NCBI RefSeq assembly: GCF_014279795.1
Contig: NZ_CP047945.1
Span: 392,572 to 456,571 of the forward strand
Reading direction: 5' to 3'
DNA length: 64,000 nucleotides
DNA from: Synechococcus sp. PROS-7-1
GTDB taxonomy: Bacteria; Cyanobacteriota; Cyanobacteriia; PCC-6307; Cyanobiaceae
Below, one piece after another: positions 1 through 64,000 of this stretch (position 1 is its first letter; each line of letters starts with the position of its first letter). Both the position numbers and the translations under genes were made by a program. A model generated the notes under the pieces. The model was not told where the DNA came from. It ran no database searches and saw nothing but the letters and a program-made list of their open reading frames with translations.

Positions 1-78
1 TGGATGGTGTTGTTGGTTGGCGCCTGGGCGTTGCTGGAACTGGCGGCCATCCTCTTGACCCCCCAGCGTTGGCGTTGA
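1..78 (+). CDS. 3' end of a hydrophobic protein (partial)
   Basis: Only the last 25 codons and a TGA stop lie in the window. The readable tail is strongly hydrophobic (Leu, Val, Ala, Trp) and ends in a short basic stretch, as in the last membrane segment of an integral membrane protein. It runs in the same direction as glmM and ends about 90 bases before it. The family cannot be identified from this fragment. Confidence 0.45.
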   Translation, partial: WMVLLVGAWALLELAAILLTPQRWR

Positions 79-166
79 ACGCTTGGCGTGCAGCTATTGG
101 CCTGTCCTTGCGCTGAAGTTCTAATGCTGTCGGGCCTTTTAAGGTTCATCCCATCAATGAGACTCC

Positions 167-1555
167 ATGGCCTCACCTGCATTCCATCCCCTGGATTGTC
201 CTGATCCTGCCCAGGTGAGTTTTGGCACCGATGGCCTGCGGGGCCATGTCGGTACGGCGATCACCTCCACGCTGGCTTTGCAGGTGGGGTTTTGGTGTGG
301 ACGGGTGCTTCCCGCTGATGGGCCTGTGCTGATCGGGATGGATTCGCGCACGAGCGGATCCATGCTCGTGTCGGCACTTGCGGCCGGCCTGACCGCAGCG
401 GGGCGGGAGGTTTGGACCCTTGGGCTGTGCCCCACCCCGGCAGTCCCTGGCCTGATCCGCCGGTTTGAAGCAGCTGGTGGCTTGATGGTGTCCGCCAGCC
501 ATAACCCACCGGAGGACAACGGCATCAAGGTGTTCGGTGCCGATGGCAGCAAGCTCGGCTCTGCCCTTCAGTCGCGCATTGAAGCCGGTTTGCGCGGTGA
601 GGAGCCGAAGACACCTCAAGCGCATGCGTTCGGGGTGTCACACCAGCGTTCTGACCTGCTCGATCTCTACAAACAAGACCTTCTCAAAAGCGTCCAGCAT
701 CAGCGGCTGGATGGTGTGCCGATTGTTCTGGACCTTTGCTGGGGCTCGGCCACAGCCTGCGGGGCCGCGGTGTTCTCCGAGCTCGGTGCCGATGTCACGG
801 TGCTCCATGGCGAAGCCGATGGTGAGCGGATCAATGTGGGTTGCGGGTCCACCCATCTCGAGCCCTTGCGGCAGGCCGTGTTGGAGCGTGGGGCGACCAT
901 GGGTTTCGCCTTTGATGGCGATGCCGACAGGATGCTGGCGGTTGATGGCCGGGGCCGCATCGTCGATGGTGATCATGTGCTCTTCCTTTGGGGCTCAGCG
1001 CTGCAGGACAGCGGCGTGCTTCCTGACCAGAGGCTTGTGGCCACGGTGATGTCCAATCTGGGTTTTGAACGGGCCTGGCAGGCGCGAGGCGGGCTGCTTG
1101 AGCGCACTCCGGTTGGTGACCAGCATGTGCACGCCGCCATGGTCCGCAATGGTGCGGCTCTGGGCGGCGAGCAATCCGGCCACATTCTTTCCTCAGCCCA
1201 TGGTCTGTCGGGTGATGGGGTGCTGACGGCCCTGCAATTGGCCAGCCTTTGCCATGGCCAAGGGATCACCCTGGCCGATTGGTTGGATCGCAGCTTTGAG
1301 GCCTATCCCCAGAAGTTGGTGAATGTGCGGGTGCCCGATCGGTCACGCCGCAAGGCCTGGGCAGACTGCCAACCTCTCGCCGATTTAGTGCAAGAGGCTG
1401 AGCGCAGCATGGCCGCCGACGGGCGGGTGCTGGTGCGGGCCAGTGGCACCGAGCGACTCCTGCGGGTGATGGTGGAGGCGGCCGATCCCAAGGCCGTTGA
1501 GCACTGGACCCAGTGCCTGGCTGAAGCGGCGGACCAGCACCTCAACGCGGCTTGA
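167..1555 (+). CDS. glmM: phosphoglucosamine mutase GlmM
   Basis: Interconverts glucosamine-6-phosphate and glucosamine-1-phosphate in the cytosol, the step before GlmU on the way to UDP-GlcNAc for peptidoglycan. The 462-residue length is normal for the family. The phosphoserine loop VSASHNPPEDNG places the catalytic serine near residue 111, the magnesium loop FDGDADR follows in the middle of the protein, and the sugar-phosphate loop RASGTERLLRVM is near the C-terminus. The ATG start gives the family-typical SFGTDGLRG near residue 20. The 3' end overlaps the convergent kinase gene by 14 bases. Confidence 0.96.
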   Translation: MASPAFHPLDCPDPAQVSFGTDGLRGHVGTAITSTLALQVGFWCGRVLPADGPVLIGMDSRTSGSMLVSALAAGLTAAGREVWTLGLCPTPAVPGLIRRFEAAGGLMVSASHNPPEDNGIKVFGADGSKLGSALQSRIEAGLRGEEPKTPQAHAFGVSHQRSDLLDLYKQDLLKSVQHQRLDGVPIVLDLCWGSATACGAAVFSELGADVTVLHGEADGERINVGCGSTHLEPLRQAVLERGATMGFAFDGDADRMLAVDGRGRIVDGDHVLFLWGSALQDSGVLPDQRLVATVMSNLGFERAWQARGGLLERTPVGDQHVHAAMVRNGAALGGEQSGHILSSAHGLSGDGVLTALQLASLCHGQGITLADWLDRSFEAYPQKLVNVRVPDRSRRKAWADCQPLADLVQEAERSMAADGRVLVRASGTERLLRVMVEAADPKAVEHWTQCLAEAADQHLNAA

Positions 1556-2510
1556 GCTGACAACAATCGCGGGCCATGGCCAGGGCGCCATCACAGGCGT
1601 CTCCAAGGGGTTGGGCCCAGCGAGCACCGGGCAAGTGCTGCTGCATTGCCTGGCATACGGACCGGTTGAATTCCTTCAGATTCAGAAGTGCGCCTCCGTG
1701 GGCGCAGAGGCTGGGTTCCTTCAGGTGCAGCTGCCTGGCCACGGCGCTGGCGGCTTCGGCGAGAGCGAATGCCGATCGATCAAGGATTGTTCGGGCTTCC
1801 CGATCTCCCTGGGCGGCGGCTTCATCCACCAGAGGTGCCAGGCGCGCCAGATCGGCAGGTTGATGATCAGGCTGCACCACCAGGGTTTTGAGGTCGTTGG
1901 CAGTCCGGCAGCCGAGGTGTTCCCACAGCGATTGGCGCAGGGGGCCATCTGCCAGACGCCCATCGGCCATGCGCAGGCTCACTTGCAGGCCCTGGTGCCC
2001 AAGGTCGAAGGCTGAGCCTGCACCATCAAGGCGCCAACCCCAGCCGCCGCAACGTTGTTCTTCGCCAAGGGTGTTGCGTCCCACCACGATCATTCCCGTG
2101 CCACTGATCAGCACGATTCCCGCTTGCTCAGCGAAGGCGCCGCGAAGGGCGGTGCGTTCATCGCCCGTGGCGACGCAGCGATCCTCGGGGAGATGGACCA
2201 CCTCACGGAGCAGGGATGCGGCACGGGCCTGCAAATCCGTGCCGGCTTCCACGCCACTGGCGCCAACCGCTGCAGCGGCGAGGGGCTCGTCGTGGTGATC
2301 GGGCCATGCGGCTTTCAGGCTGGAACGGATGGCCTCCCGGAAGCGTTCCTCGCCGCCCGAGGCATCCAGATGGCTGACGCCCGTGCCCGTGCCTTCTCCC
2401 AAGACATGCCAGCCCTCATGGGTCCAGCGACTGAGCCGGCAGCGGCAATGGGTCTGGCCTGCATCGAATCCGGCCAGGACCGGGGAGGTGCTTGTCGGAA
2501 CGTCAGTCAT
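1542..2510 (-). CDS. BadF/BadG-type sugar kinase (N-acetylglucosamine kinase-like)
   Basis: The 322-residue protein has the actin-like ATPase fold of the BadF/BadG/BcrA family. It shows an N-terminal phosphate loop (AGFDAGQTHCRCRL), a second glycine-rich loop VLISGTGMIVVGR and a GGWGWRLDGAGSAFDLG segment, as in eukaryotic-type GlcNAc kinases. The likely reaction is ATP-dependent phosphorylation of an amino sugar; the substrate is inferred from family and from its position opposite glmM. The start at 2510 gives an ATGA overlap with the upstream gene's stop. An ATG 15 bases upstream is possible. Confidence 0.8.
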   Translation of the reverse strand: MTDVPTSTSPVLAGFDAGQTHCRCRLSRWTHEGWHVLGEGTGTGVSHLDASGGEERFREAIRSSLKAAWPDHHDEPLAAAAVGASGVEAGTDLQARAASLLREVVHLPEDRCVATGDERTALRGAFAEQAGIVLISGTGMIVVGRNTLGEEQRCGGWGWRLDGAGSAFDLGHQGLQVSLRMADGRLADGPLRQSLWEHLGCRTANDLKTLVVQPDHQPADLARLAPLVDEAAAQGDREARTILDRSAFALAEAASAVARQLHLKEPSLCAHGGALLNLKEFNRSVCQAMQQHLPGARWAQPLGDACDGALAMARDCCQLKPR

Positions 2511-3805
2511 GCCCTTTGACGGCATTGGCTGAGGGTGGCCAAACAGAACCATCCACTGATCTGCACTTCGGGGCGGAAGAAGATCGTGTCGGCAGCGCCA
2601 TGCACCAAAAGCCCGGTGATCGCGGCAAGGCAGCCGATGCAGGGAAGAGCTAGATCCGCATCGGACGCCAGCGCTTTGAAGCCGCTGCGTACGCTGGCAA
2701 GTGCTAATCCCATACAGGCGATCAGGCCCGGAATGCCTGTTTCCACTAGGAGTTCCAGCGGCACGGAGTAGGCGCTCAGGGCATTGAATTTCGGTTGTTG
2801 ATACAAGGGGTAGACGCTGTTGAAGGCAGCGTTCCCCGGGCCGATTCCCAGCCAGGGGCGGTCTTGGATCATGTCGATTGCAGCCAGCCACACATTGATC
2901 CTGAAGTTGTTGGAGCTGTCGCCGCGTCCGGCCAGCAGGCTCATCACCCGCGTGCGGATCGGGTCCACCTGGGTGACGGCCAGGGCCAGCAACACCCCTC
3001 CGGCTCCCAGCAGGGCCAGGGGCACCAATCGCTTCCAAAGCGGGGGCCAGTGGCGAATGGCGCGAAGCACCAGAAGCAGCACCAGGCTGCCAAGGGCTGC
3101 CACAAGGGCGAGCCATCCCCCCCGGCTGTAGCTGAAGAGCACCGACGCACAGCCGAGGATGAAGGCGGTCGCGGCAAAAGCCCGGCTTCCCCATCCGCGC
3201 CAGCGGATACAGGCCACCAGCGCTAGCGGCAGGATCGGCACCAGGTAGCCCGCCAGCAGATTGGGGTTGCCGAGCGGCCCATAGATCCGGATCGTTCCCG
3301 CGGCGACAGAATTCGGATCGGCCCAGCGGGCCAGCTCTTCGGTGGGTGCATAGAGCTGGCGCAGGGCCAGCACGTCGGTCAGAAGCGATCCGGCGAGGAG
3401 AGCCGCCATCAGCCGATCCCACCATTCAGGTCGGACGGCGAGAAGCTGCCGTATCAAGGCGTAGACCCCCAGGTAGCTGAGCAGTTTCACCAGTCCTTTC
3501 AGGGCCGCGGCGGGGACTGGCGAGAAGCCTGTGGCCAGTACGGCAACACCTAGAAACAGCAGCAGCCAGCCGCTGATGCCACCCAGTCGCTCGGGAGGCT
3601 TGGTGAGCGACCACAGCAGCCAGAGAGCACCGCATGCCAGCACGATCAACCCCAGCCCCGTGCGCGTGACCAGGGGCAGTCCTGCGAACAGCAGGATCAG
3701 CATGATGCCGGCCAGATTGCTGAGGCGCCTTTGCTGCGCTGCCGAACGGGGGAGACATCCCTGCCAGCGCAGCAACCATGGGGACGGATCTGAAGCCTCA
3801 GCCAT
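2507..3805 (-). CDS. ictB: O-antigen ligase/polymerase family membrane protein, IctB-like
   Basis: The 432-residue polytopic protein has about ten hydrophobic segments and the Wzy_C/O-antigen-ligase signature region around [18 protein letters not shown] and [11 protein letters not shown], followed by [19 protein letters not shown]. Cyanobacterial members are annotated IctB, once proposed to act in inorganic carbon accumulation; a glycan ligase or polymerase role is equally possible. The ATG at 3805 overlaps trmB by 8 bases. It forms a run of overlapping minus-strand genes with the FIST gene, trmB and the BadF kinase. Confidence 0.82.
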
Positions 3806-4511
3806 CCGGGGGGACTGCGTCGTTGCCGGGATTATCGACCCGTTGCCAAGCAATCTCCAGATCTTCACGATCCGGCAGTGGCTGCCGATTGCGCCGATAG
3901 AGAACCCGATAGGCCGGAAGCCCCAGATCCTGCACATAGCGTTCCCGTTCCGTGGGCACCGGCAGAGGGTTGTCGGCTCTCCAGGGTCGGGCGTCCTCGG
4001 CGGGGCGATCGAAGCATCCGCTCAGCTCAACCAGCGCCACCATCGGTTCGATCACGGCCAGCACGTCACTCTGAACAAACAGCTCCCGACCTGGTTGCAA
4101 CGTTGCTGCAATCGCCAGCAACAGGGAGGGTTGCAGCACGCGCCGTTTGCGGTGGCGCCGCTTAAACCACGGATCCGGAAACTGAATGCTCACCAGCTGC
4201 AGGCGATCCTGTGGCAGCGCGGCCATCCATCCTTCCAGGCTCACATTGGCGTTGCAGAACAGATAGTGCAGGTTGAGGCGTTCAAGGCGGTCCCGATCGC
4301 GCTGGGCGGATCGCACCAGGGGCCGTCTGATTTCCACACCGAGGTGATTGCGATCCGGCCTCAGTGCGGCCAACTCCTGCAGGCACAGGCCCCGGGCGCA
4401 GCCGATGTCCAGATGGATGGGACGGCTGGGGTCATCGAACAGCTGCTCCGGAGCAGGCAGCTCCAGCGGCAGCTGAAAGAACCGGCTGAGGGGATTGACG
4501 TGCTGACGCAT
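3798..4511 (-). CDS. trmB: tRNA (guanine-N7-)-methyltransferase TrmB
   Basis: Methylates G46 in the variable loop of tRNAs using S-adenosylmethionine. The 237-residue protein shows the SAM-binding motif [16 protein letters not shown], the [12 protein letters not shown] strand, and the family-specific [17 protein letters not shown] that contacts tRNA. The start overlaps the stop of the FIST gene by one base (TGATG), so the two are probably translationally coupled. Confidence 0.96.
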
Positions 4512-5836
4512 CAGGACGGTGAGGACTCGAGCGGTGCATGGCGGAGAAGGCCCCAGCAGGCGGTGTAACCATGCAGATGGGTCGCGCCGCCGAGGGGACC
4601 GATCTCGCCGTTGCAGAAGCTTCCGGCAATGGGGAGATCGGGCATCACCTCACGGGCGATGGTCACGTCGCCATCAGTGGTTCCGAACAGGCCGCTGCCT
4701 CGGCCCAGGCAGGCGAACAGCAGGCCGCAGAGCGGATCCTTTTCGGCTGCGGTTGAGCGGCTGGTTTGCAGAAGTTGGCGTGCTTCCTGGCGGGAGGCCT
4801 GCGCTTCCCGTAGCTGAAATTGAACGTTCTGCCCCGCGCGAACCCGCTCGGCCACGGCAACGGCTCCGTTGCGGGGATCCACTCCGATCAGGTTGCGAAC
4901 CAGGAACGTTCGCTCCGGCTCGTTGTTGGCTTGTGGCCCCGATTGTTCGCTGTCGGATTGAAAGCGTTGCAGCTTGGCCAGTGCAGCCCCTGCGGAGAGT
5001 TCCTGCCGCTCAACACCCAGGAACAGTGAATGCTGCACCAGCTCACGATCTTCGGCGCTCAGTCCCGCAAGCACCCGCTGCAGGCAAGCCACGGGGCTGT
5101 CGCGCCGGTCGCCATCGCTGAGTTCCAGCAGCACGTTGCGCTGGGCCTGTTCAATCGCGAACACTGGACCGATCGGTCGGCACCCCTGCGCCACCACTGG
5201 GTCGAGAAACCAATCGCCGCCAATGCTGAGACCAACAGCACCGGCGGCGACGCTATCGCCGCAGAGCAGGGAGCCATGGGCGGCGTTGTGGGGAATGGCG
5301 ATTCCACCGATCTTGTCCACCGTGGGGTAGGCGTAATCCAGACCGCTGATCAGATCATTGATGCTGCTGCACGTGGGATCGATCAACAGCAGAAGGGATC
5401 GACTGGATCCTGGCTTCAGGCCCACCCACTCGTGCCAGTGCTGCGCAGCGCCGTCAAGATCTGGAAGGTCGTTGCCGTTGAGTTGCACGCTCTGAAGCTC
5501 GGCTCCAGGAAGGTTGAGCAACATCACGCTCAACGCCGGGTTTTGCTCCACTTCATGGGCTTCGTTGGCCGTGGTGGTGCCCACGACGCCACCGCCGAGA
5601 CATCCCAGCCAGTGGCTGGCGTGCAGGCGCTGCTGAAGCAGGGGCAGCAAACGAGGAAGATCACTGGCGAAGTGACTGGAGACAAACACCAGAGCAACGT
5701 CCGCGGCGTTGCCCCCAAGGGTGCTGGACACATCCCGAACGGCCTCCTCCATGGATGGCTGATGGGAGAGGGCGTGGCGGCAACGCGCTTGGGAACCCGA
5801 ACTCCGGAACCAATCGAGAGGATTAAACGGAACCAT
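4511..5836 (-). CDS. FIST N- and C-domain protein
   Basis: A 441-residue soluble protein with the FIST (F-box and intracellular signal transduction) N domain (residues about 20-230, [20 protein letters not shown] and the GCLGGGVVG turn) and a FIST_C domain (about 240-430) that ends with the [19 protein letters not shown] signature. FIST domains are predicted small-ligand sensors, perhaps for amino acids; no enzymatic motif is visible. I chose the ATG at 5836 ([10 protein letters not shown]) because the upstream extension is unlike protein. It shares a 1-base overlap with trmB. Confidence 0.85.
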
Positions 5837-5906
5837 GAATTGGACCTTACCAATCCTGTGGTCTTGTTGGATGGCACTGATAATGACGTGCTGATGTACC
5901 TGGCTG

Positions 5907-6518
5907 GTGCCTGATCTCACGACCCGAACCCTGGTGTGGCTGACCTACCGCCTGGGCGCCACGATTGCTCTTGGTCTTCCCCTGATCCTGTTGATCTGGG
6001 CTGGAGTTCGCCGTGATCCGGCCCTTGTGCGCCTGCTGAGCATCTACTGGAAGGTGGCCAGCCTGCTGGCCATCAGTGTGCTGTTACTCACCGATCAGCG
6101 GCCCATCGGCTACGTCACGGCCTTGCTGGCCCCTCTGCTGATGGCTGGATCGGTGTGGTTCTGGGTGGATCTCAACGAGGAACTGGCCGACAGTCCCCCG
6201 GGCCGGGCTTTGCCGATGACTGTGCGCATCTGGCGTTGGTCCCTCACGATGTTTGCGGTGTTTGCCGTGGGGATGTCGGGGTCGGCACTGGGCTGTGCCC
6301 GCGCGCTCGAGGCCGCCGAGTGCAAGATCTGGCTGGAAGCTCCCCAGGGGCTGCACCGGGTTGCAGAACGCCTGTTTGATTTCGTGTTCGGCGGCCAGTG
6401 GACGGAAGCCGTTGCCGCCTTCATCGGCTACGTGGCGCTTGTGGCCTATGCCGTGGGACTGTTGCAGTGGCTGCTGGTGCGCTTTCCGCGCCAGGGTCGG
6501 GTAGCCGGTGAATTCTGA
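5907..6518 (+). CDS. DUF3177 family membrane protein
   Basis: A 203-residue protein with a GTG start and about five hydrophobic segments. The cyanobacterial DUF3177 family pattern is recognisable in the TYRLGATIALGLPLILLIWA opening and in the two Cys residues of the loop GCARALEAAECKIW, which could form a lumenal disulphide. Function is unknown. It overlaps the next gene by 11 bases, which suggests co-transcription. Confidence 0.8.
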   Translation: MPDLTTRTLVWLTYRLGATIALGLPLILLIWAGVRRDPALVRLLSIYWKVASLLAISVLLLTDQRPIGYVTALLAPLLMAGSVWFWVDLNEELADSPPGRALPMTVRIWRWSLTMFAVFAVGMSGSALGCARALEAAECKIWLEAPQGLHRVAERLFDFVFGGQWTEAVAAFIGYVALVAYAVGLLQWLLVRFPRQGRVAGEF

Positions 6519-6819
6519 TTCGTTGTTGCCAGCCCTTGAAGCGATCAGTCGCGATCGCCCCGACCGTGTGTTGCGACTACGAGGAACTGTGCAGTCCTCT
6601 GAAGGTGCGGAAGACGTGCTGGAGGTGTTGATTTTTCGGGGATTTAGTAGCTGCACCACCCATCCCACGGATTTTGATCCAGATCAAAGCGTGCTTCCTG
6701 ATGGGGCGGCGCTTGAAACGGCTGAATTGCTGCGCGGTCCACTCAATCCTCAGCAGGAGGAACGGCTGCTCGGGCCGCTCCCTGTCGCTGCGCTGATGGA
6801 TCGAGAGGTCTGGGCCTGA
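6508..6819 (+). CDS. conserved cyanobacterial hypothetical protein
   Basis: A 103-residue soluble protein with a GTG start that overlaps the DUF3177 gene by 11 bases. A central strand-rich stretch (GTVQSSEGAEDVLEVLIFRG) contains FSSCTTHPTDFDPDQ and ends in a helical tail. I recognise it as a small protein found beside DUF3177 genes in marine cyanobacteria, but I know no function for it. Confidence 0.7.
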   Translation: MNSDSLLPALEAISRDRPDRVLRLRGTVQSSEGAEDVLEVLIFRGFSSCTTHPTDFDPDQSVLPDGAALETAELLRGPLNPQQEERLLGPLPVAALMDREVWA

Positions 6820-6861
6820 ATGAGCCTGGCAGCCCCCAGTTACACCTCCTTCCAAGCGCTT

Positions 6862-7272
6862 TTAACCCTTGATACAGAGATGTGTAGCCGTCAGCATTTG
6901 TGAGGGGATTGTGAATTGATTGACAATCTCTTGACCTGCAGTTTCGCAGGCTGTTTTTGATGTCATTGGGATCGGCTTGAAGGCAAGAGACTCGGCTTCG
7001 GAAAAAATATCTGTCGCCATTGCCATTGCTCTCAGTTTGGTGGCCAAATCGGCAGAATCCAATGTTTCTCTTGTGAGGTTGAGTGTCTTGAGAATTTTGG
7101 TGTGCGCAGGATTCGTGCTGATTTGTGCTACGTCTGGCTCGTTGCTTGTGAGGGTGACGACAAGCCAGTAATTAGAGGTGGGATTGGCCAGTGCTTGTGT
7201 TCCGCTTAGAGCGGCTGCAAGCATTGAAAATCCTGCAATTAGGGCGCCATTGAAGCGGCGTGAGAAGGCCAT
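6862..7272 (-). CDS. small secreted protein of unknown function
   Basis: A 136-residue protein with a clear Sec signal peptide: basic start (MAFSRRF), a hydrophobic core and a likely cut after TQALA. An AAGGAA ribosome-binding site sits about 10 bases before the ATG, and this decides the start. The mature part has two cysteines (in KTACETAG and THLCIKG) that could form a disulphide in the periplasm. It is more A+T rich than its neighbours. It lies 56 bases downstream of ileS in the same orientation. I do not recognise the family. Confidence 0.65.
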   Translation of the reverse strand: MAFSRRFNGALIAGFSMLAAALSGTQALANPTSNYWLVVTLTSNEPDVAQISTNPAHTKILKTLNLTRETLDSADLATKLRAMAMATDIFSEAESLAFKPIPMTSKTACETAGQEIVNQFTIPSQMLTATHLCIKG

Positions 7273-7328
7273 GAAAAGTTCCTTGAATTCGAAATGTAGC
7301 CTCAGAATCGAATTCATCCTTCGCCGGA

Positions 7329-10235
7329 TCAGCGCCGTTCCAGCACGGACACGCAGCGACCACACAAGCCGGGGTGATCACTGTTCTGGCCGATGTCGCC
7401 TTCATAGTGCCAACAGCGCTCACACTTCTGACCTCGAGACAGGGCTACTTCGATCACGGCGAGCTCGTTGTCATCACTGGCCAGCAATTCGGCCCAGGGC
7501 TCGCCTCCAAGCTGCAACTGGGACACGAGTAGCCAGTCGCGCAGGCCATCCACCTCGGGCTGCCCATTCTCGTTGAGCCACTGCAGAGCGGATTGCAGGC
7601 TTGGGCTGTGGGCCTCAAGGCGAACCGCTGCCTCCAGCGATGCGCCCAGCTCCCCACGGCTGCGGCAGTCTTCCAGCACTTTGTTCACTGATGTCCGCAG
7701 TTCGCGCAGTTGCTGCATCGGTTCGTTCAAGGACGCGTCGCGCCAACGGTCCGGCGCGGTCGGCCACCCCCGTTGGAAGACCGAGGCCTCGCTCACGGCG
7801 TAGGGGAGGTTTTGCCAGATGTCCTCAGCCATATGACAGAGCACAGGCGCAATCAAGCCCGCCAGGCGCTCGATGATCAAAGCCATCACGGTCTGACAGC
7901 TGCGCCGGCGCCGGTCGGCGGGAGCGCTCACGTACAGACGGTCTTTGGCGATATCAAGGTAGAAGTTGGAGAGGTCGGTGACGCAGAAGTTCTGCAGCAG
8001 CTGGAAGAAGCGGAAAAACTCGTAGCTCTCGAAGGCTTCCGTGATCTCATCCATCACCTCGGCGGTGCGCTGCAGCATCCAGCGGTCCAGCAGGGGCAGG
8101 TCCTCCACCGCGATGGCATCGGTGGCGGGATTGAAGTCGTGCAGATTGCCGAGCAGGTAGCGGCTGGTGTTGCGCACTTTCCGGTAAACGTCCGCGAGCT
8201 GGCGCAGAATTCCGGCGCCGATGGGCACATCGGTGGAGTAGTCCACCGAGCTCACCCAGAGCCGCAGCACATCAGCGCCGTAGGGAGGCTCCTGCTTCTG
8301 GTTTTTGCCTCCCTCGATGATCACCATCGGGTCGACCACATTGCCGAGGGATTTGCTCATCTTTCGCCCCTTCTCGTCGAGGGCGAACCCATGGGTGAGA
8401 ACGCGTTTGTAGGGGGCATGGCCGTTGACGGCCACGGAGGTGAGCAACGAGCTCTGGAACCAGCCGCGGTGCTGATCGGATCCCTCGAGGTAGAGGTCGG
8501 CGGGGTAGCTGAGCGACTCTCGCTGGCTTGACACGGCAGCCCAGCTAGATCCGGAGTCGAACCACACATCCATGGTGTCGGTGCCCTTGCGCCATTGATC
8601 GGCCTGGTCGGCGTAGGCGGGTGGCAGCAGATCCGCTTCGTCTTTCTCCCACCACACGTCGCCGCCGTGGGCGGCGATCAACGTCTCGATATGGCTCAGG
8701 GTGTCGGCGTTGAGCAGCACCTCGCCATTGCTGCGGTGATAAAACACGGGGATCGGCACTCCCCAGGTGCGCTGGCGGGAGATGCACCAGTCCCCCCGTT
8801 CCTTCACCATCGCTTCGATTCGGTTGCGGCCCGAGGCGGGGGTCCACTGCACTTGATCGATGGCCTCAAGAGCTTGCTGGCGAAAGCCCTCCACCGAGGC
8901 AAACCACTGTTCCGTGGCGCGGAAGATGGTGGGCTTTTTGGTGCGCCAGTCGTAGGGATAACGGTGGCCGTAGGCCTCTTGCTTGAGCAGTGCTCCGGCT
9001 TGCTCGAGGGCCTCGATGATCGCTGGGTTGGCGTCCTTGAGCACGTTCAGGCCTGCGAAAGGACCTGCCTCTGCGGTGAGGGTGCCGGCTTCATCCACCG
9101 GACAGAGCACGGGCAGGCCGTGCTTCTGACCGGTGTGGAAGTCGTCGACGCCGTGCCCCGGGGCGGTGTGCACAAGGCCCGTGCCGGATTCGGTGGTGAT
9201 GTAGTCGCCGCCGATCACCACTGGGCTGGTGCGATCCAGCAGCGGATGCCGGTAGGTGAGTCCGGCAAGCTGAGCCCCCTTCACCGTGGCGCAACGCTTG
9301 AGGGGGCGCTCCAGGGTTTTGGAGAGCGACTCGATCAGATCGGCTGCCACCACCAGCAACCGGCCGTTGCCATCGTCGACCAGGGCGTAGTCGAGCCGTT
9401 CGTTCACGGACACCGCCAGGTTGGCCGGAAGCGTCCAAGGGGTGGTGGTCCAGATCGCTACCTGCAGGGCGTCGCCTAGGGAAGCAGCCTCAGTGGGAAG
9501 GTCAATCCCATCGCCCTTGAGGGTGTCGCGCAGGGCCTTTGGGAGCTCTTCCGCTGGAAAAGCCACATACACGCTGGGGCTGGTGTGGCCGTCGGGGTAT
9601 TCCAGCTCGGCTTCGGCCAGGGCGGTGCGGGAGCTGGGACTCCAGTGCACGGGCTTCAGGCCCCTGTAGATGTGCCCCTTGAGCACCATTTCGCCGAACA
9701 CCTTGATCTGGGCGGCTTCGTACTCCTTCTGCAGCGTGAGATAAGGCTGCTCCCAGTCGGCCCAGATGCCCCAGCGCTGGAAGCCCTTCATCTGGCCATC
9801 CACCTGCTTGCGGGCGTAAGCAGCGGCTTTCTTGCGCAGCTTGATCGGTGTCAGCGCTTGGCGCTGTTCCTGATCCATCGACTGCAGCACCTTGAGTTCG
9901 ATCGGCAGACCGTGGCAGTCCCAGCCAGGCACGTAGCGCACCCTGCGGCCCTGCAGTACTTGATATTTGTTGATCACATCCTTGAGCACCTTGTTCAGGG
10001 CATGGCCCATGTGCAGGGCACCGTTGGCGTAGGGAGGCCCGTCGTGAAGCGTGAAGGTGGGCCCGCTGTTGTCGAGCCCCAGTTGCCCATCGATGCCGTT
10101 CTCGCTCCAGAAGGCCTGCAGTTCTGGCTCCCGCTTCACCGCGTTGGCACGCATGCCAAAGCCTGTTTGCAGCAGGTTGAGCGTGTCTTTGTAGGAGGGA
10201 CGTCCCTCGGCGGCGTCGCGGGTCTCCTTGCTCAC
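7329..10235 (-). CDS. ileS: isoleucyl-tRNA synthetase
   Basis: Class I aminoacyl-tRNA synthetase, 968 residues. It has the HIGH-type motif (HMGH in [17 protein letters not shown], about residue 76), the CP1 editing domain ([13 protein letters not shown] region), the KMSKS loop ([10 protein letters not shown], about residue 625) and a C-terminal zinc finger CERCWHYEG...CGRC of the bacterial type. Full length and intact. Confidence 0.98.
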
Positions 10236-10257
10236 GTTGGGGCAGCTGCAACCGGAA

Positions 10258-10848
10258 TTATCCGTCTTCGCTGGGTGGGGTTGCGGCTTCTTGGTCAGGC
10301 GCTGTCGGTTCCGGTTCTTTTTGATCAGGCGCTTCAGCGTTCACTGCTTCGGTGTTCGCCTCTTCAGCTTTGGCGTCTTGGGCGTCCGCGGCTTGCGGTT
10401 CGGGCCTGACCCAGCGCTTGCCCGTGCGGCTGCTGCCTTCAGGGCGGTCAGCCGCTGGCGCTTTGGGTTTAAGGCTGCCCATGGCCTGGCCGGTGTTGCT
10501 CAGCAGCGCGTTGAGGGTGGCAGAGAGTTGCTGGAGGCTGGTGGACCAGCGCTCAGTGGATTTCAATCGCTGTTGTTCTTCGGGGCTCAGCTGCTGCCAG
10601 CGGGACTGAGCCACTTCGCTGCCGAGGCGGCTGATCAGCAGCCCTGCGCAAACCACCGCCAACATCGGTGCACCCCGGAGGCGGTCGCTGCTGGTCACCA
10701 GCACCAGCCCAAGCAGCAGAACCACCGCACCCCAAACTCCATCGCGGGGTCTGCTCAGTTCCGTAACCAGAAGTGGAAGCAGCAGCACCGCCAGGCCCAA
10801 CACCAGACAGAGATCTCCTGCAAGGGTGGCCAGCATCGCGAGGTCCAT
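10258..10848 (-). CDS. ycf66: Ycf66-like membrane protein
   Basis: About 196 residues, with two or three N-terminal hydrophobic segments ([56 protein letters not shown]) followed by a long Glu/Ala/Pro-rich, probably disordered tail. This matches the cyanobacterial and plastid Ycf66 family, whose function is unknown. The start is uncertain: ATG at 10848 or 10860; further upstream it would run into the divergent tRNA-Leu gene. It lies 22 bases upstream of ileS in the same direction. Confidence 0.75.
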
Positions 10849-10889
10849 GGCTCGACCCATTCTGGTCTGCTGCCTAAAGTTGCGATCCT

Positions 10890-10971
10890 GCCCATCTGGC
10901 GGAATTGGTAGACGCGCTGGTTTTAGGTACCAGTGGCTTCGGTCGTGGGGGTTCAAGTCCCCCGGTGGGCA
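10890..10971 (+). tRNA. tRNA-Leu (anticodon TAG)
   Basis: An 82-base cloverleaf. The 7-base acceptor stem GCCCATC pairs with GGTGGGC (two G-U pairs), the D arm contains GGTAGACGCG, and the anticodon stem CTGGT/ACCAG carries loop TTTAGGT, giving TAG. A long class II variable arm (GGCTTCGGTC) precedes the T arm GGGGGTTCAAGTCCCCC. The discriminator is A and CCA is not encoded. Reads CUA/CUG-type leucine codons. Confidence 0.97.
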
Positions 10972-11024
10972 TCCGTTTCCCTAATTTGTTAGCTCTTAGC
11001 AGTCAGTTGACGCTCCTTCGCTGA

Positions 11025-12053
11025 ATGACCCAGGCTTTCGTACAACCTGAAATGCCTGCTGCGGAGGTTCGTTTGCGTTCTGTTCCCAAACAGTTCGTTG
11101 ACCCTCCCGCGGCCTGGAATCCAACGGTGGGCTTGTTTCTGGGCGGTTATGCCCTGGCTGCTCTCACCATCTGGGGCTGGTTTTCAGCTGGTTGGCCGTT
11201 GCCGGTGATGTTGGTCACTGGGTTTCTGGCGCTGCACCTGGAAGGAACCGTTGTTCACGATGCTTGCCATAAATCGGCCCATCCCGTGCCTTGGGTGAAC
11301 CAATTGATGGGGCATGGGTCGGCGTTGCTGCTGGGTTTCAGTTTTCCGGTTTTCACCCGTGTGCACCTCGAGCACCACGCCCATGTGAACGATCCGAAGA
11401 ATGATCCCGACCACATCGTGAGCACCTTTGGCCCGCTGTGGCTGATCGCTCCGCGATTTTTCTATCACGAGGTTTTTTTCTTTCAGCGCAAGCTCTGGAA
11501 GCGCTGGGAACTGATGCAGTGGGGCCTCGAGCGTGCCGTGTTCTTCACGATCGTCGCTGCTGCGGTCACCTTTGATTTCCTGCCCTTCATTTTCAACTGT
11601 TGGTTCGCACCGGCCCTGATGGTGGGTGTCACCCTCGGGCTCTTTTTCGATTACCTGCCGCATCGTCCCTTCACGTCCCGGAATCGTTGGACGAACGCCC
11701 GGATTTATCCAGGCAGGCTGATGAACTGGCTGATCATGGGCCAGAACTATCACCTCGTGCACCATCTCTGGCCTTCGGTGCCCTGGTTTGAGTACAAGCC
11801 CGCCTACGAGGCCACCAAACCCCTTCTGGATGCCAAAGGTTCACCGCAACGGCTTGGCATTTTTGAAACCCGTGCGGATGGGGCCAATTTCCTCTACGAC
11901 ATCCTTGTTGGGGTGCGCAGTCACAAGCACCGCAGGGGGAAGATGCGCCGCGCTGCCCGCTTTATCCCTGGCCGCGCTCTGCAGCGCGGTTGGTTGGGTT
12001 TTGTCGACCGCATTGCCATCAAAACCCAGCCACGCCGGCCTCACTCACCCTGA
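11025..12053 (+). CDS. crtR: beta-carotene hydroxylase CrtR
   Basis: A di-iron membrane hydroxylase that makes zeaxanthin from beta-carotene. The 342-residue protein has the three histidine clusters of the membrane fatty-acid-desaturase superfamily: HDACH (H78, H82), HLEHHAH (H114-H120) and NYHLVHHLWP near residue 247, between four or so membrane segments. Zeaxanthin is a major carotenoid of marine Synechococcus. The stop is one base from the stop of the convergent gatC. Confidence 0.94.
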   Translation: MTQAFVQPEMPAAEVRLRSVPKQFVDPPAAWNPTVGLFLGGYALAALTIWGWFSAGWPLPVMLVTGFLALHLEGTVVHDACHKSAHPVPWVNQLMGHGSALLLGFSFPVFTRVHLEHHAHVNDPKNDPDHIVSTFGPLWLIAPRFFYHEVFFFQRKLWKRWELMQWGLERAVFFTIVAAAVTFDFLPFIFNCWFAPALMVGVTLGLFFDYLPHRPFTSRNRWTNARIYPGRLMNWLIMGQNYHLVHHLWPSVPWFEYKPAYEATKPLLDAKGSPQRLGIFETRADGANFLYDILVGVRSHKHRRGKMRRAARFIPGRALQRGWLGFVDRIAIKTQPRRPHSP

Positions 12054-12054
12054 C

Positions 12055-12348
12055 TCATTCGGCCAGAATCTTCGGGACACGGAAGAAATCCCCTTCCCGA
12101 AGCGGGGCTTGATTGAGCAGATCGTCCCTCACTTCGGTGGCTTCGACGGTGTCTTCACGGGTGACGTTGACAACTTCCACAGCGCGGGTGGTTGCTGGCA
12201 CTCCCTCCGTATCAACGGCCTGCAGCTGGTCGACATAATCCAGGATCCGTTCCAGCTGTCCGGTGTAGGTGGCGATCGTGTCCTCAGGCAGATCGAGCCT
12301 GGCGAGATGGGCCACCTTGCGCACGTCGTCGGCCGTGATGTTGCTCAT
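12055..12348 (-). CDS. gatC: Asp/Glu-tRNA amidotransferase subunit C
   Basis: A 97-residue small subunit of GatCAB, which converts mischarged Glu-tRNA(Gln) (and Asp-tRNA(Asn)) to the amide form. It has the typical opening ([15 protein letters not shown]) and the [20 protein letters not shown] segment that wraps the GatA subunit. It overlaps the creatininase-family gene by 4 bases. gatA and gatB are not in the window. Confidence 0.95.
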
Positions 12349-13133
12349 GCGGCAGTGAGGAAAGTGCAGAGATCCTCGCGCAACGCCTCCGCGGCTGTGT
12401 TCAGCAACTCCTGACCATGCTCAGGTTTGGCGAGATAGGGATCGGATCCCATGCGGCCATCGGGGTGGCGGCGGCGGAAGTCCTGCGGACCATGAATGGC
12501 CCCGCAGGGTGCGGCCTCGGGCAGGGGGCGCTGCTTCTCCTGCAGGCAGCGATGCAGATGCAAGGTGACGGCGATTTCGCTGGGGGTGGCGTGTTGCCCT
12601 TCACGTTCTCCGTAGAGCTCCCTGGCGCGGCGCATCACAGGCCCGGCCATGAACCAGTTGGACAGCTTGCAGCGCAGCCTGGGCGCTACCTCGAGGCCGC
12701 GGCTGGCCGCAGTGCCGTAGGCCTGGGCAAAGGCGGCCCTGGCGGTGGCGATGTTGCCTCCGTGCCCATTCACCACCAAGATCCGCTCGAATCCATGGGT
12801 GGCTAGGGAGAGCACAAGATCGTGGAGCACCGCCAGGAGCGTGGCGGGTTGCAGGCTCATGGTGCCGGCAAAGCCGAGGTGGTGCTCGGCCATGCCGAAG
12901 GCTTGAACCGGCGTGACCAGCACACCGCTGCGTCGTCCTAGTTCGAGAGCGACGGCTTCAGCGGTGAGCGCATCAGTTCCAATGGCGCCGGTTGGCCCGT
13001 GCTGCTCGGTGGAACCCAGGGGGATGATCACACCTTTGCAGGTTTGCAGGTACTGGTCCACATCCGGCCAGCTCTGCAGAGCCAAGCGAATGGAATCGGA
13101 ATGATCCACCGGGCCGGGGAGCGAAGGGGTCAT
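12345..13133 (-). CDS. creatininase/creatinine amidohydrolase family protein
   Basis: A 262-residue metal-dependent amidohydrolase of the creatininase family. Metal-binding residues are visible in [20 protein letters not shown] (Glu, His, Asp), in the histidine of [16 protein letters not shown] and in [12 protein letters not shown]. Cyanobacterial homologues are of uncertain substrate; members of the family act on creatinine or on formamide intermediates of cofactor synthesis. It overlaps gatC by an ATGA, so the two are likely co-transcribed. Confidence 0.86.
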
Positions 13134-13165
13134 GCCTTCCTGACGACTGACGTTGATCCTGGCGC

Positions 13166-13309
13166 TCAGTGGGCGGTGCCGTTGCCGTCGTACTGATCGG
13201 TGTTGTAGTACCCACCCCTGGTGCCGAAGTAGAGGGTGGCCAGCACGAACAGGCCACTGCCGAAGAGCAGAACCGTACCCAGGTTGAATCCGGAGAGGGC
13301 GGCGTCCAT
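13166..13309 (-). CDS. small single-span membrane protein
   Basis: A 47-residue protein with one hydrophobic helix (LGTVLLFGSGLFVLATLYFG) followed by a polar tail TRGGYYNTDQYDGNGTAH. A helix followed by an aromatic GGYY...D.YDG tail resembles small photosynthetic-complex subunits, such as those of the NDH-1 complex or the photosystems, but I cannot name it securely. The start 4 bases downstream of yhhQ's stop suggests co-transcription with yhhQ. Confidence 0.6.
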   Translation of the reverse strand: MDAALSGFNLGTVLLFGSGLFVLATLYFGTRGGYYNTDQYDGNGTAH

Positions 13310-13313
13310 CTGA

Positions 13314-14090
13314 TTACATCCTTTCGTTCAAGCCTGGCAGGGATGCGTTCGATGTCACGCCCTGCATGATCGGATCGTCACTTCCGCCGATTTCGCTGCC
13401 TGTGCGAGGCACAGCCAGCCACTGGCGCAGCCAGCCGGTGATCCAGACGAAGGGCATGGTGTCGATCAGTGCAGCCATGGCCTTGAAGAGATAGCCGCTG
13501 GCGATGAATGACACCAGCTGGGGAGCCACGGGTTCCCCGGGGCGTACGGGGAGTACGCCGGAGGCGTAGTGGCTGATCAGCACCACAGCGCTGGTGTCCA
13601 CCAGCTGACTCACCAGGGTTGAGCCGTTGTTGCGCAGCCAGAGAGCCCGTCCGCCGCTGAACTGTTTCCAGAAGTGGAAGAGGCGCACGTCCACGAACTG
13701 GGCCGTGAGATAGGCCGCCATGGAGGCCAAGACGGAGCCGAAGGCCAGTCTCTGGATTTCGAAGAATGTGGAATCCGGGGCTCCTTCAACACCGGGGAGC
13801 AATCCGCCCAGCCAGAGGATCAGCACGACCCAGCCGTTGAGAAGCAGACCAACCCACACCACCTGGCCGGCTCTCTTCTCACCCCACAACTCACTGATCA
13901 GATCCGTGCACAGAAATGTGATCGGATAGGGCAAGGCGCCAACGGCCACCACGATCGGCCACGACCCGATGTGTCCCAGTTCGAGGAAGCGAGTGAGCCC
14001 AAGGATGTTGAGCATCCCCAGGGTGCCGAGGAACAGCCCTGCAAGAGCCAGAAAGACAAAGTCGCGGCGTGCCTGGATTGAGGCGTTCAT
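13314..14090 (-). CDS. yhhQ: queuosine precursor transporter (YhhQ/VUT family)
   Basis: About 258 residues with six or so membrane segments. The DUF165/VUT pattern is clear: PYPITFLCTDLISELWGEKRA near residue 60 and the charged pair DVRLFHFWK. The family imports queuosine precursors (preQ0/preQ1). The ATG at 14090 (MNASIQARRDF) is preferred; an in-frame ATG at 14102 is possible. This is the last normal gene before the lanthipeptide island. Confidence 0.85.
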   Translation of the reverse strand: MNASIQARRDFVFLALAGLFLGTLGMLNILGLTRFLELGHIGSWPIVVAVGALPYPITFLCTDLISELWGEKRAGQVVWVGLLLNGWVVLILWLGGLLPGVEGAPDSTFFEIQRLAFGSVLASMAAYLTAQFVDVRLFHFWKQFSGGRALWLRNNGSTLVSQLVDTSAVVLISHYASGVLPVRPGEPVAPQLVSFIASGYLFKAMAALIDTMPFVWITGWLRQWLAVPRTGSEIGGSDDPIMQGVTSNASLPGLNERM

Positions 14091-14212
14091 CGCTGCGAGC
14101 ATGGGGATCGAAATGCAGCCTGGCGGCAGTTTGCTCTCCTGTCACCACTCCAGAAGACTGGAAATGATGCGATGGAGGGATGGTCATCGCCTTGTTTGAA
14201 TTCTCTCCTCTG

Positions 14213-14310
14213 GCCCAAGCCTTCTTTGCCCGCCCTGCCGAGCTGGTCGCCCCCGACCTGACTGGTTGCAGGTTGGTGAAACGCCAAGAGAGTGGCGCGT
14301 CGCTGTGGGG
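14213..14310 (+). pseudogene. mpg 5' fragment 1
   Basis: About 98 bases match codons roughly 19-50 of the intact mpg gene at 31,343. The translation reads [18 protein letters not shown] then [10 protein letters not shown], with the frame still open. After GGGG the match to mpg stops abruptly and an unrelated repeated segment begins. It lacks all catalytic residues, so it cannot make an active glycosylase. Confidence 0.85.
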
Positions 14311-14512
14311 CTCAAGGATGCTCAAGCGATTGGTGGAGACAAGAGGTGCTCACAGAAGCAAGAGAAAGCGTGTCTTACCAGGGCAGCAACAACTGCCTTT
14401 TGCATTTGATTGTCGCCTCAATCAAATCCCAGACGAGTGGCATCAGGTGGCGGTGAGATTTAGAAGAGCAAATGGCATCCGTGATAGCGATAGAGAGCGA
14501 TGTTATTGGTGA
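14311..14512 (+). repeat. mosaic repeat copy 1 (partner at 28,080-28,281)
   Basis: A 202-base segment of unknown origin joined directly to an mpg 5' fragment. The same junction and segment recur at 28,080-28,281 without indels. The open frame continues from the mpg fragment and gives a basic peptide (RMLKRLVE, then [11 protein letters not shown], then [13 protein letters not shown]). By hand count, 10 of about 65 codons differ in amino acid and about 8 differ silently, so purifying selection is not evident. I do not recognise the parent gene. Confidence 0.75.
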
Positions 14513-14691
14513 ATGTGTTGAAGGAATAAGGGTAGAAGTTAGGAGAAAGTATTGAGGATGGTTTTGGTGTGCCTTGAGTTTTTGTTGTGATGCACTGAGT
14601 GCCTTGATGGGGCTGTAGTTAGGCTGCGTTGATGGCGATGGTGCCAGGCATTGAAGGCTGAATGATGGCTCTTGGTGGTCTATTGAAAATA
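14513..14691. other. gene-free spacer with part of a duplicated module
   Basis: I find no convincing gene. The right half (from about 14,634) carries the recurring GTGCCAGGCAT element. From about 14,659 it carries a stretch that reappears almost unchanged at 30,341-30,417, downstream of another precursor gene. The left half is A/G-rich and featureless to me. Confidence 0.5.
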
Positions 14692-14720
14692 TAAAAAAAC
14701 CCCTACGACTGCAGGGGCTC
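14692..14720 (-). terminator. terminator of precursor A
   Basis: The palindrome CCCCTACGACTGCAGGGG is preceded on the plus strand by seven A's, so on the minus strand it is a hairpin followed by a T run. It lies about 50 bases after the stop of precursor A. The same hairpin follows precursor G. Confidence 0.8.
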
Positions 14721-14743
14721 TAGAGGATTAGGATGGCTAAGAG

Positions 14744-14756
14744 CCCCCCCCCCCCC
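14744..14756. repeat. poly-C tract (13 C)
   Basis: A 13-base run of C on the plus strand, 11 bases past the stop codon of precursor A and before its terminator. Runs of this length are prone to slippage. It lies in the 3' untranslated part, so no reading frame would change. Confidence 0.9.
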
Positions 14757-14767
14757 GTAAATAGGAA

Positions 14768-15049
14768 CTAATATTCCGGCACAATCACAGTGCAGCTGCG
14801 TATTGAAGAAATGAAACAGTCCCCAGCAGTAATATGATTTCCTGCAGCTCTCCCTGCAGCTACGCCTTCAAGCTCCTCTTCTGATACCTCTGCCTGAGCC
14901 CTCTTTAACTCCTCAGCAGAAATCACAAACCCCTCAGCCTTAGCAATCGCCACCACCGCATCCGCATCACCAGCTGCCTTCAGCTTCTCTTGAAGACCAG
15001 CATCAGCTTTAACGGCTTCCAGGAAAGCTTTGAGTTGCTCTTCTGACAT
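14768..15049 (-). CDS. lanthipeptide precursor A (prochlorosin type)
   Basis: A 93-residue precursor. The Nif11-type leader opens [18 protein letters not shown] and runs to [11 protein letters not shown]. The core is about 27 residues, starts [13 protein letters not shown], and has two cysteines (core 12 and 20), Thr8, Ser15, Ser16, Ser19 and Thr21, enough for two thioether rings. The usual Gly-Gly cut site is replaced by AAGRAAG, so cleavage could follow either AG. Its upstream region matches precursor H, while its leader 3' half and terminator match precursor G. The substrate role for the LanM at 17,255 is inferred from leader type and proximity. Confidence 0.88.
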
Positions 15050-15112
15050 TGCCGCGCTGTGAGTGGGTGTGATGCCTCCACTTTGGGTCATCCACAGCTT
15101 GATGTCAGCAGG

Positions 15113-15598
15113 ATGAATAAAGACCTGCAAGCCACTCCTATAGCCACCCAGCCCATCACCCAAGACTTCCCAGCCCTCCCCCAGAGCTTCTTCTGCCGCC
15201 CTGCCGAGCTGGTCGCCCCCGACCTGATTGGTTGCAGGTTGGTGAAACGCCAAGAGAGTGGCGAGTTGCTCTGGGGCGTGATTGTGGAAACGGAGGCGTA
15301 TTCGCTGGAGGAGCCTGCCTGCCACGGCTATCGGCGCAGGAGCCCTCAAAACGAAACGCTCTTTGGCGAGCCAGGGAGGTTTTATGTGTATGTGAGCTAT
15401 GGCATTCACCACTGCGTGAATGTGGTGACTGATCGCGCCGAGTGGGCCAATGGTGTGTTGCTCAGGGCTGTGGCCCTGCCTGGTGAGCCTGAGCGTGTGG
15501 CAGCGGGACCTGGGCTACTGGCTCGTCGCTTCGGGATCGACCGGCAGATGGATGGTTGTTCCGCCTGCTCCGGGCAGGATCTCTTCAGTAGGGCTTAA
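15113..15598 (+). pseudogene. mpg copy truncated at the 3' end
   Basis: Nearly identical to the first two thirds of the intact mpg (31,343-31,814), from the ATG through CSGQDL. The match breaks at about 15,584 and a short unrelated tail FSRA and stop follow. About 161 residues remain of 236, and the last third of the glycosylase fold is missing. It is divergent from precursor A with the same 63-base spacing that mpg has to precursor H, so precursor and mpg 5' part were duplicated together. Confidence 0.88.
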
Positions 15599-15800
15599 GA
15601 ATTGACGGACCTGGCTGTGCAGTGGTTTGAAATGTATGCGATTTGGTTGGCAGTAAAAGCAGATCAATATCTGCATGTGTGGTGGGCGATAGTGCCAGGT
15701 TCTAGGGGTTATTTTGATCCTTTAAGGGTGTGTGAAGGGCTAAGGATTCAGTGTATGGCAGAGGTTTTGATAAGGTAAATTGTAATAAAATGCATGCTTT
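15599..15800. other. gene-free spacer
   Basis: No convincing gene or RNA. It contains one copy of the short recurring motif GGGCGATAGTGCCAGGT (about 15,687-15,703), seen also at 16,173, and is A+T richer than the flanks. It follows the truncated mpg copy and precedes the tandem repeat at the end of precursor B. Confidence 0.5.
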
Positions 15801-15892
15801 AAGCGGTGTATAAAACCGAGCACACATACTCTATTGCACGAGCACGAAGCGGTGTATAAAACCAACACCCCGCTCTTTATTGCACGAGCACG
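15801..15892. repeat. 46-base tandem duplication across the core of precursor B
   Basis: Two direct units, 15,801-15,846 and 15,847-15,892. The outer parts (17 bases at one end, 15 at the other) are identical, while the middle 14 bases differ at most positions. Because 46 is not a multiple of three, the second unit is read in another frame and supplies the stop codon at 15,831. Confidence 0.9.
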
Positions 15893-16091
15893 CCGCCCCT
15901 GCCACGCTCTCCAGCTCGTCTTCTGAAGCCTCTACCTGCGCGATATTCAGCTCCTCAGCAGAAATCATAAAACCCGCAGTTTTCGCAATCGCTACAACAG
16001 CATTCGCATCCCCTGCCGCCTTCAGCTTCTCCTGGAGCCCTGCATCCGTCTTGATGGCTTCCAGGAATGCTTTGAGTTGCTCTTCTGACAT
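15831..16091 (-). CDS. lanthipeptide precursor B (prochlorosin type)
   Basis: An 86-residue precursor with leader [18 protein letters not shown] through SEDELESVAGA and core ACSCNKERGVGFIHRFVLVQ. The core has only two cysteines, close together (CSC), and one Ser between them, so at most one small ring can form within it unless leader-proximal residues take part. The normal GG is replaced by GA. The 3' end lies in a 46-base tandem duplication that shifts the frame, so this core may be newly formed or decayed. The upstream region resembles those of E and G. Confidence 0.82.
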   Translation of the reverse strand: MSEEQLKAFLEAIKTDAGLQEKLKAAGDANAVVAIAKTAGFMISAEELNIAQVEASEDELESVAGAACSCNKERGVGFIHRFVLVQ

Positions 16092-16151
16092 GGGGGCTTG
16101 TGGGGCTACACCCTGATTTTTTAGGAATCGTCGGCTGGGAGGACTGTAGGT

Positions 16152-16176
16152 AATACAAAGCCCGCTAAGTGCGGGC
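16152..16176 (-). terminator. terminator of precursor C
   Basis: The hairpin GCCCGCTAAGTGCGGGC has a perfect 6-base stem. Read on the minus strand it is followed by TTTGTATTA. It lies about 63 bases past the stop of precursor C and just before the start of precursor B. Confidence 0.75.
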
Positions 16177-16238
16177 GATGGTGCCAGGTATTGGGCCTGG
16201 TTCTTGAACTAACAGCGCCTTTGCATCCTTGTTGAGGG

Positions 16239-16487
16239 TTACAAACACCCGAATGTCCCAACACTATTAATGCTCCAAGGGCTGCAGCCACCGCCAGAGA
16301 CGTGTTCGAGCTCTTCTTCGGAGATCTCCGATCGAGATCTGTTCAAATCATCAGCAGAAATCATGAATCCAGCCTCTTTAGCCGTGGCAGCTACTGCGTC
16401 AGGATTGCTCGCTGCTTTGAGCTTCTCCTGAAGGCTGGTGTCTGTCTTGACCTTTTCGAGGAAGGCCTTGAGTTGTTCTTCTGACAT
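16239..16487 (-). CDS. lanthipeptide precursor C (prochlorosin type)
   Basis: An 82-residue precursor. The leader, [18 protein letters not shown] to SEEELEHVSGG, is the most divergent of the seven (SNPDAVAATAKEAGFMISADD). The core after Gly-Gly is GCSPWSINSVGTFGCL, with Cys2 and Cys15 and Ser3, Ser6, Ser9 and Thr12 available for dehydration. One near-terminal and one inner ring are plausible. It lies closest to lanM of the left group. Confidence 0.88.
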   Translation of the reverse strand: MSEEQLKAFLEKVKTDTSLQEKLKAASNPDAVAATAKEAGFMISADDLNRSRSEISEEELEHVSGGGCSPWSINSVGTFGCL

Positions 16488-16604
16488 CGCTTTGAGTGGG
16501 CGAGGTACTGCAGCCTCAATTTTGGTCAATGCATGGCCAGGTGTCAGCAGGGTGGCGTGAGATCCAAGCAAGACAGCCATTGCCCTATCCACCACGTCTC
16601 AACG

Positions 16605-16614
16605 CCCCCCCCCC
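16605..16614. repeat. poly-C tract (10 C)
   Basis: Ten consecutive C's on the plus strand between precursor C and mpg fragment 3. This is the second such tract in the island. Confidence 0.85.
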
Positions 16615-16621
16615 AGCGTTC

Positions 16622-16870
16622 CCCTAGGCAATCTTCTCCCGCCCTGCTGAGCTGGTCGCCCCCGACCTCATCGGTTGCCTGCTGGTGAAACGCCAAGAGG
16701 GCGGCAGCTTGCTTTGGGACGTGATTGTGGAAGCGGAGGCGTATTCGCAGGAGGAGCCTGCTTGCCATGGCTATCGGCGCAGGGGCCCTCAAAACGAAAC
16801 GCTGTTTGGTGAGCCAGGGCGGTTTTATGTTTATGTGAGCTATGGGCATTCAACACGGCATCAATGTGGT
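16622..16870 (+). pseudogene. mpg 5' fragment 3
   Basis: About 250 bases match mpg codons roughly 20-105 ([20 protein letters not shown], then [18 protein letters not shown]). An extra G in TATGGGCATTC shifts the frame at the catalytic-domain motif YGIHHCVN, and the similarity ends shortly after. This is a decayed piece, more diverged from mpg than the 15,113 copy and so probably older. Confidence 0.85.
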
Positions 16871-16962
16871 CTTCCTTCCCCCACCTGCAGTCACGAGTCC
16901 TAATTAAGTCTGGAAGCCGCTGCTAGCGATAGGCCTCCCTAAGTACGCTCTGGTTGTGAAAT

Positions 16963-17082
16963 ATGGCAAGGCTTGACAGTGACGCCAGTGTTGATAGTTC
17001 ACCTGCTGATATGAACCATAAATATCAGATCGCTCCTGAGACAGGTGAAGTCTTTGGTCGTTTCTTGGGAAACGCCAAATAA
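16963..17082 (+). CDS. possible small protein (39 residues)
   Basis: An ATG-started frame whose translation opens MARLDSDASVDSSPADMNHK and ends GEVFGRFLGNAK. It is polar, has no cysteine and no Nif11 leader. Seven bases after its stop is a perfect 7-base hairpin. Composition looks protein-like, but there is no good Shine-Dalgarno and I recognise no family. It may be chance. Confidence 0.25.
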   Translation: MARLDSDASVDSSPADMNHKYQIAPETGEVFGRFLGNAK

Positions 17083-17088
17083 GTGTTA

Positions 17089-17106
17089 CACCGACGGTTG
17101 TCGGTG
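17089..17106. other. strong stem-loop upstream of lanM
   Basis: CACCGAC and GTCGGTG form a perfect 7-base stem with a GGTT loop. No T run follows on the plus strand, so a simple terminator is unlikely. It may shape the lanM 5' leader or end a short upstream transcript. Confidence 0.5.
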
Positions 17107-17254
17107 GTCTCTCTCGGGCCTATTAAGCATGAGAAAAGGGACCTCCCACCTCTTCCTAACGTATCTCTGATCGCTCGAGATGCGTACTCGGGATCGATCG
17201 GGGTTTGCCGGAGGCCAAGGGCCTCTTCTATTGCTTCGTGCCGCACTCGACTGA

Positions 17255-20200
17255 ATGAACCGGACCCAACAGTGGCTGGATCTCATCGCTCCAGACGAGC
17301 CCCACAAGCTCGAGCGACGCCTCGCCTGGGACCGCTGGGCTGACAGCAATGCTTTCGGGGAGTGGCTCTCGGCTCCACCGCAGCTCAAAACCAGCCATTC
17401 CAAAGCCTGGCAGCAGGCCCTGAGCCGTTGCCAGGGCTGGCTTCAGGGCGCCTGGGATCAGCCCCTCCAGCCGGTGCAGGCCAGCGAACAGCGGCCCTTT
17501 GTCGACCTCTGGCTACCGATTCGGGAAGGCGCCGCAGCAGAGCTGCATGCAGCTCTGGAGCGCAGCGCTGGACTAGATCGCATCGCCCCCAACGTGGTCG
17601 ATCAACTGGCCGACTCCCTGCTGAATCGGCTCTGCGCCATCGGCGATCAGGTGCTCTGGGATCAGTTCAATACGGGCCGTACGCCAGGAGCGATGCTGCT
17701 CGCCCATCTGGGGTCAGCAGGCGATGGAGAAGGGCCGCCGGTGCGGGAGCTCTACACCCGCTTCATCACAACGCACCGCCGCGATGGCTTGCAGAGCCTG
17801 CTCACCACCTTCCCCGTGTTGGGGCGCTTCATCGGCACGGTAGTGACCCTCTGGCATCAGGGCAGCCTGGAGATGCTGGAAAGGATCCAGAACGATCGCT
17901 CCATCCTGGCCAACAACTGTTCGATCCCAAGCGATTGGTGCCTGCAAGCGGTGCAGCAGGGCCTCAGTGATCCCCACCGTGGTGGCCGCGCTGTGGCCAT
18001 TCTCAGCTTCACATCACCAGATCGCAGCAACACCAAGCTTTTGGTCTACAAACCCAAAGACATGGGAGTGGATGCGGCCTACCAGGCCCTGATTGAGGAC
18101 CTCAATACCCACTCCGAGCTGCCTCCCCTGCGCAGCCTCGTGGTGCAGACCTGCGACGGCTACGGCTACATGGAGCATGTTGCCCACACTCTTTGCGCCA
18201 ACGCTGAGGAGCTGGAGCGCTACTACTGCAACGCCGGCCGTCTCACCGCCCTGCTGCACCTGCTCGGCTGCACCGATTGTCACCATGAAAATCTGATCGC
18301 CAGCGGTGATCAGTTGGTGCTGATCGACACGGAGACCCTTCTGGAAGCCGACCTTCCCGATCACATCCAGGCGGCTGCTGAGTCAGCAGAACACCAGGAG
18401 CCCTCAGACCTACAGCAGCGCTTTCGGGGCTCTGTGCTCAGATCCGGCTTGCTGCCCCAATGGTGGTTCATCGGCCAGGGCAAACAGGCGATTGACATCA
18501 GTGCCCTCGGAATTGCGCCTCCCGCGAAAGAGGAGATCACGATGGCTGGCTGGCTTGGGATCAACAGCGACGGCATGATGCCCGGCCGGATCAACCGAGC
18601 GGCCGAGTGCCCCACCAGCCTTCCGGTGGGCTTTGGCAACACCAATCCATTGTCTGAGCATCTTGAGCCGTTCTGCGCCGGTTTTCGGCTCCAAGCCCAA
18701 CAGTTCCTGCAGCTGCGCGAGCCTTGGTTGAGTCCAGAGAGTCCGCTGGAACGTTTTGCGGGACTACCGCGTCGGATCGTGTTGCGGGCCACGCGGGTGT
18801 ATTTCGCCTTGCAGCGGCAGCAATTGGAAGCCTCAGCCTTGCGTACAGAAGAAGCCCAGGCCCTGTGCCTCGAGCAGCTGAGCCGCAGCTTTCTTTTGGC
18901 TGAAAGTAAACCGCTGCACTGGCCAGTGTTTGCCGCCGAGCGCCAGCAAATGCAGCGGCTGGATATTCCGTTCTTCACGCATCCGATCGATCGCGATGGC
19001 TTGGAACTCGACGAGAATGGAGCGGTGCTGCCGGGATTCATCGAAACCAGTGGCCTGGCCTCAGCGCGCAACCGGCTTAGGGCCTTCAATGCAGCTGAAA
19101 TCGACTTTCAGGAGCGCTTGATTCGCGGCGCTGTGCAGGCGCGGGTTCTCAAGCAACGGCAAGAGGGTCGTCCAGCGAATGCCCACAACCAACAGGCTGA
19201 GACTGCGCAGCCGGCGCCTGCTATCACAGCGGTTGAGGCTGCCAGCACCATCGCCCAGATGCTGCTCGATCTAGCGATCCGAGATCCTCAGGGACAGATC
19301 GAGTGGTTGGGGATGGATCTTGGCGCCGATGGCGAGAGTTTTTCGTTTGGCCCGGTTGACCTCTCGCTCTATGGCGGTTCGATCGGCATCGCTTGCCTGT
19401 TGAAGCGTCTCCAATCACTCGGCAGCGCGCCTGCAGAGGTGGAGGCGATCCAGGCGGCGATCCTCAAACCACTGCATGACCTTGTGGGGCAATCCCATGG
19501 CGATGGGCTAAGGCGCTGGTGGCGCGATCAATCCCTGGGACTTAGTGGTTGCGGCGGCATCCTGCTGGCACTGCGCGAGATCGGTGAAACTGATCTGGCC
19601 GCCCAACTCCTGGAAGGAGCCCAGCCCCGCTTCATCAAGTCCGATCAGCAGTGGGATGTGATCGGTGGCTGCGCAGGCCTGATCGGCCCTTTACTACGGC
19701 TCGAATCCACGCGAGCGATTGAGCTGGCGGTCCTGGCGGGCGACAGGTTGCTGGAAACGCAGGATGAGGATGGCAGCTGGAGACAGTCGACGCGCCACTC
19801 TGGACTGCTTGGTTTTTCCCATGGCACCGCGGGCTATGCAGCTGCCCTGGCGCTCCTCCATCAGTCCACAGGAAAGGAGCGCTTTTTGAAGGCAGCACTC
19901 AAGTCTGTGAAGCATGAGCGAAGCCATTTCCATGCCGATGCCGGCAACTGGCCCGATTTTCGCTTCCAGCAGACACCCGAAGAAGGCCCTGCTTACATGG
20001 TGAGCTGGTGCCATGGCGCACCCGGTATTGCTCTCGGCCGCGCCTGTCTCTGGGGCACCGATCTCTGGGATGACCAGTGCGCTGAGGAACTCAGCATCGC
20101 CTTGGAAACCACAGCATCAATTAAGCAGCCAGGGATGGACCATCTCTGTTGCGGCACCCTCGGCCTGATGGTGCTGCTGCGTGATCTGGCGCAAGGTCCC

Positions 20201-20452
20201 TGGCTGGTGAACGAACGCGTCAAACAATTGGCAATGGCTCAAGCCAATCATTTGAAGAGGCAGGCGCTGGATCGATGCCAAGGCACGGAACCACAACTGC
20301 GCTGCTTTGGCACCCAGGAAGGCAACTTGGTGTTGCCAGGGTTCTTTACGGGCTTGAGCGGAATGGCCTTGGCGTTGTTGGAGGATCGTGACTCACAATG
20401 TGCAGCCAACACACTCTTAAGTGCCGGACTACTGCAAAAGTGCAGTCAATGA
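17255..20452 (+). CDS. lanM: class II lanthipeptide synthetase LanM (ProcM-like)
   Basis: A bifunctional 1065-residue enzyme that phosphorylates and eliminates Ser/Thr in precursor cores and then joins the dehydro residues to Cys. The N-terminal dehydratase (DUF4135) has K266 (LVYKP), the catalytic D341-x-H343-xx-N346 (GCTDCHHENLI) and D358-T-E360. The C-terminal LanC-like cyclase (about 700-1065) has zinc ligands C919 (WCHG) and C965-C966 (CCG). Most LanC domains have His at the last position; the third Cys marks the ProcM group of picocyanobacteria, known for many substrates. The 3' end overlaps the convergent ABC transporter gene by 7 bases. Confidence 0.96.
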   Translation: MNRTQQWLDLIAPDEPHKLERRLAWDRWADSNAFGEWLSAPPQLKTSHSKAWQQALSRCQGWLQGAWDQPLQPVQASEQRPFVDLWLPIREGAAAELHAALERSAGLDRIAPNVVDQLADSLLNRLCAIGDQVLWDQFNTGRTPGAMLLAHLGSAGDGEGPPVRELYTRFITTHRRDGLQSLLTTFPVLGRFIGTVVTLWHQGSLEMLERIQNDRSILANNCSIPSDWCLQAVQQGLSDPHRGGRAVAILSFTSPDRSNTKLLVYKPKDMGVDAAYQALIEDLNTHSELPPLRSLVVQTCDGYGYMEHVAHTLCANAEELERYYCNAGRLTALLHLLGCTDCHHENLIASGDQLVLIDTETLLEADLPDHIQAAAESAEHQEPSDLQQRFRGSVLRSGLLPQWWFIGQGKQAIDISALGIAPPAKEEITMAGWLGINSDGMMPGRINRAAECPTSLPVGFGNTNPLSEHLEPFCAGFRLQAQQFLQLREPWLSPESPLERFAGLPRRIVLRATRVYFALQRQQLEASALRTEEAQALCLEQLSRSFLLAESKPLHWPVFAAERQQMQRLDIPFFTHPIDRDGLELDENGAVLPGFIETSGLASARNRLRAFNAAEIDFQERLIRGAVQARVLKQRQEGRPANAHNQQAETAQPAPAITAVEAASTIAQMLLDLAIRDPQGQIEWLGMDLGADGESFSFGPVDLSLYGGSIGIACLLKRLQSLGSAPAEVEAIQAAILKPLHDLVGQSHGDGLRRWWRDQSLGLSGCGGILLALREIGETDLAAQLLEGAQPRFIKSDQQWDVIGGCAGLIGPLLRLESTRAIELAVLAGDRLLETQDEDGSWRQSTRHSGLLGFSHGTAGYAAALALLHQSTGKERFLKAALKSVKHERSHFHADAGNWPDFRFQQTPEEGPAYMVSWCHGAPGIALGRACLWGTDLWDDQCAEELSIALETTASIKQPGMDHLCCGTLGLMVLLRDLAQGPWLVNERVKQLAMAQANHLKRQALDRCQGTEPQLRCFGTQEGNLVLPGFFTGLSGMALALLEDRDSQCAANTLLSAGLLQKCSQ

Positions 20453-22599
20453 CTGGCCAACATGCGCTGGAGGTAACCATGGTTCTTGAGTTCATCCCAC
20501 TGGCCTGATTCCGCAGGGCAGCCGCGCTCGAGAATCACGATCTGATCCGCCTGTTGGATCGTTGCCAGTCGATGGGCGATGGAAATCCGCGTGATGCCAA
20601 GGGCATTAATTGTTTCGGTGATCGCCAGCTGAGATCGATTGTCAAGGGCACTGGTGGCTTCATCCATGATCAACACCTTCGGTTGTGTGATCAAGGCACG
20701 GGCGATGGCAATGCGCTGCACCTGGCCTCCCGACACGTTGCCGCCGGAATCGCTGAGAAGGGTCTCCAATTGCATTGGCATCGCACGCACTTCGTCGGCC
20801 ACTGCAGCTCTCTCAAGGGCTTCCCAAACCTCCTGCTCACTGCGCTGCACACCACCACAGATCACGTCGTAAATCGAACCAGCATTAAGACGTGCGGTCT
20901 GCATCACCACACCCATTTGCCGCCGATACGAGCGAATCGCCAATTGACTCAGGGGAATGCCATCCACCAACACCTCTCCACCAATTGGCGTGATGAAACC
21001 CAGGAGCATGCGCACAAGTGTGGTTTTGCCGCAGCCACTCGGGCCGGTGATCGCCGTGTGTTGACCTGCGGGAATTGAGAACGACAAATTCTGAAAGAGA
21101 GGCTCACTGCTGCCTGGAAACTCATAGGCAATGCGTTGCAGGCAAAACTCACCCTTTAATTGATGGCGCACCGCATCGGTTTGATAACCAGGCTCCACGT
21201 CGGCATACATCACCGGTTCAGCCCGTTGCCACAGCACAGCAGCTCGGCCTGCCACGTTGGCAATGAGATTGACCGCACCAGTTACCGACCCATTGAAACT
21301 GCCGAAAGCGGCATTGAAGGAAATGAAAGCCACCACCGTTTGGTTCAACTCAAAGGTGTTCGGGCTGTTGAGAATCCGGAAAGCCACCACGGCAAACAAA
21401 AATAAGCTGGCCAGAGGCGAGACAAGCGTGCCGTATTGCTCAATCGCATCGCTGTACACGTTGCTGCGCAATTGCAGGAGGGCATAGCGATTGACCTCAC
21501 GCAACCAACGCAGCAATAGAAACGGTTCGGCACCAGCACTGCGGATCTGGGGCATGCCCATCACGGCTTGGAGTGAAAAATTGGTGATTTCAGCTCCACT
21601 TTCGAGCAAAGGCATCTGTAGTTGAATCGAGCGCCAGGTGATCCATAGCAAGCAGAGAATCGCCACCAAAGTGAAGGCACTGGCCCAAAGAGCCAAGTGT
21701 CTGTCGTAAACAAACATCAACACGAAATAGCTGACTGCAAACAAGCTCGACAGCAACGTGGAGAGCACACCATTGCCCATCAGTTGGCGCAACTGGCTGA
21801 TGGAGTTGACGCGAGAAGCAAGATCACCGGTGGTGTAGCGGCTGATAAAACTCATGGGAAGGCGCATCACCCGATCCCAAACGGCCGATTGCAAACGGAG
21901 ATCGGCCACACTCTCCAGGCGCAGCATCATCAGACTCTGCAGATATTGGCTGGCGACTGAACCGATCACGATCAACACCACCACAGTGAGCCCCTGAAAG
22001 AGCAGCTGCTGATCGTTTTGCGGAAGGATGCGACTCACCAGAAGATTGGTGAGCATCGGAATCGAGAGATTGAATCCCATTACCACAGCCGACGTGATGA
22101 TTAACGCCAACAAGGCTGCAACTTCAGTGCCAAACGCAAAGCGCAACACCGCTAAGGGGCCAGGGACACGTTCCGGCAGGGAAAGGTAAATTTCAAAGCC
22201 CGTATCGTCAAACGCTGTGGCGTGCGGGACGGACTGGTGTGTTTGCTTCTCGGGGTCATAAAGCCAATTGGTGCGACCACGCCGATAGAGCGCACAGGGA
22301 GTGGTGCTCCCTTTGGGATTCACAACCATCAAGGGCACCTCGTTCTTTTGTAGATGACGAGGCACTTCGACGCGACGATGGTGAATGTCGTTGTGGTTTA
22401 ACAGCGCTTCAATCGAAGCACCTGGCAGCGGCTCCAAAGGCTGATGCCGTCGGCCAAGCTCAGCCAGACAGAATCCCAACAAACGCATTGAAGCGTCTTG
22501 ATCGTCGTTGGCTTCTTCCTCAAATAGAAGGGCCGTCTCCAGCGACTGCGCAGCCAGCAAGGCCTGCTCAGAAGCGGCTTGTGGATCTGGATGGTCCAT
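20446..22599 (-). CDS. NHLM-type ABC transporter without peptidase domain
   Basis: A 717-residue permease-ATPase fusion. The N-terminal 150 residues are soluble and carry no C39 catalytic residues. Six membrane helices (about 155-430) precede an ATPase with Walker A GPSGCGKTT, signature VSGGQVQRIAIARAL and Walker B VLIMDEATSALD. It matches the second ABC protein of NHLM/NHPM bacteriocin export systems, which works beside a peptidase-bearing partner. The start overlaps the upstream C39 gene by one base (TAATG). It is the last gene of the export operon. Confidence 0.9.
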   Translation of the reverse strand: MDHPDPQAASEQALLAAQSLETALLFEEEANDDQDASMRLLGFCLAELGRRHQPLEPLPGASIEALLNHNDIHHRRVEVPRHLQKNEVPLMVVNPKGSTTPCALYRRGRTNWLYDPEKQTHQSVPHATAFDDTGFEIYLSLPERVPGPLAVLRFAFGTEVAALLALIITSAVVMGFNLSIPMLTNLLVSRILPQNDQQLLFQGLTVVVLIVIGSVASQYLQSLMMLRLESVADLRLQSAVWDRVMRLPMSFISRYTTGDLASRVNSISQLRQLMGNGVLSTLLSSLFAVSYFVLMFVYDRHLALWASAFTLVAILCLLWITWRSIQLQMPLLESGAEITNFSLQAVMGMPQIRSAGAEPFLLLRWLREVNRYALLQLRSNVYSDAIEQYGTLVSPLASLFLFAVVAFRILNSPNTFELNQTVVAFISFNAAFGSFNGSVTGAVNLIANVAGRAAVLWQRAEPVMYADVEPGYQTDAVRHQLKGEFCLQRIAYEFPGSSEPLFQNLSFSIPAGQHTAITGPSGCGKTTLVRMLLGFITPIGGEVLVDGIPLSQLAIRSYRRQMGVVMQTARLNAGSIYDVICGGVQRSEQEVWEALERAAVADEVRAMPMQLETLLSDSGGNVSGGQVQRIAIARALITQPKVLIMDEATSALDNRSQLAITETINALGITRISIAHRLATIQQADQIVILERGCPAESGQWDELKNHGYLQRMLASH

Positions 22600-24800
22600 T
22601 ACGCCATCCCCTGACCGACACGCTCTGAATCGACGAGTGCACGAAAAGCGCCGCTTTGATCGAGCAGCTCTTGCGGAGAGCCAAGCTCCACAACGGCGCC
22701 CTGCGCCATCACCAACACCTGATCACTGCGCAAGGCGGCATCAAGACGGTGGGCCACACTCACCACCGTGAGTCCCCGGGCCTTGAGGGCGTTCAATACC
22801 TGCATCTGTGCGGAATTATCGAGCGCACTTGTGGCCTCATCGAGAAGCAGTATCGAGGGTCTGCGCAGCAGTGCTCGACACAGCTCCATCCGTTGACGTT
22901 CACCACCGCTGAGGTCACTGCCATTGTCTTTGAGATGACGGGCAAAGGCCTCTGGATGGCTGGTAATGGTGTTGAGAATCTGAGCGTCGTGGGCCGCCTC
23001 CTCAAGATCCTGCAGGCGATAACCAGAGCGCCACAGGGTGATGTTGTCGTGAATCGAGGCGTTGAACATGAACACCTGCTGAGGCACATAGGCCAGGCTG
23101 TCGCGCATCAGCCGATCACCGTGATGCTCCCAGGGCCGACCATCGAAAAGCAAACGCCCGCCACTGGGTTGATATAAACCTGCGAGAACGCGAATCAAGG
23201 TGGTTTTCCCGGATCCACTTCCGCCCACAATCGCCAACTGCGATCCAGCAGGAATTGAGAGACTGAGATTGCTGATAAAGGGAGGAGAAACGGGATTGAA
23301 GCTGTAACTCAGATTCTCAAGTTCTAAATGTCCCTGCAGGCGCATCTGTTCACTTTCGTGCGGCTGAGAAGAGTGTGCTGGCAGGGCAAAACTGCGCACC
23401 AAAGGATCATCGTCGCTGCGCTTGAGGTCGTCGAGGCGCCCCAGGCTGCCGATCAACTGTTGAAGCGTGGCATTCAGTTGGGGCAATGATGAGATCGGAG
23501 CAGTGAGTTGGCCTTGAAGGAACTGAAACGCCACTAGAGTTCCTAGCGACATCTTGCCGGCGATAATCAGCAGACCTCCAGCTGTGATGATCAGGGCACT
23601 GAGAAGGAAGGTGCTACCGCTCGCTGTGATCGTGGCCAACGCCATCTGAGCACCGAGCTGTTGATTCTGGGTCACCACATTGCCAAAACTTCCTTGCCAC
23701 TGGCTGAGGAAGTCAAATTCCAGACCAGACGCCTTCAGGGTTTCAATGTTGTTGATCCCCTGCAGTCCCTTGCCCTGAGCCTTGCCTTGTTCAATCGCCA
23801 GACGCCGATTGGAGTCATAGCGCTGATCGGTAAGCCACCAATTCAGAAACAGATTGCCGGCCATCACCACCAACACCAAGAGCGCCAACCAGGCAGAGAT
23901 CACAAAGGCAAAAATCAAAACAAAGAGGCCAATCCAGAGCGACAGCCCGAAGCGAAGCATCTGGGCTATCACCACCTGGGTGGTTTGCATCCCCAGGAGC
24001 ATTCGACTGGCAATTTCTCCCTGAAAGCGGGCCTGATAAAAGGCAAATGTCACCTGAAACAGCTTGCGGAAAAGATCGGCTGTCAGCCGTTTGGAGAGCA
24101 ACAGCTCCATGCGCCGGAGCACCAGAAACTGCCCAGCCAACAGCGCCAGCCAAGCCAGCACAGTGATCAATAACAGCCAGATCAGCGGAATCCCGAAATA
24201 GAGGCGCTGATTCTGCAGAAAACTGTCAATAAACGTGGAGGTAAATCCAGCCACGAGAACGGTGAGCACGGCTTGGCCGCTGCTCACCAAAAGCAACACG
24301 GCGATTGAATGGCGATAAGGAGCCAAGGTGGCTGGCAGACTCAGCAAAGGCGAACGCTCATGCCCGCCGGTCTGAAATTCAGGGCCAGGCTCGAATTCGA
24401 GCACAACGCCGGTGAAATTATCCTGGAATTCTTCCATCTCTACCCGCACACGCCCCTGAGCGGGATCACTCAAAAAGGCATGGTCGGCATCAAAGCCTTC
24501 CACAACAAGAAAATGATTGAATCCCCAGAACACAACGCAAGGAAATTGCCCCTCGCGTTTGAGCTGCTCACCGGAGCAGCGATAGGCCCGAGCCTTGAGT
24601 CCGTATTGACGACCCGCCACGAGCAGCTGTTTCGCGTTCGCTCCATCGCGATTCACACCACAGGCCAAACGCAGCTCACCTAGCTCCACCACTCGGCCGA
24701 AATAGGCCAGGATGGTCCCAAGCGATGCAGCACCACATTCAGCGGCTTCGTATTGAAGTCGTGTGCGGGCTTTGATCCGATGGCGCTGCAAGCGTTTCAT
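22599..24800 (-). CDS. lanT: C39 peptidase-ABC transporter (leader peptidase/exporter)
   Basis: A 733-residue exporter that cleaves the leader after a double-glycine-type site and pumps out the modified core. The C39 domain (1-140) has catalytic C22 with oxyanion Q16 (QYEAAECGAAS), H96 (FNHFLVV) and D112 (DPAQG). Six membrane helices follow (about 160-450), then an ATPase with GGSGSGKTT, LSGGERQRMELCRAL and ILLLDEATSALD. Fits the NHLM peptidase/permease family. It is the only protease candidate in the locus, so it should process all the precursors. It overlaps the HlyD gene by 4 bases. Confidence 0.95.
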   Translation of the reverse strand: MKRLQRHRIKARTRLQYEAAECGAASLGTILAYFGRVVELGELRLACGVNRDGANAKQLLVAGRQYGLKARAYRCSGEQLKREGQFPCVVFWGFNHFLVVEGFDADHAFLSDPAQGRVRVEMEEFQDNFTGVVLEFEPGPEFQTGGHERSPLLSLPATLAPYRHSIAVLLLVSSGQAVLTVLVAGFTSTFIDSFLQNQRLYFGIPLIWLLLITVLAWLALLAGQFLVLRRMELLLSKRLTADLFRKLFQVTFAFYQARFQGEIASRMLLGMQTTQVVIAQMLRFGLSLWIGLFVLIFAFVISAWLALLVLVVMAGNLFLNWWLTDQRYDSNRRLAIEQGKAQGKGLQGINNIETLKASGLEFDFLSQWQGSFGNVVTQNQQLGAQMALATITASGSTFLLSALIITAGGLLIIAGKMSLGTLVAFQFLQGQLTAPISSLPQLNATLQQLIGSLGRLDDLKRSDDDPLVRSFALPAHSSQPHESEQMRLQGHLELENLSYSFNPVSPPFISNLSLSIPAGSQLAIVGGSGSGKTTLIRVLAGLYQPSGGRLLFDGRPWEHHGDRLMRDSLAYVPQQVFMFNASIHDNITLWRSGYRLQDLEEAAHDAQILNTITSHPEAFARHLKDNGSDLSGGERQRMELCRALLRRPSILLLDEATSALDNSAQMQVLNALKARGLTVVSVAHRLDAALRSDQVLVMAQGAVVELGSPQELLDQSGAFRALVDSERVGQGMA

Positions 24801-26203
24801 GGCTGCCGTTTTGGTTGAGAAGCAGCGGGTGTAGTGGCTGGTGTTTCCGGTGGTGACCAGCCGAAGAAACGTCGCAACGCTGGCAGCACAAGCTCAATCG
24901 GAGCCACACTGCGCGTGGTGACTTCTGCCTCGAGCCGGTCGCCTGCCGTGGGTGGATAGGGAAGATCCCCCCGAGAACTCCAGAGATAGCCACCACTGTT
25001 GCGCCCGGTGGAGCTCTTGGCACGCTTCAACGCCAACACAGCCAAGGTGGGGGCAGGCTCCTTTTGCATGATCACATCAGCGAGAGACTGCATACCAACC
25101 CTGGCCTGCACGTCTTCACGGCTACTTGGGAGTTTGCCCATTGAGACAACTTCAGCCTGAATCCCACCCACCTCCGATCGTTTGTAACCTGATGGAGTAA
25201 CCAAGGCAGGCATCCCAGGGAACACCTGGGCCATTTCCTTGCTGCTGAGGAACAACGGCACAAGCACAGGATCGGCGAGATCGTCATCACTCAGTTTGAG
25301 TAATTCTTGTCCCTGGGTGACCGGCTCACCATCATTGGGAATTACCTGAGAAAGGTAGACATCGCGAGTGGCAAACAAAAGCTCTTCGTTGATCAACTTG
25401 GCAAGCTCATTGCGGAGCTTCTGGTAAGCTTCGTTATTTTGATTTTGAATCCGAATCAGTTCATTGCGATTGCCAAGAATGTTGGATCGGATGGTATCTA
25501 CCTGGGCCTGTTCCTGGAGAATCGACTCGCGGCTAACAAAACCACGACCCTCCAACGCCATCATCTTTTGAAGGTACGACGAACGACTCGAGAGTTCACC
25601 CGAGAGGATGGCCTGCTTCGACTGAATATTGATGGACTGGGCACGGGAATCAGCGAGAGTGCGATTTAGTTCAGTGAGAGCACTCTGCAAACGTTCTTGC
25701 TGAGCTGACGATTGCACCCAAAGGAGAAGCGTGCCAACAGAGAATTGTTGCCCCCTGTAGGTACGCTTTAAGCTCTCCATGAATTCGGTTGAGGTTTGAT
25801 CAGTCGTACTAGATTTGGCTTGCTTGTCGTAGAGAGAAGCGGTCTGACGAACCATCGTTCGGGCTAAGGCGGTCATCTGTTGGTTATCAAACTGCTCCGG
25901 ATCATTGCGAAATTTAAGAGCTGTTCTGTGCCAAGCCTGGACTGGTTTATCGAAGAACCAATAAACCTTGCCATTGGTTCTACTCAAGCTGCTATTGATC
26001 GTGCTCACAGGCAACAAAACGCCGGTGCCCTGCACCGAGATCGGAATTCTTGCCAAGATGGCCCAGAGCGCACCAGAGGCCGCAATCAAGATGCCTAACG
26101 CCAGGGTGAGTCGCAAGGGAGGCGTCAAAAGGCGCACAGGGCCGTTACGATCACCAACACGGTGACGCTTGCGTAAAGCCCGATCATTGAATAACTGGGT
26201 CAT
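24797..26203 (-). CDS. HlyD-family periplasmic adaptor (NHLM secretion protein)
   Basis: A 468-residue protein with one N-terminal membrane anchor (LRLTLALGILIAASGALWAI), a barrel-like beta segment (ISVQGTGVLLPV) and a long coiled-coil hairpin (about 150-290, rich in Gln, Leu, Arg). A second beta region of membrane-fusion-protein type carries PSSREDVQARVG. It should bridge the ABC exporter to the TolC-like channel. It overlaps both neighbours by 4 bases (ATGA), so the four genes are one operon. Confidence 0.92.
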   Translation of the reverse strand: MTQLFNDRALRKRHRVGDRNGPVRLLTPPLRLTLALGILIAASGALWAILARIPISVQGTGVLLPVSTINSSLSRTNGKVYWFFDKPVQAWHRTALKFRNDPEQFDNQQMTALARTMVRQTASLYDKQAKSSTTDQTSTEFMESLKRTYRGQQFSVGTLLLWVQSSAQQERLQSALTELNRTLADSRAQSINIQSKQAILSGELSSRSSYLQKMMALEGRGFVSRESILQEQAQVDTIRSNILGNRNELIRIQNQNNEAYQKLRNELAKLINEELLFATRDVYLSQVIPNDGEPVTQGQELLKLSDDDLADPVLVPLFLSSKEMAQVFPGMPALVTPSGYKRSEVGGIQAEVVSMGKLPSSREDVQARVGMQSLADVIMQKEPAPTLAVLALKRAKSSTGRNSGGYLWSSRGDLPYPPTAGDRLEAEVTTRSVAPIELVLPALRRFFGWSPPETPATTPAASQPKRQP

Positions 26204-27810
26204 AGCCCGAGCCTCGTTAAGGAATCCGGCCGTAAAGGCTCGGGAGAATCTCGCATCATTTTGAGGCGTTCCTGCACCTCCTGCTGCGAGGCGCCAGGCC
26301 AGGTTGCCGAATAGCGATACAACTCAGCGACCGCGTTGTTGTAGCCCAGAACTGCTTGCGACAACTGCTGAGCCGCAGAAGAAAGTTGTTGAATCGTTTG
26401 CACCACACTGGTGATATCGCCGACACCCACTTCAAATCGAGCCCGAGCAGCTTCCTGTGCTAATTCGGCACTCCGGTATGCCTGGCGTGCGGTCGTAACG
26501 GCTACCTGTGAGGTCTGATACTGGCCATAGCTGGATCGAATCTGCTGGGTGACTTGCAGTTCCGTAAGAGCCGCCTGGGCTAATTGTTGCTGAGCCTGCG
26601 TCTTGAACGCCTGCGCATTAGCGGCATCGATACCACCATCAAAGAGCATCCAGTTGAAACCAATGCCAATCGCAGCGTTCCACTGCCGATTACGGGCGTA
26701 CTGAGACCCTGGATCATTAGGCACCGGGATATTTTGGTAGCCGTTTTGTCCGATTAAACTCCCTGTAGCGACCAGAGAGAAAACGGGTAGATATTGCCTC
26801 AATAAGGCCACACTGCTCCACTTGGAAGACTCCGCAGCAGCCAAGCTCGCGAGGATTTCCTCCCTCTGTTGCGTGGCTCTGCGAATGGTCTCCTGCAGAG
26901 GGACCTGCCAACGCCCCTGCATCTGTGCTGGCTGGTCAGGAATGGCCAATTGATTCGCAGGCAAGGCTAATTGCTGGGCCAAAAGTGCCGTCTGCTCAAT
27001 GTAATTGCTTGTATAGAGCACAAGCTGACTGAGCTGGCCATACAGCTGAGAACGGGTTTGCTCGAGATCAAGCACTGTGACCATGCCGATCGACTTTCGC
27101 GCCTCGAGAATCTCGAGCTGTTTCTGGTTAATCATGTAAATTTTCTGAAAGCTATTAATCAGCTGCTGATTGCTTTGAATCGCGTAATAAGACTCCTGGA
27201 TCTGCAAAACTAGATTGCGAGCACTCACGTCAAAAAGAAACTTTTGTTGCAGAAGGGAATCAGCGGCGGCATTAATATTGGGTTGACGGGTTGGATCAAG
27301 GAAATTCCAATTCACCTGGGCGCCGGGCTGCACAACAAACTGCTGAGACTTTGTCGCAGATTTACGCCCTAGCCCCTGCGCCTGAAGCTCCTTAACTTGC
27401 TGGTTTGGCAGGGCATATTGGTCTTGAACAAAAGTGCCCCAGTTACTCCCAATAAAAGGAGTCCCATTGGTGAGCTGAAGCGTGGGGTACCAGCTCCGTT
27501 GTGCCGCAATCAATTGCCACTCAAACTGCTGAATCGTGCTGAAAGAGCTAGCAAGCTCGGGGTTATTCTGCAATCCTAACTTGATTGCCTCGGCAAGACT
27601 AACGGGTCTCGAATTTGCTTTTATTTGATCTTGCAGTTGCTTGAGCTGCTCAACAAGCTCAGACGGAGAAACCTTCTTTTGATCAACGAGAGGTATCGCT
27701 TCAGGCACCGTGTTTCCTGCTTGAGCGACTGAATCACCTGAAAAGCATGCAGATTCAACGACCAAAAGCAAAGCGCAAGCAAGTTGTGCAGAGCAGGCTT
27801 TCAAGGCCAT
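26200..27810 (-). CDS. tolC: TolC-like outer-membrane efflux protein
   Basis: A 536-residue protein with a signal peptide (cut probably after SVAQA near residue 31) and two tandem outer-membrane-efflux (OEP) repeats of long helices. Visible segments are LQNNPELASSFSTIQQFEW, then LQIQESYYAIQSNQQLINSF, and the second set NAQAFKTQAQQQLAQAAL. It provides the outer-membrane exit for the C39 exporter. It is the first gene of the minus-strand export operon, so the promoter should lie in 27,811-27,960, where I see no clear boxes. A dedicated TolC inside a lanthipeptide locus suggests a self-contained secretion route. Confidence 0.93.
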   Translation of the reverse strand: MALKACSAQLACALLLVVESACFSGDSVAQAGNTVPEAIPLVDQKKVSPSELVEQLKQLQDQIKANSRPVSLAEAIKLGLQNNPELASSFSTIQQFEWQLIAAQRSWYPTLQLTNGTPFIGSNWGTFVQDQYALPNQQVKELQAQGLGRKSATKSQQFVVQPGAQVNWNFLDPTRQPNINAAADSLLQQKFLFDVSARNLVLQIQESYYAIQSNQQLINSFQKIYMINQKQLEILEARKSIGMVTVLDLEQTRSQLYGQLSQLVLYTSNYIEQTALLAQQLALPANQLAIPDQPAQMQGRWQVPLQETIRRATQQREEILASLAAAESSKWSSVALLRQYLPVFSLVATGSLIGQNGYQNIPVPNDPGSQYARNRQWNAAIGIGFNWMLFDGGIDAANAQAFKTQAQQQLAQAALTELQVTQQIRSSYGQYQTSQVAVTTARQAYRSAELAQEAARARFEVGVGDITSVVQTIQQLSSAAQQLSQAVLGYNNAVAELYRYSATWPGASQQEVQERLKMMRDSPEPLRPDSLTRLGL

Positions 27811-27963
27811 AGCGTCGAACTAAGCCAGTTAGAGGTGCGCACGTAACTTGACTTTTGAAAATTATTGTCAAATACACCATCCACTGCCACTGTGGTTGGC
27901 ACAGTTTCACAGTTGTCCGCACAATGGAGAGGCCTGCAGCTACTTCCATACCACTACGCCTAC

Positions 27964-28079
27964 GCAAGACTTCCTAGCCCTCGCCCAGAACTTTTTCGCT
28001 CGCCCTGCATAGCTGGTCGATCCCACTTGATTTGTTGCCTGTTGGTGAAACGCCAAGAAGACGGCAGCTTGCTTTGGGG
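27964..28079 (+). pseudogene. mpg 5' fragment 4
   Basis: About 116 bases match the region of mpg from codon 12 to 50 (the QNFFARPA counterpart, then LLVKRQEDGSLLWG), with in-frame stops (TAG, TGA) in the middle. It joins the same 202-base mosaic segment as fragment 1, with the same junction. It lies upstream of the exporter operon. Confidence 0.85.
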
Positions 28080-28281
28080 CTTAAGGATGCTCAAGCGATT
28101 GGTGGAGGCAAGAGGTGCTCATAGAAGCAAGAGAAGGCGTGTCTCGCCAGGGCAACAGCAACTGTCTTTTGCATTTGATTGTCGCCTCAATCAAATCCCA
28201 GAGGAGTGGAATCAGATAGCGGTGAGATTTAGGCGAGCCAATGGCATTCGTGATGGCGATAGGGAGCGAAGTATTTGGTAG
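28080..28281 (+). repeat. mosaic repeat copy 2 (partner at 14,311-14,512)
   Basis: Equal in length to copy 1, without indels and about 88% identical by eye. The translation contains [19 protein letters not shown] and [20 protein letters not shown]. Copies 1 and 2 bracket the block that holds precursors A-C, lanM and the exporter genes. Confidence 0.75.
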
Positions 28282-28419
28282 TTGAAAACTTATACTGAGG
28301 AGATAGACGTATCAATGGAAGAAGAGAATAGGGAGGAAAGGCTTTGCTGTGGCTGTAAATATTTCGGCTTGACTGAGGCGTGGAAGGCGGCTAATGCCTG
28401 GCGGCAGTGTTGGGCAATA
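28282..28419. other. gene-free spacer
   Basis: A plus-strand open frame of about 60 codons runs through here and on into the terminator module, but it reads through repeated intergenic sequence, so I do not count it as a gene. Nothing else is evident. Confidence 0.4.
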
Positions 28420-28460
28420 GTGCCAGGTATCGGAAGCCGTTTGGGGCTGGTTGAGGGTCG
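28420..28460. repeat. recurring intergenic element, partial copy R0
   Basis: GTGCCAGGTATCGGAAGCCG followed by TTTGGGGCTGGTTGAGGGT. Full-length relatives occur at 28,854, 30,253 and 30,797. This copy lacks the part with the second hairpin. Confidence 0.8.
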
Positions 28461-28467
28461 ATGAAGA

Positions 28468-28494
28468 AATAAAAAGCCCCTGTGATTGCAGGGG
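28468..28494 (-). terminator. terminator of precursor D
   Basis: Hairpin CCCCTGTGATTGCAGGGG with five A's before it on the plus strand, so a T run follows it on the minus strand. It lies about 60 bases past the stop of precursor D. Confidence 0.85.
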
Positions 28495-28555
28495 TTTGAC
28501 GGGATTAAGTTACAATAAGAAATGACATCGAGCAGCAGCCAAGACTGCAATCAAA

Positions 28556-28798
28556 TCAGGCACACCAGCCACAGCTCAGGCCAATAGAGATTGTGCCCCC
28601 AGCGACGCCTTCCAACTCTTCATCCGAAAGCTCTGCCTGAGATTTCTTCAGCTCCTCAGCTGAAATCACAAAGCCTGCAGCCTTGGCAATCGTTACGACG
28701 GCATCGGCATCGGCATCGGCAGCTGCCTTAATTTTCTCCTGAAGCCCTGCATCCGCCTTGACGGCTTCCAGGAAAGCTTTGAGTTGCTCTTCTGACAT
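28556..28798 (-). CDS. lanthipeptide precursor D (prochlorosin type)
   Basis: An 80-residue precursor. The leader [18 protein letters not shown] has a small repeat expansion (ADADADAVV) and ends DEELEGVAGG. The core is TISIGLSCGWCA, only 12 residues, with Cys8 and Cys11 and Thr1, Ser3 and Ser7 as partners. Two interlocked or nested rings are possible, in a very hydrophobic product. The upstream region differs from the other precursors (short T run, TTGACAGTCA). Confidence 0.9.
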   Translation of the reverse strand: MSEEQLKAFLEAVKADAGLQEKIKAAADADADAVVTIAKAAGFVISAEELKKSQAELSDEELEGVAGGTISIGLSCGWCA

Positions 28799-28853
28799 CG
28801 TGTTTGTTTTTTGACAGTCACTTCATAGCAAAACCAACAGCATTTGTCTGCTC

Positions 28854-28943
28854 AAAAAACCCCGCCATTGCTGACGCACTACTGTTACTTAATTGACGAA
28901 AATTGTGCTGGTATTGGAAGCCGTTTGGGGCTGGTTGAGGGTG
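28854..28943. repeat. recurring intergenic element R1
   Basis: About 90 bases, beginning AAAAAACCCCGCCATTGCTG and ending GGGGCTGGTTGAGGGT. It is almost identical to R2 (30,253) and R3 (30,797). On the minus strand it ends in a hairpin plus T run, so it could be the 3' end of a small transcript or a second terminator. It sits between precursors D and E. Confidence 0.85.
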
Positions 28944-28950
28944 GATGTAG

Positions 28951-28978
28951 AAATAAAAAACCCCTGTGATTGCAGGGG
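28951..28978 (-). terminator. terminator of precursor E
   Basis: Hairpin CCCCTGTGATTGCAGGGG with a run of six A's on the plus strand. It lies 48 bases past the stop of precursor E and has the same stem sequence as the terminator of precursor D. Confidence 0.85.
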
Positions 28979-29025
28979 CTCTAGAGGATTAGGATGAGCT
29001 AAAGAGGTGTGCCTTAATCATAAAG

Positions 29026-29277
29026 TCATAAAAGGACAGTTGTCATCAGTGTCGTAGTGTCTGTGGTTATAGTCGTCCCACCTCCAGCCACGCCTTCCAG
29101 CTCCTCCTCTGATATCTCTGCCTGTGATTTCTTCAACTCCTCAGCAGAAATCACAAAGCCTGCAGCCTTGGCAATCGTTACGACGGCATCGGCATCACCA
29201 GCCGCCTTTAGCTTTTCCTGCAATGCTGAATCAGCTTTGACGGCTTCCAGAAACGCCTTGAGTTGCTCTTCTGACAT
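29026..29277 (-). CDS. lanthipeptide-type precursor E with cysteine-free core
   Basis: An 83-residue precursor. The leader [18 protein letters not shown] to [11 protein letters not shown] is fully conserved. The core GTTITTDTTTLMTTVLL contains nine threonines, no serine and no cysteine, so LanM could dehydrate it but could not form a lanthionine ring. The frame is intact with its own terminator. It may be a linear dehydrobutyrine-rich peptide, a core in transition, or one that ring-closes with another partner. Confidence 0.85.
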   Translation of the reverse strand: MSEEQLKAFLEAVKADSALQEKLKAAGDADAVVTIAKAAGFVISAEELKKSQAEISEEELEGVAGGGTTITTDTTTLMTTVLL

Positions 29278-29338
29278 GGGAGCGTGTAGTGCTACAGCCT
29301 GGTTTTAGCAATCGTTGACGGCGTTGGCAGCAGGCAAC

Positions 29339-29364
29339 CAAAAAACCCCGCCATTGCTGACGGG
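29339..29364 (-). terminator. terminator of the 105-residue membrane gene
   Basis: CCCGCCATTGCTGACGGG forms a 6-base stem (one G-T pair), preceded by a run of A's on the plus strand. It lies about 60 bases past the stop at 29,425. It is a relative of the hairpin that ends elements R1-R3. Confidence 0.7.
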
Positions 29365-29424
29365 AGTGTGTTTTATCGGGAAATCGATCTCCAAGATTTG
29401 ATGCTCATGAAATTCACTCACCGC

Positions 29425-29742
29425 TCAGCCCATTGGGTTGCGTTCCCACTCAACGTCTTTCTTTAGTTTTCTGTTCATAAACTTAGTCAGACGCCTGAAA
29501 ACGAGGCTATACAATAAATTGACGCTCCACACAATGACAACTACAAGCGCAAACTCAAGATTCGTAATTTGAAAATCGTCACTTGGCTTTACCCCCGTAA
29601 AGAATGCTTGTGTATCGTATGTATCGAAAAAAGGAAGCACTATTAGCAATGAAGCGGTCATTACGACCCACCAAGACATGGCGACCACGACGGCTGAGAT
29701 AACCCGAACAAAAGGGTTCTTACTTCGCACGCGAAATGGCAC
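29425..29742 (-). CDS. small membrane protein inside the precursor array
   Basis: A 105-residue protein with two hydrophobic helices (about 13-37, VISAVVVAMSWWVVMTASLL; and about 64-84, FALVVVIVWSVNLLYSLVF) and basic ends. No leader motif or cysteine is present. I do not recognise the family. Its place among lanthipeptide precursors makes an immunity or accessory role conceivable, but nothing in the sequence proves it. Confidence 0.6.
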   Translation of the reverse strand: MPFRVRSKNPFVRVISAVVVAMSWWVVMTASLLIVLPFFDTYDTQAFFTGVKPSDDFQITNLEFALVVVIVWSVNLLYSLVFRRLTKFMNRKLKKDVEWERNPMG

Positions 29743-29829
29743 TGGAAATACCTAGCTTTTACCTTTCTAGACAGGATTTACTTCACCGCTAGAGATGCAC
29801 ATAAACCCTTTAGGGAAAATCCATCCAAC

Positions 29830-29853
29830 AAAAACCCCTCCATTACGACGGGG
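29830..29853 (-). terminator. terminator of peptide gene F
   Basis: CCCCTCCATTACGACGGGG can form a 4-5 base stem. On the minus strand it is followed by TTTTTGTTGG. It lies about 55 bases past the stop of gene F. Confidence 0.65.
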
Positions 29854-29906
29854 TGAATGTTTTGTCGGGAGATTAATTAACTCGGAGCGACAGGCTGCTC
29901 CGTTTT

Positions 29907-30179
29907 TCAGCAGGCGCTGTCCCGTGTGTGCATTCCACCAGCAATGGCATTGAGGGCGATGGCATCCAGTTCGAAATCATCGAACTCATCATCGTCGTCC
30001 ATCTGCCTCAGAAAGCCACGCACCTCAGCAGAGATCACCGTCATCCCTTTCTCTGCTGCGATCTCCACCATGCGACGGATGGAGGCATCAGGGTCTGAGG
30101 TCATCAGCTTGAACAGCTCCCCTTGAACCTCTATGGACACTCCATCACGCAGTGCCTTGAACTCGTCCAGTGTTGCCAT
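29907..30179 (-). CDS. divergent Nif11-like peptide F
   Basis: A 90-residue protein opening MATLDEFKALRDGVSIEVQG, with an acidic patch MDDDDEFDDFELDAIALNA and the cut-like end IAGG. The tail after Gly-Gly is MHTRDSAC (eight residues; one Thr, one Ser, one Cys), enough for a single thioether ring. The leader is a different Nif11-type branch from the other seven precursors. Whether this LanM accepts it is unknown. An ATG one codon upstream (30,182) is also possible. Confidence 0.7.
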   Translation of the reverse strand: MATLDEFKALRDGVSIEVQGELFKLMTSDPDASIRRMVEIAAEKGMTVISAEVRGFLRQMDDDDEFDDFELDAIALNAIAGGMHTRDSAC

Positions 30180-30252
30180 CAAGGAAACCGCAGCGTGACT
30201 CCTTTGTAGCGGTGGACAACCCGTAAGTCTTCAGCGCAACCTAGCAGGCAAC

Positions 30253-30340
30253 AAAAAACCCCGCCATTGCTGACGCACTACTGTTACTTAATTGACGAAA
30301 ATTGTGCCAGGCATCGGAAGCCGTTTGTGGCTGGTTGAGG
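30253..30340. repeat. recurring intergenic element R2
   Basis: Near-copy of R1 and R3, running from AAAAAACCCCGCCATTGCTG to GTGGCTGGTTGAGG. It lies between peptide gene F and precursor G. On its right it joins a 75-base stretch shared with 14,659-14,734. Confidence 0.85.
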
Positions 30341-30370
30341 CTGAATGATGGCTCTTGGTGGTCTATTGAA

Positions 30371-30399
30371 AAAATAAAAAACCCCTACGACTGCAGGGG
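30371..30399 (-). terminator. terminator of precursor G
   Basis: CCCCTACGACTGCAGGGG with a run of A's on the plus strand. Identical in sequence to the terminator of precursor A. Confidence 0.82.
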
Positions 30400-30459
30400 C
30401 TCTAAAGGATTAGGATGGGCTACAGAACCGGAACCGTACCTCTACCGCTCCCGCGCCTT

Positions 30460-30735
30460 TCAGGGACACAAACTTGACCAGATAACAGTCGTTAACGAAG
30501 CCTTGTAAGTGTCTACGTTACATCCGCCTGCAGCTACGCTTTCCAGCTCCTCTTCAGAAATCTCTGCCTGAAATCCCTTGTGAGATTTCTTCAGCTCCTC
30601 AGCAGAAATCACAAAGCCCTCAGCCTTAGCAATCGCCACCACAGCATCCGCATCGCCTGCTGCCTTCAGCTTCTCTTGGAGCCCCGCATCTGCCTGGACG
30701 GCTTGCAGGAAGGCTTTGAGTTGCTCTTCTGACAT
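30460..30735 (-). CDS. lanthipeptide precursor G (prochlorosin type)
   Basis: A 91-residue precursor. The leader [18 protein letters not shown] carries a unique four-residue insertion (HKGF) after LKKS and ends SEEELESVAAGG. The core is CNVDTYKASLTTVIWSSLCP, with Cys1 and Cys19 and Thr5, Ser9, Thr11, Thr12, Ser16 and Ser17. The two cysteines at opposite ends favour two separate or one large overlapping ring. It shares a 5' region with precursor E (about 45 bases before the ATG). Confidence 0.88.
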   Translation of the reverse strand: MSEEQLKAFLQAVQADAGLQEKLKAAGDADAVVAIAKAEGFVISAEELKKSHKGFQAEISEEELESVAAGGCNVDTYKASLTTVIWSSLCP

Positions 30736-30796
30736 GGGAACGTGTGGAGCTACAGCCTGTTTTTAGCAATCGTCGGCAACGTTGTCAGTTAACAAC

Positions 30797-30890
30797 AAAA
30801 AAACCCGCCATTGCTGACGCACTACTGTTGCTTAATTGACGAAAATTGTGCCAGGTATCGGAAGCCGTTTGGGGCTGGTTGAGGGTGGCT
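30797..30890. repeat. recurring intergenic element R3
   Basis: Third near-full copy of the R element (AAAAAAACCCGCCATTGCTG to GGGGCTGGTTGAGGGT), between precursors G and H. Confidence 0.85.
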
Positions 30891-30892
30891 GA

Positions 30893-30923
30893 AGAAATAA
30901 AAAGCCCCTGTGGAGATAGAGGC
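30893..30923 (-). terminator. terminator of precursor H (degraded stem)
   Basis: GCCCCT pairs with AGAGGC (one or two G-T pairs) around a longer loop, with A's before it on the plus strand. It is in the position of the perfect hairpins found after D and E, but has lost symmetry. Confidence 0.6.
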
Positions 30924-31012
30924 TTGACGGGAGGAATTAAGTTAAGTTAGCTCTCTGTCAAATTAACTTGTTTTTTGACAAGTAGTTGCTATTTGAGCGC
31001 CCAGCAACGCTC

Positions 31013-31279
31013 TTAGTTGTTGCCTAGTGGCTCTGTAGTTTGATTAACACCATAACAGCTTTCTCTCCCAGTAATACAACCACCCCCAGCCACGGCTTCC
31101 AACTCTTCATCCGAAAGCTCTGCCTGTGATTTCTTCAGCTCCCCAGCTGAAATCACAAAACCTGCAGCCTTGGCAATTGCTACGACAGCATCAGCATCGG
31201 TAGCTGCCTTTAGCTTCTCTTGGAGCCCCGCATCTGCTTGGACGGCTTCCAGGAAGGCTTTGAGTTGCTCTTCTGACAT
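31013..31279 (-). CDS. lanthipeptide precursor H (prochlorosin type)
   Basis: An 88-residue precursor. The leader is [18 protein letters not shown] through [10 protein letters not shown]. The core begins [11 protein letters not shown] and continues for 11 more polar residues (with a TT pair) to the stop. Cysteines are at core positions 2 and 9; Thr4 and Ser8 lie between them, and the two Thr lie downstream. It is divergent from the intact mpg gene with 63 bases between starts, the arrangement that is duplicated at 14,768-15,584. Confidence 0.88.
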
Positions 31280-31342
31280 TGCCGCGCTGTGAGTGGGTGT
31301 AATGCCTCCATTTTGGGTCATCCACAGCTTGATGTCAGCAGG

Positions 31343-32053
31343 ATGAATAAAGACCTGCAAGCCACTCCCATAGCCATCCAGCCCATCACCCAAGACTTCC
31401 CAGCACTCCCCCAAGCCTTCTTCTGCCGCCCCGCTGAGCTGGTCGCCCCCGACTTGATTGGTTGCAGGTTGGTGAAACGCCAAGAGGGCGGCAGCCTCCT
31501 TTGGGGCGTGATTGTGGAAACGGAGGCGTATTCCCAGGAGGAGCCTGCCTGCCACGGCTATCGGCGCAGGAGCCCTCAAAACGAAACGCTCTTCGGGGAG
31601 CCTGGGCGTTTTTATGTGTATGTGAGCTATGGCATTCACCACTGCGTGAATGTGGTGACTGATCGCGCCGAGTGGGCGAATGGTGTGTTGCTCAGGGCTG
31701 TGGCCCTGCCTGGTGAGCCTGAGCGTGTGGCAGCGGGACCTGGGCTACTGGCTCGTCGCTTCGGGATCGACCGGCAGATGGATGGTTGTTCCGCCTGCTC
31801 CGGGCAGGATCTCTGGATCGCTCCGCGCCCTTCGGAGCTGCAGAATCTGGCGCTGGTCACCACCACCCGCATCGGGATTGCCCGAGCGCAGGAGTGGCCG
31901 TGGCGCTGGTATCTCCAAGCCAGCCGCAGCGTGAGCAAACGGGCCAAGGGAGACCGCAAGCCACTGCTGCAGGACGCCTACCAGCCCAATGCTGCCTGGG
32001 CGAATGGATCTCCTCCCACTAAGCTTCAGCAGAGTGAGCGGACGCCCAGTTGA
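31343..32053 (+). CDS. mpg: DNA-3-methyladenine glycosylase (AAG/Mpg family)
   Basis: Excises alkylated and deaminated purines in base excision repair. The 236-residue protein has the AAG fold signatures ARxLLG-like ([19 protein letters not shown]), catalytic [15 protein letters not shown] (with the base-activating Glu), [15 protein letters not shown] and the [19 protein letters not shown] stretch. The ATG at 31,343 fits family length; a GTG 54 bases upstream is less likely. This is the only intact copy; four fragments of its 5' part lie in the island to the left. The stop overlaps the TTG start of pyrB. Confidence 0.93.
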
Positions 32054-33078
32054 GCGCGTGGACCCACCGCCACATCCTCGATCTCTCCACCTTCTCCAGG
32101 GAGGATTACGCGGCTGTTCTTGAGCTGGCCCATCGGTTCAGTGCGATGCCCGTCACCGGCGCGCGTCGGCTGCCGGCGCTCCAGGGGCGGCTTGTGGCCA
32201 CACTCTTCTTCGAACCAAGCACCCGCACCCGCAGCAGCTTTGAGCTGGCAGCAAAGCGGTTGTCTGCCGACGTCTCCAGCTTCTCGCCCTCCAGCAGTTC
32301 GCTCAGCAAGGGAGAATCCCTGCTCGATACAGCACGCACCTATGTGGCCATGGGCGCCGATGTGCTGGTGGTGCGTCACCGCTGCACAGGCGTGCCCAGG
32401 CAGTTGGCTGAAGCCCTTGAACGCACGGGTGAGCGCACCGTGGTGCTCAATGGGGGCGATGGCCTGCACAGCCATCCAAGCCAGGGGCTGCTCGATCTCT
32501 ACACCCTGGCGCAGCATTTCAACCCCAGTCACCCATTGCCGGAAGCCCTGCGCGGACGCCGCATTGTGATCGTGGGCGATGTTCTCCACTCCCGAGTGGC
32601 GCGCTCCAATCTCTGGGCCCTCACGGCCTGTGGCGCGGATGTGATTCTCTGCGGTCCGCCAAGCCTGGTGCCTGAGGCCTTTGCGCAGTTCGTAGCCCAG
32701 CCGCCGCCTGGACAAGCCTCAGATCCCGTTGCCGATCGGGGCGCGTTGACCGTGGTGCGCGATCTTGATGATGCGCTGGCCGGAGCCGATGCGGTGATGA
32801 CCCTGCGTCTGCAGAAGGAGCGCATGCGTCAGCACATGCTCACCAGCTTGGATCGCTATCACCGCGACTTCGGGCTCAGCCATGAGCGACTGCAGGCCTG
32901 CCAGGTTCCCATCCCTGTGCTCCACCCTGGCCCGGTGAACCGGGGTGTGGAGATGAGCGGTGCCCTTCTCGATGATCTGAGCGCCAATCGTGTAGAGGAT
33001 CAGGTGCGCAATGGCATCCCGATCCGGATGGCGCTGCTTTATTTGATGGCGGCTGCGGAGTCTCCGCTTTCGCTCTGA
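32050..33078 (+). CDS. pyrB: aspartate carbamoyltransferase, catalytic chain
   Basis: Joins carbamoyl phosphate and aspartate, the first committed step of pyrimidine synthesis. The 342-residue protein shows the carbamoyl-phosphate loop [13 protein letters not shown], the 80s-loop-like [16 protein letters not shown], the [11 protein letters not shown] motif and the C-terminal [10 protein letters not shown]. The TTG start overlaps the mpg stop (TTGA). The 3' end overlaps the convergent NADH dehydrogenase gene by 40 bases. Confidence 0.95.
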
Positions 33079-34532
33079 GTGGAGATCCCGGACACTTGGT
33101 TGGAGTAGTAATCCATCGCGGCCCGTAGGGCAGCTCCGGGTTCGGCGATCGAGGGGCCCGATCCAGACTGCATTGGGAATGCGGCATCTGGAGCATCCAG
33201 TCCCATGTGCTGACTGGGCATCCCTGTGAGCAGCATCGATGCTCTCGACTGCGACACCACTGCAAAGATCCATTTGATCAGCAGGGTGTAGCGGTTTTCC
33301 CGATCGGGCATGAAGGCGAGGTGGGCGGCAGCCCAGAGCAGCCAACCGATGCCTCCTTTGAACTTGAAACCACGCAGATCGGCCACCGCGTCCACCCGGT
33401 CGAGCACGGCCATGCTGCCGAAGTCAAACCAGCTGAAGGTTGGGCGCGATTGTCCGCCCACCATGGCAGCAATGTCTTTGCCGACGAAGCCGCCGGCCTG
33501 GGTGGCGGGTCCCGCCATGCCAGGCAGGGGATTGCCGTCCCGGGTGTGCTTGTAGGAACAGAGGTCGCCAACCACGCGAATTTCCGGGTGCCCTTGCACC
33601 GAGAAGTCAGGCTCCACGATCACCCGTCCGCTCCGGTCGGTTTCACAGCCGATGGCGTCGGCCAGTTTCTTCCCGAGATGGGAGGGGCGCACACCGGCTG
33701 TCCAGATCACAGTGGCGGCCTGAAGGCGTTGGTCTCCATCGGGGGTGCCCACGGTCACCTCGCCGGGCTGCATCGTCTGCACCCGACCCTTGAAAAGCAT
33801 TTCTACGCCAAGGGCCTCAAGGGTTTCCTGGGCCGCTTGAGATAGCGCTTCCGGCATTGCCCTCAGCACACGGTCCCCCGGATCAACCAGGATGATGCGA
33901 GTGTCCGCCGGATTGAGCTGGCGGAACTCACGGCGCATGGCATTGCGCATCAGTTCCGAGGTGGCGCCTGCCATTTCGCAGCCCGTGGGGCCGCCGCCCA
34001 CGATCACAACGGTTTGCAGGAACCGACGCGCTTCCGGGTCAGGGGTCTGTTCCGCCTGCTCCATCGCCATCAACAGCCGCCGGCGGATTTCTTCGGCGTG
34101 CTCGAGGATTTTCATGGGTGGCGCAAAGCAGCGCCAGTCTTCATGGCCGAAGAACGTGCTGCCTGAGCCGGTGGCCAGAACGAGATAGTCGTAGCTGTAG
34201 GCCTTGCCGTTGAAAACGATCTGCTTGCCTTCAGGGTTGATCTGGGTCACTTCACCCAACAACACCTGCACGTTGCGCTGGCGTCCAACCAGCTGCCGCA
34301 GAGGCGTGGCAACATCCCCGCGGGAGACCAAACCGGTGGCCACCTGGTACAGAAGCGGCTGAAACAGATTGAAGTTGCGTTTGTCGATCAGGCTGATTCG
34401 AACGTCCGCATTGGCCAGGGCTTTGCAGGCTCTGACGCCGGCGAAACCACCGCCAACGATCACCACGTGGGGTGCATGGCGCAGGCGTTCTTCAGGGGGC
34501 TCAAGCTCGAGGTAGAAACGCTCACCAGCCAT
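33039..34532 (-). CDS. type II NADH dehydrogenase (NDH-2)
   Basis: A single-subunit flavoprotein, 497 residues, that passes electrons from NAD(P)H to quinone without pumping protons. The N-terminal FAD-binding [17 protein letters not shown], second dinucleotide motif [17 protein letters not shown] (near 170) and FAD-contact VVGDLCSY are clear. The C-terminal segment after residue 380 has hydrophobic patches suited to membrane attachment. Present in many marine cyanobacteria; a redox-sensing role has been proposed for the family. Confidence 0.9.
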
Positions 34533-34612
34533 GGCCAGAACTTCAGCAGATCTATCCGTAGGGTATGGATTGAAATCGGTTTTGTCCGTGCTCTCTGGTG
34601 CATGCCAGGGCG

Positions 34613-34954
34613 TCAGAGCAGCTTGAATCCCTCGAGCAGAAGCCCATAGAGAAGACCGATCCGGACCATGTCGAGAAGCTGCCTGCCCAGATGGCTGCGG
34701 TGATCCCGGGCCCAGTGACGCCTTACCCGCACCATCACCTCAAGCACGCCCACGGTGAGCATCGATGCCAGCGGATCCATCAAATTCAAAGACCCGGAAA
34801 TCGCTGCGATTCCATTGCCCAGCATGAAACTTCCCGTCAAGGCGATCAGGAGGAGGGAGATGCGACGCCAAGGATTCGTCGCCCAATGATCGAGGCGGGT
34901 CGTGGCCTCACCAACACTGCGTTGAAGCCTGGTTGACTGAAGACGGGCGGTCAT
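34613..34954 (-). CDS. ycf20: DUF565 (Ycf20-like) protein
   Basis: A 113-residue protein with two hydrophobic helices (ISLLLIALTGSFMLGNGIAA; LASMLTVGVLEVMVRV) after the family opening TRLQRSVGEATTRLDHWA. The DUF565/Ycf20 family occurs in cyanobacteria and plastids and has been linked to photoprotection in algae. It is a single-gene unit upstream of the NDH-2 gene on the same strand. Confidence 0.82.
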   Translation of the reverse strand: MTARLQSTRLQRSVGEATTRLDHWATNPWRRISLLLIALTGSFMLGNGIAAISGSLNLMDPLASMLTVGVLEVMVRVRRHWARDHRSHLGRQLLDMVRIGLLYGLLLEGFKLL

Positions 34955-35095
34955 AAAAGAAGCCGCTCAGAGAAGAGGCAGGGAGGTGCACTGGTGATCC
35001 CCATCACCCGACCCAGACCCTGCCGCCCTCTGTATACACCATTCATGGTGCTTCTGCCTTTATCAAGCGCTACATCTTGGTCTTCTAAGAGAAAA

Positions 35096-35114
35096 GCCCA
35101 GGCTCAGCCTGGGC
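35096..35114 (-). terminator. terminator downstream of the 66-residue gene
   Basis: Perfect 8-base inverted repeat GCCCAGGCTCAGCCTGGGC with AAAA on its plus-strand left, so a T-rich tail follows on the minus strand. It lies about 65 bases past the stop at 35,179. Confidence 0.85.
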
Positions 35115-35178
35115 CGGATGATGGGGTCTGGCGAAGGAAAGCTTGAACTGCACCGCTTGGCAAGTGGCGTAGTTGAAA

Positions 35179-35379
35179 TCAGTCAGATTCAGCTTTGGCC
35201 TTGCGAGAGCTCTTGCCTTCGAGAAGTTCGAGCAGGGCTTCCATTTGTGCCATCACGCCACGAACCTCGCCGGCTTCTGGGAGAAGGCCATCTTCCATGA
35301 CGCCTTGGTGCATCTCCCGCAGTTCCTGGCGGATATAGCGCAGGTGACTCACAACCTGTTCTCGTTTTGACTGAGACAT
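35179..35379 (-). CDS. small conserved cyanobacterial protein
   Basis: A 66-residue soluble, helical protein (MSQSKREQVVSHLRYIRQEL opening) with alternating charged and leucine residues that suggest a helical hairpin. A start one codon upstream (35,382) is equally possible. It is followed by a strong terminator. Function unknown. Confidence 0.65.
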   Translation of the reverse strand: MSQSKREQVVSHLRYIRQELREMHQGVMEDGLLPEAGEVRGVMAQMEALLELLEGKSSRKAKAESD

Positions 35380-35444
35380 CAACCAAGAGCTTTTCAGCCT
35401 CTCTTTTACCGCATGGCCTGCAAAGGCCGACGGTCAGCCCCGGC

Positions 35445-35594
35445 TTAGCGGCGTGCCAGGCCGCCAGCCACAAGGATCAGGATGTAGGTGAGCAATGCCG
35501 AGGGCCGCACGGGAATGGAGGCCAGAACGGTGCATCCCAAAAGCGTCAACAGCAGCGGACGCAAGCGTCTGCGAGTGATGCCGAACGAGGTCAT
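35445..35594 (-). CDS. small hydrophobic protein
   Basis: A 49-residue protein with a basic N-terminus (MTSFGITRRRLR) and two hydrophobic stretches separated by VRPS. Its ATG overlaps the TGA of the upstream PCP-reductase-like gene (ATGA), which supports coding. Function unknown. Confidence 0.6.
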   Translation of the reverse strand: MTSFGITRRRLRPLLLTLLGCTVLASIPVRPSALLTYILILVAGGLARR

Positions 35595-35767
35595 GGCGAG
35601 CGGCGTGAGAACTTTGCGCGAGCTTCTTTGTAAAAAGCCTCGTCAATCAATTCCTGTTTGTGGTCTGTTGCCAACGCTTCAATTTTGCGGCGCACAGCTG
35701 GACGAACAAAGAAAGGAACCTCGCGAAGCGCCTGTTCAGCCTCGGACGTCCAGTTCATCACGCCCAT
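35591..35767 (-). CDS. PCP_red-domain small protein
   Basis: A 58-residue protein resembling the C-terminal PCP_red domain of the light-independent protochlorophyllide reductase subunit B. It shows WTSEAEQALREVPFFVRP followed by VRRKIEALA, and ends in a basic tail. Stand-alone copies of this domain are common in cyanobacteria; their role is not established. Translation may start 9 bases later (MNWTSEA). It lies next to the tRNA-Ala gene. Confidence 0.7.
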   Translation of the reverse strand: MGVMNWTSEAEQALREVPFFVRPAVRRKIEALATDHKQELIDEAFYKEARAKFSRRSP

Positions 35768-35780
35768 CACTGTCTCTCCA

Positions 35781-35853
35781 TGGAGGATAGGGGATTCGAA
35801 CCCCTGACCTCTGCGGTGCGATCGCAGCGCTCTACCAGCTGAGCTAACCCCCC
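35781..35853 (-). tRNA. tRNA-Ala (anticodon CGC)
   Basis: 73-base cloverleaf on the minus strand. The acceptor stem is GGGGGGT/ATCCTCC, the D arm GCTCAGCTGGTAGAGC, the anticodon stem CTGCG/CGCAG with loop ATCGCAC, and the T arm AGGGGTTCGAATCCCCT. The discriminator is A and no CCA is encoded. Reads GCG. Confidence 0.96.
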
Positions 35854-35899
35854 GTACCTGAAACCTAGCGTCTGTGTTTCGTGCAAGACGCCAGGCACA

Positions 35900-36127
35900 A
35901 TGACGGAAGCGTCCACGCTCTGCATGCCAATCACGCCGGAGCGTCTGGCTTCCTTCGATGAAGCATCGGTGGCCTCCCTGGCCCGTCGTCTAGAAGACGA
36001 CGACTACCCCACCCCGTTTGCGGGCCTCAGTGACTGGCACCTCTTGCGTGCTCTTGCGATTCATCGCCCTGAGCTCACACGCCCCTACGTCCACCTGATC
36101 GATCAGGAACCCTTCGACGAGGACTGA
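35900..36127 (+). CDS. DUF2555 family protein
   Basis: A 75-residue acidic protein. The pattern FDEASVASLARRLEDDDYP then FAGLSDWHLLRALAIHRPEL matches the cyanobacterial DUF2555 family, function unknown. It ends 3 bases before coaBC and is probably co-transcribed with it. Confidence 0.78.
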   Translation: MTEASTLCMPITPERLASFDEASVASLARRLEDDDYPTPFAGLSDWHLLRALAIHRPELTRPYVHLIDQEPFDED

Positions 36128-36130
36128 TCC

Positions 36131-37387
36131 ATGGTTGGGCTGCTGCAAGGACAGCGAGTCATTGTTGCGGCCTGCGGAAGCATCGCCGCTGTGAAGACAC
36201 CACTGCTGGTGAGTGCGCTGGTGAAGGAAGGGGCGCAGGTCCGCTGCGTGGTCACCAGCAGTGGTTCTCAACTGGTGAGTCCTGTCGCACTCGCGTGTCT
36301 CAGTCGCAATCCCTGCCTTCAGGACGCTGACCAATGGGATCCCTCTTGCCCAAGGCCTCTGCACATCGAGCTGGCGGAATGGGCAGACCTGGTGATTGTT
36401 GCGCCCCTCAGCGCCAGCTCTCTAGCGCGCTGGGTGCAGGGCGATGGCGAGGGACTGTTAGCCAGCCTCCTGTTGGCCTGCGAGTGCCCGGTGCTGGCCG
36501 CAAGCGCCATGAACACTGCCATGTGGCAACACCCGGCGGTTCAGCGCAACTGGAGCACGCTCCACGACGATCCTCGGGTGCTGCCCCTGGCTCCGCAGGC
36601 CGGACTGCTGGCGTGTGACCGCGTCGGCACCGGCCGGATGGCAGCTCCGGATTGCATCGTGCTGGCTGCCGCCAGCATGCTTCTACAGGCTGACAACGAG
36701 GGGAAGCTGCGTTCCGATTGGCGCGGCAAGCGCGTGCTGATCAGCGCTGGCCCCACCCAGGAACCGTTGGATTCAGTGCGTCTGATCAGCAACCGCAGCA
36801 GCGGGCGTATGGGCGTTCTGCTTGCCCAAGCGGCCCGCTTCCGCGGTGCGGACGTGGATCTGGTGCATGGTCCGCTGGCTGTTCCAGAGGCCTGGCTGGA
36901 GGGTTTGTACTGTCTGCCGGCGTTCAGTAGCGCCGCCATGGAGGTCTGCCTGTTGGAGCGTCAACCCCGCGCTGATGCCGTGCTGATGTGCGCAGCCGTT
37001 GCGGATGTGCGGCGCGAGCGCTTGGACAATTCCTCCAAGCTTCCCAAGGGCGAGCTCATGGAGACGATCGCTCAGGGCTGGGAGCAGGTGCCGGATCTGC
37101 TGCAGTTGCTGGGGTCACGACGTCCCTCCCATCAACGCCTGCTGGGTTTCGCTGCCTTGGCAGGAGACGATGAAACCCTCCTCCAGCGCGGTCGTGAGAA
37201 ATACCAGGCGAAAGGCTGTGACCTGTTGATGGTCAATCCAATTGATCGCCCTGATCAGGGCCTTGATAGCGACCTAAACGGTGGATGGCTTCTCGGGCCC
37301 GGTGAACGCCAGGAGGCCATTCCCGCTGTGCACAAGCTCGCTCTAGCGCACGATCTGTTGGATCGGCTCAGCCAGCTTGGCGATTAG
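36131..37387 (+). CDS. coaBC: phosphopantothenoylcysteine decarboxylase/synthase CoaBC
   Basis: A bifunctional enzyme of coenzyme A synthesis, 418 residues. The N-terminal flavoprotein decarboxylase part (1-185) has VAACGSIAAVKTPLLV, the active-site histidine region PRPLHIELAEWADL and AASAMNTAMWQHPAV. The C-terminal CTP-dependent synthase part has SAGPTQEPLDSVRLISNRSS and the lysine-containing LPKGELMETIAQG. The ATG at 36,131 fits the family start (LLQGQRVIVAACGSIA). The 3' end overlaps a convergent gene by 4 bases. Confidence 0.95.
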   Translation: MVGLLQGQRVIVAACGSIAAVKTPLLVSALVKEGAQVRCVVTSSGSQLVSPVALACLSRNPCLQDADQWDPSCPRPLHIELAEWADLVIVAPLSASSLARWVQGDGEGLLASLLLACECPVLAASAMNTAMWQHPAVQRNWSTLHDDPRVLPLAPQAGLLACDRVGTGRMAAPDCIVLAAASMLLQADNEGKLRSDWRGKRVLISAGPTQEPLDSVRLISNRSSGRMGVLLAQAARFRGADVDLVHGPLAVPEAWLEGLYCLPAFSSAAMEVCLLERQPRADAVLMCAAVADVRRERLDNSSKLPKGELMETIAQGWEQVPDLLQLLGSRRPSHQRLLGFAALAGDDETLLQRGREKYQAKGCDLLMVNPIDRPDQGLDSDLNGGWLLGPGERQEAIPAVHKLALAHDLLDRLSQLGD

Positions 37388-37668
37388 GCCGCCATGTCCG
37401 CAGGCCCTTGATCGAGAAGGGCGATGAAGGTTTTCAGTTGCAACCGAGGGATGTAAGGCCAGCCGCCACTGCGCTCGAGGGTTTGAAGAAAGCCAAACAA
37501 CTGCTGACGGTCTTCCGGGAGGCTGTTGCGAAACGCTCCTTCTTGAACGTCGCGATGGAGCGCCTCAAGCTCCCTGAGAAAGAGGAGAAGAGCTTCAGGC
37601 TCATCGCGATGGTCGTCGGCGAGCACACGAAGCTGCTCCAGCAGGGGCTGAAGTTGAGCCTGGATCAT
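37384..37668 (-). CDS. conserved cyanobacterial hypothetical protein
   Basis: About 94 residues (MIQAQLQPLLEQLRVLADDH opening), helical and acidic, with a C-terminal WPYIPRLQLKTFIALLDQG. No enzymatic motif. An ATG 21 bases upstream is also open. Convergent with coaBC. Confidence 0.65.
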   Translation of the reverse strand: MIQAQLQPLLEQLRVLADDHRDEPEALLLFLRELEALHRDVQEGAFRNSLPEDRQQLFGFLQTLERSGGWPYIPRLQLKTFIALLDQGPADMAA

Positions 37669-37806
37669 GGAGTCTTCGTTGCCCTGCACGCCGAACGCTT
37701 CACGTTGTTGAGAGGTTGCAAACCTAACTGGAGTGGCTGATCAACTTCTGTAGGATCCGCCTCATCGGTGGACATTGTCACCACCCGGCCATTCGGCAAC
37801 TCTCCC

Positions 37807-38628
37807 ATGCGCTTCCGTCCCCTGCTGGCCCTTGTGCTGGCTTTCTGTCTCACGGTTGTGACCGCCTGCAGCGGCGGTGCTCAAGCCGTCGATCGCTCCA
37901 ATGTCACCTACGACGACATCCGCAATACCGGTAAGGCCAACGATTGCCCAACCCTCTCGGAGTCGGCTCGAGGCTCCATCGATCTGACCGCGGGTGATGC
38001 CTATGAGCTCAGGGGGATCTGCATGCATCCCACCCAGGTCTTCATTAAGGGAGAGCCGGCCAACAAGCGCCAGGAAGCTCAGTTCGTTGAAGGCAAAATT
38101 CTCACTCGCTACACCTCAAGTCTTGATGAGGTTTATGGCACCCTCACCGTGGGCGAGGACAGCATCAGCTTCAAAGAAGAAGGTGGAATTGATTTTCAGC
38201 CGATCACCGTGCTGATCCCTGGTGGTGAGGAGTTTCCCTTCACGTTCTCCAGCAAGAACCTTGATGCTGTGGCCAACGGAGCGGCCATCACAACCAGCAC
38301 TGATTTCCAAGGCACTTACCGCACACCCAGCTACCGCACGAGCAACTTCATTGATCCCAAAGGGCGCGCGCTCACCACGGGTGTCGACTACCCCCAGGGA
38401 CTGATCGGCCTCGGTGGTGATTACAAGGAGCTGGAGACGGAGAACGTCAAGCGCTACATCGATGGTCAGGGCGTGATGAGCATGTCCATCACCAAAGTGG
38501 ATCCTGAAACCGGAGAATTCGCCGGTGTGTTCTCAGCCATTCAGCCTTCCGATTCCGACATGGGTGGCCGTGAAATCGTTGATGTGAAGATCAACGGTGA
38601 GCTCTATGGACGGCTCGAGGAGGCTTGA
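37807..38628 (+). CDS. psbO: photosystem II manganese-stabilising protein PsbO
   Basis: A 273-residue extrinsic lumenal subunit that stabilises the oxygen-evolving cluster. The signal peptide ends in a lipobox-like VVTACSGG; mature PsbO begins in the VDRSNVTYDDIRNTGKAND region. The two cysteines of the conserved disulphide are in NDCPTLSE and GICMHPTQ. The mid-region GGEEFPFTFSSKNLDAVANG and C-terminal family motifs are intact. The ATG at 37,807 gives a normal signal peptide. A hairpin terminator follows. Confidence 0.96.
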   Translation: MRFRPLLALVLAFCLTVVTACSGGAQAVDRSNVTYDDIRNTGKANDCPTLSESARGSIDLTAGDAYELRGICMHPTQVFIKGEPANKRQEAQFVEGKILTRYTSSLDEVYGTLTVGEDSISFKEEGGIDFQPITVLIPGGEEFPFTFSSKNLDAVANGAAITTSTDFQGTYRTPSYRTSNFIDPKGRALTTGVDYPQGLIGLGGDYKELETENVKRYIDGQGVMSMSITKVDPETGEFAGVFSAIQPSDSDMGGREIVDVKINGELYGRLEEA

Positions 38629-38657
38629 TCCCCAAGGCTCTCGGGCAAGACGTCAGA

Positions 38658-38687
38658 GAAAGGGGGGGCCTGGTGCTCCCCTTTTTT
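38658..38687 (+). terminator. psbO terminator
   Basis: AAAGGGG and CCCCTTTT form the stem of a hairpin that ends in six T's, about 30 bases past the psbO stop. Confidence 0.8.
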
Positions 38688-38734
38688 GTGATCTGGGAGA
38701 ATCGCGTCGTCTCACGATCGAGCGAAGGCCCGTC

Positions 38735-39904
38735 ATGACCGCCAGCACCACCTCCACTCAGCCCTCAGGCGTGATTGCCCCCTATGGAGGGACTCTGGTG
38801 GATCTGATGGTGCCTGAAGCCGATCGGGCTGCTGTGAAAGCGTCGGCAACAACGCGCCTCGAATGCTCTGACCGCAACGCCTGTGATGTGGAGCTTCTCA
38901 TCGTTGGCGGCTTCTCGCCTGAGCGCGGATTCATGCATCAGGCGGACTATGCCGCTGTGGTGGAAGGCCATCGCACCACCTCAGGCCATTTGTTCGGCCT
39001 TCCCATCGTGATGGACACCGACAGGGAGGATGTGGCCGTCGGAGACAAGGTGTTGCTCACCTACAAGGGCCAGGAGCTGGCTGTTCTCACGGTGGAGGAC
39101 AAGTGGGAGCCCGACAAGGTGGTTGAGGCCAAGGGCTGCTACGGCACCACATCCCTTGAGCACCCTGCGGTGCGCATGATTGCGACCGAACGCCGTCGTT
39201 TTTACCTCGGTGGCTTGATCGAGGGCCTTGCGCTTCCAAAGCGGGTGTTTCCCTGCAAAACCCCCGCGGAAGTGCGTGCCGGGTTGCCTGCTGGTGAGGA
39301 CGTTGTTGCTTTCCAATGCCGTAATCCGATCCACCGTGCCCACTACGAGCTCTTCACCCGCGCTCTTCATGCTCAAAACGTGAGCGAGAACGCCGTAGTG
39401 CTGGTGCATCCCACCTGTGGACCCACTCAGCAGGACGACATCCCTGGAGCGGTGCGCTTTCAGACCTACGAACGGCTCGCCGCTGAGGTCGACAATCCGC
39501 GCATTCGCTGGGCCTATCTCCCCTATGCCATGCACATGGCTGGGCCCCGCGAAGCCTTGCAGCACATGATCATCCGCCGCAATTACGGCTGCACCCACTT
39601 CATCATTGGCCGCGATATGGCTGGCTGTAAGTCGTCCCTCACGGGCGAGGATTTTTACGGCCCCTACGACGCGCAGAACTTCGCCAAGGAATGTGCTCCC
39701 GAACTCACGATGGAGACCGTTCCATCGCTCAATCTCGTTTACACCGAGGAAGAGGGTTACGTGACGGCCGAACATGCCGAAGCCCGCGGCCTGCACGTGA
39801 AGAAACTCAGTGGTACGCAGTTCCGCAAAATGCTGCGCAGCGGCGAGGAGATTCCGGAATGGTTCGCATTCCGTAGCGTGGTTGAGGTGCTTCGAGCCTC
39901 CTGA
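38735..39904 (+). CDS. sat: sulfate adenylyltransferase (ATP sulfurylase)
   Basis: Activates sulfate to adenosine 5'-phosphosulfate. The 389-residue protein has the active-site motif FQCRNPIHRAHYEL, the HPTCGPTQQDD loop, the second substrate motif IIGRDMAGCKS and the start region of a PUA-like N domain. No APS-kinase domain is fused. The ATG at 38,735 fits the homologues; longer upstream reading has no protein character. Confidence 0.95.
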   Translation: MTASTTSTQPSGVIAPYGGTLVDLMVPEADRAAVKASATTRLECSDRNACDVELLIVGGFSPERGFMHQADYAAVVEGHRTTSGHLFGLPIVMDTDREDVAVGDKVLLTYKGQELAVLTVEDKWEPDKVVEAKGCYGTTSLEHPAVRMIATERRRFYLGGLIEGLALPKRVFPCKTPAEVRAGLPAGEDVVAFQCRNPIHRAHYELFTRALHAQNVSENAVVLVHPTCGPTQQDDIPGAVRFQTYERLAAEVDNPRIRWAYLPYAMHMAGPREALQHMIIRRNYGCTHFIIGRDMAGCKSSLTGEDFYGPYDAQNFAKECAPELTMETVPSLNLVYTEEEGYVTAEHAEARGLHVKKLSGTQFRKMLRSGEEIPEWFAFRSVVEVLRAS

Positions 39905-39949
39905 CCTCTCAGGATCCCATTAACATTCCTTCACTCCAGGCAAAAAACC

Positions 39950-41803
39950 TTGAACAAGCGCTGGCGCAACGTAGGGCTGTACGTCCTGTTAGTGGTCGTG
40001 GTGATCGTGGTCGGAACGGCCTTCCTCGACCGTCCGGATCCCGCATCGACGGCTCAGAACCTTCGTTACAGCGATTTCGTTGAGCAGGTTCAGGAGGATC
40101 AGGTCAGTCGGGTACTGCTCTCACCCGATCGGGGGACGGCATCGGTTGTGGCAACCGATGGCCGTCGTTCTGAAGTGAATCTTGCCCCAGATAAGGATCT
40201 GCTCAAGATGCTCACGGATCACAACGTGGACATCGCTGTGCAGCCGTCCAGGCAACCCGGGGCTTGGCAGCAAGCCGCTTCGAGCTTGATCTTCCCGCTC
40301 CTCCTGCTTGGTGGCCTCTTCTTCTTGTTCCGTCGGGCTCAATCCGGTGGCGGTGGCGGCGGCAACCCGGCCATGAATTTCGGGAAGAGCAAGGCCCGCG
40401 TTCAGATGGAGCCGTCCACTCAGATCACCTTTGGTGATGTGGCTGGAATCGAGGGTGCCAAGCTTGAACTCACTGAGGTGGTGGATTTCCTCAAGAACCC
40501 TGATCGCTTCACCGCTGTTGGCGCCAAGATTCCGAAGGGTGTGTTGCTCGTAGGCCCTCCCGGAACTGGCAAAACACTGCTTGCCAAGGCTGTGGCTGGT
40601 GAAGCGGGCGTTCCGTTCTTCTCCATCTCCGGTTCGGAGTTTGTGGAAATGTTTGTGGGCGTCGGTGCCAGCCGCGTTCGTGATCTGTTCGAGCAGGCCA
40701 AGAAAAATGCTCCTTGCATCGTCTTCATTGATGAAATCGATGCGGTTGGCCGCCAGCGTGGCGCTGGTCTCGGTGGAGGCAACGATGAGCGCGAACAGAC
40801 GCTGAACCAGCTCCTCACCGAAATGGATGGTTTTGAGGGCAACACGGGAATCATCATCGTGGCTGCCACAAACCGTCCTGATGTGCTGGATGCAGCACTG
40901 ATGCGTCCAGGCCGTTTCGACCGCCAGGTCGTTGTGGACCGACCTGACTACGCCGGTCGTCTGCAGATTCTCAACGTGCATGCCAGAGGTAAGACCCTCT
41001 CCAAGGACGTCGATCTCGACAAAGTGGCGCGCCGCACCCCTGGCTACACCGGTGCTGATCTTTCCAATCTTCTCAATGAGGCGGCAATTCTTGCGGCCCG
41101 CCGCGATCTCAGTGAGGTGAGCAACGACGAAATCAGCGATGCCATCGAACGGGTCATGGCCGGTCCTGAGAAAAAGGATCGGGTGATGAGCGAGCGTCGC
41201 AAACGTCTGGTGGCTTATCACGAAGCTGGTCACGCTCTGGTTGGGGCGCTGATGCCCGATTACGACCCGGTTCAGAAGATTTCGATCATTCCCCGAGGCA
41301 ATGCTGGTGGACTGACGTTCTTCACCCCCAGCGAAGAACGGATGGAGTCGGGTTTGTACTCACGCACCTATCTCCAAAATCAGATGGCTGTTGCCCTTGG
41401 CGGTCGCGTGGCCGAGGAGATCGTCTACGGGGAAGACGAGGTCACAACCGGAGCTTCCAACGATCTCCAGCAGGTGGCTCAGGTGGCTCGCCAGATGGTC
41501 ACTCGCTTCGGCATGAGCGACAAGCTCGGTCCGGTGGCTTTGGGCCGATCCCAGGGTGGGATGTTCTTGGGGCGGGATATCGCCGCTGAACGTGATTTCT
41601 CTGAGGACACCGCCGCCACTATCGACGAGGAGGTCTCTGACCTCGTGGATGTCGCTTACAAGCGCGCAACCAAGGTGCTTGTGAGCAATCGCAGTGTTCT
41701 CGACGAACTCGCTGAGATGCTTGTTGAAGAGGAGACGGTCGATGCCGAGCAGCTTCAGGAGCTTCTGATTCGCAGTGACGTCCGGGTTGCTGAATACGTC
41801 TGA
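39950..41803 (+). CDS. ftsH: ATP-dependent zinc metalloprotease FtsH
   Basis: A 617-residue thylakoid or plasma-membrane protease of the kind that removes damaged photosystem II D1. It has a TTG start, two membrane segments ([35 protein letters not shown]), AAA+ motifs (Walker [15 protein letters not shown], Walker [12 protein letters not shown], second region of homology [20 protein letters not shown]) and the zinc site HEAGH (near 424) with its distal acidic ligand in the protease domain. Full length. Confidence 0.97.
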
Positions 41804-42431
41804 TCCATCGGAGCGGCTGATCAGGTCCTTGACCGATCAGCCGCTCCTGGTCGTGATGCGACCAGGAGCCAACGATTACCAAACCCCCTTCGCGAGCACC
41901 CGCCTCTGCCATCAGCTGGATCAGCTGGTAGCGGCGGGTGTTTTGCATGTTGAGCTCGCCTGGGCGGCCCATCCCCGCTGGACCGCACTGGTTGAAGCGA
42001 TCAGGGAGCGTCACCCCAAGCTCCGGCTGGGTGCAGCATCCGTGTGCACACTCCCTGCCCTGGAGGAGGTCGCCGACCTGGGTCTTGCCTACGCCATGTC
42101 TCCCCTTCTGGATCCCGAGTTGCAATCCAAGGCGAGGGCGTTGTGCTGTGTTCTCGTGCCAGGGGTGATGACCCCTTCTGAAATTCGATCAGCGCAAGCG
42201 CTTGGCTGCAGCCTGGTCAAGCTCTTCCCCGCTTCAGTCTTGGGCGTCGACTATCGGCGTCAGATCTCAGTTCCCATGGGTGAACTCCCCTTCATGATCG
42301 CTGCTGGTGGGTTGCGATGCGCCGATCTGGTTCCTTGGTTGGCGGCCGGCTACAACGCCATTGCCCTGGGCCGCACTGTGTTCGTTGACGATGCCCTGGA
42401 TCCGGGCATGACGCCATGGCTGACTGGATGA
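41775..42431 (+). CDS. eda: KDPG/KHG aldolase family protein
   Basis: A 218-residue (beta-alpha)8 aldolase-like protein. The Schiff-base lysine lies in GCSLVKLFPASVLG, and the phosphate-binding end is AAGGLRCADLVPWLAAGYNA. The KDPG aldolase family cleaves 2-keto-3-deoxy-6-phosphogluconate (Entner-Doudoroff). The GTG start gives a 29-base overlap with ftsH; a TTG at 41,787 would shorten the overlap. Confidence 0.85.
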   Translation: MTSGLLNTSDPSERLIRSLTDQPLLVVMRPGANDYQTPFASTRLCHQLDQLVAAGVLHVELAWAAHPRWTALVEAIRERHPKLRLGAASVCTLPALEEVADLGLAYAMSPLLDPELQSKARALCCVLVPGVMTPSEIRSAQALGCSLVKLFPASVLGVDYRRQISVPMGELPFMIAAGGLRCADLVPWLAAGYNAIALGRTVFVDDALDPGMTPWLTG

Positions 42432-42475
42432 TCTGAGACTCATCTGCTACAGATGGGATAGATGTTTCTGCGCTG

Positions 42476-43075
42476 ATGTCTCAGCTATCCATCAAGTTGA
42501 GCGACAAAGCTGATGCTCTTGTCGCCCAGCTTCAAAAAGAGATCTTCAACCGACGCCGCAAAAAGGTCACGGCAGCAGGGGTTGTGGAAACGCTGGTTGA
42601 AAGCGGTGCCCGTTCGCAGTCGGATAAGCGGTTCGCGACCTCCTGGGTGAATCTGATCAAGGACATTGAAAAAGCTGCCAAGCTTGCCAATGCCCATGGC
42701 AGTAAGCCCGCGTCCCTAACCGATGAGGAGTGGGTGATGGTGCTGAGCCATCGCAATCGAGCTGCCTCGGTCAAACCGGCCCGCAAGACAACGGCAACTG
42801 CATCCAAGAAAGCCACGTCCTCCAGGCCTGCCAAGGCTGCGTCGAAATCGACTGCTAAGCCTGCAACCGCTAAGCCAGCCGCCACCAAGAAGAAGGCTTC
42901 AGCGAAAACGGCTTCAAAAGCGTCGTCAGCGACCGTTGCCAAGCCCCGGCCTGCGAAGCGGGCGCGTAAGCGCACGCAGGCATCTGTTGCTTCCGGCACC
43001 GTGGCGGGGCGGATGGCCAAAGCCGCAGCCCAGCTGGTCAGCGCTAACGGCATCAATTCGCCGGCCCGCAGCTAA
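42476..43075 (+). CDS. lysine/alanine-rich protein, histone H1-like tail
   Basis: A 199-residue protein. The first 95 residues form a compact helical domain (KLSDKADALVAQLQKEIFNR) and the rest is a low-complexity basic tail rich in Lys, Ala, Thr and Ser (PARKTTATASKKATSSRPAK style). The tail resembles histone H1 or bacterial nucleoid proteins and could bind nucleic acid. A single-gene unit between eda and convergent aroC. Function not known to me. Confidence 0.72.
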   Translation: MSQLSIKLSDKADALVAQLQKEIFNRRRKKVTAAGVVETLVESGARSQSDKRFATSWVNLIKDIEKAAKLANAHGSKPASLTDEEWVMVLSHRNRAASVKPARKTTATASKKATSSRPAKAASKSTAKPATAKPAATKKKASAKTASKASSATVAKPRPAKRARKRTQASVASGTVAGRMAKAAAQLVSANGINSPARS

Positions 43076-43091
43076 GCGCTGCTGGGATCCT

Positions 43092-44180
43092 TCACCACAA
43101 ACTGCACTGGCCCTGCTGTCTCAGCAGATGATCGGCCAAGACGAGATTCACCATCGCTTCCACCATCGGAACGGCCCTGGGCAGAACGCAGGGGTCGTGT
43201 CTCCCTTTGGCGGCAAGGGTGGTGGCTTCGCCGCGGTCGTTGATGGTCTGCTGCTCCTTGCGGATCGTTGCGGTTGGTTTGAACGCCACGCGGATCACGA
43301 TCGGTTCACCATTGCTGATTCCTCCTTGGATTCCTCCGGAATTATTGGAGGCCGTGCGCAACCGTCCGTCGTCACTGGGAAGAAAAGCGTCATTGTGCTC
43401 GCTTCCTTTGAGCAGGGTGCCGGCGAAGCCTGAGCCGATTTCGAAGCCCTTGGTGGCAGGTAGGGACATCACGGCTTTGGCCAGATCCGCTTCCAGCTTG
43501 TCGAATACCGGCATTCCGAGGCCGACGGGCGGCCGTCTCACCACGCATTCGATCAGGCCACCGCAGGAGTCACCCTCCTGTCCGATCGCCTCGATCCGTT
43601 CGATCATCCGTTCAGCTATCGTGGCGTCCGGGCAACGCACGATGTTGGCGTCCACCGCGTCACGCGTCACAGTGCTGGCGTCCACCTGGGCCTCCAGATC
43701 GTGGATGCGTTTCACCCAGGCCACAACCTCGGTGCCGTGGGATCGTTGCAGCATTTGCCGGGCAATGGCTCCAGCTGCCACCCGTCCGATGGTTTCCCGG
43801 GCCGACGCTCTCCCGCCACCGCTGCGGGCCTGAATCCCATATTTCGCCTGATAAGTGGCGTCGGCATGGGAGGGGCGGAAAGCCACCTCCACCTCCTTGT
43901 AATCCTGCGGACGTTGATCTTTATTGCGCACCACCATGGCGATCGGTGTGCCAAGGGTGACCCCATCCATCACGCCGCTGAGGATCTCGACCTGGTCGGC
44001 TTCCTTTCGCGGTGTGGTGATCTTGCTTTGCCCAGGACGTCTCCGATCCAGTTCAGCCTGAATGGCCACCTGATCCAGTTCCAGTCTTGGCGGGCAGCCT
44101 TCCAGGATCACCCCCACGCCGCCGCCATGGGACTCGCCGAAGGTGCTGATGCGAAACAGGGTGCCGAAACTGCTGCCCAT
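43092..44180 (-). CDS. aroC: chorismate synthase
   Basis: Forms chorismate from EPSP with reduced FMN. The 362-residue length is normal. Family motifs visible are [17 protein letters not shown] at the N-terminus, [20 protein letters not shown] and the C-terminal region [19 protein letters not shown]. Intact. Confidence 0.97.
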
Positions 44181-44210
44181 GGAATGCCATCGATCGCCAA
44201 AGCGTAGATG

Positions 44211-44714
44211 TCAGAGCAGGTCAGGCAGTGCTCCCGGTGGATGCTGAGCCGCGGGTCGAGATCTCAGCATCTCGAAATCTTCGAACTGAAAGCCTGGGCC
44301 AACGCAGCAGCTCACCAGGCTGTACTGCCCTTCCGTGCGGGCTGCCTGCCAGTGACCCGCCGGAACTGCTTGCAGAGGCTGGTGAAGCGACAGAACGTGT
44401 TGGAGAGCTTCGCTGCCATTCGGCTCCAGTGTCCAGAGGCTCAGGGGTGAGCCCTGCAGATGGATCCAGATTTCGTCGGCACCATGCACGGCATGCCAGC
44501 AACTTTTGGATTCGGAATCCAGGAGAAAGAGGATGGTGGTGATGCTGCTGCGCTGCGCACCGTCGCTGCGGGTGACCTGTTGCGGGCTGCGGTGCATTTC
44601 CCTGTACCAGCCACCCTCGGGATGGGGATGCAGATCCCAGTCTCGGATGAGCTGCTCCACCACTTCGCGGGGGGTGTGGTCGGATGATTGCGTTTGGTTG
44701 GCAGGTGTGTCCAT
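44211..44714 (-). CDS. cupin protein (DUF985 family)
   Basis: About 167 residues with the cupin_5/DUF985 pattern: LHPHPEGGWYREMHRS at the N-terminus, SSITTILFLLDSES and WHAVHGADEIWIHLQGSPL (metal-binding type histidines), then VGPGFQFEDFEML. The activity is unknown, though the family is thought to bind small ligands. The start overlaps the stop of the methyltransferase gene by one base, so it probably belongs to the betaine operon. Confidence 0.82.
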   Translation of the reverse strand: MDTPANQTQSSDHTPREVVEQLIRDWDLHPHPEGGWYREMHRSPQQVTRSDGAQRSSITTILFLLDSESKSCWHAVHGADEIWIHLQGSPLSLWTLEPNGSEALQHVLSLHQPLQAVPAGHWQAARTEGQYSLVSCCVGPGFQFEDFEMLRSRPAAQHPPGALPDLL

Positions 44715-45562
44715 CAGTTCAGGGGTTTGCGGAAGCGCATCAGGCCCCAACACAGTCGGCCGGCTTCACCCCCTTCCACCCAGTGGCCGAGGCCAGCATC
44801 CATGCGCTCGAGATAGTCGGCGCTAATCGTGCGGGTCAGAAGCTCACGGCGCTGCCTGAGCTCCTCACGTACGCGGCTGTAGTGCCTGATCAGCATCGGG
44901 GTTTGTTCCATCCAGTGGGTCCGCTCAAGCCCAGCTGCTTCGGCCCAGCGGTTGTACCGCTCCGGGGAGCCAAGGTCTTGCAGGTGGATCCGCTTCAGGA
45001 TTGCCGAGAGCGACTCGGCCGGAACACCATCAGCGGCCATGGGATCGGTCATCACCATCACTCCGCCAGGTTTCAGCAGGCGTGACGCCTCATGCATCAC
45101 GGTCTGACGGTTGCCTGAGTGCAGGATTGCGTCCTGGCTCCAGATCACATCGGCTAGAGGAACCGATTCGAAGGAGGCGTTGTGAACGGTGATTTTCTGG
45201 TCGACTCCGGCCTCGCGGTTGAGAAGTCGATGACGATCATTCTCAACGGCGGAAATATTGATGGCTTCGATCCGCACGTTGGGATGTTGGCAGAGACGGC
45301 GTGCGGCGCCCCCGTAGCCGGAGCCGAAATCCACAACAAGGCACTCAGCTTGACCATCGCCCAAACCGTCGTGGCCAATCAGGTCGATCAGGGTGTCGAC
45401 CGTGCGCCGGCTGGCAGCAGCGATCGCTTCATCGGCTTCGGCGTAGAGGCCGATGTGGATGTCCTCGCCTCCCCAGATGTCGGCATAGAAGTGATCGGCA
45501 TCGGCGCTGTCGTAGTAACTGGCAGCCGTGGCCGCGGCATCGGAGTAGGTGCTTTGCGTCAT
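44714..45562 (-). CDS. dimethylglycine/sarcosine N-methyltransferase
   Basis: Catalyses the last two SAM-dependent steps from sarcosine to glycine betaine. The 282-residue protein opens AAATAASYYDSADADHFYAD, has the SAM motif LVVDFGSGYGGAARRL, the acidic strand and IWSQDAILHSGNRQTVMHEA. It lies 5 bases after the glycine/sarcosine methyltransferase gene, and together they make the compatible solute glycine betaine. Confidence 0.92.
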   Translation of the reverse strand: MTQSTYSDAAATAASYYDSADADHFYADIWGGEDIHIGLYAEADEAIAAASRRTVDTLIDLIGHDGLGDGQAECLVVDFGSGYGGAARRLCQHPNVRIEAINISAVENDRHRLLNREAGVDQKITVHNASFESVPLADVIWSQDAILHSGNRQTVMHEASRLLKPGGVMVMTDPMAADGVPAESLSAILKRIHLQDLGSPERYNRWAEAAGLERTHWMEQTPMLIRHYSRVREELRQRRELLTRTISADYLERMDAGLGHWVEGGEAGRLCWGLMRFRKPLN

Positions 45563-45567
45563 GGGGT

Positions 45568-46410
45568 TTAGATGGCGGTCATATCGGTGTTGAAGAGGTA
45601 TTCCTTCTCCGCAACGTGCACGTAGAAATCAGGATCGTCGTGGCCTCGTTGGTAGTCGCCATAGGTGGTGATGCGTTGGAAGCCCACCTCGCGCATCAGC
45701 CTTCTGACGTAGCCATGACGCAAGGGGAACATGTTGAGGTGGTACGTGCTCCCATCGCTGAATGCGTAGCGGAAGCGGGCGAGTCCGTCATCCACATGCT
45801 CAGGACCAACCTCGACATCCTTGCCGCAATACACGTTGCTCTTGCCACTGGTTGAGGTTCCTTCCAGCAGCCTGTCGTAGTTCCGATGGTCGAGAATCAG
45901 GATGCCGTTGTGCTTGAGAACGGCGTAGTACTCCGCAAGAGCTTTGCGCCGATCCCGTTCCCGGAACAGATGGGTGAAGGAGTTGCCCAGGCAAATCACG
46001 GCGTCGTATTCGCCGTGGATGTCGCGGTTCAGAAAACGCCAGTCGGCGTGAACCGTTCGCATCAGCAGGTCCCGACTCCGAGCATTCTTGAAAGCCCGGG
46101 CCAGCATGTTCGGGCTCCCATCCACGCTCACCACCTCGAAGCCTTCGCGCAGCAGGCGCACGGAATGGAACCCGGTGCCTGTGGCCACATCAAGGACGGA
46201 CTTGGCTCCATGCTCATGCAGCAGCTTCACGAAGAAATCGCCTTCGGCTTCTTCGCGTGCTTGCCAATCGATCAGGCGATCCCAGCGGTCAGCAAACTGC
46301 TCGATGTACTCCTGCTGGTAGTGGTCCGTTTCCCTCACGCTTTCGGGGGTTTCGCCGAACCGCTGAGCATCACCGGACTCCGCTGAAGGGTGGCTCTTGG
46401 TTGAGGTCAT
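45568..46410 (-). CDS. glycine/sarcosine N-methyltransferase
   Basis: Methylates glycine to sarcosine and dimethylglycine. The 280-residue protein has the opening YIEQFADRWDRLIDWQARE, SAM motif VLDVATGTGFHSVRLL and the family-typical AVICLGNSFTHLFRERDR. The ATG at 46,410 fits homologues better than upstream codons. First gene of the betaine-synthesis unit, divergent from the proVWX transporter genes. Confidence 0.93.
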   Translation of the reverse strand: MTSTKSHPSAESGDAQRFGETPESVRETDHYQQEYIEQFADRWDRLIDWQAREEAEGDFFVKLLHEHGAKSVLDVATGTGFHSVRLLREGFEVVSVDGSPNMLARAFKNARSRDLLMRTVHADWRFLNRDIHGEYDAVICLGNSFTHLFRERDRRKALAEYYAVLKHNGILILDHRNYDRLLEGTSTSGKSNVYCGKDVEVGPEHVDDGLARFRYAFSDGSTYHLNMFPLRHGYVRRLMREVGFQRITTYGDYQRGHDDPDFYVHVAEKEYLFNTDMTAI

Positions 46411-46703
46411 GCCGAATTCGCTCTTGAATGCACTGGAAATGGCAGCGATGCCGCAGATCCTTTGCCCGCAGTGCACGCAACACCATTGATGTGAACGATG
46501 AACAAGATTCTCGCTCTCTCTGCAACCTAACCATGAAGTGCATGGCTGTCAGCGTTCTCGTGAAATCGATCACTCAAAAAGCATGCGTATATTCGCGAAA
46601 ACCATTGTGGTGCAGCTGGTCTCAGTGATGCAAAAGTGTGCGTATTCGAGGTCTTCGTGCTGGCGTCTCTCGTGCCTCTTCGCGTTTTTGCTATAAGCGT
46701 CAT
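46411..46703. other. divergent regulatory region of the betaine genes
   Basis: About 290 bases between the outward-reading synthesis and transport genes. It should hold both promoters. I see only A+T-rich patches (around 46,560-46,610) and no recognisable operator or gene. The proV start is uncertain, so this region may be shorter. Confidence 0.45.
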
Positions 46704-47861
46704 GTGGTGTTGGAGGCCTCTGAAGTGAAGTCAGAGATCTCTATAGATTCAGTTTGGAAGATATTTGGTGGTTCTTCCTCTGACGTGATCCATCAGTTAC
46801 GCAAGGGCGTAGATCCTGAGCAACTGCACCAGCAACAGGGCGCTCGCGCCGCTGTGCAAGATGTCTGCCTCGAGATCCGCGCTGGCGAAATCTTCGTCGT
46901 AATGGGCCTGTCTGGCTCGGGCAAGTCCACCTTGCTGCGACTGCTCAATGGGCTGATTCGACCGTCCGCTGGGGATGTCTTTGTGCAGGGACGGTCGCTC
47001 GCTGGTTTGACGCCCTCCGAGCTGGCTGATGTGCGCCGGCATCAGATGGCCATGGTTTTTCAATCCTTTGCGCTGTTTCCCCATCGGAGCGTTCTTGACA
47101 ATGCGGCCTTTGGCTTGGAGGTGGCCGGCGTTCCGCGCAGAGTCCGACAATCCCGAGCCATCGAGGCGTTGGAGCGGGTCGGACTAGGACAGGAATTGCG
47201 CAAGCGACCCGCCCAGCTCTCCGGAGGCATGCAACAGCGCGTAGGCCTGGCGCGAGCGCTGGCGCTCGATCCCCCGATCCTGCTCATGGATGAGGCCTTC
47301 TCTGCCCTCGATCCTCTGATTCGCGTCGATATGCAGGATCTGCTTCTCGATCTCCAGGCGGAGCAGCGCCGCACGATTGTTTTTATTACCCATGACCTTG
47401 ACGAAGCCATTCGGATCGGTGACCGGATCGCACTGATGCAGGGAGGGCGACTGCTCCAGTGCGATACGGCCCAGACCCTGCTGCATCAACCCGCCAGCGA
47501 AGAGGTCCGCCGTTTCTTCAGGGATGTGGATGTGGCATCGGTGCTGACCGTCGACCGTGTGGCGATGCCAACCAACCGTGAGCTTGTGCTTCAGGACGGT
47601 GACCCCCGACCTGAGCGATCTCAGGACACGCGTTATGTCATGGACTCACAGCGCCGGTTCTTGGGGATCGTCACCGCGCAACAGGGTTGGCTTGACGCTT
47701 CAGAAACCACCGTTCTGCAGTCGGGAACTCGCGTCAAAGACGCAATCCAAGCGGTGGCTCTCTGCGCCGATCCAGTGCCGGTGCTGGATTCTGGTCAGCG
47801 ATTGATTGGTGTGATCAGCGCCCATCAACTGCTCAGATCGATGGAGGGATTTGGTTCATGA
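46704..47861 (+). CDS. proV: glycine betaine/proline ABC transporter ATPase
   Basis: About 385 residues. The opening SVWKIFGG is typical of ProV/OpuAA. Walker A is GLSGSGKSTLLR, the signature LSGGMQQRVGLARAL and Walker B ILLMDEAFSALD, followed by a C-terminal CBS-like part (about 270-385). The start is uncertain: GTG at 46,704 or 46,707, or a GTG at 46,638. It overlaps proW by 4 bases. Confidence 0.9.
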   Translation: MVLEASEVKSEISIDSVWKIFGGSSSDVIHQLRKGVDPEQLHQQQGARAAVQDVCLEIRAGEIFVVMGLSGSGKSTLLRLLNGLIRPSAGDVFVQGRSLAGLTPSELADVRRHQMAMVFQSFALFPHRSVLDNAAFGLEVAGVPRRVRQSRAIEALERVGLGQELRKRPAQLSGGMQQRVGLARALALDPPILLMDEAFSALDPLIRVDMQDLLLDLQAEQRRTIVFITHDLDEAIRIGDRIALMQGGRLLQCDTAQTLLHQPASEEVRRFFRDVDVASVLTVDRVAMPTNRELVLQDGDPRPERSQDTRYVMDSQRRFLGIVTAQQGWLDASETTVLQSGTRVKDAIQAVALCADPVPVLDSGQRLIGVISAHQLLRSMEGFGS

Positions 47862-48754
47862 CTCTCCTTGCAGCGGCACATCAGGCCGGTTGGCTCGGAC
47901 AAAGCGTCGATGTCATCGTTGCCTGGCTGCTTGCCAATGCTCAGGGTGCATTTGATGTGATCAAGGTCTCGGTTCTTGCCGTGGTCTCCTTCACCGAGAT
48001 GCTTCTGGAGAGTCCTCCGGCTTGGTTGCTCGCTTGGAGCGTGGCTGCGATCGGTCTTTGGAGAGTGAGTGGAGGCTTCGCTCTCTTCGTGCTTCTCGGC
48101 CTCAACCTCGTGCTCTCCCTTCAGCTCTGGAACGAGATGATCGCCACCCTGGCTCTGGTGATCACCGCCTCGCTGTTGGCACTCGTGATCGGGTTGCCCT
48201 TGGGAATCCTCTCGGCCCGATACCGCTCGGTTTGGCGTTTGGTGAGGCCCTGCCTCGACTTGATGCAGACCATGCCGGCATTCGTTTATCTGATTCCCGC
48301 TGTGATGCTGTTCAGCACGGGTGCGGTGCCTTCGATCCTGGCCACCCTGATTTTTTCCATGCCTCCTGTGGTCCGATTGACGCAGCTCGGACTGTCCCAG
48401 GTGCCTGCCGATTTGATCGAAGCAGGGCGCTCCTTCGGATGCAGTGAACGCCAGCTTCTCTGGAAAGTTCAGATGCCAAGCGCTCTGCCAACGGTGATGA
48501 CGGGCGTCAATCAGACGATCATGCTGGCTCTGTCCATGGTGGTGATCGCTTCCATGATTGGCGGAGGCGGTTTAGGCGATGTGGTGTTGCGTGGCATTCA
48601 GCAGCTCGACGTGGGTCTGGGTTTCGAGGGTGGAATCGCTGTTGTGATCCTTGCCGTGATCCTCGACCGTCTCAGTCAGAGCTTCACCGCCCGCGAAGTG
48701 CAACCCCTTCGTCAGCGCTGGCGCGCGTGGATGTCTCCCTGGAGGTCGTCATGA
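47858..48754 (+). CDS. proW: glycine betaine/proline ABC transporter permease
   Basis: A 298-residue permease with about six membrane helices. The inner-membrane component motif EAGRSFGCSERQLLWKVQMP is near residue 190 and faces the ATPase. ATGA overlaps on both sides place it firmly in the proVWX operon. Confidence 0.93.
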   Translation: MTLLAAAHQAGWLGQSVDVIVAWLLANAQGAFDVIKVSVLAVVSFTEMLLESPPAWLLAWSVAAIGLWRVSGGFALFVLLGLNLVLSLQLWNEMIATLALVITASLLALVIGLPLGILSARYRSVWRLVRPCLDLMQTMPAFVYLIPAVMLFSTGAVPSILATLIFSMPPVVRLTQLGLSQVPADLIEAGRSFGCSERQLLWKVQMPSALPTVMTGVNQTIMLALSMVVIASMIGGGGLGDVVLRGIQQLDVGLGFEGGIAVVILAVILDRLSQSFTAREVQPLRQRWRAWMSPWRSS

Positions 48755-49719
48755 GTGATTACAACCGCATCCGTCGACGCGCTGTGTTGCTTGGAGGCCT
48801 CGGCCTTGCGGGGGCTTCGATGGCCAGCTTGGTCAATCTCAGTCAACCTTCTGCGCGGACATCTCAGGCGGCAGGTCCGGAGACTGGAGGTGCAGCGCAA
48901 CCCATCTCGGCAATATCAGGATCCACCCTGCGACTGGGTTGGTCTCCTTGGGCTGATGCCGAGGTCATCAGCCTGATCGCTCAGAAGGTGATTCAGCAGG
49001 CCTACAACATCGAGGTGGAGAGAGTTCTCGCCGACATCGGCATTCAATACGCCTCAGTTGCTCGCGGCGATCTCGACATGATGCTGATGGCCTGGTTGCC
49101 ACTGACCCATCGTGACTACTGGCAACGGGTGCGCGACCGCGTGCTCGATTTCGGGTCCATGTATTCCGGCCGTCTGGGCTGGGTGGTTCCCGACTACATC
49201 CCGAAGGCTGAGCTCTCGTCGATCCAGCAGTTGCGGAACCCTGCTCTGGCCGCTCGTTTTCAGAACCGCGTGCAGGGGATCGATCCAGGTTCAGGGTTGA
49301 ATCAGGCGTCTGCAGAGGCGCTCAAGAGTTACCAACTCAATGACCTCGACTTGGTGGCCTCGAGCAGTGCGGCGATGACGGCGGTGCTTGACCAGGCCAT
49401 TCGCAGGCAACAGTGGGTGATCGTGACCAGCTGGATGCCGCATTGGATGTTCGCCCGCTACAAGTTGCGTTTTCTTGAAGACCCGAAGCGTGTGTTTGGG
49501 GGCATTGAGTGGATTCACGCGCTGGGGCGGCCCAGTCTTGATTTGGATGCTCCCGATGTCGCCGACTTCCTGACCCGTTTCCATCTCCCGGATCAGGAGA
49601 TGTCGGACCTGCTGCTCAAGGCCAATGATCGATCAGCTGAGATCGCTGTCGACGAATACCTCGACACCCACCCCGCACGCGTTCGCTACTGGACCACAGG
49701 CCAAATCGCCGCTGGGTGA
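48751..49719 (+). CDS. proX: glycine betaine-binding protein
   Basis: A 322-residue periplasmic binding protein of the OpuAC type. The signal peptide starts NRIRRRAVLLGGLGLAG, with arginines resembling a Tat signal without a strict motif. The binding domain begins LRLGWSPWADAEVISLIAQK, and the aromatic residues in MLMAWLPLTHRDYW are of the kind that cage the trimethylammonium group. It starts within the proW stop (ATGA). Confidence 0.92.
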   Translation: MSDYNRIRRRAVLLGGLGLAGASMASLVNLSQPSARTSQAAGPETGGAAQPISAISGSTLRLGWSPWADAEVISLIAQKVIQQAYNIEVERVLADIGIQYASVARGDLDMMLMAWLPLTHRDYWQRVRDRVLDFGSMYSGRLGWVVPDYIPKAELSSIQQLRNPALAARFQNRVQGIDPGSGLNQASAEALKSYQLNDLDLVASSSAAMTAVLDQAIRRQQWVIVTSWMPHWMFARYKLRFLEDPKRVFGGIEWIHALGRPSLDLDAPDVADFLTRFHLPDQEMSDLLLKANDRSAEIAVDEYLDTHPARVRYWTTGQIAAG

Positions 49720-49728
49720 TCTCCAGCC

Positions 49729-50604
49729 TCAGGGTTGTGTTGTCATGGGCTTGAGACTTCGCCTCCAGGCAATGAAGGGAAGGATGGTGACCGTCATCAG
49801 CACGCCGTAAACGGCAGACGGCAGGCTGAAGCTGTTGAGCTGGCTTTGCATTAGGTCTGGTCCGAGCAACGATCCCACGACGATGCCCACGGTCCCGTTT
49901 TGAAATCCCGCCTCAATGGACAAGCTGGTGGTCTGCTCTGTTGGCATCTTCAGAAGATTGCCCAGGCTCAGCCCGATGGCCAGCATCAGCAGATTCAGTG
50001 CCAGAAGGGTTGGACCAATCGTTGTCAGGTTGCTCGTAAACACTGACCATTGGCTGATCAGGGTGCCGGCCACGATCAGCACGAACAACAGATTGGCGAG
50101 CCGTTCGGCCTTTTGTCTGTTGCGTTTGCAGAAGCCAGGTGCCTGCTGAGCGATCCACACCCCGATTACCACCGGAACGGTGGAGATCGAAAACACCTTG
50201 AGACTGAGAGGGAGAATGGACAGCTCAAGGGTTTGACTCGTTAGCAACAACGGTGCTGTGAGGCTGAGAACCACAGGCAAGGTGAATGCTGTCACCAGGC
50301 TGGCCAGGGCTGTGTAGGAGATCGATAGCGCTACGTCTCCGCGGGAGAGCCTTGTCATCACATTGGAGGTGATTCCTCCTGGACAACAGCTCAGGATCAT
50401 GACCCCCAAGGCAAGGTCGCCAGTCAGTCCGAACAAGCGCAGAAGACCGAAGGCCACAAATGGCAGAAGAATGAGCTGAGCCAACGCTCCGCCCATGAGA
50501 GCGCGCGGCTGGCCAAGAGCTCTGCCGAAATCAGCCGGTTGGAGCGACAGACCCAGGCTCAACATGATGAAAGCCAGGCCGACGGACAGAACGAGTTCGA
50601 TCAA
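49729..50604 (-). CDS. bile acid:sodium symporter (BASS) family transporter
   Basis: A 291-residue polytopic protein with about nine hydrophobic helices. The BASS pattern is visible in MILSCCPGGITSNVMTRLSR and, near the C-terminus, SIEAGFQNGTVGIVVGSLL. The family couples Na+ to uptake of organic anions; the cyanobacterial substrate is not determined by sequence. The 3' end is 9 bases from that of proX (convergent). Confidence 0.85.
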   Translation of the reverse strand: MIELVLSVGLAFIMLSLGLSLQPADFGRALGQPRALMGGALAQLILLPFVAFGLLRLFGLTGDLALGVMILSCCPGGITSNVMTRLSRGDVALSISYTALASLVTAFTLPVVLSLTAPLLLTSQTLELSILPLSLKVFSISTVPVVIGVWIAQQAPGFCKRNRQKAERLANLLFVLIVAGTLISQWSVFTSNLTTIGPTLLALNLLMLAIGLSLGNLLKMPTEQTTSLSIEAGFQNGTVGIVVGSLLGPDLMQSQLNSFSLPSAVYGVLMTVTILPFIAWRRSLKPMTTQP

Positions 50605-50660
50605 GATCGATTCAGCCGGTGGCGACTCAGCAGGTTAAGCGCCGATGTGGGGCCCAACAA

Positions 50661-50686
50661 AAAGCCCCCTCGTGAGAGGGGGCTTT
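50661..50686. terminator. psbA terminator
   Basis: AAAGCCCCCTC and GAGGGGGCTTT form a perfect 11-base stem with a GTGA loop. On the minus strand a T-rich tail follows, about 40 bases past the psbA stop. Confidence 0.93.
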
Positions 50687-50725
50687 CCGATTCAACTGAC
50701 GCTGAATCTTTTGGAGACTTCAGCC

Positions 50726-51805
50726 TCAGCCGATGGCGGGTGCTTGCAGAGCCACAGGAGTGGACTCAGCAGCTGCCAGGTCGAGGGGGAAGTTGTGAGC
50801 GTTGCGCTCGTGCATCACTTCCATGCCGAGGTTGGCGCGGTTCAGCACATCAGCCCAGGTGTTCAGGACGCGGCCCTGACCATCAAGGATGGACTGGTTG
50901 AAGTTGAAACCGTTCAGGTTGAAAGCCATGGTGCTGACGCCCAGGGCAGTGAACCAGATGCCGACCACAGGCCAGGCAGCCAGGAAGAAGTGAAGGCTGC
51001 GGCTGTTGTTGAAGGAGGCGTATTGGAAGATCAGGCGACCGAAGTAACCGTGGGCAGCCACGATGTTGTAGGTCTCTTCCTCTTGGCCGAACTTGTAGCC
51101 GTAGTTCTGGGACTCGCTCTCGGTGGTTTCACGCACCAGGGAGGAGGTCACCAGGGAGCCGTGCATGGCGGAGAACAGGGAGCCACCGAACACACCTGCG
51201 ACGCCCATCATGTGGAAGGGGTGCATCAGGATGTTGTGCTCTGCCTGGAACACCAGCATGAAGTTGAAGGTGCCGGAGATGCCCAGGGGCATGCCGTCAG
51301 AGAAGGAACCCTGACCGAAGGGGTACACCAGGAACACGGCGGAGGCAGCAGCCACAGGTGCGCTGTAAGCAACGCAGATCCAGGGGCGCATGCCCAGGCG
51401 GTAGGACAGTTCCCACTCGCGGCCCATGTAGCAGAAGATGCCGATCAGGAAGTGGAAGACAACCAGCTGGTAAGGACCGCCGTTGTACAGCCACTCGTCG
51501 AGAGAGGCAGCTTCCCAGATGGGATAGAAGTGAAGGCCGATGGCGTTCGAGGAAGGAACAACAGCACCAGAGATGATGTTGTTTCCGTAGATCAGGGAGC
51601 CGGCGACGGGCTCACGGATGCCGTCGATGTCGACGGGGGGCGCTGCGATGAAAGCAACGATGAAGCAGGTGGTGGCAGCCAGCAGGGTGGGGATCATCAG
51701 CACACCGAACCAGCCCACATACAGGCGGTTGTTGGTGGAGGTGACCCACTCGCAGAAGGACTGCCAGCCATTGGCGCCGGAGCGCTGCTGAATGGTGGTG
51801 GTCAT
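50726..51805 (-). CDS. psbA: photosystem II D1 protein
   Basis: A 359-residue reaction-centre protein with five membrane helices. Intact family features include [33 protein letters not shown], the helix with E130 ([15 protein letters not shown]), [14 protein letters not shown] and the C-terminal precursor cut DLA followed by AAESTP. Residue 130 is Glu, the form associated with high light (D1:2), rather than Gln. Strong terminator downstream. Confidence 0.98.
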
Positions 51806-51900
51806 GAGTACGGAAAAGAAGGCTCCGAAGAGCGGTTACGGAAGGGCAGGAATGCCCTGCCAAACAAGAGTGTAAAGGAACATTGCGGAAGTTTTCCGCA
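51806..51900 (-). promoter_or_regulatory. psbA upstream region
   Basis: On the minus strand a TACACT hexamer (51,869-51,874) is a plausible -10 box. The palindrome GCGGAAAACTTCCGC (51,885-51,899) is just upstream. A hairpin GGGCATTCCTGCCC (51,844-51,857) lies in the expected 5' leader. I find no matching -35 hexamer. Confidence 0.45.
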
Positions 51901-51979
51901 GCTTTATGAAGTCGTTGTGAAGAAGCGTTGAGCTACGGCCCGTCTCGCCTCCCGGGGAGTGCTTGTTAGCGTCCAATCC

Positions 51980-53596
51980 ATGGACGATCTCCCGCATCAG
52001 TCAGCGCTCGCAGTCCCGGGCTCAGCCACCGACGAGCGCGTGTTGCTGGTGCGGCTTCCCTGCAACCCGATCTTTCCGATTGGACCGATCTACTTGGCAG
52101 ACCACCTGCACAAGTGCTTCCCAGGATTGCCCCAGCGCATTCTGGATCTCGCCGCCCTGCCGGTTCTGGACGTTCATCGTGTCCTGCGCATCACGATCGA
52201 TCAGTTCCAGCCCACCCTGCTGGTGTTCTCTTGGCGAGACATTCAGATCTACGCCCCAGTGGACGGCCGAGGCGGAAATCCTCTTCAGAACTCGTTTGAG
52301 GTCTTCTATTCGCGCAATCCCTTGAAACGCCTGCACGGTGCTCTTGGTGGTCTGCGCTTGATGACCAGTCACTACGGGGAGCTTCGTCGCAATCAGTTGC
52401 TTGTGAAACAGGGGCTGCGTCGCGCGCGTCGCTATCAGCCTCAAGCCAGGGCCGTTCTTGGCGGTGGCGCCGTCAGTGTGTTTTACGAGCAGCTTGGCCG
52501 CTCTCTGCCGAAGGGAACCATTGTCTCCATCGGAGAGGGGGAACCTCTTCTTGAAAAGCTGTTGAAGGGTCAGAGTCTCGAAGGTGAACGCTGCTTCGTT
52601 GTCGGAGCGCCTCCTCGCCCGGGCCTGATCCATGAACAGCCGGAGAGTCGCCCGAAAACTGCTTGCGATTACGACTACATCGCCTCCATCTGGCCCCAAC
52701 TTGACTGGTATCTCGAGGGTGGCGATTTCTATGTGGGCGTGCAGACCAAACGGGGCTGCCCTCACAACTGCTGTTACTGCGTGTACACGGTGGTGGAAGG
52801 CAAGCAGGTTCGCCTCAATCCTGTGGACGAGGTGGTGAAGGAGATGCGCCAGCTCTATGACCGTGGCGTTCGAGGCTTCTGGTTTACCGACGCCCAGTTC
52901 ATTCCGGCTCGGCGTTACATCGAAGATGCCAAAGAGTTGCTGCGCGCGATTAAGGCGGAGGGTCTCACGGGCATTCGTTGGGCTGCTTACATCCGTGCCG
53001 ACAACCTCGACCCCGAGTTGGCACAGCTCATGGTGGACACCGGCATGAGCTATTTCGAAATCGGCATCACATCAGGGTCCCAGGAGCTCGTTCGCAAAAT
53101 GCGCATGGGCTACAACCTGCGCACTGTTCTCGACAGTTGCAGAATGCTCGCCAATGCGGGCTTTAAGGATCACGTGTCCGTGAACTATTCGTTCAACGTG
53201 ATTGATGAGCGTCCGGAGACCATTCGTCAAACCGTGGCCTACCACCGCGAGCTCGAGGCGATTTTTGGTGCTGACCGTGTGGAGCCAGCGATCTTCTTCA
53301 TCGGCTTGCAACCCCATACCCATCTTGAGCAGTACGGATTCGATCAGGGACTGATCAAGCCTGGTTACAACCCGATGAGCATGATGCCCTGGACGGCCAG
53401 AAAGCTTCTTTGGAATCCAGAGCCTATGGGCAGCACCTTCGGACGGGTGTGTTTGGAAGCTTTTGATGCGAATCCATCGGATTTCGGTCGAACGGTGATG
53501 GATCTGCTGGAACGCGATTACGGCACTTCAACCCTCAATGAAGCCCTGCGGGCTCCGGTTCAGGGTCGCGGCGCCCTCGCTAACGCCGTTAGCTGA
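51980..53596 (+). CDS. B12-binding-type radical SAM protein
   Basis: A 538-residue protein with an N-terminal Rossmann-like B12-binding-type domain (about 20-230) and a radical SAM domain with the 4Fe-4S motif CPHNCCYC (KRGCPHNCCYCVY, about residue 255). The motif FWFTDAQFIPARRYIEDAK follows. Its substrate is unknown. The ATG at 51,980 is preferred over a GTG at 51,959. It reads away from psbA. Confidence 0.85.
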   Translation: MDDLPHQSALAVPGSATDERVLLVRLPCNPIFPIGPIYLADHLHKCFPGLPQRILDLAALPVLDVHRVLRITIDQFQPTLLVFSWRDIQIYAPVDGRGGNPLQNSFEVFYSRNPLKRLHGALGGLRLMTSHYGELRRNQLLVKQGLRRARRYQPQARAVLGGGAVSVFYEQLGRSLPKGTIVSIGEGEPLLEKLLKGQSLEGERCFVVGAPPRPGLIHEQPESRPKTACDYDYIASIWPQLDWYLEGGDFYVGVQTKRGCPHNCCYCVYTVVEGKQVRLNPVDEVVKEMRQLYDRGVRGFWFTDAQFIPARRYIEDAKELLRAIKAEGLTGIRWAAYIRADNLDPELAQLMVDTGMSYFEIGITSGSQELVRKMRMGYNLRTVLDSCRMLANAGFKDHVSVNYSFNVIDERPETIRQTVAYHRELEAIFGADRVEPAIFFIGLQPHTHLEQYGFDQGLIKPGYNPMSMMPWTARKLLWNPEPMGSTFGRVCLEAFDANPSDFGRTVMDLLERDYGTSTLNEALRAPVQGRGALANAVS

Positions 53597-54474
53597 CGAC
53601 CAAGCAAAACGGTGAGAGCTGCGATTCCCACCAGGCCTCCCAGAGGGTTGGGATGGGCACCTCCAGGTCCGATGAGCCACTGCGGTGCGCTTGGCGAGAT
53701 CTGAAGCAAGCCTCCCTGCAGAGCGAACCACCCGCCAACAAGTCCGCCGTGCAAGCCGACGCATCCCCAAAGAGAGCCATCATTCAGACGTCTTTGAACA
53801 GCCAGGACCAGGCCGAGCAAGGTCAGTCCCACGAGCAGGCCGAGCATGGGAAGAACGCCAAGATTGAACCGGGTATGCACCAAGCTAAAGATCAATGCCT
53901 GGGTCACAACCGCGGTACGAGGCCCGGTGTATTGAGAGAGTTCTCCCCAGAGCCATCCCCGGAACAGCAGCTCTTCGGCGAGCCCGACGCCAAAGCACAG
54001 TGCCAGAGCATTGAGAGCATCCGCAGCGTTGAGTTCGCCAAGCCAGCGTCCCCAGGATCCGAGCAGAAGCGGCAAGCTGATCAAGGTGAGCAGTGCGGCC
54101 GACTGCAGTAAGCCCGCGATCAGGCATCGACCGGAGGAGGGGGCTTGTCTGCGGCTTCGCAAGCCCAACATCTGCCAGGGATGACGACTGTTCCAGCGTT
54201 GTCGGACCCAGCTCGGAAGGATCAGAACAAAGAGCACCAGGCTGAAGGCGGTGCCGATCAGGCTCAGTCTTGATGCCGTGGCTTCAGGGAGAATGAGGCC
54301 CAAAGGCTGCGTCAGTACCCATCCCAGCCCGTAGAGGGCAGGAATCAGAAGAATGGTGGCGATCCAGCGCGGACGCGCTTGAAGCAGGGCTTTCCCGGTT
54401 TGGACGATGGAATGAACGATCAGTTTTCCGGTTCGATGGTGCTGGTGAGGCCCTTGCCCTTCAGGGTCTCGCAA
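53560..54474 (-). CDS. CPBP-family intramembrane metalloprotease
   Basis: A protein of about 280-304 residues with about eight hydrophobic helices. The Abi/CPBP glutamate motif GLAEELLFRGWLWGEL is followed by a histidine motif in FSLVHTRFN and another in VGLHGGLVGGW. The start is unclear: the only good codon is a TTG at 54,474, which overlaps clpS by about 55 bases. Convergent 3' overlap with the radical SAM gene of 37 bases. Confidence 0.8.
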   Translation of the reverse strand: MRDPEGQGPHQHHRTGKLIVHSIVQTGKALLQARPRWIATILLIPALYGLGWVLTQPLGLILPEATASRLSLIGTAFSLVLFVLILPSWVRQRWNSRHPWQMLGLRSRRQAPSSGRCLIAGLLQSAALLTLISLPLLLGSWGRWLGELNAADALNALALCFGVGLAEELLFRGWLWGELSQYTGPRTAVVTQALIFSLVHTRFNLGVLPMLGLLVGLTLLGLVLAVQRRLNDGSLWGCVGLHGGLVGGWFALQGGLLQISPSAPQWLIGPGGAHPNPLGGLVGIAALTVLLGRQLTALARAPRP

Positions 54475-54740
54475 TAGAACTCCGCCGGCTCGAGATCACA
54501 CACGATCACCAAACCCACGCCCGTGTTGTGTGCTTCGAGCATCACCGCCATCGCGTCCTGTTCGCTCAGCTGCGGCACCACCTGTCGAAGAGTGGACACC
54601 ACATATTCCATGGAGTTCACAGGGTCGTTGTGGAGCAGCACCTTGTATCGAGGCGATTGCTTGCGCACGCGCTCAGGGGCTTTGTCCAGCACTGCTGCTC
54701 CACCTGGGGTGCTGCTGGGGGTCTCCACGGCCATGACCAT
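54420..54740 (-). CDS. clpS: ATP-dependent Clp protease adaptor ClpS
   Basis: About 106 residues. It shows the ClpS fold signature YKVLLHNDPVNSMEYVVSTL, with the Asn/Asp and hydrophobic pocket that binds N-degron residues, then AVMLEAHNTGVGLVIVCD. The likely start is the ATG at 54,740 or 54,734. It lies after dapL on the same strand. Confidence 0.92.
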   Translation of the reverse strand: MVMAVETPSSTPGGAAVLDKAPERVRKQSPRYKVLLHNDPVNSMEYVVSTLRQVVPQLSEQDAMAVMLEAHNTGVGLVIVCDLEPAEFYCETLKGKGLTSTIEPEN

Positions 54741-54786
54741 CGAGCTCGGCTGATTTAAATCTAAAGCGATTCGGTACACGTCTGAC

Positions 54787-56013
54787 TCAGAGTGCCTTGA
54801 TCCTGGCCATCGCCGTGTTCACGTTGTCTCGGCTGTTGAAGGCCGAGAGGCGGAAGTAGCCCTCGCCTGCGGCACCGAACCCACTGCCGGGTGTGCCCAC
54901 CACATTGGCTTTGTGGAGCAAGTGGTCGAAGAAGCCCCAGGAGTCCATGCCATCTGGAGTCTTGATCCACACGTAGGGCGCGTGCTCACCCCCATAAATC
55001 GTGAGGCCCGCCGCACTGAGCTCGCTGCGGATGATGGCGGCGTTCTCCATGTAGAAGCTCACGAGACCCTTCACCTCGGCCTGGCCGGCTTCGGAATACA
55101 CCGCTTCGGCACCGCGTTGAATGATGTAACTCACGCCGTTGAACTTGGTGCTTTGACGGCGGTTCCACAAGCTCCAAAGCTCCACGGCCTCACCGTTGGC
55201 AGCCTTGCCTTTCAGCCCCTTCGGCACGACGGTGAAGGCGCAACGGGTGCCTGTGAAACCAGCATTCTTGGAGAAGGAGCGGAATTCGATGGCGCAATCA
55301 CGAGCGCCTTCGATCTCAAAAATCGAATGGGGGAGGCTGGGATCCTGAATGAAGGCCTCATAGGCCGCGTCGAACAGGATCAGAGCGTCGTTGGCGCGGG
55401 CGTAATCCACCCAGGCTTTCAACTGTTCTTTGGTGGCAACGGCCCCGGTGGGATTGTTGGGGAAGCACAGATAGATCAGATCCACTGGATTCGTGGGGAT
55501 CTGGGCCGCAAAGCCGTTGTCGGCGCTAATTGGCAGGTAGGTCAGCCCTGCGTAGCGGCCTTCATCGCCCGCTTCACCGGTGCGGCCGGCCATCACGTTG
55601 CTATCGACGTACACCGGATAAACGGGATCCGTGACGGCGACACGATTGCCTTCACCAAGGATGTCGAGGATGTTGCTGCTGTCGCATTTGGATCCGTCAG
55701 AGACGAAGATCTCTTCAGCGCTGATGTCGCAGCCGCGGGCCTTGAAATCGTGGGTCGCGATGGCCTCACGCAGCCAGCCGTAGCCCTGTTCAGGGCCGTA
55801 GCCATGGAAGCCTTCGGCCGTTCCCATGGCATCGATCGCGGTTTTCATCGCTTCGCGGCAAGCCAGGGGCAGTGGCTCTGTGACATCACCAATACCGAGG
55901 CGGATCAGGGCGGCGTCGGGATGGGCGGCACTGAAGGCCTTCACGCGGCGGCCAATTTCGGGGAAGAGATACCCAGCTTTGAGTTTGAGGTAATTGCCGT
56001 TGACCTGAACCAC
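54787..56013 (-). CDS. dapL: LL-diaminopimelate aminotransferase
   Basis: Converts tetrahydrodipicolinate to LL-diaminopimelate for lysine and peptidoglycan, the plant/cyanobacterial route. The protein of about 408 residues has [19 protein letters not shown], the PLP site ([15 protein letters not shown], with the catalytic Lys) and [19 protein letters not shown] start at 56,013 gives the family start; an in-frame ATG at 56,037 is also open. Confidence 0.95.
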
Positions 56014-56075
56014 GGGGAAACCGATGTCTGGGGGCATCCTGCTACATACGATGCAGTGAGCCGGGTCGGGACGTC

Positions 56076-58730
56076 TTGACCGTCTCCGTGAATACAGCGC
56101 TCCAGACCGTGCCGTTCGATGAGCTCGTGGATGCGGGCATCAACCGGCCCGCCCGCTACATCGGCCATGAACTTGGTGTCGTCCCCCGGGACTGGGCTGG
56201 AGCGCGGGTCCGCTGGGCGCTCACCTACCCCGAGGTTTACGAGGTCGGATCCAGCAATCTCGGGCACATCATTCTCTATTCGATTCTCAATGCCGTTCCA
56301 GGTCAGGTCTGTGACCGGGCTTATTTGCCTGAATCCGATCTCGCGCAGCGCTTAAGAGAGAAAGATCAAGCGTTGTTCGGGGTGGAAAGCCGTTGGCCCT
56401 TGAATGCCTTCGACATTCTTGGATTCAGCCTCAGCTACGAGCTTGGTGCCACCAACATCCTGGAGATGCTGGCGTTGTGTCAGGTGCCGATCCGCGCGGA
56501 TGCCCGCGGTGACCTTCCCCTGACTGCCCCAGGAGCTCCGCCGCTGATTTTCGCCGGAGGCCCAACAGCCACAAGCAATCCCGAGCCCTATGCCCCTTTC
56601 TTCGATTTCATTGCCCTTGGCGATGGTGAAGAGCTGCTGCCCGAAATCGGATTGGTGGTGGCTGAAGCGAAGGCCGATGGCCTGACTCGCTCACAGCTGC
56701 TTCGGGATCTGGCTCAAGTGCCAGGGATCTATGTGCCGTCGCTGTACGAACCAGGTGACGACGGCGTCACCCTCCAACCGCTTGATCCGGCGCTGCCCCG
56801 ACGCGTGCTGCGCCGAGTGGCCACCCCGATGCCTCACTACGCCATGGGACTGGTCCCTCACGTGGAGACGGTGCATGACCGACTCACCGTGGAAATTCGG
56901 CGGGGCTGCACCCGCGGATGCCGTTTCTGTCAACCGGGGATGCTCACCCGCCCTGCCAGGGATGTTGAGCCGGAGGCCGTGATTGAGGCCGTCGAAACCG
57001 GCATGGAACGCACCGGATACAGCGATTTTTCGCTGTTGTCTCTGAGCTGCAGCGATTACCTCGCTCTGCCGGCGGTGGGGGTGGAGCTGCGCAACCGCTT
57101 GGCCGACCGCAACGTCACGCTCCAGTTACCCAGCCAGCGGGTGGACCGCTTCGACGAGGACATCGCTCACATCCTCGGTGGTGCCAGGCAGGCCGGGCTC
57201 ACCTTCGCGCCTGAGGCCGGTACCCAGCGGTTGCGCGACATCGTGAACAAGGGCCTCACGGATGAGGACCTGTTGCAAGGCATCCGCACGGCCATGCAGA
57301 ACGGTTACCGCAAGGTGAAGCTCTATTTCATGATCGGGCTGCCGGGAGAGACCGATGCGGATGTGCTCGGCATCGCCGAAACCTGTCGGATGCTCCAGGA
57401 CTGTTGCCGGGATCTCGGCCGCCTCAGTCTCAACATCACGATCAGCAATTTCACTCCGAAACCGCACACGCCGTTTCAGTGGCACAGCGTCTCCACGGAA
57501 GAGTTCCTGCGCCGTCAGCAGCTGCTTCGGGAGGCCGGGCGAAGGCTGCGCGGGGTGCGTTTCAATTTCACAGATGTCCGCCTTTCGGCCATGGAGGATT
57601 TCGTGGGCCGCGGAGACCGTCGCTTGGCACCGGTGATCGAAGCGGCGTGGCGAGCGGGGGCAGGGATGGATGCCTGGTTCGAGGCTCTTGATCGCACCTA
57701 TGAGGCCTGGACCGGGGCCATCGCTGCAGCTGGGCTGGAGGGGCGCTACCGAGACATGGAGCTCGGGAGCTGGAGTGCGGTGGCGGCGCTTGAGCGGCAC
57801 GATCTGCAGGCGTTCTGCCGTCAGCCACTTCCCTGGGATCACATCGACAGCGGCATCGACAAGCAGTGGCTTGCTGGCGATCTCCAGCAAGCGCTCGCCG
57901 CAACAGTCGTTCCTGACTGCTCTTTTGATGGCTGCAGCAGCTGCGGGGTCTGTGGCCCTGATCTGGGTCATAACGTTGTGGTTCCGCCTCCATCGGTCCC
58001 GGAGGCACGGCCTCAGCGGTCTCCGGCCAGTGAGCGCATCTGCAGGCTCCGCTTCCGCTTCAGCAAAACCGGAGCCATGGCCCTGCTGAGTCACCTCGAC
58101 CTTGTGCGTCTGTTTGAGAGAGCCCTGCGGCGATCGGGGCTACCGGTGAGCTTCACGGGGGGATTCCATCCCCTTCCCCGCCTGCAACTGGCACTGGCGC
58201 TTCCTCTCGGTGTCGAGGCCGAGGGCGAGTGGATGGATCTGGAATTCACCGAACCTGTGGATCCTCAAATGGCACAAGAGTCCTGGCAGGCTCGGTTGCC
58301 ACCTGGGCTGCGCCTCCTGTCCGCTGAAGAGGTTCCTGTGTCCTCTCCGAGCCTCTCCCAAAAAATCGTGTTCAGCCGCTGGTGTTTCACTCTGAGCGCT
58401 GACGCCGTTCAGGCGGATTGTTCCAGAGCCAAGTGGGAGGGCGCGATCGCGCAGATGCTCTGCGCCGATGAACTGATCTGGGAGGACACCGACAAGAAGG
58501 GGCGACCTCGGAGTCGTGATCTCAGATCTCTGCTGAAGAGCCTGCACCTGAACTCCGTGAACGCAGCCGATGCACCGCTGTCAGCTCAGCTGGAGCTGAT
58601 GGCCGCTGTGGATGAACAGGGCCGCAGTCTCAAACCTGCCCAGCTCTGCCATTGGCTGTCCGAGCGACTGGGTGAAGAGCTGACGCTCTCCCGGGTGCGG
58701 CGCATGGAGTTGGGACTGCTGCGGTGCTAA
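56076..58730 (+). CDS. TIGR03960-type radical SAM protein with DUF2344 domain
   Basis: An 884-residue protein. The N-terminal B12-binding-like region (about 50-240) is followed by a radical SAM domain with CTRGCRFC ([14 protein letters not shown], about residue 280). A C-terminal DUF2344 domain (about 665-860) begins at [20 protein letters not shown]. Fusions of this type typically precede rne in cyanobacteria, as here. TTG start. Substrate unknown; RNA or ribosome modification is a guess from context. Confidence 0.88.
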
Positions 58731-58980
58731 ATTTCGTTCAGGACGTCACATCCAGGGCTTACGCCGCAGATCCGTCCCGATCTTCTTGTCCAGATTCGTT
58801 GGAACGAGAGGTCCATCGCCTCTTCTTCAATCGTCGTGCTTCACGTCGATTGTTCTGAAAGGAGTGATTCACTCCGCATCATTTCAGCCTTCGGGCTTCC
58901 TTTTCCAATTCCCTTCCGTGCGGTGCGCTGTTCAGCCCACCGATCGGCTTCTGTCCTGACGGGCATCGTCAGTTCTGTTT
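58731..58980 (+). promoter_or_regulatory. long 5' leader of rne
   Basis: 250 bases between the radical SAM stop and the rne ATG, pyrimidine-rich, without a reading frame. It contains the hairpin GGAGTGATTCACTCC and U-rich runs of a kind cut by RNase E. Autoregulation through the rne 5' leader is established in other bacteria and discussed for Prochlorococcus; here it is inferred. Confidence 0.5.
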
Positions 58981-60918
58981 ATGCCCCAGCAAATTGTCAT
59001 CGCTGAACAGTTGCGCATCGCAGCGGTTCTGACTGATGACCGTGTTGATGAGCTGATCGTGGCCCAGGGCCGCTATCAGATTGGTGATGTTTATCTCGGC
59101 ACAGTTGAAAATGTGCTGCCAGGTATTGATGCTGCTTTTGTCAATATCGGCGAAAGTGAAAAAAACGGTTTCATCCACGTAACCGATCTCGGCCCTCTGC
59201 GCCTTAAGAAAGGTGCTGCCGGGATCACTGAATTGCTTGAGCCTCGCCAGAAGGTGCTGGTGCAGGTGATGAAGGAGCCAACCGGCACTAAAGGTCCCAG
59301 GCTCACAGGAAATCTGGCTCTGCCAGGGCGTTACCTCGTGCTTCAGCCCAGTGGCCAGGGAGTGAACATCTCCAGGCGGATCAGTTCTGAAGGCGAGCGT
59401 AACCGCCTTCGTGCCCTTGGGGTTCTCGTGAAACCACCAGGCGCGGGTTTGCTGATTCGCACCGAAGCCGAAGAGGTGAGCGAAGAACTCCTGATCGATG
59501 ATCTGGAGTCTCTGCTGCGTCAGTGGGAGGCCATCCAGAAGGCAGCAGAAACGGCCTCACCTCCGGTGCTTCTCAATCGCGATGAGGATTTCATCCACCG
59601 AATCCTGCGTGATCACATCGACCCGGAACTCAGCCGCGTGGTTGTTGATGATCCAGCAGCCGTGGAGAGAGTCAGCGGATTTCTCGGTGAGGAAGGAGCT
59701 CACGTCAGCGTGGAAGCCCACGGCGAGCCTGATGAGCTCCTCGAGCATTTCAAGGTCAATGCGGCGATCCGCGATGCCCTGAAGCCCAGGGTTGACCTTC
59801 CTTCGGGCGGGTACGTGATCATCGAACCCACCGAGGCGCTCACGGTCATCGATGTGAACTCGGGATCTTTCACGCGCTCCGCGAATGCCAGAGAGACCGT
59901 GCTCTGGACCAACTGTGAGGCCGCAGTTGAAATTGCGCGGCAGCTCAAGCTGCGCAACATCGGCGGAGTGATCATCGTCGATTTCATCGACATGGATTCA
60001 CGTCGTGATCAGCTTCAGCTCCTGGAGCACTTCACCACGGCGATCCGTGACGATGCGGCCCGTCCGCAGATTGCCCAGCTCACCGAGCTTGGCCTGGTGG
60101 AGCTGACCCGTAAGCGCCAAGGTCAAAACATCTATGAATTGTTTGGCCGAGCCTGTCCAAGCTGTGGCGGTCTCGGCCACGTGGCTGTTCTGCCCGGCAA
60201 AGACCTTCTTCAGCCCCTCGCGACGGCGACGGGCCTGGTGCGATCGGCCGCGTCAGCGCGCGCTGAAGTGTCGACGTCCACGGAGTCAGCCAACGGCAAG
60301 CGTCGACGGGGTGGCCGCGGACGTTCTCCAGTCAGTACGGATACTCCCGTCCTCGAGGAAGGTCTTGAGTCTGGAGTGTCCGGGGAATCGTCGAGTGAAG
60401 CCACTGAGCCAGCACCGGTCACACGGCGTCAGGATCCTGAACTGGTGGCCGTTCCTATGGATGAAGAACAGGAGAGGGTTTATGGCTGGCTTGGCCTGAA
60501 CCCTGTGCTGCTTCTCGACCCGCCGCCATCCCAGGACAATCTCCTTGTTCGTGTGGTTCGTCCAGGGGAAGACGCGGAAGCGGTTCTGGAAGAAGCCCGT
60601 CAGCAGATGGCAGCCTCCTCAGGCCGGCGTCGGCGCCGCGGTGCCCGTGGCAGCCGCGGTGCTGGGAAAAGTGTGAATGGACCCGCCGTGGCCCCCCCAA
60701 CTTCCGAGCTCGATGTTCAGGCTTCGCCTGTGATGGAGTCGCCGCTGTTGGTGGAGATCACACCCCTTGAGGTGGCTCCACTGCCAGAGGCGGCCGCTCC
60801 TCCTGCTCTTCCTGATGCCGAGACCTCTCCGGTTGAAGCGCTGGAAGCCCCCCCCAGCACAGGGGCTGACGAGCGGCCCGGTCGTCGTCGTCGGCGCTCA
60901 TCTGCAACGGCAGGGTGA
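58981..60918 (+). CDS. rne: ribonuclease E (cyanobacterial type)
   Basis: Endonuclease for mRNA decay and RNA maturation, 645 residues. It has an S1 RNA-binding domain (about 35-120, [21 protein letters not shown]), the catalytic DNase I-like part with IDVNSGSFT and [14 protein letters not shown] acidic residues, and a zinc link CPSCGG. The non-catalytic tail is low-complexity with Arg-rich patches and ends in [14 protein letters not shown], matching the cyanobacterial Arg-rich nonapeptide that recruits PNPase. It overlaps rnhB by 4 bases. Confidence 0.95.
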
Positions 60919-61499
60919 TCGTCGGTGTTGATGAGGTCGGCCGCGGTTGTTTGTTTGGGCCGGTTTTTGCAGCAGCAGTCAGCCTCCCTCCAGACGCGGC
61001 GGCTGAGCTCACGGCCCTGGGGCTGACTGATAGCAAAGCCCTCTCCGCCAGACGGCGGGCTGATCTGGTTCCCCATATCCAAGCCAAGGCTTCGGCCTGG
61101 GCTCTTGGTCAGGGATCAGCAAGGGAAATTGATGCGCAGGGCATCAGGGTGGCGACGGAATTGGCCATGCTCAGGGCCCTGCACAAGCTGCCGAAACTGC
61201 CCGAGCTTGTCCTTGTGGATGGCGTTCTGCCTTTGCGCCTCTGGACGGGTGCTCAGCGCACGATTGTGCGAGGCGATAGCCAAGAGGCTTCGATCGCTGC
61301 TGCCAGCGTTCTGGCGAAAGTGGCCCGTGACGGGCTGATGTGCCGACTGGCAGAACGGTTTCCTGGGTATGGGCTTGAACGTCATGCCGGCTATGGCACT
61401 GCCAAGCATCGCCAGGCCCTGATTGCTTCAGGCCCCACGTCTCTGCATCGGCGATCGTTTTTAACTCGGTTGTTTCCCAGTGATGGATCCCCGAGTTGA
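60915..61499 (+). CDS. rnhB: ribonuclease HII
   Basis: Removes ribonucleotides from DNA-RNA hybrids. The 194-residue protein opens [20 protein letters not shown] (catalytic Asp-Glu) and has [12 protein letters not shown], the central [10 protein letters not shown] Asp and [11 protein letters not shown]. The GTG start overlaps the rne stop. The 3' end overlaps the convergent DUF1997 gene by 39 bases. Confidence 0.95.
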
Positions 61500-62030
61500 C
61501 GGCGTGGATTGGTCTTCGTTGGCATCTCGGCACCAGTCTTGAAAGTCGTTGACCAACTGGCGGCCGACTCTGCCTTTAATCGTGATCAGGATGCCGTTGA
61601 GGATGGATTCTCCAGTGCTTTCCAGAACCCGCTTGGGAATCAGTCGAAGCAGCGGGGGTTGACTGACATTGACCGCGAGCGTTGCCTCCCCCTGCAGGCC
61701 GCGATCCGTCGCTTCCAGCAAGGCTTCGAGGTTGAGTTGGAAGTCATCAACGAGGCCCAGTCCGTCGAGGGTCGCATCGGTGGCCTTGATGCTGAGGATG
61801 CCTTCACTGAGTGCGATGGCCAGAGACACGACGGGTCGCACCTGCAACTGAAACACCTGGAGTGTGGTCACTGTGTAGGTGTACGTCCCTTCGCCTGTTT
61901 TCGAGAGCTGACGGGGATCGAGCAGAGCTTTGATCACGCGATCCTTCTCTTGCAGGTAAGCCCCCAGCAGCGTCTTCTGGGCCACAACCGGAAGATCGAG
62001 CTTTTGACTGGCGTTGAAGGCCAGAGCCAT
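61461..62030 (-). CDS. DUF1997 family protein
   Basis: A 189-residue, mostly beta-strand protein ([20 protein letters not shown] and [21 protein letters not shown]). It matches the cyanobacterial/plant DUF1997 family. Function unknown. Convergent with rnhB, divergent from pheA. Confidence 0.8.
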
Positions 62031-62081
62031 GGACCTTCCGCTGACGCGGCATGATCCTATCGATGCAAGGGACGGTCATTC

Positions 62082-62921
62082 ATGCCGATGCGCTTGGCTT
62101 TTCTGGGGCCTGAGGGAACCTACGGAGAACGGGCAGCGAGGGAGATGCTCACCCTTGAAGACATCCCCGATGGAGAGCTGGTGGCGTGCACTGGATTGCG
62201 CGCGGTTGTGGACCATGTGGCCGATGGCCGCTGTGATGGTGCTGTGGTTCCCGTGGAGAACTCAGTTGAGGGGGGCGTGACCGCCAGCCTCGATGCTCTC
62301 TGGACCCATCGGGACCTCTCGATTCGCAGAGCCCTGGTGCTGCCGATTCGTCATGCCCTGCTCAGCAGCGGATCGTTGAACGACATTACGGAGGTGCTGT
62401 CCCATCCCCAGGCCTTGGCGCAATGCAGCGGATGGCTCTCCACCAATCTTCCTGGAGCCTTGCAGCTTCCCACCAGCTCAACGGCTGAAGCCGCGCGGAT
62501 GGTGCGGGGGAGCCGCTTTCGCGCAGCGATCGCTGATCGCGCCGTTGGAGCACGCCTGGAGTTGCAGCAGCTTGCATTCCCGGTGAATGACGTGGCTGCG
62601 AACTGCACCCGCTTTCTTCTCCTGAAACGGGGTGAACGGTTGCGGGACGGAGATGTGGCCAGCCTGGCTTTTTCGTTGCATCGCAATGCACCTGGTGCGC
62701 TGATCGAGGCTCTCCAGGCCATCGCTGGGCTTGGACTGAACATGAGCCGAATCGAATCACGACCCTCCAAGCGGGAGCTTGGCGAGTATGTGTTTTTTGT
62801 GGATGTGGAGCTCCCGAAGGGGAAGGCTTCGGGAAGTCTTGATGCACTCGAAGCTCACCTCGAACCGCTATGTGAGCATCTAGCCCAGTTTGGTGCTTAT
62901 CCGAGCTCAGATCTGTCCTGA
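62082..62921 (+). CDS. pheA: prephenate dehydratase
   Basis: Converts prephenate to phenylpyruvate for phenylalanine. The 279-residue protein has the FLGPEGTYGERAARE opening, the VPVENSVEGGVTASLDAL active-site loop, DVAANCTRFLLL before the regulatory part, and the ACT-domain motif IESRPSKRELGEYVFFVD that binds phenylalanine. No chorismate mutase domain is fused. The 3' end overlaps the convergent methyltransferase gene by 25 bases. Confidence 0.95.
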   Translation: MPMRLAFLGPEGTYGERAAREMLTLEDIPDGELVACTGLRAVVDHVADGRCDGAVVPVENSVEGGVTASLDALWTHRDLSIRRALVLPIRHALLSSGSLNDITEVLSHPQALAQCSGWLSTNLPGALQLPTSSTAEAARMVRGSRFRAAIADRAVGARLELQQLAFPVNDVAANCTRFLLLKRGERLRDGDVASLAFSLHRNAPGALIEALQAIAGLGLNMSRIESRPSKRELGEYVFFVDVELPKGKASGSLDALEAHLEPLCEHLAQFGAYPSSDLS

Positions 62922-63862
62922 CTGTTGTCGAGGCGAAACACACCGAACTGCATCATTCCTCGGGCAAAGGCCCAGCGCATTAACAGCAGGGTTGGTGTTT
63001 CGCGCAACCCCTGAACGATGGCCGAAGGGCCGAGTCGCAACACCGCTGCGGGGCGCCGTAGCCCTTCCAGAATCGACTCGTTCCAGGAGGGCAAAGTGGC
63101 CTGGTTCCAATTGGCCACTGCGATCGGACCTTTGGAATACGCACTGCTTTCCAGATTGTGTTGCAGTCCACGGATGCTGGCGAATTCAGGGTGCGCCCAT
63201 TGGGTGAGTAGCTGATGCATGACCCAGCGCTCTTGGCCATTCAAAGGTCCATCCACAGGGTCACGACGATTCCAATCGGCGACGGCCAGGATTCCTCCAG
63301 GACGGAGCATGCGCAGCAATTCATCGGCATAGCGCTGTTTGTCCGGCATGTGCGGACCGGCTTCCACACTCCAAACAGCATCAAATCCCCCGTCGTTCAG
63401 TTGCAGATCCAGGGCATCCATGACGGCGAACCTGCAGCTCATTCCCTCCGGGGTTAGCTCGGTGGCCCGCCGAATCTGCCCTGGGCTGATGCTGACTCCC
63501 AGAACGTCAAAGCCGTAATCCCTGGCAAGAATCCTGGCGCTGCCGCCGATGCCGCAACCCACATCCAGCACTTTCGCTCCTGGCGGCAGCCGATCCAATC
63601 CGCTCCAGCGAACCAATTCATGAACGAAATCGGCCTTGGCACGACGGAAATCCTTGCTGCGCGGAGGCTCGCCGTAGTGACCAAGGTGAACATGCTCACC
63701 CCAGAGGGTTTCAAGAAGTTTGTCCTCCGTCCAGGCGTCGTAAGCCGAAGCAACGCTCTCGCTGGAGAGGTAGGCGCGATTACGCCGTGACCAGAGCGCA
63801 TACGCGCCGGCGATAGCCGCCACACCGATCGCGGCTGGTCCGAGAAAAGCGGGCAGGGGCAT
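62897..63862 (-). CDS. SAM-dependent methyltransferase, tocopherol/quinone type
   Basis: A 321-residue protein with an N-terminal membrane segment (AAIGVAAIAGAYALW) and a class I methyltransferase domain (VLDVGCGIGGSARIL, WSVEAGPHMPDKQRYADEL, LRPGGILAVADW). It resembles cyanobacterial MPBQ/gamma-tocopherol methyltransferases; the exact substrate is not determined. The start overlaps the upstream stop by one base (TGATG). Confidence 0.85.
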   Translation of the reverse strand: MPLPAFLGPAAIGVAAIAGAYALWSRRNRAYLSSESVASAYDAWTEDKLLETLWGEHVHLGHYGEPPRSKDFRRAKADFVHELVRWSGLDRLPPGAKVLDVGCGIGGSARILARDYGFDVLGVSISPGQIRRATELTPEGMSCRFAVMDALDLQLNDGGFDAVWSVEAGPHMPDKQRYADELLRMLRPGGILAVADWNRRDPVDGPLNGQERWVMHQLLTQWAHPEFASIRGLQHNLESSAYSKGPIAVANWNQATLPSWNESILEGLRRPAAVLRLGPSAIVQGLRETPTLLLMRWAFARGMMQFGVFRLDNSQDRSELG

Positions 63863-64000
63863 CAGCCGTCATCCGAATTGGAAGACGACAGGGTGTCCCG
63901 CAGGACGGTGCGAGCTGCAAGCTGACGGCGTGTTTCGTCCAGCATGCTGAACTCCTGTTCAAGTCTGCTGCGCGTGCTGGTGAGCTCAAGAAGTTCCTGT
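63862..64000 (-). CDS. 3' end of a coiled-coil-like protein (partial)
   Basis: The last 45 codons and a TGA of a gene that starts outside the window. The readable tail (ELLELTSTRSRLEQEFSMLD, then ETRRQLAARTVLRD) has heptad-like spacing of leucines, suggesting a coiled coil. The family cannot be named from this piece. It overlaps the methyltransferase gene by one base. Confidence 0.55.
   Translation of the reverse strand, partial: QELLELTSTRSRLEQEFSMLDETRRQLAARTVLRDTLSSSNSDDG

Follow-up and report, generated by a model that had tools for sequence, protein, structure and literature searches.

The prochlorosin-type precursor genes of this genome and its relatives are likely to swap segments with one another by homologous recombination or gene conversion, the leader of about 200 bp acting as the 5′ homology arm, and many of these genes are likely to be patchworks. 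Precursor A is one patchwork among many. The initial annotation had described A as a recombinant of G-like and H-like parents, and its mechanism is broadly right, but the pedigree that it gave to A, G and H is not supported.

The window, a stretch of 64 kb from a marine Synechococcus-type genome that consists of a single contig of 2,565,218 bp, carries a prochlorosin (Nif11-leader lanthipeptide) array whose seven precursors with Nif11 leaders (A-E, G and H) all lie on the minus strand. The array includes a ProcM-like LanM synthetase of 1065 aa (17255..20452, plus strand; TIGR03897, 760.7 bits), with CHG at residue 919 and, as is characteristic of prochlorosin systems, a CCG zinc motif at residue 965. 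Transport genes in the window encode ABC transporters, one of them with a C39 peptidase, and HlyD and OEP proteins. Further precursor clusters of the same genome (G000) lie at loci L001 (six units) and L002 (four units), and the genome has 24 matches to TIGR03798 at E up to 0.001. Precursor A (14768..15049, minus strand) is an open reading frame for a Nif11-leader prochlorosin-type peptide of 93 aa, with a leader of about 66 codons (14,852-15,049) and a core of 27 residues (14,771-14,851) that contains two Cys and five Ser/Thr. Precursors G (30460..30735), H (31013..31279) and D (28556..28798) lie on the same strand. The leaders of A, G and H are of the Nif11 type, scoring 80.0, 78.7 and 85.3 bits respectively against a TIGR03798 cut-off of 32.3. 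The cleavage-type motif before the core reads VAAG in A, VAAGG in G and VAGGG in H, and the Ala-Gly of A may be a variant of the double-Gly-type motif. VAAG, put forward as a mark of A and G, is indeed confined to these two among the 17 units of this genome, but three units of other genomes carry it as well. A further open reading frame of 91 aa, F (29907-30182), ends in AIAGG followed by a very short possible core, MHTRDSAC; it matched no Pfam family above cut-off and no NCBIfam model.

Shifting relatives along the precursor A leader

Compared without gaps, the DNA upstream of A (15,050-15,584) and that upstream of H (31,280-31,814) are identical at 508 of 535 positions. Over the gap-free alignment of 14,857-15,584, these 27 mismatches outside the leader stand against 37 in the 193 positions inside it (Fisher p=3e-8). 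The best split of the alignment falls at 15,012, near leader codon 13, with 36/155 mismatches below and 28/573 above, a separation reached by none of 5000 permutations (p=2e-4), and a second split falls at 15,380 (p=0.019). Together with the rejection of an A+H grouping in the 3′ half of the leader (below), this confirms that A is a mosaic. The splits place the end of the H-likeness within about the first 13 leader codons; the switch proposed for A does lie inside the leader, but at its 5′ end and not mid-leader. Its position is approximate, since 15,027-15,070 is free of mismatches between A and H and codons 1-7, which lie within this interval, are nearly alike in most of the 17 units of the genome.

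The near-identity to H that had been claimed for the region upstream of A applies to 15380..15584 (plus strand), a part of the truncated mpg copy that matches the intact mpg gene (31,610-31,814) at 204 of 205 positions and, as the closest A-H block, is probably the most recent exchange. It does not extend evenly over the adjoining block (15012..15379; 27/368 mismatches to H), which comprises the rest of the mpg copy, the intergenic region, the ATG and the first 13 or so leader codons: similarity is weakest at mpg positions 106-219 (15,164-15,277 at A), with 99 of 114 positions identical, which makes the upstream block patchy in its own right. Over the 100 bases that precede the ATG, H and a unit of a different genome, L063_6256 of G028, are equally near to A (score 0.92 each).

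Downstream of the switch the nearest unit appears to change from L001_10277 to G and then to L002_5545, in a comparison of a few chosen units in which the differences are small. Codons 13-26 (14972..15013, minus strand) differ from L001_10277 at 4/42 positions, from H at 7/42 and from G at 8/42. Codons 27-47 (14909..14971, minus strand) are G-like, with 3/63 mismatches to G against 8/63 to L001_11178 and 14/63 to H, and codons 48-65 (14855..14908, minus strand) are nearest to L002_5545 (5/54), followed by G and L001_11178 (10/54 each) and H (17/54). The mismatches between A and G in codons 48-65 are in excess of those in the two flanking segments (Fisher p=0.011), and the 17-residue stretch found in the 3′ half of the A and G leaders is also present in L001_11178. 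The G-likeness of the leader 3′ half is thus strongest in codons 27-47, whereas codons 48-65 are nearer to L002_5545.

Trees built with IQ-TREE from the 3′ half of the leader group A with G (support 94/98) and H with D (95/93, starred), and AU tests on this half reject both A+H (p=0.008) and G+H (p=0.027). The 5′ half groups G with H (87/88), and the AU test there rejects neither A+H (0.116) nor A+G (0.152). Because the two halves of the leader give opposing groupings, G and H are mosaics, as A is. G has an H-like leader 5′ half, an A-like leader 3′ half and terminator, and a core of its own; H has A-like upstream DNA, a G-like leader 5′ half and a D-like 3′ half. Conflicting relatives for adjoining segments of one gene, the pattern expected of intragenic recombination, were found by the split test, the trees and the segment comparison. 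Triplet tests of the 3SEQ type within the leader gave no significant result (best p=0.07), and PHI on all 17 leaders gave p=0.55 with a window of 100 and p=0.05 with a window of 50, reaching p=0.0015 (window 50) only when the four divergent rows C, D, L002_5029 and L002_9002 were left out; by themselves, the triplet tests and PHI on the 17 leaders are no proof of recombination.

Core, downstream module and mpg locus of precursor A

The core of A has no clear similarity to that of G (shuffle p=0.49) or of H (p=0.07), and none of the other 218 units sampled qualifies as its donor (best core score 0.33). Core and leader tail were absent from 30 other genomes of the genus, the one match among 31 being the genome itself, and phage records contained no match for 14,640-15,600. 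As the core resembles neither the G nor the H core, no core swap is directly visible in A.

Past the stop codon, A resembles G again. As the initial annotation had stated, the module at 14659..14734 (minus strand), in which a terminator scan places a terminator-like stem-loop at 14,696-14,721 followed by a T-run, matches that of G at 30341..30417 (minus strand), with 73 of 78 columns identical. Past the terminator the two part: G is followed by intergenic DNA of the common type, A by a transposase remnant that has its nearest relative beside L063_6256. The terminator of L065_4785 in G028, which stands outside a transposase context, is fairly similar (84% over 81 bases). A and G are alike in codons 27-47 and in the terminator and unlike in codons 48-65 and the core, which is the pattern expected from replacement of a core cassette in a common backbone. 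Scored by local alignment (these are alignment scores, not identities), the leader 3′ module of the units in the A genome correlates with the downstream module (0.74, p=0.002), and the upstream module correlates with neither leader half nor the downstream module (p 0.09-0.17; 0.16, p=0.17, with the leader 5′ half and 0.24, p=0.09, with the downstream module). The correlations differ in G028, where leader 3′ and downstream modules give 0.15 (p=0.17) and upstream and leader 5′ modules 0.29 (p=0.03).

Several further sequence features were observed. Of the 14 genomic copies of the element GTGCCAGGYATYG (one of them at 14641-14653), 13 lie in prochlorosin clusters, and the reversed control pattern has no copy; a motif related to it occurs within 250 nt past the stop in 106 of 219 units. 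A lone copy of the intergenic/terminator module lies far from the clusters at L166:868-1062 (G000:C1:2,073,667-2,073,861), a place for which no TIGR03798 match is listed. Runs of 13 C at 14744-14756, just past the stop of A, and of 10 C at 16605-16614 are possible slippage sites.

H-like upstream DNA joined to a G-like leader 3′ half and terminator is what a child of G-like and H-like parents would inherit through a single crossover in the leader. We nevertheless consider this quite unlikely, and with it the parentage initially proposed, given that codons 13-26 are nearest to L001_10277 and codons 48-65 to L002_5545, that the core is found in neither G nor H, that the transposase flank is nearest to L063_6256 of another genome, and that the supposed parents are mosaics themselves. 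Next to mpg, H and G lie side by side in one orientation, and a single deletion joining their tandem leaders in a copied mpg-H-G segment could also have left an mpg/H front with a G terminator. This route is very unlikely, as the core of A is not that of G, from which only a later core replacement could rescue it, and leader codons 13-26 fit neither G nor H best. A possibility of greater weight, though not one we favour, reverses the arrow: G, a generic unit whose leader front was H-like, would have received its leader 3′ half and its terminator from A or from a unit like A. The grouping of its leader 5′ half with H and 3′ half with A agrees with this, as does an A-like terminator set between upstream and far-downstream DNA of common type; against it, the terminator of L065_4785 indicates that this type is not exclusive to A-like units, the best triplet test stops at p=0.07, and the cores of A and G are unrelated. 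The reading that we prefer is of A as a patchwork assembled in several exchanges.

The flanks of A contain fragments of mpg and of a transposase gene. The intact mpg gene (methylpurine-DNA glycosylase; 31289..32053, plus strand; PF02245, 5e-50) is an open frame from GTG, divergent from H, and is followed by a pyrB-like gene (PF02729/PF00185). The truncated copy upstream of A (15059..15584, plus strand) comprises positions 1-526 of the 765 of mpg and is 94.9% identical to the intact gene. A 5′ stub (14198..14311, plus strand), probably the original, lies about 95 bp from a Vut_1 gene and is joined at mpg position 219 to a Y1 (IS200-like) transposase gene of which the 3′ end and its flank remain (14312..14650, plus strand), convergent with A. 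The remnant is 93% identical to a copy at L063 of G028 and 76% to the copy beside D, a precursor likewise followed by a transposase remnant and a fragment of mpg. The remnant beside A matches neither PF01797 nor any NCBIfam model itself; its identification as a transposase comes from intact copies that resemble it in nucleotide and protein sequence, and three intact relatives, all in other genomes, match PF01797 at E of about 1e-13. The junction of mpg position 219 with the transposase 3′ end was observed at 14311/14312, at 28080/28083 beside D, at L001:10944/10945, at L063:6929/6930 (G028) and at L078:3824/3825 (G017). Common to several units in three genomes, it is probably the scar of an old duplication, and judging from such sequence comparisons the mpg and Y1 transposase fragments appear to mark old duplications of units. 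At four loci (L066, L068, L070 and L073) the module map has Vut_1, mpg and pyrB in succession, with no cluster at mpg, and the distance of about 95 bp between Vut_1 and mpg in the window is as in L070 and L073 (about 170 bp in L066 and 740 bp in L068). Set beside these cluster-free loci, the 5′ stub and the intact mpg on either side of the array suggest that the prochlorosin cluster lies within a split, partly duplicated mpg locus.

A Y1 transposase whose 3′ end faces the precursor might have carried units as cargo. Copies or remnants face a precursor in 3/3 cases in G000, 4/5 in G028, 1/1 in G019, 2/3 in G030 and 2/3 in G012, and transposases bordered by nif11-domain genes are described for MIT9313 in the available text of PMC2784084. 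None of the 11 Y1 transposase copies or fragments of G013 faces a prochlorosin gene, however, so that the total is 12/26 over six genomes, a hand count that includes related and hence non-independent copies. In G000 and G028 the remnants are all pieces of the 3′ end, 14 of the 17 units of the A genome have no remnant, and transposon ends would not be expected to give switches inside the leader. We judge carriage as cargo unlikely, and return to exchange by recombination between units.

Core sharing among 219 units of six genomes

Comparison of cores was based on 219 units in the stretches retrieved from six genomes, selected by leader start motif, cleavage-type motif and flank length. The units extracted amounted to 17 of 24 TIGR03798 hits in G000, 21/38 in G028 and 15/35 in G019 (E up to 0.001), and, at E up to 1e-12, to 57/98 in G025, 16/39 in G004 and 93 against at least 150 hits in G017, for which the scoring covered 150 of 276 candidates. 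A core had to measure at least 36 nt and was counted as shared at a score above 0.45, the highest of 20,000 shuffled comparisons being 0.444. By this measure 13 of 23,871 pairs share a core, three within one genome and ten between G017 and G025; the latter ten are not independent of strain history. A fixed-penalty tract finder was dropped because it could not separate a tract from the conserved leader background, and the split test was used instead.

In eight of the 13 core-sharing pairs the match switches on, read 5′ to 3′, at leader codons 45, 42, 39, 29, 15, 21, 12 and 63 (p 0.001-0.036), the last of these being the leader-core junction, and mismatches concentrate 5′ of the split. One of 300 random control pairs gave a switch, and five of the eight survive correction for 13 tests (0.05/13). 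When the leader alone was considered, 6/13 core-sharing pairs reached p<0.05 against 15/300 controls. The switches in these eight pairs fall in the leader or at its end, where the units are homologous, as expected of breakpoints of homologous recombination. The five pairs without a leader switch indicate that the boundary often, but not always, falls in the leader.

Four pairs contain exact runs of 101-242 bp, which take in the tail of the leader, the core and 44-95 bp beyond the stop codon. The strongest single pair, L149_1611/L154_2027, is taken from a multi-contig assembly (both units are from G025) and has an exact run of 212 bp from ATG+141 (leader codon 48) to stop+44; 5′ of codon 45 the two leaders have 31/132 mismatched sites, and their upstream regions are unrelated. 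The other runs measure 177 bp (ATG+114 to stop+45), 242 bp (ATG+117 to stop+95) and 101 bp (ATG+174 to stop+44). Core sharing bounded by the leader is thus seen in gene pairs other than A-H, and it is these pairs that support the proposal that the leader is a site of homologous recombination that swaps cores; in A no swap can be seen. Upstream DNA is shared (score >0.7) by 201 pairs, of which A-H is an ordinary member, and in only two of these is the core shared as well.

One core-sharing pair, L063_9303/L064_8087, encodes identical precursor proteins in two clusters of G028. The two genes resemble each other from 130 bp ahead of the ATG to the end of the core, with 96% identical DNA from ATG-130 to stop+124, and represent a recent whole-gene exchange or copy.

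These data also bear on an origin without recombination, in which whole genes were duplicated and the cores then diverged rapidly by indels while leaders and promoters were conserved. The lack of relationship between cores in nearly all pairs would agree with it, and indel-driven core change is one of two mechanisms given in the available text of PMC10783134. Core divergence could not, however, produce near-identical cores under differing leader fronts, several of them with unrelated upstream DNA. The A-H leader divergence (dS about 1.1) is far above the 5% difference in the adjoining truncated mpg, and the exact 212-bp run within one genome contradicts this origin unless it is an assembly error. 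We regard duplication and divergence without recombination as extremely unlikely, and exchange between units as the likely process.

Proposed exchange route and its relation to known systems

The leader, as the long stretch common to the units, would serve as the 5′ homology arm, and conserved sequence past the stop, namely the terminator and the nearby 3′ element, is probably the 3′ arm. Exchange between the arms would place an intact core, together with the leader tail and the first bases past the stop, under a new upstream region and leader front. A would be the product of several such events: an H-like front to about codon 13 followed by a leader of shifting relatives, G among them, a core with no donor among the sampled units, a G-like terminator and the transposase/mpg flank of an older duplicated unit. 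RecA-type homologous recombination as the agent is our inference, as are the 3′ arm and any order or direction given to the exchanges that shaped A. More speculatively, leader and 3′ element might be kept alike in DNA as the homology arms of a core-cassette exchange that spans strains, with a promiscuous synthetase accepting any core; we put this forward as a tentative idea.

Replacement of a variable segment steered by conserved flanks is familiar from cassette gene conversion and from the core cassettes of cyanobactins. The conserved flanks are common to those systems and to the one described here, in which the units are by contrast read as complete genes. A 2017 paper in PNAS reportedly concerns the radiation of prochlorosins. 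The array in the window has the features of the prochlorosin/SyncA systems (ProcA, ProcM) of marine picocyanobacteria, with a Nif11 leader, hypervariable cores, one LanM with CCG, a C39 transporter and several precursor clusters. The diversity of prochlorosins has been ascribed to horizontal transfer and core indels, and recombination-related proteins encoded nearby have been put forward as possible generators of it; the available text of that report (PMC10783134) describes neither an exchange of intact cores bounded by the leader nor units with mpg/transposase fragments. In an island of Prochlorococcus MIT9313, according to the part of PMC2784084 that is available, degraded transposases stand beside nif11-domain genes as they do here, whereas in the present genomes it is the 3′ end of a Y1 transposase, convergent with the precursor and joined to an mpg 5′ fragment, that recurs in several genomes. 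Leader regions have been regarded as places of recombination before, in the intragenic recombination proposed between the NHLP and N11P leader families in the accessible text of PMC2887384; there the exchange is between families, whereas here it is between paralogous units, with exact runs of up to 242 bp. In the literature on prochlorosin and lanthipeptide recombination, gene conversion, duplication and transposases, searched by title and abstract opening and largely outside the subscription journals, no report of leader-bounded core exchange was found.

The dozens of unrelated cyclic peptides that picocyanobacteria encode for a single synthetase are usually traced to duplication and core indels. 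Exact runs that include the core and the first bases past the stop, lying under differing leader fronts, point to a second and faster route, the transfer of whole cores through recombination in the leader. Whole-core exchange makes predictions that can be checked by population sequencing or by a two-gene assay, and its bearing on the family is that leader trees of the precursors need not reflect the history of their cores.
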